Below are positions 1 through 40,276 of a stretch of DNA of 40,276 nt, in pieces. The notes below the pieces were generated by a model. That model was not told the origin of the DNA, searched no databases, and was given only the letters and a program-made list of their open reading frames with translations. Position numbers and translations under genes: made by a program. Origin of the DNA: Acidobacteriota bacterium (lineage in GTDB: Bacteria; Acidobacteriota; Thermoanaerobaculia; Thermoanaerobaculales; Sulfomarinibacteraceae). The stretch lies in the NCBI GenBank assembly GCA_013152925.1, contig JAADFK010000231.1, forward strand, positions 1 through 40,276, read 5' to 3'. Within the stretch, counting starts at the first letter, position 1, and the number at the start of each line of letters is the position of its first letter.

Positions 1-652
1 CGGGTCGCGGCGCTGCCGGCCGCGCCGGCGTCAGGCGTGAGGCGCCGCTGTCTCGGGGCGAGGCCATCTTCTTCCGCAGCTTCTTCAAGGTCACCTTGGT
101 GATCGCCTTGAGGGTCTCGAAGACCCCCTCTCCGTTGATGGCGGACGCCTCGAACCAGGGCAGCTTGCCGTTCCCGTTGAGGTCGGCATTGAGCTCTTCG
201 ATGGTCAGGATGTTCTTGAGATCCCTCTTGTTGAACTGAAGAACCAGGGGGATCTCGTTGAGGTCGAGGCCCAGCTCGGCCAAGTTTTCCCGGAGGTTCT
301 CGAAGCTCTCGATGTTGGCTTCCCGCATGGGGCGCTGGGAATCGGCGACGAAGACCACGCCGTCGACGCCCTTGAGGACCAGCTTCCGGGTCGTGTTGTA
401 GAACACCTGTCCGGGCACGGTGTAGAGCTGCAGCCGGGTCTTGAACCCGCCGATGGTACCGACCTCGATGGGGAGGAGGTCGAAAAACAAGGTCCGGTCG
501 GATTCGGTCTCCAGCGACACCATCTCGCCTCGGGATCCCGGCGCCGTCTTGGCGTAGATATAGCTGAGGTTCGTCGTCTTGCCGCACAGGCCCGGCCCGT
601 AGTAGACGACCTTGGCTGCCATCTGCATGGTGGCCCAATTAAAGAAGACCAT
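1..652 (-). CDS. mglA: MglA-type Ras-like small GTPase, 3' end cut by window edge
   Basis: Bacterial Ras-like GTPase of the MglA family, which sets cell polarity and controls gliding or pilus motility in Myxococcus; its role here is inferred. Reading inward from 652, the protein has the P-loop GPGLCGKTT (residues 19-27), the TVPGQ G3 region (78-82) and NKRD (141-144). The family-typical VYYGPGLCGKTTN and LYTVPGQVFY stretches are intact. Codon phase stays open to the edge (217 codons), so the C-terminus is missing. The visible tail after about residue 195 is rich in Ala, Pro and Arg and extends past the usual MglA length of about 195. The ATG is preceded by GGGAG at a good distance. No MglB-like roadblock gene lies next to it in the window. 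Confidence 0.93.
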   Translation of the reverse strand, partial: MVFFNWATMQMAAKVVYYGPGLCGKTTNLSYIYAKTAPGSRGEMVSLETESDRTLFFDLLPIEVGTIGGFKTRLQLYTVPGQVFYNTTRKLVLKGVDGVVFVADSQRPMREANIESFENLRENLAELGLDLNEIPLVLQFNKRDLKNILTIEELNADLNGNGKLPWFEASAINGEGVFETLKAITKVTLKKLRKKMASPRDSGASRLTPARPAAPRP

Positions 653-685
653 TCAACACTCCCAACCTCTCGTGCCATGTGTAGC

Positions 686-1534
686 TTACACATCCACGTC
701 GCAGGGGTCAATGGAGCCGCCGATGGAAGACCCGTTCCACGAGACCACGAAACGGGCCAACTGCCGGTACGCCTCGGCCAGCTCCGGGGGAAGAACCTCC
801 AAGTGACGCTCCAGTGTTTCCCGGTCGCGGCGCGCCATGGGGCCCGTGAGGGCCTCGAGACCCCCGGCGTTCAGGGCCGCCCGCAGGCTGGTCGTCACCA
901 GGGGTTCCAGGGCGCTGGCCGGCGGGTTGGCCGGAATGCCGGTGGCGCCGAGGATCCGGCCGGCGGCCACCACCAGGACGTGTGTCAGGTTGGAGGCCAG
1001 GGCCGCCGCCGCGTGGTACCGGGCCTTGGCCCCGGGCGGGATATCCCATGGACGCATGCCGAGGCCGCGGGAGATCCCGGCGGCCAGGTCCACCGCTGCG
1101 GGATCGCCCTCGGCGGCGCACCAGACGCCTTGGAGATCGACGGGATCGTCCCCTGCCGGAAAGCTCTGGAGTGGATGCCAGGAGCCGGTGTGTGCGCCGG
1201 CTTCCCGGCATGGCTCCAGAAGCTTCGAGGTGTGCAGCCCCGAGGTATGGAGGACCACCGTGCCGGGTGCGAGCCCCTGGTCTGCCAGGCCCCGGGCGAC
1301 GCGGCCGATCTCGCGATCGGGAACGGTCACGAGAACGAGCTGCACCTCCGGCCACGGCTCCGGCGCGTTCCAGGTGTCGAAGATCTGGCAATCGGGTACC
1401 ATATTGGAATGCTGAAGGGCCGGCTGCCGGCGGGCGCGGATGGCGCGGCAGCGGGAACCCCCGTCCACAAGTGCCCGGGCGATCCGGCGGCCCAGGCGGC
1501 CGGGTCCGACCAGTGCGAAATCGAGATGGACCAT
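686..1534 (-). CDS. Rossmann-fold DUF2520 oxidoreductase-like protein
   Basis: A 282-residue protein with an N-terminal dinucleotide-binding pattern (ALVGPGRLGRRIARAL, residues 7-22) and a C-terminal helical half typical of DUF2520 proteins: GSWHPLQSF near residue 117 and KARYHAAAALASN near 170. This architecture resembles 6-phosphogluconate dehydrogenase/ketopantoate-reductase-like enzymes, but no substrate is established for the family. It diverges from hrcA with 63 bases between starts and lies 33 bases upstream of mglA on the same strand. TAACAT sits exactly six bases before the ATG (see promoter entry), so the message may be leaderless. Family assignment is fairly secure; function is open. 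Confidence 0.8.
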   Translation of the reverse strand: MVHLDFALVGPGRLGRRIARALVDGGSRCRAIRARRQPALQHSNMVPDCQIFDTWNAPEPWPEVQLVLVTVPDREIGRVARGLADQGLAPGTVVLHTSGLHTSKLLEPCREAGAHTGSWHPLQSFPAGDDPVDLQGVWCAAEGDPAAVDLAAGISRGLGMRPWDIPPGAKARYHAAAALASNLTHVLVVAAGRILGATGIPANPPASALEPLVTTSLRAALNAGGLEALTGPMARRDRETLERHLEVLPPELAEAYRQLARFVVSWNGSSIGGSIDPCDVDV

Positions 1535-1540
1535 GCCTCG

Positions 1541-1550
1541 ATGTTACAAT
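1541..1550. promoter_or_regulatory. Overlapping divergent -10 boxes for hrcA and the DUF2520 gene
   Basis: The decamer ATGTTACAAT contains TGT-TACAAT on the plus strand, an extended -10 for hrcA at 1545-1550, and TAACAT on the minus strand (1541-1546), six bases before the DUF2520 ATG. The two promoters would share bases and compete. Neither has a convincing -35. No full CIRCE operator (TTAGCACTC-N9-GAGTGCTAA) is present; only a left-half-like TAGCGCACTC occurs near 1563-1572. Confidence 0.4.
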
Positions 1551-1597
1551 GCATCGGGGTCGTAGCGCACTCTTTGAGCGGCGCCGGAGAAGAATCT

Positions 1598-2662
1598 GTG
1601 GAATTGAGCAATCGGGAAAACGCCGTGCTTCGTGAGGTCGTTCTCCGGTTCGTCCGGACGGGACGGCCGGTTTCCTCGCGCCAGGTGGCGCAGGCGCCGG
1701 CCATCTCACTCTCCCCGGCTTCCGTGCGCAACGTGATGGCGGAGCTCGAGGAGCTCGGATTGCTCAAGCGTCCCCACCCTTCCGCCGGGGCACGTCCGAC
1801 GGACCTGGGAATCCGCCTGGTGCTGGAGAAGTCGGGCACCAAGAGGTTGGCCGCCGGCATCCGGGATCGTCTGGAACGGCACATCATCAGGCGGCGCCGG
1901 GAGCTCGTTGAAGACCTCGGATGGATCGCCGAGGTCGCTGCCGAGCTGACCGGCGAGGCGGGCGTCGTCGCCCGGCCCCTGGATGATGAGCGGGTGTTGG
2001 AGGCCGTGTCGCTCGTGCGGCTCGGGGAACGGCGGGTCCTGGGGATCGTGGTGACGGACGAGGGTGTGGTGGAGAAGAGGCTGCTGGACCTGGGCAGGGA
2101 CCTGCCCCAGGAACGGCTTCAGGAGATCTCGAACTACATCAACTACCGTTTCTCCGGCCACTCTGTGGCACGGATTCTGGAAGACGTCGATGGAGCACGT
2201 TCCCCCGGTGACGCGGCGGGGGATGCCGGCTTTGACATGCTGGCCTCACGGGCGGTTCGGGGCCTGTTGGCCAGGGACCACACGGAGGGCGAGGTCGTGG
2301 TGGCTGGTACCGATCATCTACTCCAGGCGGACGATTTCTCCGATGCCCGCCGGCTTCGCTCTGCCCTGGCGGCGCTCGAGGATCGGGCCAGGCTGCTCCA
2401 CACCCTCAAGGAGGCGTTGCTCGACGATCGCACCGGGGTGATCATCGGGCGGGAGTCGGGCGTGACGGAGCCCGGCGGTCTGGGAATGGTGGTCAGCGTC
2501 TTCCAACACGGAGGTCGGCGGATCGGCGCCGTCGCGGTCGTCGGGCCGCGGCGCATGGACTACTTCTCCATCGTTCCCATGGTGGAATTCATCGGTGATA
2601 CCGTGACCCGTATGCTGGATGGTCGTGACGTTCGGACCGGAGAAACGCTGGGAGCTCAATGA
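1598..2662 (+). CDS. hrcA: Heat-inducible transcription repressor HrcA
   Basis: HrcA represses dnaK and groE operons by binding CIRCE operators. The 354-residue protein has an N-terminal winged helix (ENAVLREVVLRFVRTGRPVS, then SPASVRNVMAELEELGLL with the PHPSAGARPTD turn) and the GAF-like and inserted domains, ending with FIGDTVTRML. The reading frame stays open far upstream, but GTG at 1598 is chosen because HrcA similarity begins there and GGAGA precedes it by about eight bases. It heads hrcA-grpE-dnaK-dnaJ and overlaps grpE by four bases (ATGA). Autoregulation is expected from the family, yet only half of a CIRCE-like sequence is seen upstream. Confidence 0.94.
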   Translation: MELSNRENAVLREVVLRFVRTGRPVSSRQVAQAPAISLSPASVRNVMAELEELGLLKRPHPSAGARPTDLGIRLVLEKSGTKRLAAGIRDRLERHIIRRRRELVEDLGWIAEVAAELTGEAGVVARPLDDERVLEAVSLVRLGERRVLGIVVTDEGVVEKRLLDLGRDLPQERLQEISNYINYRFSGHSVARILEDVDGARSPGDAAGDAGFDMLASRAVRGLLARDHTEGEVVVAGTDHLLQADDFSDARRLRSALAALEDRARLLHTLKEALLDDRTGVIIGRESGVTEPGGLGMVVSVFQHGGRRIGAVAVVGPRRMDYFSIVPMVEFIGDTVTRMLDGRDVRTGETLGAQ

Positions 2663-3330
2663 TGCACAACGACGAGGACAACATCCTGACCTTCATCCCT
2701 GACGAAGGGGAGGAACAACCCAACGAGCCCATCAAGGGGCCGTCGGGGGCCGGTGAGGACAAGGGCCTGCAGGTGCAACCTTCGGCCGACCAGAACGGGC
2801 TCGAGGGACCGCCGGACGGGGCGATCCTCCAGGAGATGGATCGTCTGAAGAGCGAGGTGGACGACCTCCGCGAGCTCTACCTGCGGAAGCTGGCGGAGTT
2901 CGACAACTTCCGCAAGAGGGTCGATCGGGAGAAGGAGGAGTTTCGTAAGCTGGCCACGGAGGACTTGATTCGGGACCTCGTTCCGGTCCTGGACAACTTC
3001 ACGAGGGCCCTTTCCCACGAGGGGGAGACGGACCTGGAGTCCTTCCGGAAGGGTATCGAGCTCATCGCTCGCCAGCTCAAGGACGCGCTGGAACGCCAGG
3101 GCCTCCAGGAAATCGACCCGCTCGGAGAGCATTTCAACCCCGAGTTCCACGATGCTGTGCAACGTGTGGAGGACCCGAGCCGGGAGCCGGGCACCGTGGT
3201 GTCCGTGTTGGCGCGGGGGTACACTCTCGGGGGACGGTTGCTGCGGCCCGCCATGGTGGCCGTCGCCGTGGAGCCTTCGGACGGTTCGGGCGCCGCCCGT
3301 GAGCTCGAGTCGTCCGGGGGAGAAGGGTAG
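2659..3330 (+). CDS. grpE: Nucleotide exchange factor GrpE
   Basis: Cytoplasmic co-chaperone that releases ADP from DnaK. The 223-residue protein has an acidic, low-complexity N-terminus (about 50 residues), a long coiled-coil ([23 protein letters not shown]), the FDNFRKR signature near residue 82, and the C-terminal beta domain with FNPEFHDAV near 158 and [16 protein letters not shown] near 188. It starts within the hrcA stop (ATGATG; the second ATG is equally possible) and ends eight bases before dnaK, so the three are probably translationally coupled. Length and motifs match the family. Confidence 0.95.
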
Positions 3331-3338
3331 GAAGCGGC

Positions 3339-5204
3339 GTGGGCAAGATCATCGGTATCGACTTGGGGACGACCAACTGCTGCGCGGCGGTGGTTGACGT
3401 CACCAAGCCCGTCGTCATTCCCAACCGGGAGGGTGCGAGGACGACTCCGTCCGTCGTCGCCATCACGACCGCCGGGGAGCGGCTCGTCGGCCAGATCGCC
3501 CGGCGGCAGGTGATGACCAACCCTTACAATACGGTCTACTCCGTCAAGCGGCTGATCGGGCGGCGTTTCGACTCGCCCGAGGTGGCACGGACGCGGAATC
3601 TGGTGCCGTACGCCATCGTCGAGGCCCCAAACGGGGACGCCTTCATCGAGATCCAGAACCGCCAGTACAGCCCCCAGGAGGTTTCGTCGCTCATCCTCCG
3701 GGAGATCAAGGAGTTTGCCGAAGCATTCCTGGGCGAGGAGGTGACCGAGGCCATCATCACGGTCCCGGCATATTTCGACGACAGCCAGCGCCAGGCGACC
3801 AAGGATGCCGGGACCATCGCCGGTCTCGAGGTCCTCCGGATCATCAACGAGCCCACGGCGGCGTCGCTGGCTTACGGCTTTGGGAGCGACAAGCACGAGA
3901 CCATCGCCGTCTATGACCTCGGGGGGGGGACCTTCGACATCTCGATCCTGGAGATCGGGGACGGCGTCTACGAGGTCAAGTCCACGGCAGGTGACACCTT
4001 CCTCGGTGGGGAGGATTTTGACCAGCGCGTGATGACCTTCTTGCTGGAGCAGTTCCGCACGGAGACCGGCATCGATCTCTCGGACGACACCATGGCCATG
4101 CAACGGATCAAGGAGGCTGCGGAGGCTGCCAAGTGCGAGCTTTCGACGGCGGAGACGGCCGAGATCTCGCTTCCGTTCATCGCCGCGGATTCGTCGGGTC
4201 CCAAGCATTTGCAGGTCCGTCTGACCCGTTCGCAGCTCGAAGAGCTGGTCGGCGATCTCGTGGAGGGCACCCTGGGTCCCTGCCGGAACGCCCTCGAGGC
4301 CGCCCGGCTGGAGCCGGGGGAGATCGACCAGGTTATTCTCGTGGGTGGGCAGACGAGGATGCCGCTGGTCCAGGAAACGGTCACCAAGTTCTTCGGCCGG
4401 AAGCCCTGCCAGGACATCAACCCCGACGAGGTCGTCGGCATCGGGGCGGCCATCCAGGGCGGCATTCTGCAGGGCGAGGTCAAGGATCTGATCCTGCTGG
4501 ACGTGACGCCGCTCTCCCTGGGCATCGAGACCCACGGCGGGCTGTTCACCAAGATCATCGAGCGCAACGCCACCGTCCCGACCAAGAAGTCCATGGTGTT
4601 TACGACGGTGGCGGACAACCAGACCACCGTCGAGGTCCACGTGCTCCAGGGCGAGCGCGGCCTGGCCGCCGAGAACCGCTCCCTGGGGCGTTTCGACCTC
4701 GTCGGCGTACCGCCGGCTCCCCGCGGGGTTCCGCAGATCGAGGTGACCTTCTCCATCGATTCCAACGGGATCGTCCACGTCTCCGCGCGCGACCTCGCCA
4801 CCGGCAAGGAGCAGGGCATCGAGGTCAACCCGGCGGGGGGCCTTTCCCGCTCGGAGATCGACGCCCTGATCGCCGAGGCGGACAAGTACCGCCAGGATGA
4901 CCAGCAACGCCGGGAAGTGCGGCAGATCCGGAACCGCCTGGAAGGCCTCGTCTACACCAACGAGCGGGTGCTTCGCGAGTTCGGTGGCAGTCTGAGCACC
5001 GAGGATCGCGACCATGTTCGATCGACACTGAACCGGGCGAGGAAGGCCCTCAACAGCGAGGACCGTTCGGTTCTCGAGGAGGCCATCCTGGCCGTCCAGG
5101 AGGCGGCCCAGATCCTCGCCCAGGTGATCATGTACAACCCCATGTCAGCCTTCGGAGGGATCTCGTCCGACACGCCGGACGGGGAAGAACCTGAGGAGAG
5201 TTGA
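3339..5204 (+). CDS. dnaK: Chaperone protein DnaK (Hsp70)
   Basis: ATP-dependent Hsp70 chaperone. The 621-residue protein has [13 protein letters not shown] at the N-terminus, [22 protein letters not shown] and VGGQTRMP in the ATPase domain, the linker [19 protein letters not shown], and a substrate-binding beta domain followed by a helical lid. It starts at GTG, where Hsp70 similarity begins. The C-terminal disordered tail is short and acidic, ending EEPEES. It lies between grpE (8-base gap) and dnaJ (22-base gap) as part of the HrcA-headed operon. Confidence 0.98.
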
Positions 5205-5226
5205 CCGTATCTGGGAAAACGGAACC

Positions 5227-6360
5227 ATGACCACAGGAACTCGGCGCGATTACTACGAGATCCTCGGCGTTGAGCGAAGCGCCGGCGTCGAGGAGATCAA
5301 GAAAGCCTACCGGCGCATGGCTGTGCGGTACCACCCCGACAAGAATCCCGACAACCCCGATGCGGAGGAACGGTTCAAGGAAGCCTCCGAGGCCTACGCC
5401 GTGCTCTCCGATCCGGAGAAGCGTGCCCGGTACGATCGCTTCGGTCACGAGGGTCTCGGCGACGTGGGGTTCACGGGATTCGACTCGGAAAGCTTCGTCG
5501 ATTTCGCCGACATTCTCGGCGACCTCTTCGGCTTCGGCGATCTCTTCGGTGGTCGCCGGAGGACCTCGCATCGCGCCCAACGTGGCAGCGATCTCCGCTT
5601 CACCATGAGCCTGACCCTGGAGGAGGCCGCCCGGGGCGTGACCAAGACCATCCGCGTCCCCCGTCTGGAGGTCTGTGACGAGTGCGGCGGCAGCGGGGTG
5701 GCCGGTGGTGGCTCGCCCGAAACCTGTCCCACCTGTGGCGGGCGAGGCCAGGTGGCGTACCGCCGGGGTTTTCTGACGGTGGCCCAGACCTGTCCCAGCT
5801 GTCAGGGCCATGGGCGGGTCGTGCGGAACCCGTGCCGCGCCTGCCGCGGCCGGGGCCGGACCGAGCACGAGGTCTCCCTGGAGGTCAAGATTCCGCCCGG
5901 CGTGGACAACAGCATGCGCCTGCGCCTGAGCGGTGAGGGCGAGTCGGGCGTGCGCGGCGGCCCACCGGGGGATCTGTACGTGGTCGTCGCCGTGGAGGCC
6001 CACGAGCTGTTTACCCGTGACGGCGCCGATCTGCACATGACCCTGCCCGTCTCCGTGTTCCAGGCCATGCTGGGGACGCGGCTGAGGGTGCCGACGATCC
6101 TGGGCGAGGAACAGGAGATCGAGATTCCGGCGGGGGCCCAACCGGGGCAGGTCATCCGCGTGCGGGGCAAGGGAATGCCGGTGTTGGAGTCCCGGGGCAC
6201 CGGGGACCTGTACGTACATCTCAAGGTTGTTATCCCCGAGAGGCTGAGCCCCGAGCAGCGCCGGCTGATCGAAGAGGCAGCGGCGCATGGCGGCGAGGCG
6301 GTCCGCGATGACGAGGGCCTGCTGCACCGGATCCGGCGCCGCCTGGCCAACGACGGGTGA
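5227..6360 (+). CDS. dnaJ: Chaperone protein DnaJ (Hsp40)
   Basis: Co-chaperone that delivers substrates to DnaK and stimulates its ATPase. The 377-residue protein has a J domain with HPD at residues 36-38, a G/F-rich segment (about 75-110, with FGFGDLFGG), four zinc-finger repeats ([32 protein letters not shown]) and two C-terminal substrate-binding beta domains. All eight zinc-ligand cysteines are present. The stop codon overlaps the prmA GTG start by four bases, tying prmA to the chaperone operon. Confidence 0.97.
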
Positions 6361-7217
6361 GGCCGGACGACCGCTACCTGGTGGTCAGCTGCCGCCTGGG
6401 CGCCGGTGGTGAGGAATCCCTGGGCGACGCGTTGTTGGACCTGCCCACCCTGGGCTGCGAGATCGTGCCGGCGGAGACCGGCGGTTCCGAGGCAAAGATC
6501 TACCTCTCCATGGATGCCAGCTGGGCGGTGGCGGCGCTTCTGGAACGGCTGGCTGCGTGTGGGGCGACCGCCATCGTCGAGGGGGAGCTCGAGGCCGAGG
6601 ACTGGGTGCGTGCCTTCCGGGAACGCGCCGTGGCCTTCCCGGTGGGTGCGACGTGGTGGATCGATCCCCGTCCGGGGACGGGAGAGCCTCCGCCCCCCGG
6701 CCGCCGCCGGCTCGCCGTCGAGCCGAGGATGGCCTTCGGCTCGGGGAGCCACGAGTCAACCCGGCTGATCCTCATGGAGTTGGAGACGCTGCCGGTGGCC
6801 GGAAGGCGAGTCCTCGACGTTGGGACGGGCAGTGGCATCCTGGCCGTGGCGGCCTCACTCCTGGGTGGCCGTCCCGTGGTCGGGTTGGACATCGATCTCG
6901 CCGCGGTGTTCGAGGCGGTCCAGACAGCCTCGGAGCAGGAGCTTCCGGGGAGCATCCACTTCCTGGGCGGGACCGTCGCAGCCCTCGACCCGGGACGTCC
7001 CTTCGACCTCGTGCTGTGCAACATGATCTGGGAGAGGATGCGCTCCCTGCTGCCCTCCCTTGTCCGCCTGACGGCCTCCGGAGGCCTGGCGGTGCTTTCC
7101 GGTCTCCTGCGCGTTCAGGAAGCGGCGGTGGCGGAGGAGCTCTCGGGGACCGGATTTCATGTCATCTCCAGCCGGGGGCTTGGGGAATGGCTGGGCCTGG
7201 TGGCGGCACATGGCTGA
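6357..7217 (+). CDS. prmA: Ribosomal protein L11 methyltransferase-like protein (PrmA)
   Basis: SAM-dependent methyltransferase of the PrmA family, which methylates ribosomal protein L11. The 286-residue protein has an N-terminal ferredoxin-like region and a Rossmann methyltransferase core: [12 protein letters not shown] (residues 124-135, the PrmA variant of AFGTGxHxTT), [15 protein letters not shown] (152-166, SAM motif I), GLDID (about 176-180), and CNMIWERM where PrmA has an N-I/M motif. GTG at 6357 overlaps the dnaJ stop; the last eight bases overlap rsmE. The N-terminal domain is divergent, so the L11 substrate is inferred from the family and from the common dnaJ-prmA-rsmE gene order. 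Confidence 0.88.
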
Positions 7218-7917
7218 CCCCTGGATCCTCGTGGAGGCGTTGCCGGCAAAGGCCGGTGCCGTGGTGAGCCTGCCCGCCGGCGAGGCCCATCACCTGAGAA
7301 AGGTTCTTCGGAAAAGGCCCGGCGACGAGGTGGTTCTCTGCGACGGCGCCGGGCGGATCGCCAACGCCGTGCTCGTTCCCGGCGAGGCGGGAACGGCGGC
7401 GGTGGAGCTCCGCCAGGTGCGCCAGCTGCCGCGGCCCGACCCCGCGGCCGTACCGTCGGTGGCCCTGGGGGTGTTGCACGGGCACGCCATGGACTGGGCT
7501 GTCCAGAAGGCCGTGGAGCTGGGGGTTCCGCGTTTCGTGCCGGTTCTCTGCCAGCGGTCCCAGCTGGGCCGGACCGCGGCGAGCCGGCGACTCGAGCACT
7601 GGCGGCGGGTGGCCCTGCAGGCCCTCAAACAGTGCCGGCGGGCGTGGCGCATGGAGCTCGCCGCGCCGTGTTCGCTTGAAGAGTTGCTCCGGGAGGTGGC
7701 GGCGGGGGAGGGGGTCCTGGCGGACCGGGAAGGGATGCGGCCCGGACAGCTATCCATGGACGGCTCCCGTCTCCTCCTGGTCGGCCCCGAGGGAGGTCTC
7801 GGCGAGGCCGAACGGGCGGCCGTCCTGCGGGCTGGCTGGCCGAGCGTCCGCCTGGGCGAGCACGTCCTCCGCGCCGAGACCGCGGTCGTGGCCGGCGTGG
7901 CCCTTCTCGGCCGGTGA
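7210..7917 (+). CDS. rsmE: 16S rRNA (uracil-1498-N3)-methyltransferase RsmE
   Basis: SPOUT-class methyltransferase that methylates N3 of U1498 in 16S rRNA. The 235-residue protein has an N-terminal PUA-like domain (GEAHHLRKVLRKRPGDEV) and the trefoil-knot signature: VGPEGGLGEAERAA near residue 190 and VRLGEHVLRAETAVVAGVAL at the end. ATG at 7210 is chosen over an upstream in-frame ATG because the family N-terminus (DPWILVEA) begins here and it overlaps the prmA stop by eight bases. The conserved order with dnaJ and prmA supports the call. Confidence 0.94.
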   Translation: MADPWILVEALPAKAGAVVSLPAGEAHHLRKVLRKRPGDEVVLCDGAGRIANAVLVPGEAGTAAVELRQVRQLPRPDPAAVPSVALGVLHGHAMDWAVQKAVELGVPRFVPVLCQRSQLGRTAASRRLEHWRRVALQALKQCRRAWRMELAAPCSLEELLREVAAGEGVLADREGMRPGQLSMDGSRLLLVGPEGGLGEAERAAVLRAGWPSVRLGEHVLRAETAVVAGVALLGR

Positions 7918-7986
7918 ACGGTCCCAGGCCGGACGGGGAAGAACCGCGTGTGATGTACTGTTGCTCACGGGGAATGGAGGGTGAGG

Positions 7987-8769
7987 ATGCTGGTGGATTC
8001 CCACGCGCATCTCAACATGTACGAGCCCGGGGAGCTGCCCGGGGTGCTGGAGCGGGCGGTGTTGGCCGGTGTCGGGGGTATCGTCGTGCCGGCCACCGGT
8101 CCGGACGATCTCGAGGCCGTCACCGCCCTCGTGAGGGATCACCTCGAGCTGCTGGCCGGCGCCGTGGGGGTCCACCCGCACGAGGCCAGCTCGTTGAACG
8201 GCGAGGTCAAGGAACGGCTCGAACGGCTCCTTGGGAGCGATGGCATCGTAGCCATTGGGGAGATTGGCCTCGACTATCACTACATGAGCTCGCCGAGAGA
8301 GGACCAGATCAAGGCCCTGGAATGGCAACTGGACCTGGCGATGGAATCCGGCCTTCCGGTGATCCTCCACAACCGCGAGTCCTGGGAGGACATGGAGAGT
8401 ATCCTGGCTTCCCGGGCCGGGGCCCTGCACGGCGTATGTCACTCCTTCTCGGAGGGTGAGGCCGCCACCCGAAGCGTCGTGGAGATGGGCCTGTACGTGG
8501 GCATCTCGGGCATGGTGACCTTCCGGAGGGCCGACAACGTGCGCGAGGTCGTGCGGACCGCCGGCATGGACCGGATCCTGGTGGAGACCGACAGCCCCTA
8601 CCTGGCGCCGGTGCCTCACCGGGGCCGGCGGAACGAGCCGGCCTGGGTTCGTCACGTGGCCGAGGCGGTGGCGCTCGAGCTCGAGTTGGGCGTCCGCGAG
8701 GTGGTGGTGCGCGCCACGGCCTCGGCCAGGCGGCTGTTCCGTTTGCCCGAGGGTTGGGGCGCCGTATGA
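7987..8769 (+). CDS. tatD: TatD family metal-dependent hydrolase
   Basis: TIM-barrel metallohydrolase of the TatD family (3'-5' exonuclease/DNase activity known for some members). The 260-residue protein has DSHAHL (metal ligands, residues 4-9), GVHPHE, AIGEIGLDYHY, ILHNRE, a CHSF substitute for the usual HCF motif, and VETDSPYLAP. ATG at 7987 is preferred because GGAGG lies six bases upstream; the in-frame GTG at 7981 directly abuts that Shine-Dalgarno sequence. The 3' end overlaps the next gene by ATGA. Confidence 0.93.
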   Translation: MLVDSHAHLNMYEPGELPGVLERAVLAGVGGIVVPATGPDDLEAVTALVRDHLELLAGAVGVHPHEASSLNGEVKERLERLLGSDGIVAIGEIGLDYHYMSSPREDQIKALEWQLDLAMESGLPVILHNRESWEDMESILASRAGALHGVCHSFSEGEAATRSVVEMGLYVGISGMVTFRRADNVREVVRTAGMDRILVETDSPYLAPVPHRGRRNEPAWVRHVAEAVALELELGVREVVVRATASARRLFRLPEGWGAV

Positions 8770-9578
8770 GGGTGTTTCCCTGTCCGCTCCTCGGGACCGA
8801 GGTTGGGCTCCCGGACCGGGTGGAACGGATCGTCTCCCTCTCGCCAAGCCTGACTGACTGCGTGGCTCGCCTTGGCCTCGAGGAACGGCTGGTTGGCCGT
8901 TCCGCCTGGTGCTGGCGCCCGGAGGGCATCGAGCGGTTGCCGGTGGTTGGCTCGTACACGGGGGTACGGCGGGAGGTCCTTGACCGCCTGGCTCCCGATC
9001 TGATCTTGATGACCTCGGGGGTGCAGGAACCGCTGGCCCGGGAGCTCTCCCGTGCCGGCCAGCCGGTCTACGTGGTGCCCCTGCCCGTGACACTCTGGGG
9101 CATCCTGGACAACCTCGCCACGGTCGCCCTGATCGCCGGCGAGGCCGATGCGGCCTTCGGCCCGCTCGGGCGGCTCCACGATGCCGTGGGGGCGCTGCGG
9201 GATATCCTGGAGCCCCGGCCGACGTATGTGGAGATCGACCTCGGGGGGGCCGTCACCTGTGGGCGTGGCTCCTACGCCTACTGGGCGCTGCGGTGGATGG
9301 GGCTCTCGCCCTTGATTCCGCCGGGTGATCGGGCGTGGTCGACGCCGGGGAGCTCGTGGCTGGCGTCTCTCCGACCCGACATCATGGTGTACGACCCACA
9401 GCCCGGCCAGCAGGAGACTGCGGAGAGTGTGCGGGACCGTCTGATGGTGCGGGGCCTGGAGGACTGGCTCGAGAGAGGGATCGAAATCGTTGTGACCGGG
9501 GGCAATGTGCTGGCGCACTACGGGCCCCGGTTGCTCGAGGAGGGCCTTCCCGCTCTTGCCAAACGTCTCAGGCGTTGA
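8766..9578 (+). CDS. BtuF-like (type III) periplasmic-binding-fold protein without signal peptide
   Basis: The 270-residue protein matches the cobalamin/iron-siderophore binding protein fold: RIVSLSPSLTDCVARLGLEERLVGRS near the start, the LPVVGSYTGVRREVLDRLAPDLIL block, a long connecting helix (about 115-145) and a second lobe with LASLRPDIMVYDP. No signal peptide or lipobox is visible, so a cytoplasmic location is likely unless the start is misplaced. Many genomes carry such stand-alone 'cobalamin-binding' proteins; their ligand is uncertain. It overlaps tatD by four bases and ends nine bases from a convergent gene. Confidence 0.75.
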   Translation: MRVFPCPLLGTEVGLPDRVERIVSLSPSLTDCVARLGLEERLVGRSAWCWRPEGIERLPVVGSYTGVRREVLDRLAPDLILMTSGVQEPLARELSRAGQPVYVVPLPVTLWGILDNLATVALIAGEADAAFGPLGRLHDAVGALRDILEPRPTYVEIDLGGAVTCGRGSYAYWALRWMGLSPLIPPGDRAWSTPGSSWLASLRPDIMVYDPQPGQQETAESVRDRLMVRGLEDWLERGIEIVVTGGNVLAHYGPRLLEEGLPALAKRLRR

Positions 9579-9587
9579 TGGAGCAGC

Positions 9588-9977
9588 TCAGTTGCGGGCT
9601 CGGCGGGGACGGCCGGGCCGCCTCCGGACCGAGGTTATGCCGATGGAGATCAACCCTTCGCCCTCGTCGAAAGAGACGTCGAGACGTTTCGGGGCGGGCA
9701 GGGAAATGCTGAACTGATCGAAAAAGCCGGGCGCCTTGAGGCTGACCGAGCGGCGCCGGCGGGTCAGCGGAACCGCACCCTCTTCGTCGCCATTCTTGAG
9801 GATCTTGACGCCGATTCTCTTCTTCGATCGATCGAAAAAGAGCACGGCGTGCGTGGCGTCGAAGAGGCCGAAATCTTCGACGGCTTGGGCATCGAAAGAG
9901 ATCAGTCCGCTTGGCCGGATTGTCGCCTTCGGGCGAGAAGGTTTGGTCGTCTTTGGGATGAATTTCTCGTATGCCAT
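9588..9977 (-). CDS. Conserved-looking hypothetical protein with its own strong promoter
   Basis: I do not recognise a family. The 129-residue protein has a basic N-terminus rich in Lys and Pro, a compact middle (GLISFDAQAVEDFGLFDATH, then AVLFFDRSKKRIGVKIL) that reads like alternating beta strands, and a basic tail of Arg/Pro ending RPGRPRRARN that could bind nucleic acid. No signal peptide or membrane segment. GGAGG precedes the ATG well, and a near-consensus sigma70-type promoter lies 28 bases further up, in an A+T-rich patch unlike its surroundings. It is monocistronic and convergent with the BtuF-like gene. Confidence 0.7.
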   Translation of the reverse strand: MAYEKFIPKTTKPSRPKATIRPSGLISFDAQAVEDFGLFDATHAVLFFDRSKKRIGVKILKNGDEEGAVPLTRRRRSVSLKAPGFFDQFSISLPAPKRLDVSFDEGEGLISIGITSVRRRPGRPRRARN

Positions 9978-10004
9978 CCTGCACCTCCATTGAGTTGGAA
10001 AATG

Positions 10005-10033
10005 ATTGTAATATTTTTCTTTTCAGAAGTCAA
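10005..10033 (-). promoter_or_regulatory. Sigma70-type promoter for the hypothetical gene at 9588-9977
   Basis: On the minus strand, TTGACT (10028-10033) is followed after 17 bases by TACAAT (10005-10010). The spacer and flanks are A/T rich (GAAAAGAAAAATAT). The start codon is 27 bases below the -10 with GGAGG between them. It is one of the best promoters in the window. Confidence 0.75.
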
Positions 10034-10381
10034 CCGGGAGTTCTCTTCAATTGAGTCGGGCGGTTGTTACGGCGGATGGGGTGGACGATGGGCACGTTTT
10101 TGGGCGTTGTGGGGAAGCGCATTCTCGAGGACCCAAGCCCGGTTGACCTGGCATGGAGCGGTGCGTACGAAGCTCCCCGGGAGAGCGTGCCTGCTCCTGG
10201 TTCTGGAGTGGAAGTGCCACGGAATCACTCAGATGAAAGGGTGTGGTTTGCGCTGGAGCTGTCCCTGGCGTGGCGGTCAAATCGGCTGGCCGGGACGGCG
10301 GAATGCGCCGGGCGGAAGGGTGCGGGAATTCCCCGGCGGGAGTTCTGGGCTACACTGGGATCGGCGCTGAGGGAGGATCAG
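10034..10381. other. 348-base non-coding stretch upstream of alr
   Basis: No recognisable gene. An open frame in phase with alr runs through the stretch but shows no domain. Two weak promoter-like patterns point towards alr: TTGACC-N17-TACGAA (10143-10171) and a lone TACACT at 10351-10356. Neither is strong. Confidence 0.4.
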
Positions 10382-11527
10382 GTGACCCAGTGGATCGAGA
10401 TCGAAGCCGACGCGCTCCGGCACAACATCGAGGTGCTGCGGGGCGTCGTTTCGCCGGGAACGCAGCTGGCGGCGGTGGTCAAGGCCAACGCCTACGGCCA
10501 CGGGCTGGCCGAGGTCGCGCCGGTGGTGGCCCGGGAGGTCGAGTGGCTCGCGGTGCACTCCCCCAAGGAGGTCCGGGAGCTGCGAGAGCTTGGGATCGAG
10601 AGTGCGGTGCTCGTGATGGGCTTTGCAACGCCTCACGAGTTGGGGTGGCTGGACGACCGGTGCCACGTCCTGGTATCCACCGAGGAGACCATCGGCTGGC
10701 TGGGCGAGCTGCGGCGCGGTGGCGGCCCCGCGGTATCCGTGCATCTCAAGGTGGAGACGGGCACGAACCGTCAGGGCGTTCGGATCGAGCGGATCCCTTG
10801 CATGTGCGCCGCGGCGAGACGGGAGGGGTTGGAGGTGGCCGGTCTGGCCATGCACTTCGCCAACATCGAGGACACCCTGGAGCCGACCTTCGCGAGGCGG
10901 CAGCTGGCGACCTTTCATGACGCGCTGGAGACCATGAAGCGGGCTCTTGGACACCGGCCCCGCTGGATCCACGCGGCGTGCTCAGCGGCGGCCCTCCTCG
11001 TGCGGGAGGCGGACTTCAACATTGCGAGGGTCGGCATCTCCATGTACGGGCACTGGCCTTCCCGGGAAACCCAGCTGGCCTGGCAGCTTGAACACGGGAA
11101 ACAGGCCCTCGATCTCGAGCCGTCCCTGACCTGGAGAACGGTCATCGGGCAGCTCAAGACCGTTCCTGCTGGCGAGACCGTCGGCTACGGAAGGACCTGG
11201 CGGGCCCTGCGGGAAACCCGCCTTGCGGTGCTGCCGGTCGGGTATGCCGACGGGTATCCAAGGGTCCTGGGGAACCGCTCCAGGGTCCTGATTCGAGGGG
11301 TGCCCGCCCCGGTGGTGGGCCGGGTCTGCATGAACATCATCATGGTCGACGTCACCGACGTGCCGGATGTTGCCGTGGGCGATCCGGTGACCCTGATCGG
11401 GCGGGAGGGAGAGCTTGCCGTCACGGCGGAGGAGCTGGCTTCCCACTGCGGTACCATCAACTACGAGATCCTGGCACGTCTTTCCCCGGCCATACCGCGG
11501 CGGCTGAAGGGGACCGCCGTGTCATGA
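10382..11527 (+). CDS. alr: Alanine racemase
   Basis: PLP enzyme that converts L-alanine to D-alanine for peptidoglycan. The 381-residue protein has the PLP-lysine motif AVVKANAYGHG (Lys34), the VETGTNRQGV strand, HFANIED, the VGYGRTW catalytic-tyrosine region (Tyr269), LPVGYADGYPR, and GRVCMNIIMVDVT. The last replaces the more usual GRVSMD with Cys-Met-Asn. The family start fits GTG at 10382 with GGGAGG just upstream; the frame stays open further 5' but without similarity. The final ATGA opens only a 21-codon frame, so the next real gene starts 58 bases later. Confidence 0.95.
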   Translation: MTQWIEIEADALRHNIEVLRGVVSPGTQLAAVVKANAYGHGLAEVAPVVAREVEWLAVHSPKEVRELRELGIESAVLVMGFATPHELGWLDDRCHVLVSTEETIGWLGELRRGGGPAVSVHLKVETGTNRQGVRIERIPCMCAAARREGLEVAGLAMHFANIEDTLEPTFARRQLATFHDALETMKRALGHRPRWIHAACSAAALLVREADFNIARVGISMYGHWPSRETQLAWQLEHGKQALDLEPSLTWRTVIGQLKTVPAGETVGYGRTWRALRETRLAVLPVGYADGYPRVLGNRSRVLIRGVPAPVVGRVCMNIIMVDVTDVPDVAVGDPVTLIGREGELAVTAEELASHCGTINYEILARLSPAIPRRLKGTAVS

Positions 11528-11585
11528 AGAACACCACCGGGAACGGGCCGGGACCGGGGAGGCTCCTCGGAGGGGCGTCCGCTCC

Positions 11586-12569
11586 ATGATGGAGCCTCCG
11601 GCGTCCCGTGGACCGTGGCCGTCCTCGGCCAGCGTCGTCATTCCGACCTACAACCGGTTGGAGCAGCTCCATCGCGTGGTGGAGGCATTGGTGAGCCAGG
11701 AGCATCCCTGGCCCCTGGATCTCGAGGTCATCGTCGTGGACGATGGCTCCACCGACGCCACGCGGGAGTGGCTTGCCTGCCGGCCCCACGGGGTCCGGGC
11801 CCTCCGACAGGAGAACGCGGGACCGGCACGGGCCAGGAATCGGGGTGTCCGGGCGGCCCGGGGGGAGATCATCCTGTTCCTCGGGGACGACACGGTGCCC
11901 CAGCCGGGATGGCTCGGCGCGCACCTGGAAGCCCATCGCGTGCTCGGCGTCGAGCAGCCTCTCGCCGTACTCGGCTACACCGGGTTTCCGCCGGAGGAGG
12001 ACGGTCCCTTCGCACGATGGATCAATGAGTTCGGCGCACAGTTCGGCTACCTGTTGATCGACGATCCCGGCCGGGTGCCCTTCAACTTCTTCTACACCTC
12101 GAACGTCAGCCTTGGGCGGGAGCTCTTCCAGGAGCTCGGAGGGTTCCGGGAGGACTTCCCCGCCGCAGCGTGGGAGGACATCGAGCTCGCGTATCGCGGC
12201 GCGCAGCGGGGGATGCGGCTGATCTACCGGCCGGAAGCCCGGACGATCCACGAGCACGCCGTCGGTCCGCAGAGCTTCCGGAGACGGCAGGAGGTGGCCG
12301 GCCGCTCGGCTGCCATCTTCGCCCGGCTCCACCCGGAGCTCGCCGGGTTTCTCGGGGTCGTCGACACCCGCGGAGAGAGGGCGAGGAGGCCCGGCCGCCT
12401 CGAGGTCGAGCTCTGGACCGTGCTGGCGAGATTGGCCGACCTCCTCCCCGGCGTCGTACCCCAGAGCGTCATCGGCCGGGCGCTCGACACCGCCTACCGC
12501 CGCGGCCTGACCGAGCCCGTCGCAGGCCAATCCTCCGGGCCGGGTCCCGACTGTTTGCCGGACGATTGA
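11586..12569 (+). CDS. Family 2 glycosyltransferase
   Basis: GT-A fold glycosyltransferase, 327 residues, with ASVVIPTYNRLEQLHRVVEA near residue 16, VIVVDDGST (nucleotide-binding Asp), GPARARNRGVRAARGEIILF, LGDDTVPQPGW (the DxD equivalent), and a WEDIELAYR acceptor-site motif near 199. A C-terminal extension of about 80 residues lacks obvious membrane segments. Donor and acceptor cannot be read from sequence. It follows alr in the same direction and ends five bases before the convergent TPR-like gene. ATG 11586 or 11589 could initiate; GGAGGGG lies about ten bases upstream. Confidence 0.88.
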   Translation: MMEPPASRGPWPSSASVVIPTYNRLEQLHRVVEALVSQEHPWPLDLEVIVVDDGSTDATREWLACRPHGVRALRQENAGPARARNRGVRAARGEIILFLGDDTVPQPGWLGAHLEAHRVLGVEQPLAVLGYTGFPPEEDGPFARWINEFGAQFGYLLIDDPGRVPFNFFYTSNVSLGRELFQELGGFREDFPAAAWEDIELAYRGAQRGMRLIYRPEARTIHEHAVGPQSFRRRQEVAGRSAAIFARLHPELAGFLGVVDTRGERARRPGRLEVELWTVLARLADLLPGVVPQSVIGRALDTAYRRGLTEPVAGQSSGPGPDCLPDD

Positions 12570-12573
12570 CGAC

Positions 12574-13536
12574 CTACTGAGACCCCGGCTGGGCCGCCCC
12601 CGCCTGTGGGCGGCGGAGCCGGACCATCAGGAGGCTGGCTGCGCCCGGGGAGATGCCGGGAGAGGGCGGGGCCGGGGGCGTGCCGAACTCGAGAACTGCG
12701 ACTGCGACATCGGACCTCCAGCGGAGGATGATGGTCCCGTCGGGTCCGGATTCGCTCGACGCGGGCGATCCCAGCCGGACCATGGCCTGGGCCGGGGTCC
12801 AGCGTGCCTCGAGGCCGGAGGGGCCTTCGAGCCGGTAGGGCGAGTACCTGGCCACATGCTGAACGTCGATGAGGATGTCGTCGAGGCGCTGGCGCTCGTC
12901 AAAACGGAGGATCCAGAGAACCGCCGGGCCGGCCCTCGCTGTGATGACCGGGTTCGAAGCCAGGTTTGGAGGTAGGTGAAAGGCCGCAACGACCCGGGAC
13001 CGGGAGTCTCCCAGGGTCACCGGCCCAAGCGAACCGGTGGCCAGGTCCAGGGCCAGGGATTGACGGTGGTGCTCGAGGATCTGCCAGACCCGTGGATCGG
13101 CGAGGAAGCTGCGTTCGCCGGGGAGGGTGACGGGAAGATAGAGATCCCGGGCGCCCGAGGCGAGGATGCCGTCGAAGATCTTCAGCGCCTCGTTCCGGCG
13201 GCCCGTGGCCCAGGCGGCGGCTTCGAGGTAGACGCCGATCTCCATGCGGCGCGGCTGGATCGCGAGGGCGGCCGCCAGGTGCCGGTAGGCCTCCGGGTAG
13301 CGTCCCATGTGGAACAGGGCCCGTCCCAGCTCGGCGTCGAGCTCGAACTGCTCGGGCGTGTCCAGCTCTGCCACGGCCTCCAGCGGTTCGAGAATCTTGA
13401 TGACCTCGGCGTAACGGTGGGACCGGGCCAACTCGGCCGCCCGTTGAAGGGCCGGTCCGACCCCGCCCTGGCCCATGGCCACCCCGGCGGCCAGCACGGC
13501 GCCGGCAAGGCATGCCAGGACTCTCCGGAAAACCAT
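12574..13536 (-). CDS. Secreted TPR-like protein of unknown role
   Basis: A 320-residue protein starting with a Sec signal peptide (MVFRRVLACLAGAVLAAGVAMG, cleavage likely near residue 23). Residues about 30-130 contain TPR-like helical pairs (LARSHRYAEVIKILEPLEAV, ELGRALFHMGRYPEAYRHLA and WATGRRNEALKIFDGIL). The C-terminal half is beta-rich with no family I can name. A longer frame exists upstream, but the signal peptide fixes the start at ATG 13536. TACGGT stands six bases before the ATG, the same geometry as other possible leaderless genes here. It is probably periplasmic. Confidence 0.72.
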   Translation of the reverse strand: MVFRRVLACLAGAVLAAGVAMGQGGVGPALQRAAELARSHRYAEVIKILEPLEAVAELDTPEQFELDAELGRALFHMGRYPEAYRHLAAALAIQPRRMEIGVYLEAAAWATGRRNEALKIFDGILASGARDLYLPVTLPGERSFLADPRVWQILEHHRQSLALDLATGSLGPVTLGDSRSRVVAAFHLPPNLASNPVITARAGPAVLWILRFDERQRLDDILIDVQHVARYSPYRLEGPSGLEARWTPAQAMVRLGSPASSESGPDGTIILRWRSDVAVAVLEFGTPPAPPSPGISPGAASLLMVRLRRPQAGAAQPGSQ

Positions 13537-13627
13537 GGAAAAACCGTACCACGGAACCGCGGTGGGTTGTGTGATCCCGGGCGCCCGAACGCCGGCAGAG
13601 CCGGGCTCCCTTCCCGGCCCATTCCGG

Positions 13628-13649
13628 CAGGTTCCCATCGAGGAACCTG
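13628..13649. repeat. 8-bp perfect hairpin in divergent intergenic region
   Basis: CAGGTTCC and GGAACCTG are separated by six bases (CATCGA) in the 302-base space (13537-13838) between the TPR-like gene and the SseB-like gene. There is no T-run, so it is not a typical terminator. It may be an operator or part of a structured leader. Nothing else is recognisable in this gap. Confidence 0.4.
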
Positions 13650-13838
13650 GAGGCATGGGGTGGTTTCCGATGGAGCGGGGCGTGATTGTCCTGCGCAACC
13701 ATCCAGGGCGAGGGCTCCCGTGGAGGTGTACGCTGGTGCCCCGGACCATGGAATTCGCAGGCCGGAGCCGGCAGTGCGCGCCGCCGTTTCCGGAGGGGAA
13801 CCGGTTGGGTTGAGGTGCGCTTCGTGTACCATGACGTC

Positions 13839-14291
13839 ATGGTCGAGCCATACAGCGCCGGGTCCGCCGGCCTGAGCTTCAGAGCGCCCTCCAGGGGACT
13901 GGACGAGGCGGTGATGGAACGGCTGAAAGCCGGTCTCGGTGGCTGTCCGGACGTGGCCTTCGCCCACCTGGTCGAAAGCTGGGTGACCGGTCACAAGCCG
14001 GCGTTGACCCTCTTTGTCTGGATCGTGCCGCAGGCCATGGGATCCATCCGTTCAGCGCTCAACCTCGTGTGCCGTACCGTCGGGGAGAGCCTTCCCGACG
14101 AGACCTTCGTCGATGTGGTCATCTTGAACTCGGCGCCGGAGCTCCTCGCTGGCGTGGAGGCCGTTGGGTGCCTCCTGGTGGAGCGGGATCCCGGGGAACG
14201 TCGCAGGGCGTTGGAAGGCGCCCGTGCGGGGATGGACGAACCCCCGGACACGGGAAGCGACGGGGGCTGGTGGCCCTTCGGACGCCGCTGA
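13839..14291 (+). CDS. Small SseB C-terminal-domain-like protein (copy A)
   Basis: About 150 residues from MVEPYSAG. The core (CPDVAFAHLVESWVTG, ALTLFVWIV, VGESLPDETFVDVVIL, ELLAGVEAVGCLLVERDP) follows the pattern of the SseB C-terminal domain, named for enhanced serine sensitivity in E. coli, function poorly known. The tail is hydrophilic and ends GGWWPFGRR. Start choice is uncertain: ATG 13839 lies six bases after TACCAT (possible leaderless message), while in-frame GTG 13824 has GAGGTG six bases before it. The neighbour on the opposite strand (14313-14711) shows the same pattern. Family call is tentative. Confidence 0.6.
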   Translation: MVEPYSAGSAGLSFRAPSRGLDEAVMERLKAGLGGCPDVAFAHLVESWVTGHKPALTLFVWIVPQAMGSIRSALNLVCRTVGESLPDETFVDVVILNSAPELLAGVEAVGCLLVERDPGERRRALEGARAGMDEPPDTGSDGGWWPFGRR

Positions 14292-14312
14292 GGTCTCCTC
14301 GCGGTCCGGCCC

Positions 14313-14711
14313 TCAATCGTCGAAACGCCGGCGTTGCTTCTCGACCCAGTCGGGGGAGCGCAGGAATACCGGATCAAGGGTTTGGAGACAGTAGCCGGCA
14401 ATCAGCTGGGAGGCGCCGAAGCGATAGACGTTGATGGAGAGATCGGAGGGGAGCAGCTGCCCGATCGTGTCGACCAGCCGGAGGAACTCCTCGGACTTGT
14501 TTGAGAAGAGGCCGCCGCGAAGCGCGAGAACCAAGGCGACGCGTTCCTCCTCGTCCTCGGGTTGCATGCCGAAGAGATAGACCGCTTCCACCTGCCGCTC
14601 TCGGCGTGCGAGCTCCTGCAGGTTCTGGAGAAAGGAGGCCGGAAGCTCATCGTCGCGCAGTCCCCTCAGCCTGACCTGGGTACCCGAGTGGATTCGGATC
14701 TCGTCAACCAC
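14313..14711 (-). CDS. Small SseB C-terminal-domain-like protein (copy B)
   Basis: 132 residues from a GTG start preceded by GGGAGGA. The body (QVEAVYLFGMQPEDEEERVA, VALVLALRGG, LRLVDTIGQLLPSDLSINVY, ASQLIAGYCLQTLDPVFLR) aligns by eye with copy A: a strand, a long helix, then a LP(S/D)-x(n)-V(V/Y) strand and a xLIAG/xLLAG turn. No signal peptide or membrane segment. The two genes converge with 21 bases between stop codons, suggesting an old inverted duplication or a functional pair. The SseB-like assignment is an inference from the pattern, not from any search. Confidence 0.6.
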   Translation of the reverse strand: MVDEIRIHSGTQVRLRGLRDDELPASFLQNLQELARRERQVEAVYLFGMQPEDEEERVALVLALRGGLFSNKSEEFLRLVDTIGQLLPSDLSINVYRFGASQLIAGYCLQTLDPVFLRSPDWVEKQRRRFDD

Positions 14712-14808
14712 AGTGTCCTCCCCATGCGTTCACGTTCGATCCTACCGCGGTGGGCCCGGTTCGTCCATGGCCTTCCCGGTGCTACCATGTTCTGAAGGTG
14801 GAGGTGCC

Positions 14809-15525
14809 TTGGGAGACACGGTTGTCATCATCGCGGCTCATGCCTTCGAGGCCCGGGCGGCTGCCGGCGTCGGCCGGCATGTTCAGAAGGAGCGGTGGGG
14901 CCCCTGGATGCTGTACCGGGGCGAGATGTGGGACATTCCCATGGCCGTCATCCGCTCGGGGCCCGGGAAGATCGCCGCGGCCGCGGCCGCCCAGGCGGCA
15001 GTGCAGTACCTGGAACCCATGCTGATCGCCTCCTTCGGGGCGGCCAGCAGCGTCGATCCGAGGGTGGAGCCAGGTACCGTTGTCGTCGCGCGCGAGGTGG
15101 TCGATGTGGGGCTCTTGGGCCTGCACGATCTCCCCGTGCACGTTCCCTCCCGCTTCGCGCCCAACCCCCTGATGGAGACCCACCTGCTCCAGGTCCCCGG
15201 CGTCCGGAGCGGGACGATCCTCAGCTGGGAGGGCAAGACCCTGGCGCCGTTCCCGGTGCCGCCCCTCGATCCGCCGGCCGAGGGCATCCTTGTCACCGAC
15301 TGGGAGAGCTCGGCGATCGCCCTGGTTGCCGGGATGTGGGAGGTGCCGTGGGGGGCACTCCGTGTGGTGGCCGACCACGGCGAGCCCGATCGCCTGCGCC
15401 GACTTGCCGCCGTGGCGCGGCGCCCCCTACAATGGGGCGCGGAAGTGTTGCGGCGGGGTTGTCATGGGTTCGCCTTCGGCGATGCCACCACCCAGGATCT
15501 CGATGCCCCCGGGGAGGTCAGATGA
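14809..15525 (+). CDS. Nucleoside phosphorylase/nucleosidase superfamily protein
   Basis: 238 residues of the PNP/MTA-SAH nucleosidase superfamily: an N-terminal strand VVIIAAHAFEA, AVIRSGPGKIAAAAAAQAAV (the SGIGKVNAA region), IASFGAASSVDPRVEPGTVV, and a C-terminal VTDWESSAIALVAG...RVVADHGEP that provides the conserved Glu and Asp (ExxA...SD in true MTANs). The ESSA variant and short length mean the substrate is unsure. TTG at 14809 is taken as the start because similarity begins there and GGAGG lies about six bases upstream. It overlaps the STAS gene by ATGA. Confidence 0.75.
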   Translation: MGDTVVIIAAHAFEARAAAGVGRHVQKERWGPWMLYRGEMWDIPMAVIRSGPGKIAAAAAAQAAVQYLEPMLIASFGAASSVDPRVEPGTVVVAREVVDVGLLGLHDLPVHVPSRFAPNPLMETHLLQVPGVRSGTILSWEGKTLAPFPVPPLDPPAEGILVTDWESSAIALVAGMWEVPWGALRVVADHGEPDRLRRLAAVARRPLQWGAEVLRRGCHGFAFGDATTQDLDAPGEVR

Positions 15526-15863
15526 AGATGGAACGGGAGACTCTGGGCGGTGTTACCGTGGTCAGGATTCACGGGGTGGTCAAGCTGGGAGACTCCGCCA
15601 GAGAGTTGGCAGCTCTGCTCGAGGAGCTCCTCTCCACGGGAAGCGATGCCGTTGTCCTGGACCTCGAGGATATCGACTACCTGGATTCCACGGGTCTCGG
15701 AGAGCTCGTGGGATACCTGCAACGGTTCTCCGACGCCGGCAAACGTCTGGCGCTCCTCAACCCACATACGCGGGTGGTCAACCTGCTCAAGCTGACCCGC
15801 CTGGACGAGGTCTTCACGATCTTCTCCGACCGCGCCGTGGCCCTCGAAGCCCTGGGAGAGTGA
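15522..15863 (+). CDS. STAS-domain anti-sigma factor antagonist
   Basis: 113-residue single STAS domain of the SpoIIAA/RsbV type. Features are VTVVRIHGVVKLGDSARELA, VVLDLEDIDYLDSTGLGEL with Ser56 at the phosphorylation position, and GKRLALLNPHTRVVNLLKLTRLDEVF. Such proteins bind anti-sigma kinases when dephosphorylated and so free sigma factors. No partner kinase (RsbW/SpoIIAB) lies in the window. It is translationally coupled to the nucleosidase-like gene by the four-base overlap, an unusual pairing. Confidence 0.9.
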   Translation: MKMERETLGGVTVVRIHGVVKLGDSARELAALLEELLSTGSDAVVLDLEDIDYLDSTGLGELVGYLQRFSDAGKRLALLNPHTRVVNLLKLTRLDEVFTIFSDRAVALEALGE

Positions 15864-15933
15864 GGGACGGCCGCGAGGTCCAGCCATGGGGCGAGACGGC
15901 CGGCTCCGATGACGTTGGATGGGGGAGTAATCC

Positions 15934-16020
15934 TGGTGCGAAAGGGGGGACTCGAACCCCCACGGCCTTGCGACCACAAGATCCTGAATCTTGCGCGTCT
16001 ACCAATTCCGCCACTTTCGC
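15934..16020 (-). tRNA. tRNA-Leu (anticodon CAG), CCA encoded
   Basis: Minus-strand cloverleaf: acceptor GCGAAAG pairs with CTTTCGC followed by A and the encoded CCA. The D-arm is GGCGGAATTGGTAGACGC, the anticodon stem CAAGA/TCTTG encloses loop TTCAGGA (anticodon CAG), the long variable arm characteristic of class II tRNAs follows, and the T-arm is GGGGGTTCGAGTCCCCC. All features fit tRNA-Leu reading CUG, the main leucine codon in this G+C-rich genome. Confidence 0.96.
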
Positions 16021-16032
16021 ACGCGCCACGGC

Positions 16033-16060
16033 ATACTAGCATTCCCGGGAGTTGTGTCAA
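16033..16060 (-). promoter_or_regulatory. Promoter of tRNA-Leu
   Basis: TTGACA (16055-16060, minus strand) and TAGTAT (16033-16038) with a 16-base spacer, followed by a G+C-rich stretch. The predicted start lies a few bases before the 5' end of the tRNA, as usual for stable RNA genes. Confidence 0.75.
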
Positions 16061-16144
16061 GATGAGCTGGCTCCAGCGGCTGGGGCCGGCCGGTGCGAAT
16101 GTCCCGCCGGCCGAAGGACGGCCCACGATGATGGAGGTTCAGGA

Positions 16145-18442
16145 TTGAGCGAGGAGAAGAAAAGGCCGGGGGAGGGACCCCGGCGCTCGAACGCCGCCGC
16201 GCCGCCGGCGTCAGGAACGGTTGGAGCGCCGGACGCCCAAGATGTGGCCGCGCTGATCGAGTCGCGCCGCACCCGCGGCATGACCCTCAACCAGCTGGTG
16301 TCCCACTTCGCCGCGGATTCCTCCCTGGACCGGGCCGAGCTCAGGCGCCGGCTGCGGAAGACGCTCCGGCGGCTCGAATCCGAGGGACGGGTCGTGCCCG
16401 GCCGGGGAAAGCGGTACTTCGGGCGGGAGATCTCCAACCTGGTCAGGGGCCGCCTCGAAGTGCGCGCCGGCGGTGTGGCGGTGGTGGAGCCTGAGGCCGC
16501 AGGGAAGCCCCCCGTGGTCATCGGCAAGGCGGGTCTGCGGGGCGCCATGGCCGGCGATACGGTGCTGGTCCGGGTCGAACGCCCCAGGCGGCGCGCGCGG
16601 GTCGCTGGCATGGCCGAGGGCGTCGTGGTCAAGATCCTCGAGCGCCCACAGCGCCACGTGGTCGGCCGGTGGACGATGGCCGGTGGGCGGCCCATCGTCC
16701 GGCCCGTCAACCGGAAGCTGGCGTTTCCCATCATCCCCAAGGGCCCACTCCCCTCGCCGGGGCCGCGGGAGGGGGAGTTCGTGGTCGTCGATCTCCTCAA
16801 GGGTCCCGACCGGAGCCAGCATGCCCAGGGGCGGGTTCGCGAGGTGTTGGGGCTGCTGGGCGAGCCTGGTGTCGAGGATCGCGTGGTGCTGCGGTTTCAC
16901 GATATCCCCGGGGAGTTCCCCGGCGCGGCTCTCGAGGAGGCTGCGGCGCTGCCGGGGGGGGTCGAAGGGCGGGATCTTGCCGGGCGATGGGACCTCCGGG
17001 ACCGGCCCGCCATCACCATCGATGGGATCACCGCCCGCGATTTCGATGACGCCGTCAGCGCCCGACCGGGGCGTGACGGCGCCATCCTCGTGGAGGTGCA
17101 CATCGCCGACGTCAGCCACTACGTCAACCCAGGCGGAGCCCTGGATGCCGCGGCCAGAGAGCGCGGCACCAGCGTCTACCTTCCCGGCCGCTGCGTTCCC
17201 ATGCTGCCGGAACGGCTCTCCAACGACCTCTGCTCCCTTCGGGAGGATGTCGATCGGTTGACTTTGACGGTGGTCTTCGATGTGGATCCCCAGGGCAAGG
17301 TCGCACGCTGGAAGGCTCGCCCCTCTGTGATCCACTCCCGCCGTCGCTGCACCTACGCTGAGGTGGCCAGTTGGCTCGAGCTGCCTCGTTCCCGTTGGCC
17401 CCGGGAGACCGCGGGCTTTTCCGATTCGCTTCAGCTTCTGGCCGAGGCGGCGGAGCGGCTCGGCGCCCGGCGGCGGGAGCGGGGCAGCATCGACTTCGAC
17501 CTCGAGGAGCCCGAGGTCATTCTCGATCCCGAGGGGCGTGTGGTGTCCATCGAGCCCGGGTCGCGCAACCGGGCTCACCGGCTGATCGAGGAGCTGATGG
17601 TCACCGCCAACGAATGCGTGGCGCGGATCCTGATGGAGGCCGACCAGCCGGCCATCTACCGGGTTCACGACGTGCCCACCCCCGAGCGGCTGGCCGACCT
17701 CCGCACCGTCGTCACCGAGCTTGGCTTCGAGTTCCCTGAGATCGAGCATCCATTCCGGCCATCCGTTCTCCAGGACCTTCTGGAGCAGGCGGCCGGCACG
17801 GAGCACCAGCGGCTGGTCTCTTTCCTGGTGCTGCGTACGCTGGCGCGGGCGGTTTACACACCCGAGCCCCGGGGCCACTTCGCCCTGGCCACCGATACCT
17901 ACCTCCACTTCACCAGTCCCATCCGGCGGTACCCCGATCTTGTGGTCCACCGTTCCCTGCGGGCCCTGGTGGCGTCCGGTGGCGGCCCGCTGGAGCCCGG
18001 CGATCGTGCGCAGGTTGATGCCGAGCTCGAGAGGGTCGCCCAGTGGTGCTCGCAGACCGAGCGCCGTGCCGAGGCCGCCGAACGCATGGCCCTCCACTGG
18101 AAGAAGGTCCTCTACCTCCAAGATCGCGTGGGCGAAGTATTCCGCGGCCACGTGGTGGGCGTCACCGAGTTCGGGCTCTTCGTCCAGCTGGACGAGCTTT
18201 ACGTGGACGGGCTGATCCACATCACGGAGCTCGTGGATGACTTCTACGTCCATGATCTGGGCCGCCACACGCTGACCGGAGAGAAAACCGGACGCACCTG
18301 GCGCCTGGGCGACGCCGTCGAGGTGCGGCTGAGCCGGATCGATCTCAACACCATGCAGCTCGCCCTCGTTCCGGTGGACATGACGCCGGACCGCAAGATG
18401 CGGAAGGGCCGGCGGGGCAGGAGAAGGGTGGCTGGCGAGTAG
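16145..18442 (+). CDS. rnr: Ribonuclease R
   Basis: Processive 3'-5' exoribonuclease of the RNase II/R family, 765 residues. Order: a charged Ala/Pro-rich N-terminus, a winged-helix domain (about 35-100, with SHFAADSSLDRAELRRRL), cold-shock OB domains, the RNB catalytic domain with DGITARDFDDAVSA near residue 295 (metal-binding aspartates) and HFTSPIRRYPDLVVHR near 590, and a C-terminal S1 domain (FRGHVVGVTEFGLFVQLDE, about 665) with a Lys/Arg-rich end. TTG at 16145 has GGAGG seven bases upstream and is preferred to any ATG. It diverges from tRNA-Leu. Confidence 0.95.
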   Translation: MSEEKKRPGEGPRRSNAAAPPASGTVGAPDAQDVAALIESRRTRGMTLNQLVSHFAADSSLDRAELRRRLRKTLRRLESEGRVVPGRGKRYFGREISNLVRGRLEVRAGGVAVVEPEAAGKPPVVIGKAGLRGAMAGDTVLVRVERPRRRARVAGMAEGVVVKILERPQRHVVGRWTMAGGRPIVRPVNRKLAFPIIPKGPLPSPGPREGEFVVVDLLKGPDRSQHAQGRVREVLGLLGEPGVEDRVVLRFHDIPGEFPGAALEEAAALPGGVEGRDLAGRWDLRDRPAITIDGITARDFDDAVSARPGRDGAILVEVHIADVSHYVNPGGALDAAARERGTSVYLPGRCVPMLPERLSNDLCSLREDVDRLTLTVVFDVDPQGKVARWKARPSVIHSRRRCTYAEVASWLELPRSRWPRETAGFSDSLQLLAEAAERLGARRRERGSIDFDLEEPEVILDPEGRVVSIEPGSRNRAHRLIEELMVTANECVARILMEADQPAIYRVHDVPTPERLADLRTVVTELGFEFPEIEHPFRPSVLQDLLEQAAGTEHQRLVSFLVLRTLARAVYTPEPRGHFALATDTYLHFTSPIRRYPDLVVHRSLRALVASGGGPLEPGDRAQVDAELERVAQWCSQTERRAEAAERMALHWKKVLYLQDRVGEVFRGHVVGVTEFGLFVQLDELYVDGLIHITELVDDFYVHDLGRHTLTGEKTGRTWRLGDAVEVRLSRIDLNTMQLALVPVDMTPDRKMRKGRRGRRRVAGE

Positions 18443-18525
18443 AGATGGTTGAGACGCCCGGCGGCCACAGGTGGCGAAAAGAGGAGTGTGGATCGAAGGG
18501 GCGTGAAGGGAGATGTGAGCGAAAC

Positions 18526-19293
18526 ATGGAACCGGCCCGCATCATCATCCCGATACCGACCTACGGGTTCGACCCCACCGAAGCCGCGATTCCCTGGAAG
18601 ATCCTGTCCGTGAAGGGTCACGACGTGCTGTTCGCGACACCCCGGGGGACACCGGGAGCGGCCGACTCCATCATGTTGACGGGCAAGGGGTTGGGTGTCT
18701 GGAAGGGTGTTCTTGCGGCGCGATCGGACGCCGTGGCGGCCTACCGGGAGCTGGAGCGCGACGTGGCGTTCCAGAAGCCGCTCAGCTACTCCGAGCTGCG
18801 CGTGGAGGATTTCGACGGGATCTTCCTCCCTGGAGGGCACGACAAGGGCGTCCGGGAGTACCTCGAGTCCGAGGCCCTCCAGAGCCTCGTTGCGGACTTC
18901 ATCACCGCCGGCAAAGCCGTGGGCGCCGTCTGTCACGGCGTTCTCCTGGCCGCCCGCAGCACCGGCCAAGCCAGGGGAAGGTCGGCGCTCGCCGGCGCCA
19001 CCGTCACCTCCCTGCTCAGGTCCCAGGAGCTGCTCGCCTGGCGACTCACCCGCCTCTGGCTTGGCGACTACTACCTGACCTACCCGGGCAGGACCGTGGA
19101 GGACGAAGTGCGCTCCGCCCTCACTGCCGCCGGCCGCTTCGTCCGGGGCCCGCTCCCGCTCTTGAGGGACGACCTCCGTCACCCGAATCGCGGCTTCAGC
19201 GTGCGCCACGGCAACCTCGTCACAGCCCGCTGGCCCGGTGACGCCCACAACCTCTCCCTGGCCTTCGACGCCCTCTTCCACGAGGTCGGCTGA
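18526..19293 (+). CDS. DJ-1/PfpI (type 1 glutamine amidotransferase-like) protein
   Basis: 255 residues of the DJ-1/ThiJ/PfpI superfamily: RIIIPIPTYGFDPTEAAIPW at the N-terminus, DFDGIFLPGGHDKG near 100, and the nucleophile elbow GAVCHGVLLAA with Cys136 followed by His, like class I glutamine amidotransferase-like and chaperone-type members. The C-terminus (RHGNLVTARWPGDAHNLSL) matches the family end. Members act as glyoxalases, deglycases or proteases; activity here is not defined. An in-frame start exists at 18445, but similarity begins at MEPARIIIP. The gene follows rnr by 83 bases. Confidence 0.85.
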   Translation: MEPARIIIPIPTYGFDPTEAAIPWKILSVKGHDVLFATPRGTPGAADSIMLTGKGLGVWKGVLAARSDAVAAYRELERDVAFQKPLSYSELRVEDFDGIFLPGGHDKGVREYLESEALQSLVADFITAGKAVGAVCHGVLLAARSTGQARGRSALAGATVTSLLRSQELLAWRLTRLWLGDYYLTYPGRTVEDEVRSALTAAGRFVRGPLPLLRDDLRHPNRGFSVRHGNLVTARWPGDAHNLSLAFDALFHEVG

Positions 19294-19370
19294 CCGTCAT
19301 CCGCCGCCGTGCGGGACCGGCATCCTGAGGCTTTCGTCGTCGTCGAGCCCGTGGGCGCTGCCGGAGGCTC

Positions 19371-19376
19371 TACAAT
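19371..19376 (+). promoter_or_regulatory. -10 box placed for a leaderless ubiA-family mRNA
   Basis: TACAAT ends six bases before the ATG at 19383, which puts transcription start on or next to the start codon. No Shine-Dalgarno sequence is present in those six bases. The -35 region is not recognisable. Confidence 0.45.
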
Positions 19377-19382
19377 GGTCGC

Positions 19383-20264
19383 ATGCAGGGGACGTTTCCG
19401 GCGTTGATTCGCAGCATGCGGCCGCAGCAGTGGTTGAAGAACGGGTTCGTATTCGCACCGCTGGTGTTTTCTGGGAGGGTTGGCTCGCCGGTGGCCTGGG
19501 GGGAGGCGGTGCTGGCGGCGGCGGTGTTTTCGGTGCTGGCCTCGGCGACCTACCTGGTCAACGATGTGCGGGACCGCGAGTCCGACCGGCAGCATCCGGT
19601 CAAGAAAGACCGGCCCATCGCCTCGGGGGCGCTGCCGGTGGGTGTGGCGTTGGCCACCGCGGGGATCCTGGTGGTGCTTGGGGCGGCCGGCGGGCTGGTG
19701 CTCGGCCGGACATTTGCGGTGACGGCCGGGTCGTACCTGGCACTGACGCTGGTCTACTCGTTCTTCCTCAAGGAGATGGTCTTCGTCGACGTGCTGGTGG
19801 TGGCGCTGGGATTCGTGCTCCGGGTGGTGGGCGGTGCCCTGGCGGTGCGGGTGCCGGTCTCCCACTGGCTGCTGCTCTGCGCCTTCCTGCTGGCTCTCTA
19901 CCTGGCGCTTGGGAAGCGGCGGTCGGAGCTGGTGCTCCTGGGTGCCGATGCGGCGGGGCATCGCGCGGTGCTGGGGCGCTACACGCTGCCGCTGGTGGAT
20001 CAGGCCATCAGCGTTGTGCTGGGCGCGACGGTTGTGGCCTACAGCCTCTACACGGTGGCGCCGAGGACGGTCTCCAAGGTCGGTTCGGACCACCTGATGG
20101 TGACGGTACCGATCGTGCTCTACGGGCTGCTGCGTTACCTCTACCTGCTCCACAGGCATGAGCTCGGCGGCAGCCCGACCCGGGCGTTGCTGACAGATCG
20201 CCCCCTGCTGGCCGCCGTGCTTGTGTGGCTGGCAGTGGCGGCGGCGGTCATCGGGATCCGCTGA
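19383..20264 (+). CDS. UbiA-family prenyltransferase, decaprenyl-phosphate phosphoribosyltransferase-like
   Basis: 293-residue membrane protein with about eight to nine hydrophobic helices. The first Asp-rich motif is YLVNDVRDRESDRQHPVKKD near residue 60 and is followed by RPIASGALP. The second region is YSFFLKEMVFVDVLVVALGF near 123. The opening RPQQWLKNGFVFAPLVF and the block LALYLALGKRRSEL are typical of DPPR synthases, which move phosphoribose from PRPP to polyprenyl phosphate, rather than of quinone or heme UbiA enzymes. That would supply an arabinose- or ribose-type lipid donor for envelope glycans. Family is firm; the DPPR role is inferred. Confidence 0.87.
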   Translation: MQGTFPALIRSMRPQQWLKNGFVFAPLVFSGRVGSPVAWGEAVLAAAVFSVLASATYLVNDVRDRESDRQHPVKKDRPIASGALPVGVALATAGILVVLGAAGGLVLGRTFAVTAGSYLALTLVYSFFLKEMVFVDVLVVALGFVLRVVGGALAVRVPVSHWLLLCAFLLALYLALGKRRSELVLLGADAAGHRAVLGRYTLPLVDQAISVVLGATVVAYSLYTVAPRTVSKVGSDHLMVTVPIVLYGLLRYLYLLHRHELGGSPTRALLTDRPLLAAVLVWLAVAAAVIGIR

Positions 20265-20713
20265 GCCCCTTCCCGCCTCGGCCTGGAGAGGAGAGGAGCC
20301 TCTCGCAAAGCACGCGAGGGCCGGCGGAAGAGAGCAGAGGAAGAAGAACTGTCTCGCAAATGGCTCAAAGGGCGCAAAGGAACAGGAAGAGATCTGAGCG
20401 GGGCGACGAGCCAGCCGGTGGGGCTTTCTCCCCCGGAGCACGGCCCAACGGTGTTGACAACTGCCGAAAATGTTCGTTCGGTGGCCTCGCCTCCCTCTCC
20501 CTCGAAGGGACACTGTTCTCGTAGGCTTCCCGAGGCGATGCCGCAGCTCTCCGGGGCAGTCGGCGCCCTGATGGGTGCTTGAGCGGATGGGGGCTCATCG
20601 CTGGGATTGTGAAACGCTATTCGTAACCGGCGGGAGGAACGCGCCGCTCCCAGCAGGGCAAGCTTCGCCTCGCGCCATCGGCGCGTCCGGCCTGTGTCGT
20701 TGGGTTTTTCGGT
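20265..20713. other. Gene-free 449-base stretch between the ubiA-like and transposase genes
   Basis: No convincing coding frame. It contains short purine-rich runs (CAAAGGGCGCAAAGGAA near 20365), an inverted copy of the ACAGTGTCCC motif found upstream of the transposase (20507-20516), and a lone TTGACA near 20455 without a partner -10. It may be debris of REP-type mobile DNA. Confidence 0.4.
20507..20516 (-). repeat. ACAGTGTCCC motif, inverted copy left of the transposase
   Basis: GGGACACTGT on the plus strand is the exact reverse complement of ACAGTGTCCC, which occurs at 21766 and 21889 on the other side of the transposase gene. The arrangement is an inverted flank. Ten bases is short, so chance is possible. 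Confidence 0.35.
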
Positions 20714-21655
20714 TCAGAAGGATGCTGCCGTGCTTCGCTGCTCTCGCAGTGACATGTGGATGCCTCCAAGCTGAGGGATCGGGTGTCTCCTCCTCAAGTA
20801 GACCCCATTCTCTCTCAGTAGGGCGAGCTGTTCCCGGAGGAAGCTCTCGCTTCCGATGGCCAGGCCATCGACGAAGTACCTGAGCCGCCTGCGATAGAGG
20901 CCGCGGACAGAAAACCCGCGGGCGATCTCCTGCGTCAGTACGTCTTGCGAGAGGGCCTTCTGTCCCTCTTTCGTCGGCACGCTCCCACGGTGGTACAGGC
21001 GTTCCCGGTACTCCGTCAATGCCCTCTCCCCATCCGGCCGATCGAAGAAGGTCTGCAGCGGCGCCAGCCAGCTGTCCGTGCCCAGCTCACGCTGGATCAA
21101 CGATGAGCCCTGCCACTCTTCCGGGCGCTCCACCAGCCCGGCCCGAACCGGATTGAGCTCGACGTACAGCATGCAATCCAGTACGGCCCTCAGGTCCGCC
21201 AGGTACACCGATTTGAAACGGTCGGCCCAGAACCGCCCGCGCCGTTGATAGCTCCGGTTGTACCACCGGGCGAATGCCGACTGGATGTTCCGCATGTACT
21301 CCGAGACGTCGAAGAGGCGCTTCCGGTAGTGTTCCCAGTCCGGTTCCGTCCACAGGTCGAGCCGGGCCTGTGAAGCCTTTCCGGGATACATCAGGCGAGC
21401 CCTGGCGCGGAGCTCCTCTTGATCTGCCGGGCGGGGTCGGTCGAACTTCACCACCAGGTGGTAGTGATTGCCCATGACGCAGAACGCCGCCACTTCGCAG
21501 AAGTAGATGGCCGAGAAGTGCCGGATCGTCTCGATGAGACGGCGCATGGGGACAGCGTGCGACAAGGGGTAGTCTCCCTTGTACGCGGCAACGCGGCTGT
21601 AGAGGTGATACCACGCGTCTGTTTGTGTGAACTTCAATCTGCCGATTCGAGGCAT
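20714..21655 (-). CDS. REP-associated tyrosine transposase-like protein (RayT/TnpA-REP group)
   Basis: 313-residue Y1/HUH single-strand nuclease relative. It has WYHLYSRV near residue 15, the HUH motif in VMGNHYHLVV (His64 and His66), a helix MRNIQSAFARWYNRSYQRRG (121-140), FWADRFKSVY and the LYVELNPVRAGLVERPEEW block common to these domesticated transposases. Where related families carry the catalytic Tyr (GxY before the xYN), this protein has Phe128; Tyr132 follows four residues later. The C-terminal 100 residues are helical. GGAGG precedes the ATG. No terminal inverted repeats of an IS are seen; these proteins typically spread REP palindromes. Confidence 0.88.
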   Translation of the reverse strand: MPRIGRLKFTQTDAWYHLYSRVAAYKGDYPLSHAVPMRRLIETIRHFSAIYFCEVAAFCVMGNHYHLVVKFDRPRPADQEELRARARLMYPGKASQARLDLWTEPDWEHYRKRLFDVSEYMRNIQSAFARWYNRSYQRRGRFWADRFKSVYLADLRAVLDCMLYVELNPVRAGLVERPEEWQGSSLIQRELGTDSWLAPLQTFFDRPDGERALTEYRERLYHRGSVPTKEGQKALSQDVLTQEIARGFSVRGLYRRRLRYFVDGLAIGSESFLREQLALLRENGVYLRRRHPIPQLGGIHMSLREQRSTAASF

Positions 21656-21731
21656 ACAGACCTCCCGGATCGGCAGTGTGGATGGGCTCGCTCCCTAGTA
21701 TATACCCACCCCCCAGCGGGACAAGCTCCCG

Positions 21732-21899
21732 ACAGTATTCCCAGGAGAGAAGAGACAGGCGGTCGACAGTGTCCCCAGGGAGGGGTTGGTGGGTGCGGCC
21801 GATGATCGTGGACACCGTTACGACGAAACCGCCAAACTGTCCGTATTCGCTCGACTCCCTGCCCACGTTCGATCGGCCTCTGCACACAACAGTGTCCCC
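21732..21899 (+). repeat. Three ACAGT(G/A)T(C/T)CC motifs upstream of the transposase
   Basis: ACAGTATTCCC at 21732-21742, ACAGTGTCCCC at 21766-21776 and ACAGTGTCCCC at 21889-21899 lie in the 295-base gene-free space between the transposase start and hemG. An inverted copy lies beyond the gene's other end. They could be recognition or landing sites of the RayT-like protein. Confidence 0.4.
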
Positions 21900-21950
21900 T
21901 GTCGTCCGCGGAGCTCACACCCTTTCCATGGGGGGTCTCGGGCCGGGCCT

Positions 21951-23333
21951 CTAGGATGAGGGGAGCTCGTGAGCGACGCGGGTGGCTGTGGCGCGAGCGT
22001 TCTTGATGCAGTCGTTGACGGAGACGCCGTGGTAGGACGAGCCGGTCAGGAAGATGCCCGTCCCGGCAGTTGCCTCCTCGGCCGTCTCCACCCGTTTCAG
22101 GTGCCCGATGGTGTACTGGGCTATGCCCCGCTCCCAGCGGAAGATCCAGTGGCGTTCGGGGGGCGCCTCGAGGTGCAGGATCCGGCGGAGCACACCCATG
22201 GAATGCTCCACGAGCTCGGTGTCGTCGAGGACGGCCATCTCCGGCTGGCGCGCGCCGCCGAGCATGGTGCGGAAGAGGAGGCGCCCGGCGGGGGCCTGGC
22301 CGGGGAAGATGTCGTGACAGTAGAGGCAGCCGAGGATGCCGAGATCCTCCTCCCGCGGGACGAGAAAACCAAAACCGCGCGCAGCGGAGGCTGTACCGCC
22401 GGGCGCCGGGTGATCGCTCATGAGCACGGCGATGGGAGCCGTCGGGATGCGAGATAGTGGCTCGACCGCTTGCGGAGTCAGCTCCCGAAGGAGTGCTGCG
22501 GCCTCCCGGGCCGGAAGGGCCAGTACGACACTGCGGGCGCGGATCACGTCGCCCTCGATGGTGAGCTCCAGGACGCCGTCGCGGCGCACGATGGAGCGTA
22601 CGGCGGTGCCGGAGCTCAGGCGATCGCGGAGGTGGCGGCCGATGGCTTCCGGAAGCTCGGCCATTCCGCCCGCGAAGGTTGTCAGCGTACCCGAGGGGCC
22701 AGAGGGACCTCCGGACGCGGCCCCGGTTCGCCGGGCCTCGCGCATCCGGTGGATCAGGGCGCGCATCAGTGAGCCGTGCTCGGCCTCCATGGCGGCCATC
22801 TTGGGGAAGGTGGCCGCGAGCGACAGCGCCTTGGAGTCGCCGGCGTAGACACCGGTGACCATGGCGTCCACGAGGATGCGGGCGGCGGCGGCGCCGATGC
22901 GCCGGCGGGCGAAGTCGTAGACGGATTCGTCGCCTTCTGGCCGCCGGCGGCCCAGGGGCTCGGCGAGGACCCTGAGCCGGGCGCCCAGTGGCAGGAGGCC
23001 GGAGAAAAGGAAGGCCGGGGGTTTGAGGGGAACCTTGCGCGGCCTGCCCTTGCGGACGATGTACCGGGCGGCCGAGTTGTCACCGGCCCGGACCAGGCGG
23101 TCCGTCAGGCCGGCCAGCCGCGCCAGCTCGAGGGTGTCCGGGGCGTTGTCCAGGAAGCCCTGGGGACCCTTTTCCAGGACGAATCCATCCTCGACCAGCG
23201 TCCCGATCTTGCCGCCCGGTTGCGGCCCCGCATCCAGGACAAGGACGTCGTCGATTCCGTGGTCGGCCTCGAGCCACATGGCCGTTGCCAGCCCGGCAAT
23301 GCCCCCTCCGACGATGACGATGGGCCCGTTCAT
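21951..23333 (-). CDS. hemY: Protoporphyrinogen oxidase (oxygen-dependent, HemY/HemG type)
   Basis: FAD enzyme that oxidises protoporphyrinogen IX (or coproporphyrinogen III) in heme synthesis. The 460-residue protein has the dinucleotide-binding motif PIVIVGGGIAGLATAMWLE at the N-terminus, GGKIGT, FVLEKGPQGFL, SVYDFARRRIG, VTGVYAGDSKALS, GGMAELPEAIG in the middle, and a C-terminal FAD-binding end FLTGSSYHGVSVNDCIKNAR. ATG at 23333 sits four bases inside the upstream lipid-kinase remnant. The frame remains open upstream but without similarity. No other heme genes are nearby. Confidence 0.92.
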   Translation of the reverse strand: MNGPIVIVGGGIAGLATAMWLEADHGIDDVLVLDAGPQPGGKIGTLVEDGFVLEKGPQGFLDNAPDTLELARLAGLTDRLVRAGDNSAARYIVRKGRPRKVPLKPPAFLFSGLLPLGARLRVLAEPLGRRRPEGDESVYDFARRRIGAAAARILVDAMVTGVYAGDSKALSLAATFPKMAAMEAEHGSLMRALIHRMREARRTGAASGGPSGPSGTLTTFAGGMAELPEAIGRHLRDRLSSGTAVRSIVRRDGVLELTIEGDVIRARSVVLALPAREAAALLRELTPQAVEPLSRIPTAPIAVLMSDHPAPGGTASAARGFGFLVPREEDLGILGCLYCHDIFPGQAPAGRLLFRTMLGGARQPEMAVLDDTELVEHSMGVLRRILHLEAPPERHWIFRWERGIAQYTIGHLKRVETAEEATAGTGIFLTGSSYHGVSVNDCIKNARATATRVAHELPSS

Positions 23334-23716
23334 ACGCTCGACGGGCGGGAGCTGGCGATGACGCTCTCGGGGGCCGCGAAGCCATCTGGCACGACGCGCT
23401 GGAGCGCGGTCGGCATCTCCTCGGGTTGGACGTCGGGCAGGATCCTGAGGTCCGCCAAGCCGTCGTCGATCAGGACGCCGGGACAGACCACGTGCCCGCC
23501 GCTGGCCTGCCTGCCGTCGCCCGCGCCCGCCACAACGGTGTCGATCCGATGGGTGGCGGCCTCCACGGCGAAGAGCGCCGCATCGCCGCCCCCCCTGGTG
23601 ACACGGACCGCCACGGTGTGACCGTGACGCCGCAGCATCTCCACGGCCCGGTGTATCTCCGGACAGACCGCCGCCTTGCCGTGCACAATGACCCGGACGG
23701 TGCTTCTTCGCACCAT
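23330..23716 (-). pseudogene. Internally deleted YegS-type lipid kinase remnant
   Basis: Only 128 codons, against about 300 for YegS. Residues 1-68 match the N-terminal DAGK catalytic fold (RVIVHGKAAVCPEIHRAVEM, VRVTRGGGDAALFAVEA, DTVVAGAGDG, where YegS has GGGDGT). The next residue jumps directly to the late C-terminal motif RQASGGHVVCPGVLIDDGLA, equivalent to GNGRQAGGGxxxCP in YegS. Roughly 130 residues between the two glycine motifs are missing in frame. The last 50 or so residues are also absent. GGAGG precedes the ATG, so it may still be translated and coupled to hemY through the four-base overlap, but kinase activity is very unlikely. Confidence 0.75.
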
Positions 23717-23771
23717 GGGAGCCTCCTTCCTGACAGCGAGAGCGTATCACCGCGCTTGGGAAGGGGCCACC

Positions 23772-24599
23772 ATGTGGCCGCGATCCGCCCGGTGGGCCGG
23801 ACCCGGCAACCGGGTGTTCAGGATCCTGATCTTCCTGCTGATCCTGCTGGCGTTCCGATTGCTCGCCAGGTTCGCCAGGAAGCTGGTCTGGAAGGTCCTG
23901 GATGCCTCCAAGGTCCAGGCATCCCGCCTCCTCAAACGAACGGTGCAGTCGGTGACCGGTACGCTCGTTATGGTCGTGGGTTTGCTGGTGGCGCTGTCCC
24001 AGCTGGGGCTTGATATGACGCCGCTCCTCTCCGGCTTCGGAGTCGCCGGCATCGTCGTGGGCTTCGCATTGCAGGACTCCCTGGCCAACTACGCGGCCGG
24101 CGTCATGATCCCGGCCCATCGCCCGTATGATACGGGTGACCTGATCGAGGTTTCTGGCACACTGGGCAAGGTGGAGAACATGACGCTCGTGGCCGCAACG
24201 CTCCTGACCATCGATCACCAGGCCCCGGTCATCCCCAACAACAAGATCTGGGGCGACGTGATCCGGAACATCACCGCCCAGAGGATCTGCCGCGTGGACA
24301 TGGTCTTCGGGATCTCCTACTCCGGCGACATCGTACATGCCGAGGGGGTGCTGGCACAGATTCTCGAGGCTCATTCCAAGGTGCTGGACGAGCCGGCGCC
24401 CCTCATCAAGGTCCACGAGCTCGGCGACTCGTCGGTGAGCTTCGTCGTTCGTCCTTGGGTGAAGACCGGAGATTGCTGGGACGTCTACTGGGACGTGACT
24501 CGCGAGGTCAAGCTGCGCTTCGACGCCGAGGGGATCTCCATCCCCTTCCCGCAGCAGGACGTCCACATCGTGGAGATGACGACGGAGCACGAGGGCTGA
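23772..24599 (+). CDS. Small-conductance mechanosensitive channel (MscS family)
   Basis: 275-residue MscS-type channel of the inner membrane, which opens on hypo-osmotic shock. One N-terminal helix (VFRILIFLLILLAFRLLARF), a second at about 60-78 (TLVMVVGLLVALSQLGL), then the pore helix region LLSGFGVAGIVVGFALQDSL and ANYAAGVMI near 85-115, followed by the beta domain (PYDTGDLIEVSGTLGKVENM, PVIPNNKIWGDVIRNIT) and the C-terminal alpha/beta domain. It starts at ATG 23772 with GGAAGGGG upstream. It diverges from the lipid-kinase remnant and hemY. Confidence 0.92.
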   Translation: MWPRSARWAGPGNRVFRILIFLLILLAFRLLARFARKLVWKVLDASKVQASRLLKRTVQSVTGTLVMVVGLLVALSQLGLDMTPLLSGFGVAGIVVGFALQDSLANYAAGVMIPAHRPYDTGDLIEVSGTLGKVENMTLVAATLLTIDHQAPVIPNNKIWGDVIRNITAQRICRVDMVFGISYSGDIVHAEGVLAQILEAHSKVLDEPAPLIKVHELGDSSVSFVVRPWVKTGDCWDVYWDVTREVKLRFDAEGISIPFPQQDVHIVEMTTEHEG

Positions 24600-24718
24600 G
24601 CGGCGTGGCCGGCGGGATGTTCCGAAGGGTGCGCCGCGCCGGTGGAGAGGGATGGCGTGCCGACGGCGGCTGGCGGAGGAGACGTCAACCCCTTTGCCGC
24701 TCGATCGTCGGAGAGGTT

Positions 24719-25780
24719 GTGAGGAAAGGAATCCCGATCAAGCCGATGGCAGGCGCCGTGGTGGCCGTGGCGGTGGCCGTTTTCGCCGGCCCCGCCGCCC
24801 GTGCCGGGACCGGCACCTCTGCGCACCATGCCCCCTCGCACACCGCCGGGACGGTTTGCCCCGGGACGGGAACCGTGGAGCACCTGGACATCCCCTACGA
24901 GAACATCCCGGGTATCGATCGGGACCTGCTTTCCCTGGATCTCTACGAACCGGTCGTCGTGGAGGGGTGTCCTCCGGCTCCGGTCATGGTCTGGGTCCAT
25001 GGTGGTGCCTGGAGCGTTGGCGACAAGCGAAACAAGATCGCCACCAAAGTCTCCTTCTTCAACGGGGCAGGCTGGGTCTTCATCAGCCTCAACTACCGGC
25101 TGTCCCCGGCCGACCTGCCGCAGGATCCCTCGGGTCTCGATCCTGATCGCATCGCCTACCCGGTTCACGAGAAGGATGTGGCGGCAGCGCTGGCCTGGGT
25201 GGTGGGCCATGTGGCGGCCTTCGGCGGCGATCCCAACAGCATCTCCCTGATGGGGCACTCGGCGGGCGCTGGCATCGTCTCGACGCTGGCCACCGATGAG
25301 AGCTTCCTGCGGGCTCGCGGGCTGGACCTGGGCGTCATCCGGCACGCGGTCAGCCTGGACACGGCCGCCTACGACGTACGGCGCAGGATCGAGACGGCTT
25401 CGCCTGTGATGGCCATGGTCTACCTTAACGCTTTCGGCACCGACCCGGCCGTCTGGGATACCGCCTCGCCCATCAACCACGTGGCGCCGGGAATGTGCAT
25501 CCCGCCCTTCTTCGTCGTCACGAGGGGTAGCCGGGACCGTGTGGCCATCACCCTGAGCTTCACCGATGCCCTGCGCGGTGCCAGGGTCCCCGTCACCCTG
25601 CTCTACACTCCCCGGTACGACCACGCCGGCGTCAACGACGCCATCGGAAGCCCCGACGACGAGGTCATCACCCCGGCGCTGATGGCGTTCTTGGAAGCCC
25701 CCGGCCGGGCCGGCATCACCTGCTCTTCGCCGCGGCCCCGTGTGCTCCGTCCCTTGGGGAGAGCCCGCCCGGGGCGTTGA
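24719..25780 (+). CDS. Secreted alpha/beta-hydrolase (esterase/carboxylesterase-like)
   Basis: 353 residues. A GTG start preceded by GGAGAGG gives a signal peptide (RKGIPIKPMAGAVVAVAVAV then FAGPAARAG). The hydrolase core shows MVWVHGGAWSVGDK (oxyanion HGG, near residue 95), ISLNYRLSP, AAALAWVVGHVAAFGGDPNS and the nucleophile elbow MGHSAGA (Ser181). His is supplied by YDHAGVNDAIGSPDD near the end. This is the BD-FAE/hormone-sensitive-lipase-like pattern; substrate unknown, probably an ester in the periplasm. The stop is two bases from the convergent stop of the ABC permease gene. Confidence 0.87.
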   Translation: MRKGIPIKPMAGAVVAVAVAVFAGPAARAGTGTSAHHAPSHTAGTVCPGTGTVEHLDIPYENIPGIDRDLLSLDLYEPVVVEGCPPAPVMVWVHGGAWSVGDKRNKIATKVSFFNGAGWVFISLNYRLSPADLPQDPSGLDPDRIAYPVHEKDVAAALAWVVGHVAAFGGDPNSISLMGHSAGAGIVSTLATDESFLRARGLDLGVIRHAVSLDTAAYDVRRRIETASPVMAMVYLNAFGTDPAVWDTASPINHVAPGMCIPPFFVVTRGSRDRVAITLSFTDALRGARVPVTLLYTPRYDHAGVNDAIGSPDDEVITPALMAFLEAPGRAGITCSSPRPRVLRPLGRARPGR

Positions 25781-25782
25781 CA

Positions 25783-26709
25783 CTACTCCAGCCGCCGCAC
25801 GGTTTCGTGGATGCCGTCGCCGATGAGGGCAAGCGCGATGACCAGGGTGGCGATGGCGACACCGGGGAAGGTGGCCAGCCACCAGCCGTCCACGAGGACC
25901 TTGTGCCCCTGGGCCACCAGCGAGCCCCATGTGGGGATGGAGGGCGGCACGCCGAGCCCGAGGTAGGAGAGGGTCGCCTCGGCCAGCACCAGGTCGCCCA
26001 TGCGGAGGGCGGCGTCCTGGGCGACGGGTCCGGTCAGATGGGGCAGGTAGTGGAGACGCCAAACCTGGTGCCACCGGCTTCCGGCGGCGCGGGAGGCGAG
26101 CACGAACGGCCTGGAGCGAAGGGAAAGCACCTGGCCCCGGACGAGGCGGGCCAGCGTCATCCACGAGGTGGCACCGAGGACGGCCACCAGCATGGCCGCC
26201 GAGGGCCGGAAGACGGCGACGATCAGGATCATCAGGAAGAGGACGGGAAAGGCGAGCAGGGCGTCCACGAGGCGCATCAGGAGTGTGTCGAGGAGGCGTC
26301 CGGAGGTCCCGGCGACGATGCCGGTCCCCACGCCGAGGATCAGGGCGAGGAGGAGGCTCGAGGCCGCGATCATGAGCGAGATCCGGCCGCCTTCCAGAAG
26401 CTCCCGCAGGAGGTCGCGTCCGTAGCGGTCGCTGCCCAGCCAGAACGTGAAATGGCCGGTGGAGACGATGCGGGCGCCGGGCTCGATGGAGGTCGCCGCG
26501 GCCGGCGCTGCCGGTCCGGGTTCGAGGAGGACGCGGCCGTCGCTCCAGGTCGTCACGATGACGCGCGTGCCGGGCGGAAGCAGGGCGGCGTGCGCCGGGT
26601 CGGTCCCGGGCAGGCGCGGGAGCGCCAGGGGGCCGGCCCCGCAGAGAGCGACGAGCAGGACAAGCAGGGTCAGGCCCACCCGGAGCCGCCCGGGCCAACG
26701 GGCGTTCAC
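25783..26709 (-). CDS. Peptide/nickel-type ABC transporter permease (DppC/OppC-like)
   Basis: 308-residue inner-membrane permease. It has an N-terminal helix (VGLTLLVLLVALCGAGPLAL), a periplasmic insert of about 80 residues, the OppC hallmark FWLGSDRYGRDLLRELLEGG, five further helices, and the EAA-type loop FVLASRAAGSRWHQVWRLHY, LPHL that contacts the ATPase. It ends with LGLGVPPSIPTWGSLV and IGDGIHETV as in the family. GTG start overlaps the stop of the upstream permease by GTGA. Substrate is not readable. Confidence 0.9.
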   Translation of the reverse strand: MNARWPGRLRVGLTLLVLLVALCGAGPLALPRLPGTDPAHAALLPPGTRVIVTTWSDGRVLLEPGPAAPAAATSIEPGARIVSTGHFTFWLGSDRYGRDLLRELLEGGRISLMIAASSLLLALILGVGTGIVAGTSGRLLDTLLMRLVDALLAFPVLFLMILIVAVFRPSAAMLVAVLGATSWMTLARLVRGQVLSLRSRPFVLASRAAGSRWHQVWRLHYLPHLTGPVAQDAALRMGDLVLAEATLSYLGLGVPPSIPTWGSLVAQGHKVLVDGWWLATFPGVAIATLVIALALIGDGIHETVRRLE

Positions 26710-27695
26710 GAGCTCCTCCGGGCCCTGGGATCGACCGCCACATAGAGGATGTCGGCCAGGAGGTTGCCCGCGATGACAGCCCCGGCGCCGAGTAGCGTTG
26801 CTGCCAGGATGACGGGGATGTCCCGGGCCCAGGCTGCGGTCCACAGGAGCCGGCCCATGCCGGGCCATGAGAAGATAACCTCGATCACCAGCGAGCCCGA
26901 GACCAGGAAGGGGAGGGAGAGGCCGAGGAGCGTGACCAGGGGCAGCAGCGCCGGGCGGAGCGCGTGGATCCACAGGATTCGGCGCCGGGGGATCCCGCGG
27001 GCCCTGGCCGCCAGGAGGAAGCGGCTCTGGCGGATGTCCAGGAGGGCCGCACGAACGTACCGGGCCGTGGAGGCGGCCCCCGCCAGACCGAGAATGCCCG
27101 CCGGGAGGATCAGGTGGCGCAGAAGGTCGAGAAGGCGCCGGGCCGCGGGGAGGGTGGCGGCGTCCAGGGAGTGCATGTGTGAGGAGGGGAGCCATCCGAG
27201 CTGGACCGAAAAGAGAAGGATGGCCAGGCCGGCCAGCCAGAAGGTGGGCATGCCGTACACGCCGAGGCTGAGGACTGTCGTCACGCGGTCGATCCAGCCT
27301 CTCGGGCGGGCGGCGGCGAGGACAGCCAGGGCGATGCCCAGCAGCAGGTCCAGGAGCAGCGCCGTTCCCGTCAGGATCAGCGTCGGGGGAAGCGTCCGGG
27401 CGATCAGCCGCCGGACGGGCTGTCGGTAGAGAAAGGAGATGCCGAAATCGCCGGTAATGGCGCCCTCGAGCCAGCGCATGTACTGCTGCGGCAACGGCTG
27501 ATCCAGCCCGTAGCGGTGCCGGACGGTCTCGCGGGCTGCCGGAGAGAGGTCGGGGTTGTCCAGGAGATCCGCCACGGAGCCGGGCACGGCGTGGACGACG
27601 ATGAAGGTCAGGGTGACCACGAGCCACAGGATCGGCACGGCGGCCAGGGCCCGGCGGCCGATGCGCCGGAGGGTCGGGCTCATCCGATGCTGCAC
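26706..27695 (-). CDS. Peptide/nickel-type ABC transporter permease (DppB/OppB-like)
   Basis: Membrane permease of about 329 residues with six helices. N-terminus RRALAAVPILWLVVTLTFIV then HAVPGSVAD, a periplasmic loop with RHRYGLDQPLPQQYMRWL and GDFGISF, and the EAA loop YVRAALLDIRQSRFLLAARA, RGIPRRRILWIHALR near residue 215. It ends with FSWPGMGRLLWTAAWARDIP and a last helix. GTG 27695 has a weak GGGTGA before it; ATG 27683 is an equal alternative. Second gene of a binding protein-permease-permease operon. Confidence 0.9.
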   Translation of the reverse strand: MQHRMSPTLRRIGRRALAAVPILWLVVTLTFIVVHAVPGSVADLLDNPDLSPAARETVRHRYGLDQPLPQQYMRWLEGAITGDFGISFLYRQPVRRLIARTLPPTLILTGTALLLDLLLGIALAVLAAARPRGWIDRVTTVLSLGVYGMPTFWLAGLAILLFSVQLGWLPSSHMHSLDAATLPAARRLLDLLRHLILPAGILGLAGAASTARYVRAALLDIRQSRFLLAARARGIPRRRILWIHALRPALLPLVTLLGLSLPFLVSGSLVIEVIFSWPGMGRLLWTAAWARDIPVILAATLLGAGAVIAGNLLADILYVAVDPRARRSS

Positions 27696-27726
27696 GGTGT
27701 CACCCGCCGGTCCGCCGCCGCAGCCC

Positions 27727-29376
27727 TCACTGCCGCGCTTCGGTAACCCACCACTCCTCCAGGTTGAAGTACGGGCTCGCGTCGTTGATCACGGCCCCCT
27801 GGACGCGGCGGTTGAGGCCATCCAGACGCTCCCCCTCGTAGAGGAAGGTGTAGGGCTGGTCGCTGGTGATGATCCTCTGAATCTCGAGGAAGTAGGGTTT
27901 CTGGTCCTCGATGGTTTCCTTGGAATCGGCCTCGTCGAGCAGCCGGTCCACCTTGGGGTTGTGGTATCCGACGAAGTTGAAGGTCGGCTGTCCCGGGGGT
28001 GCCGAGTGCCAGACCGGCGTCAGGTCCACCTGGGTCCCCTCTCGCCAGGCGCTGACGAAGGCCTGGAAGCGTCCGCGGCGCAGGCGGCTGTTCATGGCGC
28101 CCCATTCGACGAAGCGGGGCTCGGCGTCGATACCGACCCGTTGGAGCTGGTCCTTGATCAGCAGGCAGATGTCCTCGCGAACATCGTTGCCGGCGTTGGT
28201 CATGAGCTCGAAGCGGAAGGCCTTTCCCCGGCGGTCCAGAAGGCCGTCACCGTCGTGGTCCTTCCAGCCGGCCTTGGCCAGGAGATCGCGGGCGGCCTGG
28301 GGATCGTAGGGAAGGGGGCGGAGCTCACGGTCGAAGGCCCACATGGTGGAAAGGACGGGGCCCACGGCGATCCTGCCGTAACCCCGCAGCACGGAGTCCA
28401 GGATGGCGTTCCGGTCGATGGCCAGCGTCAGCGCCCGCCGGACGTTTGGGTCCCTGAACAGTGGATCCCTGTTGTTCCATCCAACGTAGCCGTAGCTTCT
28501 GTCGGGGAAGACGATCAGCCGCAGCCTGGGATGGACCCGCACGTGCTCGGCCTCCCGCGGCGGCACCGCTTCCATGAGGTCGATGGCCCCGGTCTTCAGC
28601 TGGACCAGGAGGTTGGACTGGTCGGGCAGCACGCGCCAGACCACGCGGTCGAGGCGGGGGAAGCCATCGCGCCAGTAGGTGGGGTTGCGTTCGAGGGTGA
28701 TCTGCTGCTGCGGCTCGTGAGCGGCGAAGCGGAAGGGGCCGGCGCTCAGAGAGTGCCGGGTCCAGTCCACATTCTCCCAGGTTGCGAAGGGGATGGACTT
28801 CCAGGCGTGGGCGGGAACGATGGGACCGTCGTTGACGTCCATCAGCTGGTAGGGATAGCTGTGACGGAAGTGGAATCGTGCCGTGTGTGTATCGAGGGCC
28901 TCCACCGAGGTGATGTTCTCCTTGATCTCGGCGCTGGGCCAGCCGAGCTCCGGAGAGACCTGGACCTTCCACGAGAAGACCACGTCCTCCGCGGTGACAG
29001 GGACGCCGTCGCTCCAGCGGGCCTCCGGTCGCAGGTGGAAGGTCAGGCTGAGCCGGTCGGGGCTGAACTCCCAGGAGGTGGCCAGTCCCGGCGTGAAGGA
29101 AGGAGGGTGCGCCCGGTAGTCGGGTTGCTCCACGGCCAGGGTGGGGTAGAGCAGCGAGAGCACGTCATCCCCGAACGAGGAGCCCGTCAGGTAGGGGTTC
29201 CAGTTGTCGATGTCGGCCAGCGCACCGATGACCACCGTGCCGCCGCGGTGCGGCCCCGCCGGCGTCTGGACCGCGGCCGGAGTCGGTTGGACCTCGGGCG
29301 CCGGCGCCCGGCCGCAGGCGGCCAGGGCGAGCAACACGGGGACGAGCAGAAGACGGCGCAGCGTTCGGTGCATCAT
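27727..29376 (-). CDS. ABC transporter substrate-binding lipoprotein, SBP family 5
   Basis: 549-residue peptide/nickel/oligosaccharide-type binding protein. MMHRTLRRLLLVPVLLALAA then Cys21 forms a lipoprotein signal with lipobox LAAC. The body shows GGTVVIGALADIDNWNPYLT, LATSWEFSPDRLSLTFHLRP and EARWSDGVPVTAEDVVFSW, YGYVGWNNRDPLFRDPNVRR and ALTLAIDRNAI, all standard for SBP_bac_5. GGAGA lies just before the ATG; the open frame extends 28 codons further up without signal features. It is the first gene of the operon; no ATP-binding subunits follow within the window, so the ATPases must be elsewhere. Confidence 0.93.
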   Translation of the reverse strand: MMHRTLRRLLLVPVLLALAACGRAPAPEVQPTPAAVQTPAGPHRGGTVVIGALADIDNWNPYLTGSSFGDDVLSLLYPTLAVEQPDYRAHPPSFTPGLATSWEFSPDRLSLTFHLRPEARWSDGVPVTAEDVVFSWKVQVSPELGWPSAEIKENITSVEALDTHTARFHFRHSYPYQLMDVNDGPIVPAHAWKSIPFATWENVDWTRHSLSAGPFRFAAHEPQQQITLERNPTYWRDGFPRLDRVVWRVLPDQSNLLVQLKTGAIDLMEAVPPREAEHVRVHPRLRLIVFPDRSYGYVGWNNRDPLFRDPNVRRALTLAIDRNAILDSVLRGYGRIAVGPVLSTMWAFDRELRPLPYDPQAARDLLAKAGWKDHDGDGLLDRRGKAFRFELMTNAGNDVREDICLLIKDQLQRVGIDAEPRFVEWGAMNSRLRRGRFQAFVSAWREGTQVDLTPVWHSAPPGQPTFNFVGYHNPKVDRLLDEADSKETIEDQKPYFLEIQRIITSDQPYTFLYEGERLDGLNRRVQGAVINDASPYFNLEEWWVTEARQ

Positions 29377-29749
29377 GGACTCTCCTGCTTCATCGTAGCC
29401 AGGAACGCCCACCGCGTCCATGGCCTGGCCCTTCGTGCCCCGCAGACGGCGACCGTGCAACCCCGAAGAATGCGAGAGGGCTACATCGTGTGCTTCGGGT
29501 CATGTCTCGCCCGGCAGGGCTGTCGCTCGGGCCGGCCGCCGGCACGCTCCCGGCTGCACGCCTCTTCATGGTTGGAATGAGGCAGGGGCACATTCATGGG
29601 CCACTCCCTTTGCGTGGTAGCATCACGCGAAGAGGGCAGCCAGGACATCGTTGTGGCAGCTCTTGTTGGCGCCATGGGTTTCGATCTGAAGATGGGTGTG
29701 GGGCAACGGAGAATGTCGCTCGAATGATCCTGGGACATCTCGGCAAGTG
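29377..29749. other. 373-base divergent intergenic region with one inverted repeat
   Basis: No gene recognised. TTTGCGTG (29609-29616) and CACGCGAA (29624-29631) form an inverted repeat around GTAGCAT, and TAGCAT within the loop could be a -10 for the plus strand. The repeat could be an operator for either the ABC operon or the membrane glycosyltransferase. Confidence 0.35.
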
Positions 29750-31342
29750 GTGACAGTGTCGACAACGGTTGAAGTGGCCGCGGGAGCGGATGAAGCGATC
29801 CGCGAGAAGGCGCAATGTCGGAACCTGAGCTCCTTCGTATGCGGCTCCGCGGGAGGCGATGCGGGCGGGCTGGCCGGTCGCGTCGCCGGCGCTCTTCTCC
29901 TGGCTGGGCTGATCGCCGGTCTCGTCTTTCGCCTTCGCATGTTCTTCATGAACCGTTCCCTGTGGCTCGATCCGGCCATGCTCGCGCTCAACCTCGTCAG
30001 CAAGGGGTACGGTGCGCTGTTCGGTTCCCTGGATCTCAATCAGTCGGCTCCCGTGGGCTTCCTCCTTGTCTCCAAGCTCATCGGCTCGATGTTCGGCTAC
30101 AGCGAGTATTCGCTGATGGCCCTGCCGTTGTTCTTCGGCATCGGCTCGCTGTTCCTGTTCCTGGCGCTTTCCTGCAGGATGCTTGGAGTGAAGGCGGCGC
30201 CCCTCGCCTTCCTGCCGTTCGCGGCCTGCTCCACGGCCGTCTACTACTCGGGCGAGCTCAAGCAGTACGAGGGTGATCTCTTCTTCTCGGTCCTGATCCT
30301 CCTCGTGGCCCACACGGCCGTACGGCGCCGGTTCGACAGGCGTTCCATTCTCGGTTTCGTGATCGCCGGCCTCGTTGCTGTCTGGTTCTCGCACACGGCG
30401 ATCCTGGTGCTGGCCGGGACCGGAATGGTGCTGGCGATCCACGCCTTGCTTCACGAGCGGGAGGCCCTTCCGCGGCTCCTCGTGGCCGGCGCCGCGCTCG
30501 CTGTCCACTTCCTGGCGCTCTACGTCCTCCAGATGCGGCCCGCGGCACAGGCCGACCTCTTCGCGGCCCACGCCAAGGGCTTCGCCCCGTGGCCACGGCC
30601 CGGTGCCGGGTTCGGCACGTGGTGGTCGGAGACGATCACCGGATTCGTCTCCTTCCCACTGGGATTCGGGCGGTGGAGGCTCCTCCCCCTTGCGGGACTG
30701 GCCTCGGGCCTCGTGGCGGCCGTGGCGTCCCGGCGCCGGCGGCTCGACGGGATGTTGCTCCTCTTTCCCCTACTTCTGCTCGTTGCCGTCTCCATGGCCC
30801 ATCTCTACCCCATCGAAACCGGGCTCTACGACATTCACTCACGGTTCGTTCTGTTCGCCGTGCCGTCGGCTTTTCTCCTGATCGGACTCGGGCTGGATGC
30901 CTTTTCCAAGCTGACCTGGAAACCGGTCCTCGTTTCCGCCATCCTGGGGGGAGTCCTCGTCTGGACCCCTGTCCAGACCATGATCAGGTGGCCGGGGTTC
31001 ATGCGTCAGGAGATGCGCCCGTTGGTGAAAACCCTCCGGAGCGGCATGGAAGCCGACGACGCGGTCTACGTCTACTACGCCGCCGTTCCCGCCTTCCGCT
31101 TCTACACGCGCAAGGCCCCCATACCGTTCATCGCGGTCAACCGGACGCTGACTCCACGGAGCGCCGATCCCCACCAGCTGGCCCGTGCCGCAAGGGCCCG
31201 CAAGCTCTGGGTGGTGGTCAGCCACGACTCCAACAAGAACCGCCTCGCGCTGATTACGGCACTGGAAGGCCGGGGAAAGGGGGTCCATGTGGACCGGTTC
31301 CCCGGTGCGTGGCTCTACAGCGTGGTGCAGGAGCCGCGTTGA
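29750..31342 (+). CDS. GT39/ArnT-like membrane glycosyltransferase
   Basis: About 530 residues with some ten to eleven hydrophobic helices and a soluble C-terminal region of roughly 110 residues. The first loop carries RMFFMNRSLWLDPAMLALNL, in which Arg-Ser-Leu-Trp-Leu-Asp corresponds to the catalytic acidic motif of GT-C enzymes, followed by SAPVGFLLVSKLIGSMFGYS and ELKQYEGDLFFSVLILLVAH. Such enzymes move sugars from polyprenyl-phosphate donors in the periplasm. The start is uncertain: GTG 29747, 29750 or 29756 and GTG 29696 are all in frame and none has a clear Shine-Dalgarno sequence. Acceptor unknown; a link with the polyprenyl-phosphate-using UbiA homologue is speculative. Confidence 0.78.
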   Translation: MTVSTTVEVAAGADEAIREKAQCRNLSSFVCGSAGGDAGGLAGRVAGALLLAGLIAGLVFRLRMFFMNRSLWLDPAMLALNLVSKGYGALFGSLDLNQSAPVGFLLVSKLIGSMFGYSEYSLMALPLFFGIGSLFLFLALSCRMLGVKAAPLAFLPFAACSTAVYYSGELKQYEGDLFFSVLILLVAHTAVRRRFDRRSILGFVIAGLVAVWFSHTAILVLAGTGMVLAIHALLHEREALPRLLVAGAALAVHFLALYVLQMRPAAQADLFAAHAKGFAPWPRPGAGFGTWWSETITGFVSFPLGFGRWRLLPLAGLASGLVAAVASRRRRLDGMLLLFPLLLLVAVSMAHLYPIETGLYDIHSRFVLFAVPSAFLLIGLGLDAFSKLTWKPVLVSAILGGVLVWTPVQTMIRWPGFMRQEMRPLVKTLRSGMEADDAVYVYYAAVPAFRFYTRKAPIPFIAVNRTLTPRSADPHQLARAARARKLWVVVSHDSNKNRLALITALEGRGKGVHVDRFPGAWLYSVVQEPR

Positions 31343-31458
31343 ACGATGGTAGCCCTGTACCGGCGGCTGCTTCCCCAGCCCGGTCCGGGCGGAGGACCGG
31401 ACGCGGAGGCGGACCCTGGAGTACAATCCCTCCGGCCGGAGGGCCGCAGGAGGTGAGC

Positions 31459-32994
31459 ATGGGTGGTACGGCACTGATCTCGGTTTCGGACAAGAGTGGG
31501 CTGGAGCGCCTGGGACCGGGCCTGGCAGAGCTGGGCTGGACGCTGCTCTCCACGGGCGGTACGGCGCGGGCCCTCAGGGAGGCCGGGTGCGAGGTGGTGG
31601 ACGTGGGCAGCTACACAGGCTTCCCGGAGATCCTGGACGGGCGGGTCAAGACGCTGCACCCCAAGGTCTTTGCCGGGATCCTGGCCGCGCCCTCGGAGGA
31701 GCACCGCCGGCAGCTCCAGGAGCTCGACATCCCTGCCATCGACCTGGTGATCGTCAACCTCTACCCCTTCCGCGAGACAGTGGCCCGCGAGGGCGTCGGA
31801 TTGGCGGAGGCCGTGGAGCAGATCGACATCGGCGGGCCGAGCCTGGTCCGTGCGGCGGCCAAGAACCACGCTCGCGTCGCTGTGGTCGTCGATCCTGCGG
31901 ACTATGGTGAGCTGCTCGAACGGCTCGCCAGCGAGGGAATGGACGAGGCGTACCGGCAGGGACTGGCCCTCAAGGCCTACCGGCACACGGCGGCGTACGA
32001 CGCCGCCATATCGGCCCACCTGCCGGGGCTGATGGACGGCCGGCCGAGCCCGGCGGCGGTGGTGGCCGAGCGGCTCCTGGTGGCCGAGGAGATCCCGCTC
32101 CGCTACGGGGAGAACCCGCACCAGTGGGGGCTCCTGGCCCGCGTTCCCGGCCTCGGCGGGCTGGCCTCGGCCCGGCAGCTCCAGGGCAAGGCGCTGTCGT
32201 ACAACAACCTTGGCGACACCAGCGGCGCCTGGCGCCTGGTGTGGGACCTGCCCGGCGCGGGCGTGGCGGTGATCAAGCACGCCAACCCCTGCGGTGTCGG
32301 GCTCGGGGAGTCCATGGTGGAGGCCTTCCGCAAGGCGCGGGCCACCGATCCCATCTCGGCCTTCGGCGGGGTGGTGGCGGCCAACCGGCCGATCGACGAA
32401 TCCTTCGCGGAGGCCGTGGTGGAGCAGTTCGCCGAGGTGGTCATCGCGCCCGAGGTGGACGCGGCGGCGCGGGAGATCTTTTCGCGGAAGAAGAACCTGC
32501 GTGTGCTCGAATGCGAGGGGCCGGCCGACGATCCCGTGGTCTTCAAGTCCATGGACGGCGGCATCCTCCTCCAGGAGGCCGACCGCGGCTTCGAGGACGA
32601 GACGTGGAAGGTTGTCACGGAGAAGAAGCCCACCGATGCGGAGCGCCGGGCGCTCGATCTCAACTGGCGGGTGGTCAAGCACGTGGGCTCCAACGCCATC
32701 GTCGTGGGTGGCCCGGAGCAGGTGATGGGTATCGGCGCCGGCCAGATGAGCCGGGTGGACGCCGCCAAGATCGCCGTGGCCAAGGCCCGGGAGATGGGCC
32801 ACGAGCTGGAGGGCAGCGTGGCGGCGTCGGACGCCTTCTTCCCCTTCCCCGACGGGGTGGAGGCCCTGGCCGAGGCGGGGATCCGGGCCGTGATCCAGCC
32901 CGGCGGGTCCATCCGCGACGCCAAGGTCATCGAGGCCGCCGACGCCGTCGGTATCGCCATGGTCTTCACCGGCAGGCGCCACTTCCGCCACTGA
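31459..32994 (+). CDS. purH: Bifunctional AICAR transformylase/IMP cyclohydrolase PurH
   Basis: Catalyses the last two steps of purine synthesis. The 511-residue protein has the cyclohydrolase half (ALISVSDKSGLERLGPGL, LLSTGGTARALREAG, GRVKTLHPKVFAGIL, LVIVNLYPF, IDIGGPSLVRAAAKN) and the AICAR-formyltransferase half (LRYGENPHQ, GKALSYNNLGDT, IKHANPCGVG with catalytic Lys/His, DPISAFGGVVAANRP). It ends with the canonical VFTGRRHFRH. GGAGG stands six to seven bases before the ATG, and TACAAT (31422-31427) is a possible -10. The start follows the preceding glycosyltransferase stop by 116 bases. Confidence 0.97.
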   Translation: MGGTALISVSDKSGLERLGPGLAELGWTLLSTGGTARALREAGCEVVDVGSYTGFPEILDGRVKTLHPKVFAGILAAPSEEHRRQLQELDIPAIDLVIVNLYPFRETVAREGVGLAEAVEQIDIGGPSLVRAAAKNHARVAVVVDPADYGELLERLASEGMDEAYRQGLALKAYRHTAAYDAAISAHLPGLMDGRPSPAAVVAERLLVAEEIPLRYGENPHQWGLLARVPGLGGLASARQLQGKALSYNNLGDTSGAWRLVWDLPGAGVAVIKHANPCGVGLGESMVEAFRKARATDPISAFGGVVAANRPIDESFAEAVVEQFAEVVIAPEVDAAAREIFSRKKNLRVLECEGPADDPVVFKSMDGGILLQEADRGFEDETWKVVTEKKPTDAERRALDLNWRVVKHVGSNAIVVGGPEQVMGIGAGQMSRVDAAKIAVAKAREMGHELEGSVAASDAFFPFPDGVEALAEAGIRAVIQPGGSIRDAKVIEAADAVGIAMVFTGRRHFRH

Positions 32995-33022
32995 GTCGCG
33001 GGGTGGTGTGGGCGGGCATGGT

Positions 33023-33041
33023 CCGCCGTCTTTGACGGCGG
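33023..33041. repeat. Perfect hairpin just after purH
   Basis: CCGCCGTC-TTT-GACGGCGG, 8-bp stem and 3-base loop, 28 bases after the purH stop. No T-run follows on either strand, so it may be a terminator lacking a U-tract or another short palindrome of the kind scattered through this gap. Confidence 0.45.
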
Positions 33042-33204
33042 CAACGGGCCGCTCGGTGCGGGCCGCTCGTGAGCCTTTGGCTCTCGGCGTCCCTTCCCTC
33101 GCGTCCCTGCGTCCCGGCCGAGGTGGCCGGTCCGCCCATGCCCGCGTGCTCCTGGGCATCGAGGTTGTTTCGGCGGTGTTGCTCCCCCTCCCCCCTGTAT
33201 GGGA

Positions 33205-33328
33205 GGGATCGGGCGGGATCGCCCTCTCGCAGGCCGGAGCTGCGTCCGCATCGTCGGGACGGCCACTAGGCCAGTCCCTCCTCACTTCCTCGCTCCGGCT
33301 CCGCGAGAGAACGATCCCGCCCGATCCC
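33205..33328. repeat. 124-base long imperfect hairpin with three nested stems
   Basis: A 17-bp perfect stem (33205-33221 with 33312-33328), then CTCTCGC with GCGAGAG (33224-33230 / 33303-33309), then CCGGAGC with GCTCCGG (33234-33240 / 33292-33298). The 51-base interior holds GGGACGGCC and GGCCAGTCCC around ACTA (33256-33278). It has no coding content. It lies next to the branched structure at 33352-33581 and could be part of the same RNA or of a fold-back mobile element. Confidence 0.6.
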
Positions 33329-33351
33329 CCGGGTGCTCATTGGCGTGGCGC

Positions 33352-33581
33352 GGCCCTGTGCGCCCTTTCGGGCGCAGGCTGCTTACGCAGCCCGGCGGGG
33401 AGGAGGCGGGCCGTCGCCTCGGTTCGGGGGCTGCACCCGTCCAGGGGAGCGGAGAGCCCGTGCTCGGCAGCTTACGCTCGGGGGACCTCGCACCAAGCTA
33501 CCTGTGCTCGTGCCCTCCGCACCCCTGGACGGGATGGCCCCTCACCTCGGGCCGGCCCACCTCCCGCCCCGCCGCAGGGCC
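33352..33581 (-). ncRNA. Candidate structured RNA with multibranch junction and GNRA loops
   Basis: Nested pairings close the whole segment: GGCCCTG with CAGGGCC (33352-33358 / 33575-33581); CGGCGGGG with CCCCGCCG (33393-33400 / 33567-33574); a 10-pair continuation (33402-33412 / 33554-33565); GGTTCGGGGGC with GCCCCTCACC (33421-33431 / 33537-33546, one wobble, mismatches and a bulge); and CCCGTCCAGGGG with CCCCTGGACGGG (33436-33447 / 33522-33533), then GCGGAG with CTCCGC (33449-33454 / 33515-33520). Exactly filling the space between the first two stems are two abutting perfect hairpins (33359-33376, 33377-33392) whose loops read GAAA and GTAA on the minus strand, both GNRA tetraloops. That asymmetry picks the minus strand. 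No known RNA family was recognised; no promoter is evident. Confidence 0.5.
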
Positions 33582-33653
33582 CGGTTCATTGGGCGCGCTC
33601 GGATGGCCGGGTGTGTCGTTCTTGTGGACGGTCGTGATCTCGTCACTTGGAGG

Positions 33654-33770
33654 CGAGGGGTGCTCAGGGTTGGTGTTCGATCGTGATGTTGCGGGGGGCC
33701 ATGGGAGCTCGTTCCCTTCGGGAACTTTGCACTGGGGCGCTGAGGGTGTCGAGGGGTGCTGCGGTTTGGT
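33654..33770 (+). repeat. Direct repeat of 21 bases, two copies
   Basis: Copies at 33654-33674 and 33750-33770 share CGAGGGGTGCT then GG-x-TTGGT, 18 of 21 bases identical, 96 bases apart, in the gene-free stretch after purH. GTTCCC-TTC-GGGAAC (33710-33724) lies between them. Function unknown. Confidence 0.4.
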
Positions 33771-33771
33771 T

Positions 33772-33796
33772 GTAGGGGCGGGCGTCTCGCCCGCCC
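33772..33796 (+). repeat. REP-like unit: GTAG followed by 9-bp hairpin
   Basis: GTAG (33772-33775) directly precedes GGGCGGGCG-TCT-CGCCCGCCC. A GTAG or GGAG tetranucleotide before a short hairpin is the classical REP layout recognised by REP-associated tyrosine transposases, one of which lies at 20.7-21.7 kb. Confidence 0.5.
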
Positions 33797-33851
33797 GGGT
33801 GGGGATGCAGGAGGGGAAGTGATGGTTGCGTCTGGGCTGTCGTGGCGTCGG

Positions 33852-33874
33852 GGAGCGCCGGGCTTCAGCCCGGC
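33852..33874 (+). repeat. REP-like unit: GGAG followed by 8-bp hairpin
   Basis: GGAGC then GCCGGGCT-TC-AGCCCGGC and ATCG. The same outer frame (GGGAGCGCCG...CGGCATCG) recurs at 37097-37123, and a related unit at 40219-40239. Confidence 0.5.
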
Positions 33875-34070
33875 ATCGCACCCCGGGCGAAGGGCAGGCT
33901 TCACCTGACGGCCAAGGAGCAGCTCGCGATGGGTGGCACGTGCCGGGTACGAGCTTCTCGCTGACATCGGTGACGTCCTCGGCGCGAAGGGGAGAAGGTC
34001 GTACCGGGCAATGCGCGGGGAGGGCGTCAGAAGTATTGGCCGGGCATCGATGGAGGCGTCCCGCCCCGGA

Positions 34071-34125
34071 CCCCGGCGGGAGCTTCGTGGCAGGGCAAGC
34101 TGCCCACGCGTGGCTCCCGCCGGGG
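34071..34125. repeat. Long hairpin with 13-bp perfect outer stem
   Basis: CCCCGGCGGGAGC (34071-34083) pairs with GCTCCCGCCGGGG (34113-34125). Inside, GGGCA-AGC-TGCCC forms a second stem. The right arm runs into the dispersed repeat at 34116-34193. Confidence 0.5.
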
Positions 34126-34193
34126 GAGGACGGCGTTTCCATGCGGACATGCCGCCGTCCGCATGGGGACGGACGCCGGAGCCAAGGCGAAGG
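34116..34193 (+). repeat. Dispersed intergenic repeat, copy 1
   Basis: About 78 bases resembling 40036-40110: the first 33 bases (CCCGCCGG-x-GGAGGA-x-, then GGCGTTTCC-x-TGCGG) match at about 29 positions, and GTCCGCA, ACGGACGC and CGAAG follow in the same order. Internal palindromes (ATGCGGAC/GTCCGCAT) are present. Not coding. Confidence 0.5.
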
Positions 34194-34221
34194 GTACCCC
34201 GCGGCCTGCGGAATTCGGGAG

Positions 34222-34251
34222 AGAAGAAAACGGCCCGGCGTGAGCCGGGCC
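34222..34251 (-). terminator. Rho-independent terminator of sucCD
   Basis: Minus strand: GGCCCGGC-TCAC-GCCGGGCC, a perfect 8-bp G+C stem with a 4-base loop, followed by GTTTTCTTCTC. It lies 25 bases after the sucD stop and is the clearest intrinsic terminator in the window. Confidence 0.9.
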
Positions 34252-34276
34252 GTCGGGTTCGTGTCGTGCCCAGGAA

Positions 34277-35164
<888 letters not shown>

Positions 35165-35174
35165 GTGGACCCCC

Positions 35175-36338
<1,164 letters not shown>

Positions 36339-36381
36339 GGTGCCTCCTTCCCATGAGCCCGCGTATCCCGCGGGTTGGCGT

Positions 36382-36410
36382 ATTGTGCACCGATTTTCAC
36401 AAGCTGTAAA
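36382..36410 (-). promoter_or_regulatory. Promoter of sucCD
   Basis: Minus strand TTTACA (36405-36410), 17-base spacer, CACAAT (36382-36387), in a locally A+T-rich patch 44 bases above the sucC ATG. It is the only promoter-like pattern in the sucC-flavin reductase intergenic space; the divergent gene has none that is clear. Confidence 0.55.
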
Positions 36411-36536
36411 GGAAGGAAACATCTGAGCCATTGCGCGATCGATCGTGTTGAGGGAACATGGAGGCACACTCATGGCCCGGAGGAGACAGTCCGGTCGTGG
36501 GGTCTGGGCCTGGAGGAGAGGGATTCGGGGGCTGAC

Positions 36537-37022
36537 ATGGAGCGAACGACGAAGCATGACGACGGCGCCGGCCGTCTCCTCGGGCTGATTCCCCACGGCC
36601 TCTACCTGGTGGGGGTGGACGCGGGCCGGGAGCGCTTCCTCTACACGGTCTCCTGGCTGACGCAGGCGTCCTTCGAGCCGCGGCTGATCGTCACCGCCGT
36701 GCGCCGGGATCACCGTGGCCACCGCCTGATCCGCGAGGTTGGGGCCTTCGCCGTGTCGTTTCTGGCTCAGGACCAGTTGGAGCTCGCCGAGCACGGCTTC
36801 CGCGGTGGCGGCGACCGGCTCGACGGGCTCCACTGGCACAGCTGTCCCGTCACCGGCGCCCCGGTGGCCGAGGACACCTTGGGATACCTGGGCTGCCGCG
36901 TCCGGCGGTGGATCGATGGAGGCGATCACGACCTGGTCCTCGCCGAAGTGGTCGCTGGCGAGATCTTCCGGGAGGGAGCCCTGCTGACCGTCGCCATGAC
37001 CCCGTGGCGCTACGGAGGCTGA
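36537..37022 (+). CDS. Flavin reductase-like (FMN-binding split-barrel) protein
   Basis: 161 residues with the flavin-reductase-like split-barrel layout: [20 protein letters not shown] with [16 protein letters not shown] (the N-terminal barrel motif), [20 protein letters not shown] in the middle, and a C-terminal [20 protein letters not shown] then LAEVVAGE. Such proteins reduce free FMN with NAD(P)H or serve as flavoprotein domains; partner unknown. ATG 36537 follows purine-rich sequence (GGAGGAGAGG, then GGGGG). It diverges from sucCD. Confidence 0.82.
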
Positions 37023-37379
37023 GGTGTATCCGGCCCAGGAGGAATCCTTCGATGTCCGGCGGCCGCTGGCGCTGCCGGGCGGAGTGACGTGCTCCGGGGA
37101 GCGCCGCTTTCCAGAGCGGCATCGGGCGTCAGGAGGAATCGGGAGATGGCGAATGGAGGCCGACGGGACGGCCTTGCCGGGTCAAGCCTCGTTTCCAGTG
37201 TTTCGCCCTCCGGCCAAGAGGCCGTCAGCCACCTCCGGTGACGCTCGCCGCGGCGGAGACTTTCCGGGTTCAAAGCCGATATTGACACTACCGCCAGCCC
37301 CAGGCCAAACTCGAGTTCAATCACCTTACTCCTTATGGCTCAGACAGTTATGTTCCTAAAGTATCAAAGGAGCCAGCAC
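37023..37379. other. 357-base intergenic region opening the accessory stretch
   Basis: Holds the REP-like unit at 37098-37120 and a lone TTGACA at 37282-37287 without an obvious -10. G+C content falls visibly towards the glycosyltransferase. No gene recognised. Confidence 0.45.
37098..37120 (+). repeat. REP-like unit: GGAG followed by hairpin
   Basis: GGAGC then GCCGCT-TTCCAG-AGCGGC and ATCGGG. It shares GGGAGCGCCG...CGGCATCG with the unit at 33852-33874; the stem differs but stays complementary, as expected of a family under structural constraint. Confidence 0.5.
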
Positions 37380-38600
37380 ATGAAAACAACGATGATCATT
37401 CCATCCTATTGGGCACGTGAATCGTCCCTCGGCACAAGAGCTTCTGACCTTACATATGATCATCCCACGCCTCTCGATCAGCAGGGAACCCTGAAAAGGA
37501 CCCTCGAGAGTCTTGCTGTCTTGAACGATACGGATTTCGACCTCGTTGTTCTTGCTGTTGCCAACGCCGAAGATATCCAGCAAAGGGTCGAAACGAAAGT
37601 CTCGAATATCATCTCGTCCACCCCGTGCCCTATCAAGGTCCACCTCTTTGGTCATTCTCACCTCAATCGGATTCATGAAGCGATCCGGAACGCCGGTGGT
37701 GAACGCTTCGTACGCCTTCTGAAACTCCAGGGTTATTCAAACGTCCGCAATATGTGTCTCTTCCTGCCACACCTGCTCGGCTCGGATATCGCCGTGTTGA
37801 TTGATGATGACGAGGTGTTCGAAGATCCTGACTTCATGAAAACGGCACGCGACTTCATAGGCCGCACATTCAAGGGCACCTTTGTCGGCGCCGTGGCAGG
37901 GTTCTATCTTCAGCCCGACGGCGATTGGCGTATCAAGCGCGAGAAACGACCGTGGATGGAACACTGGGACAAAGTCGAGAAGATGAACGAGGCCTTCGAG
38001 GAAATCATCGGTAAGGGGCCCAGATTGAAGGAGACGCCCTTTGTCTTCGGTGGCAACATGATTGTTCACAGAGACATATTCCGACGAATCCCCTTTGATC
38101 CTGTCATGACCCGCGGTGAGGACATAGATTATCTTATCAACATCAAGATGTTCGGCCATACGTTCTTCCTCGACAACACGTTGGCGATACAACACCTTCC
38201 ACCGTCCAAGCCGCACCCGATCTGGAAGCAGCTTCGACAGGACATCTACAGGTTCATCTTCGAGAGGGCGAAGCTGCTCGATCAAGAACCTTTACCCGGC
38301 ATGATCCATGTCTCTGCTGAAGAGCTCGACCCGTATCCCGGAGCATTCTTGAAGGCCGATCTCGAGGCCAAGATCGAGAAGGCATGTACGATTCTGGCCA
38401 ATCAGTATCTTGCTGAAAACAAGAGTGCTGATGCCGCAGAGGCAGTAGCGAATATCGAAATTGCAAAGAAATGCGGTGCTGTCGAGGGAAACATATTTCG
38501 CCGGTTTATTCACACCAAGGAGCTCTGGGAGGACATGATGGAATGGGTCATCCGAGCGGAGCTGAGGGAAGAGCTCAAGGAGTCTTTCTCTTGCTCTTGA
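37380..38600 (+). CDS. GT-A-fold glycosyltransferase, probably horizontally acquired
   Basis: 406 residues starting MKTTMIIPSYWARESSLGTR, with AAGGAG nine bases before the ATG. Features: a DHPTPLDQQGTLKRTLESLA stretch typical of nucleotide-sugar enzymes, VLIDDDEVFEDPDFM (DxD-like metal site near residue 140), FVFGGNMIVHRDIFRRIPFD, RGEDIDYLINIKMFGHTFFL (acceptor/ED motif) and a helical C-terminus of about 100 residues with no membrane segment. Base composition is close to half G+C, with AAA, ATT and TAT codons that are rare in neighbouring genes. Donor and acceptor are unknown. The flanks are repeat-rich and lack housekeeping genes. Confidence 0.78.
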   Translation: MKTTMIIPSYWARESSLGTRASDLTYDHPTPLDQQGTLKRTLESLAVLNDTDFDLVVLAVANAEDIQQRVETKVSNIISSTPCPIKVHLFGHSHLNRIHEAIRNAGGERFVRLLKLQGYSNVRNMCLFLPHLLGSDIAVLIDDDEVFEDPDFMKTARDFIGRTFKGTFVGAVAGFYLQPDGDWRIKREKRPWMEHWDKVEKMNEAFEEIIGKGPRLKETPFVFGGNMIVHRDIFRRIPFDPVMTRGEDIDYLINIKMFGHTFFLDNTLAIQHLPPSKPHPIWKQLRQDIYRFIFERAKLLDQEPLPGMIHVSAEELDPYPGAFLKADLEAKIEKACTILANQYLAENKSADAAEAVANIEIAKKCGAVEGNIFRRFIHTKELWEDMMEWVIRAELREELKESFSCS

Positions 38601-38710
38601 TGCGTTGAACAGTGCCAGAACAGTCGTACGTATCGCGATCTCACAGAGTGTCAAGGGACATCCAGATTCCCGCAGCGAGTCCAGGGGGACTCCGTGGCGT
38701 TGGGGTAGGA

Positions 38711-38780
38711 GCAAGGGTTTTCCTTGGCGTGGGCGGGAAGGGTTCTCCGGAGCGCACAGGGAAGGGTTCTCCTTGGCTCC
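38711..38780 (+). repeat. Three tandem copies of a 20-base AAGGGTT(C/T)TCC unit
   Basis: Units at 38711-38730, 38736-38755 and 38760-38779 share AAGGGTT-(T/C)-TCC and a following G+C-rich part; spacing is 24 to 25 bases. No link to a CRISPR array: units are too few and spacers only four to five bases. Confidence 0.5.
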
Positions 38781-38796
38781 GGCGTTCGCTCCCGGG

Positions 38797-38818
38797 CGGG
38801 CGGGCGGAGGCCCGCCCG
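38797..38818. repeat. 9-bp perfect hairpin
   Basis: CGGGCGGGC-GGAG-GCCCGCCCG. The stem is almost identical to that of the GTAG unit at 33772 (GGGCGGGCG), suggesting one family of short palindromes. Confidence 0.5.
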
Positions 38819-39173
38819 AGAGCGCCGTCCGCTTCCGGAGGGCGCGACGTTGGGGTGGTGAAGATGGTGTCGAAGGCGCCCGCCGGAATGCGTCGCAGAA
38901 CGTCTCCCTCGATTGACAGCACCTGCTTCGAGCGCCCTTCCCGTGGAGTGCCACTGACGCACGTCTCTCCGTGGCGTTGATGTGGGGCTGCATGACCTCG
39001 GGAGAAGTACGTGGGCGGCACGTCCCGTCCGGCGGTCCCTTCGCGGGGGGAGATGGTTTGCCAGCGCACCGCCAACCCGCGCTCCTCTCAGCTTTCATCA
39101 TTCATCATTTCCCACCGCACCGCCACCCGCCCGGGAGGTCTCACGCGGAGAGCGCGGAGGACGCAGGGGAACG

Positions 39174-39305
39174 ACAGGGCGAGGAGCCGCGAAGCGCCGA
39201 CATCCGCCGATGGCGAATCGTCCCCTTTCCGTCATTGTGAGGAGCCGCGCAGCCTTTTTCCCTCTGTCATTGTGAGGAGCCGCGCAGCGGCGACGTGGCA
39301 ATCTG
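39174..39305 (+). repeat. TCATTG(T)GAGGAGC...GGCAATCT dispersed element, 2-3 copies
   Basis: One full copy at 39266-39305 (GTCATTGTGAGGAGCCGCGC, then AGCGGCGACGTGGCAATCTG), one truncated copy at 39231-39253 and one degraded copy at about 39174-39220. Elements of the form TCATTGCGAGGAGC...GACG...GCAATCT occur between genes in many unrelated bacteria; I know the pattern but not its mechanism. Confidence 0.6.
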
Positions 39306-39355
39306 GGTGGGGGGGTCCTGATTCCGCATTCATCATTCATCATTCACAACTCCCC

Positions 39356-39661
39356 CTACGAGGCCCGGTGAAGAACCCTGACCTGCTGCTCGAGACGCTC
39401 TCCCAGGCGCTCCTTCTCGCGTTCGAGGTCGTAGCGGACCTGGAGGTTGAGCCAGAAGCGCTCGCTGGTCCCGAAGTAACGCGCGAGCCGGAGGGCGGTA
39501 TCGGCCGTGATGGCCCGCTTCCCGTGGACGATCTCGTTGATCCGGCGCGGAGGAACACCGATATCCTTGGCCAGCCGGTACTGGCTGATCCCGAGAGGTC
39601 CGAGAAACTCCTCCATGAGAATCTCTCCGGGGTGGATCGGGGGAATGTTCGTCTCGCTCAT
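39356..39661 (-). CDS. higA: HigA-type antitoxin (XRE family)
   Basis: 101-residue helix-turn-helix antitoxin. PPIHPGEILMEEFLGPLGIS opens the VapI/HigA pattern, followed by the HTH (QYRLAKDIGVPPRRINEIVH, GKRAITADTALRLARYFG) and the conserved SERFWLNLQVRYDLE. AGGAGG overlaps the stop of the toxin gene nine bases upstream, giving toxin-first order with coupled translation, as is usual for HigBA. The product should neutralise HigB and repress the operon at the palindrome found upstream. Confidence 0.93.
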   Translation of the reverse strand: MSETNIPPIHPGEILMEEFLGPLGISQYRLAKDIGVPPRRINEIVHGKRAITADTALRLARYFGTSERFWLNLQVRYDLEREKERLGERLEQQVRVLHRAS

Positions 39662-39670
39662 GCGTTCCTC

Positions 39671-39952
39671 CTAGTGGTAGTCGACGATCTCGACGGCAGC
39701 CGCCCCGCCCTCCTCCCACCGAAAGCAGATCCTCCAGCGATCGTTCACGCGAATGCTGTACTGGCCCTTCCGGTTTCCCGACAGCTTTTCGAGCCGGTTT
39801 CCCGGTGGAACCCTGAGATCCTCCAGCGAGTCCGCCGCATCGAGTATCAACAACTTTCGCAACGCAGCCCACTGTACGTCATACGGCAGCTTCCGTGACG
39901 GCAACCGCCTGAAGATCCGCTCCGTTGCACCGTCACGAAAGCTCCGTATCAC
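39671..39952 (-). CDS. higB: HigB/RelE-family toxin, leaderless GTG start proposed
   Basis: 93 residues from VIRSFRDGATERIFRRLPSR, the normal HigB N-terminus and length. Also LPYDVQWAALRKLLILDAAD, SLEDLRVPPGNRLEKLSGNR and GQYSIRVNDRWRICFRWEEG, the RelE/HigB ribosome-dependent RNase fold with conserved basic residues. A longer frame from ATG 39979 would add nine residues, but a near-consensus promoter (TTGACG-N17-TATTAT) lies inside that extension, and its -10 ends six bases before GTG 39952. The mRNA should therefore start at or beside the GTG. Confidence 0.88.
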   Translation of the reverse strand: MIRSFRDGATERIFRRLPSRKLPYDVQWAALRKLLILDAADSLEDLRVPPGNRLEKLSGNRKGQYSIRVNDRWRICFRWEEGGAAAVEIVDYH

Positions 39953-39958
39953 CTTCCG

Positions 39959-39996
39959 ATAATAACGCGTCGCGTTCATAACGTCAAGCGTTATGA
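39959..39996 (-). promoter_or_regulatory. higBA promoter with overlapping palindromic operator
   Basis: Minus-strand TTGACG (39982-39987), 17-base spacer, TATTAT (39959-39964). The palindrome TCATAACG-N5-CGTTATGA (39976-39996) covers the -35 box. Placement is as expected for autorepression by HigA or the HigBA complex. Confidence 0.8.
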
Positions 39997-40035
39997 CCTG
40001 GCAGGTCGCCCCATGCTCACTTCGAGGGCCCTACG

Positions 40036-40110
40036 CCCGCCGGAGGAGGAGGGCGTTTCCCTGCGGGCTCCTCCGGTCCGCAAGCAAACGGACGCAGGCG
40101 CTGAACGAAG
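40036..40110 (+). repeat. Dispersed intergenic repeat, copy 2
   Basis: Second copy of the element at 34116-34193. It has its own 9-bp perfect stem, CCGGAGGAG (40040-40048) with CTCCTCCGG (40068-40076), enclosing the shared GGGCGTTTCC core. Loops and stems differ from copy 1, which argues for structural rather than sequence conservation. Confidence 0.5.
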
Positions 40111-40218
40111 AGAGGTTGTTACGATGTTCCAAACGTTCGTGATAACAGCAGATACGGTGACGACCATGAACGGCTCACCCCAGGTGCGCCTTGGATACAG
40201 GCTGTCATGCCCCGCCTC

Positions 40219-40239
40219 GGAGCGCGGACTTCAGTCCGC
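40219..40239 (+). repeat. REP-like unit: GGAG followed by 7-bp hairpin
   Basis: GGAGC (40219-40223) then GCGGACT-TC-AGTCCGC. Same TC loop and GGAGC lead as the unit at 33852-33874. Confidence 0.5.
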
Positions 40240-40276
40240 AGAGTGCCGTCTCTGTTTTCATTTCACGGTGGCTCAG

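Follow-up and report, generated by a model that had tools for sequence, protein, structure and literature searches.

What is the branched structure that lies between purH and sucD in this stretch of Acidobacteriota DNA? In the window, i.e., the whole stretch of 40,276 nucleotides analysed here, the first-pass annotation had singled out a 230-nt segment (33352-33581) with two GNRA tetraloops, and had read it as a minus-strand non-coding RNA or a structured mobile element. The observation of the fold is confirmed and the structure is real, while its interpretation is partly supported. The element most likely represents a new family of structured, BIME/SLS-like interspersed repeats in one Thermoanaerobaculia family. 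The segment is probably one domain (domain A) of a composite, non-coding, lineage-specific intergenic repeat of about 570 nt, which would spread as a non-autonomous mobile element.

The two flanking genes are convergent: purH (31474-32994, plus strand; NCBIfam TIGR00355, E 6.7e-181) and sucD (34277-35164, minus strand; NCBIfam TIGR01019, E 9.7e-140). SucD carries six consecutive histidines at its C terminus (ALEHHHHHH), a native tail that resembles a His-tag. The block between both genes is the top folding outlier of the 40-kb window, according to a whole-window scan with G-U pairing off, and contains three adjacent large quasi-palindromes, domains A, B and C (33012-33581), with a further module, D, beyond them towards sucD, the order on the minus strand being D, A, B, C. 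Domain B (33203-33330, minus strand) is a near-perfect long hairpin (fold z -9.7), and domain C (33012-33145, minus strand) is a branched quasi-palindrome (fold z -8.2). Module D (34007-34182), located between sucD and domain A, is a structured repeat with a fold z of -4.1 over approximately 34000-34276. A good intrinsic terminator belonging to sucD itself (34254-34229, minus strand) lies between this gene and the repeats, and precedes the element. A coding origin of the block was discarded, five ORFs over it having given no Pfam match.

Domain A (33352-33581, minus strand) consists of a long irregular stem inside the outer stems described by the first-pass annotation, ending on the 3' side (minus-strand sense) in two basal hairpins. 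The fold is present exactly where it had been placed. The stem half GGCCCTG (33352-33358) is followed by the hairpins TGCGCCC-TTTC-GGGCGCA (33359-33376) and GGCTGC-TTAC-GCAGCC (33377-33392), and then by the stem CGGCGGGG, which begins at 33393; the junction where the two hairpins pack between the stem halves (33359-33392) indeed contains no unpaired base. On the minus strand, their loops in the window copy are GAAA and GTAA, respectively, as reported. The minimum free energy of the domain on this strand is -182.3 kcal/mol, against -126.0 +/- 5.6 for 200 dinucleotide shuffles (z -10.0), and on the plus strand it is -164.3 kcal/mol (z -8.0). No shuffle was as good in either case (0/200), the folding energy thus being far better than that of shuffled sequence on both strands. 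What had been missed is the extent of the structure, that is, domains B and C, module D, and the dispersed, repeated nature of the whole.

This repeated nature is evident in four relatives (G007, G009, G013 and G005) belonging to the same Thermoanaerobaculia family as the genome of the window (G000). The region 33184-33593, comprising domains A and B (about 400 nt), matches G007 many times, collinearly and with about 70% identity. Using one G007 copy as the query, no fewer than 19 copies close to full length (about 535 nt) are found in this genome (80-89% identity to the query), and there are also partial and solo modules, amounting to at least 56 places, with 40 of 178 candidates scored. The aligned G007 copies have sharp common ends, and most of their flanks are unrelated. 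The inner arm of domain B (CTGRCC..GGYCG...CGACGA) is common to the G007 and G009 elements in the alignments. As for the window's own genome, copies of domain C exist on contigs C135, C214 and C228 (75-86% identity), and a second copy of module D is found on C228 (74%), its orientation with respect to the C module being reversed there; B/C/D-like modules are therefore repeated in this genome, domain A being single. Many copies are located at contig ends, as is expected of repeats in fragmented assemblies, and the repeats seem to break the assemblies of carrier genomes at their copies. At the G007 loci L042 (e.g., 2102-2182), L051 and L145, domain C gives a weak match (23-29 bits) to the domain-A model, a similarity which suggests that domain C may be a shortened relative of domain A.

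The distribution of domain A was established with a covariance model (R1) of its 115-nt conserved core (33427-33541, minus strand), delimited through alignments A1 and A3, RNAalifold and pair counts. Over 149 genomes of the class, R1 detects 23 copies in G007, 11 in G009, eight in G013, four in G005 and one in the window's own genome, numbers that are lower bounds because the class and phylum searches used stricter filters, by which weak matches may be lost, and capped the candidates scored in each genome. The five carriers represent five genera, all of them within one family of Thermoanaerobaculia (Acidobacteriota), and R1 finds no domain A in 15 other members of this family, including G008, a congener of G013. 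No carrier outside these lineages appeared in a sample of 396 genomes of the phylum. A specific motif of the A core has three matches among approximately 85,000 species genomes, in a collection that possibly does not include the window's own genome; all three are Acidobacteriota MAGs, one of them labelled Thermoanaerobaculia. The same motif has no match in viral contigs and blastn gave no match, and a plasmid or phage origin was consequently rejected. Domain A is thus multicopy and patchy in its distribution, and it is not a single-copy RNA gene.

The homologues carry abundant compensatory changes in their stems. In the structure-blind MAFFT alignment A3, which includes 29 copies, 94% of the cells pair, compared with about 40% when the partners are slid; changes on both sides affect 22 of the 33 pairs (11.2 in shuffles, 6-8 in slid controls), and the covariation score is 0.35 (0.14 shuffled, 0.05-0.08 slid), although these numbers are not probabilities, since the sequences are related, and the set from which the structure was obtained overlaps with this one. 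Despite this kinship and overlap, the gap between real and slid pairings is still very large. In addition, the G009 copies, which remained outside model building, split into two sub-types separated by many paired changes in the same stem. The base pairing of domain A is therefore conserved across genera by compensatory substitutions. None of the outcomes that the first-pass annotation had named as refuting it (no homologues, stems lacking compensatory changes, or folding no better than in shuffles) was obtained. Within the covarying stems of the core there are internal loops that keep their sequence across lineages, namely CAU/UGCA, GCAG/GAGCAC and UUGG..CGAG/CGAG..UAAG, the last with facing G-A steps. 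Among the G007 copies, variation is 3.4 times higher in unpaired columns than in paired ones (0.161 vs. 0.047), the latter having been picked by software with a preference for conserved columns.

Is the form under selection RNA or single-stranded DNA? The first-pass annotation had relied on the GNRA tetraloops as a hallmark of RNA, an argument that fails in the relatives, where the same two hairpins keep their position but mostly carry other loops. Thus, the G007 copies have triloops (GCA/ACA and AAC, TAC, ACC, ATC, GAA), the loop in readable G009 copies is GAAC, GACA or GCAA, and conserved GNRA tetraloops were not found among the copies of these two genomes. The minus-strand sense folds better than the plus, both in the window and in G007. 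A first wobble count gave 82 G-U against 20 A-C, on a structure chosen on the minus strand; when only the pairs predicted by both strands are considered, the ratio becomes 21:19 (29 sequences) or 17:19 (within G007). With the excess gone on strand-neutral pairs, G-U bias was abandoned as a proof of RNA, and the one-strand bias claimed for the structure is unproven. Seven lineage consensus sequences show 21:6 on the union of the pairs of both strands and 9:6 on the shared ones, an excess due partly to one invariant G-U pair and to fold-selection bias. As the first-pass annotation had anticipated, no known RNA family matches: of the 4227 Rfam models, none was matched by the element or by three homologues, even with the threshold relaxed to E <= 1, and across the entire window Rfam gave a single tRNA above gathering score. 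An RNA function of the element is no more than possible.

The genomic placement of the copies, which are mainly intergenic, shows no preference of orientation. Both flanking genes could be called for 18 copies, eight of them between convergent genes, ten between tandem genes (three sense, seven antisense) and none between divergent genes, with orientations taken from GC3-based gene calls and not from curated annotation. An initial trend towards sense copies located downstream of genes did not hold up once gene calling had improved and further genomes were added, and the placement of the copies gives no indication of co-transcription in a fixed orientation. At one orthologous site, the intergenic region of G013 (C25) measures 290 nt including the element, whereas that of its congener G008 (C62) has 92 nt and no element, although these flanks are too diverged to read a target-site duplication or an exact empty site. 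The patchy presence, the amplification within genomes, the existence of separate modules, and the G013/G008 site argue for a mobile or recently mobile repeat, and the family is probably mobile. Of the two alternatives originally offered, the mobile element thus suits a dispersed multicopy repeat better, an RNA function being possible only.

It can be proposed that the composite, with the order A-B-C in the minus-strand sense and some modules also copied separately, spreads as a non-autonomous mobile element whose folded form would be recognised by a trans-acting enzyme, either as an RNA copy or as the single-stranded DNA that arises in replication. Under such recognition, the stems could drift as long as pairing is kept, the recognition loops would be fixed, and apical loops and linkers would vary freely; copies would persist for the most part at sites where promoters stay intact. 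It is conceivable, with low probability, that selection acts on a large folded RNA or ssDNA of several domains, with its own conserved internal-loop motifs and copied by an enzyme encoded elsewhere, which would make it a structure-driven non-autonomous transposon with no tie to any known transposase family.

Against a mobile element, no mobilising gene was identified, since no recurrent ORF was found beside 35 copies. The window encodes a RAYT-like Y1 transposase (20714-21655, minus strand; Pfam Y1_Tnp, E 6.5e-07), which scores 58 bits with the NCBIfam model REP_Tyr_transpos (REP-associated tyrosine transposase), below its 80-bit cut-off, and no repeat modules lie near this ORF. Similarly, no match to the modules was obtained at the Y1/RAYT loci examined (14 in carrier genomes, 10 from the rest of the family, and that of the window), some of which are cut by contig ends, and a RAYT/REP origin was rejected on this basis. 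Both a group II intron and an IscB/TnpB guide RNA would be expected to give an Rfam match or to have a neighbouring ORF, and neither was seen; both are unlikely. An integron attC site is unlikely too, no attC-type end boxes being visible by eye.

Among the alternatives to a mobile repeat, the one with the most to recommend it is a true structured non-coding RNA, transcribed from each copy in the minus-strand sense and acting as such, perhaps bound to a protein, its multicopy state being incidental. The conserved internal loops would also suit a functional RNA, as they are non-canonical, keep their sequence and place facing G-A steps within covarying stems, and both the better folding of the minus-strand sense and the 21 G-U against 6 A-C cells of the lineage consensus sequences go in the same direction. 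This reading is nevertheless unlikely: G-U equals A-C once strand-neutral pairs are used, tandem intergenes hold antisense copies at least as often as sense ones, and copy number is patchy to the point of absence from the congener G008. Moreover, sucD terminates ahead of the element, and a scan for sigma-70-type promoters at the element found none, although such a scan says little in this kind of organism.

The placement of eight of the 18 fully flanked copies between convergent genes, and of none between divergent ones, would be expected if the repeat had been domesticated as structured DNA or RNA serving as bidirectional terminators or insulators. That role is very improbable, since sucD already has a terminator and neither 570 nt nor conserved internal loops would be needed for it. 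Nor does the element resemble an intrinsic terminator, because the terminator-like sites in the region are those of sucD or lie inside its gene, save for one weak plus-strand call (33592-33617). The least probable explanation is that the quasi-palindromes are kept without selection by strand-switch repair between their arms, which would maintain complementarity and mimic covariation. Long near-perfect arms such as those of domain B make template switching plausible, yet correction between arms would erase the internal-loop mismatches, which are among the most conserved positions, and the dispersal of the copies would be left unexplained.

A dispersed structured repeat has precedents among bacterial sequences. 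The catalogue of stem-loop-containing (SLS) repeats comprises 92 families, most below 200 bp and some of several hundred, such as Ppu-1 of Pseudomonas putida, with 617 bp and 39 intergenic copies (Cozzuto et al. 2008, PMC2267715). Like these families, the present one is repeated within a genome, mainly intergenic, and endowed with a common predicted structure better than chance, with comparable size and copy number in the catalogue, a likeness that rests on the descriptions of those families. It therefore fits the defining features of an SLS-type interspersed structured repeat, differing in its three consecutive long quasi-palindromic domains, its conserved internal loops and its covariation in five genera. 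REP elements, which include GTAG- and CGTC-tagged repeats, sit between convergent and tandem genes (PMC3733652). With REP/BIME sequences the family shares a mosaic of palindromic intergenic modules, this same placement, and the presence of RAYT-like genes in the genomes; in contrast, its modules measure 110-230 nt, compared with 20-40 nt for a REP unit, and the RAYT loci examined are not flanked by them. MITE-like small mobile sequences (ERIC, YPAL, Correia) are also non-autonomous, foldable, dispersed repeats; a MITE would in addition be expected to share terminal inverted repeats with an autonomous transposon and to have a target-site duplication, the latter being unreadable at the G013/G008 site, with its diverged flanks. 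Bacteria also have large structured RNAs such as HEARO, GOLLD and ROOL, and some RNAs of this type are multicopy. The element resembles these Rfam families in its large branched fold, and differs from them in having neither an Rfam match (4227 models, E <= 1) nor a partner ORF.

Structured interspersed repeats are themselves a known kind of sequence, this being an undescribed family from a poorly studied bacterial group; a literature search for repeat elements in Thermoanaerobaculia, whose coverage largely excluded subscription journals, found none. The evidence that selection holds a 230-nt fold while the element spreads is unusually strong. The family would offer a tractable case for identifying the enzyme that reads these folds, and for deciding between folded RNA and single-stranded DNA as the mobile form.

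Other repeats accompany the family in these genomes. One REP-like sequence, of the CATTCCGACCAAGCGAGCG..GGAGGAATCTC type, is embedded in a cluster of C and D modules of the window's own genome (locus L181 on contig C228, approximately 9450-9600), and short stretches matching it are found on several contigs there. In G013, the flanks of a domain-A copy led to the detection of several other modules of about 120 nt, present dozens of times and terminating contigs (e.g., loci L070-L093).
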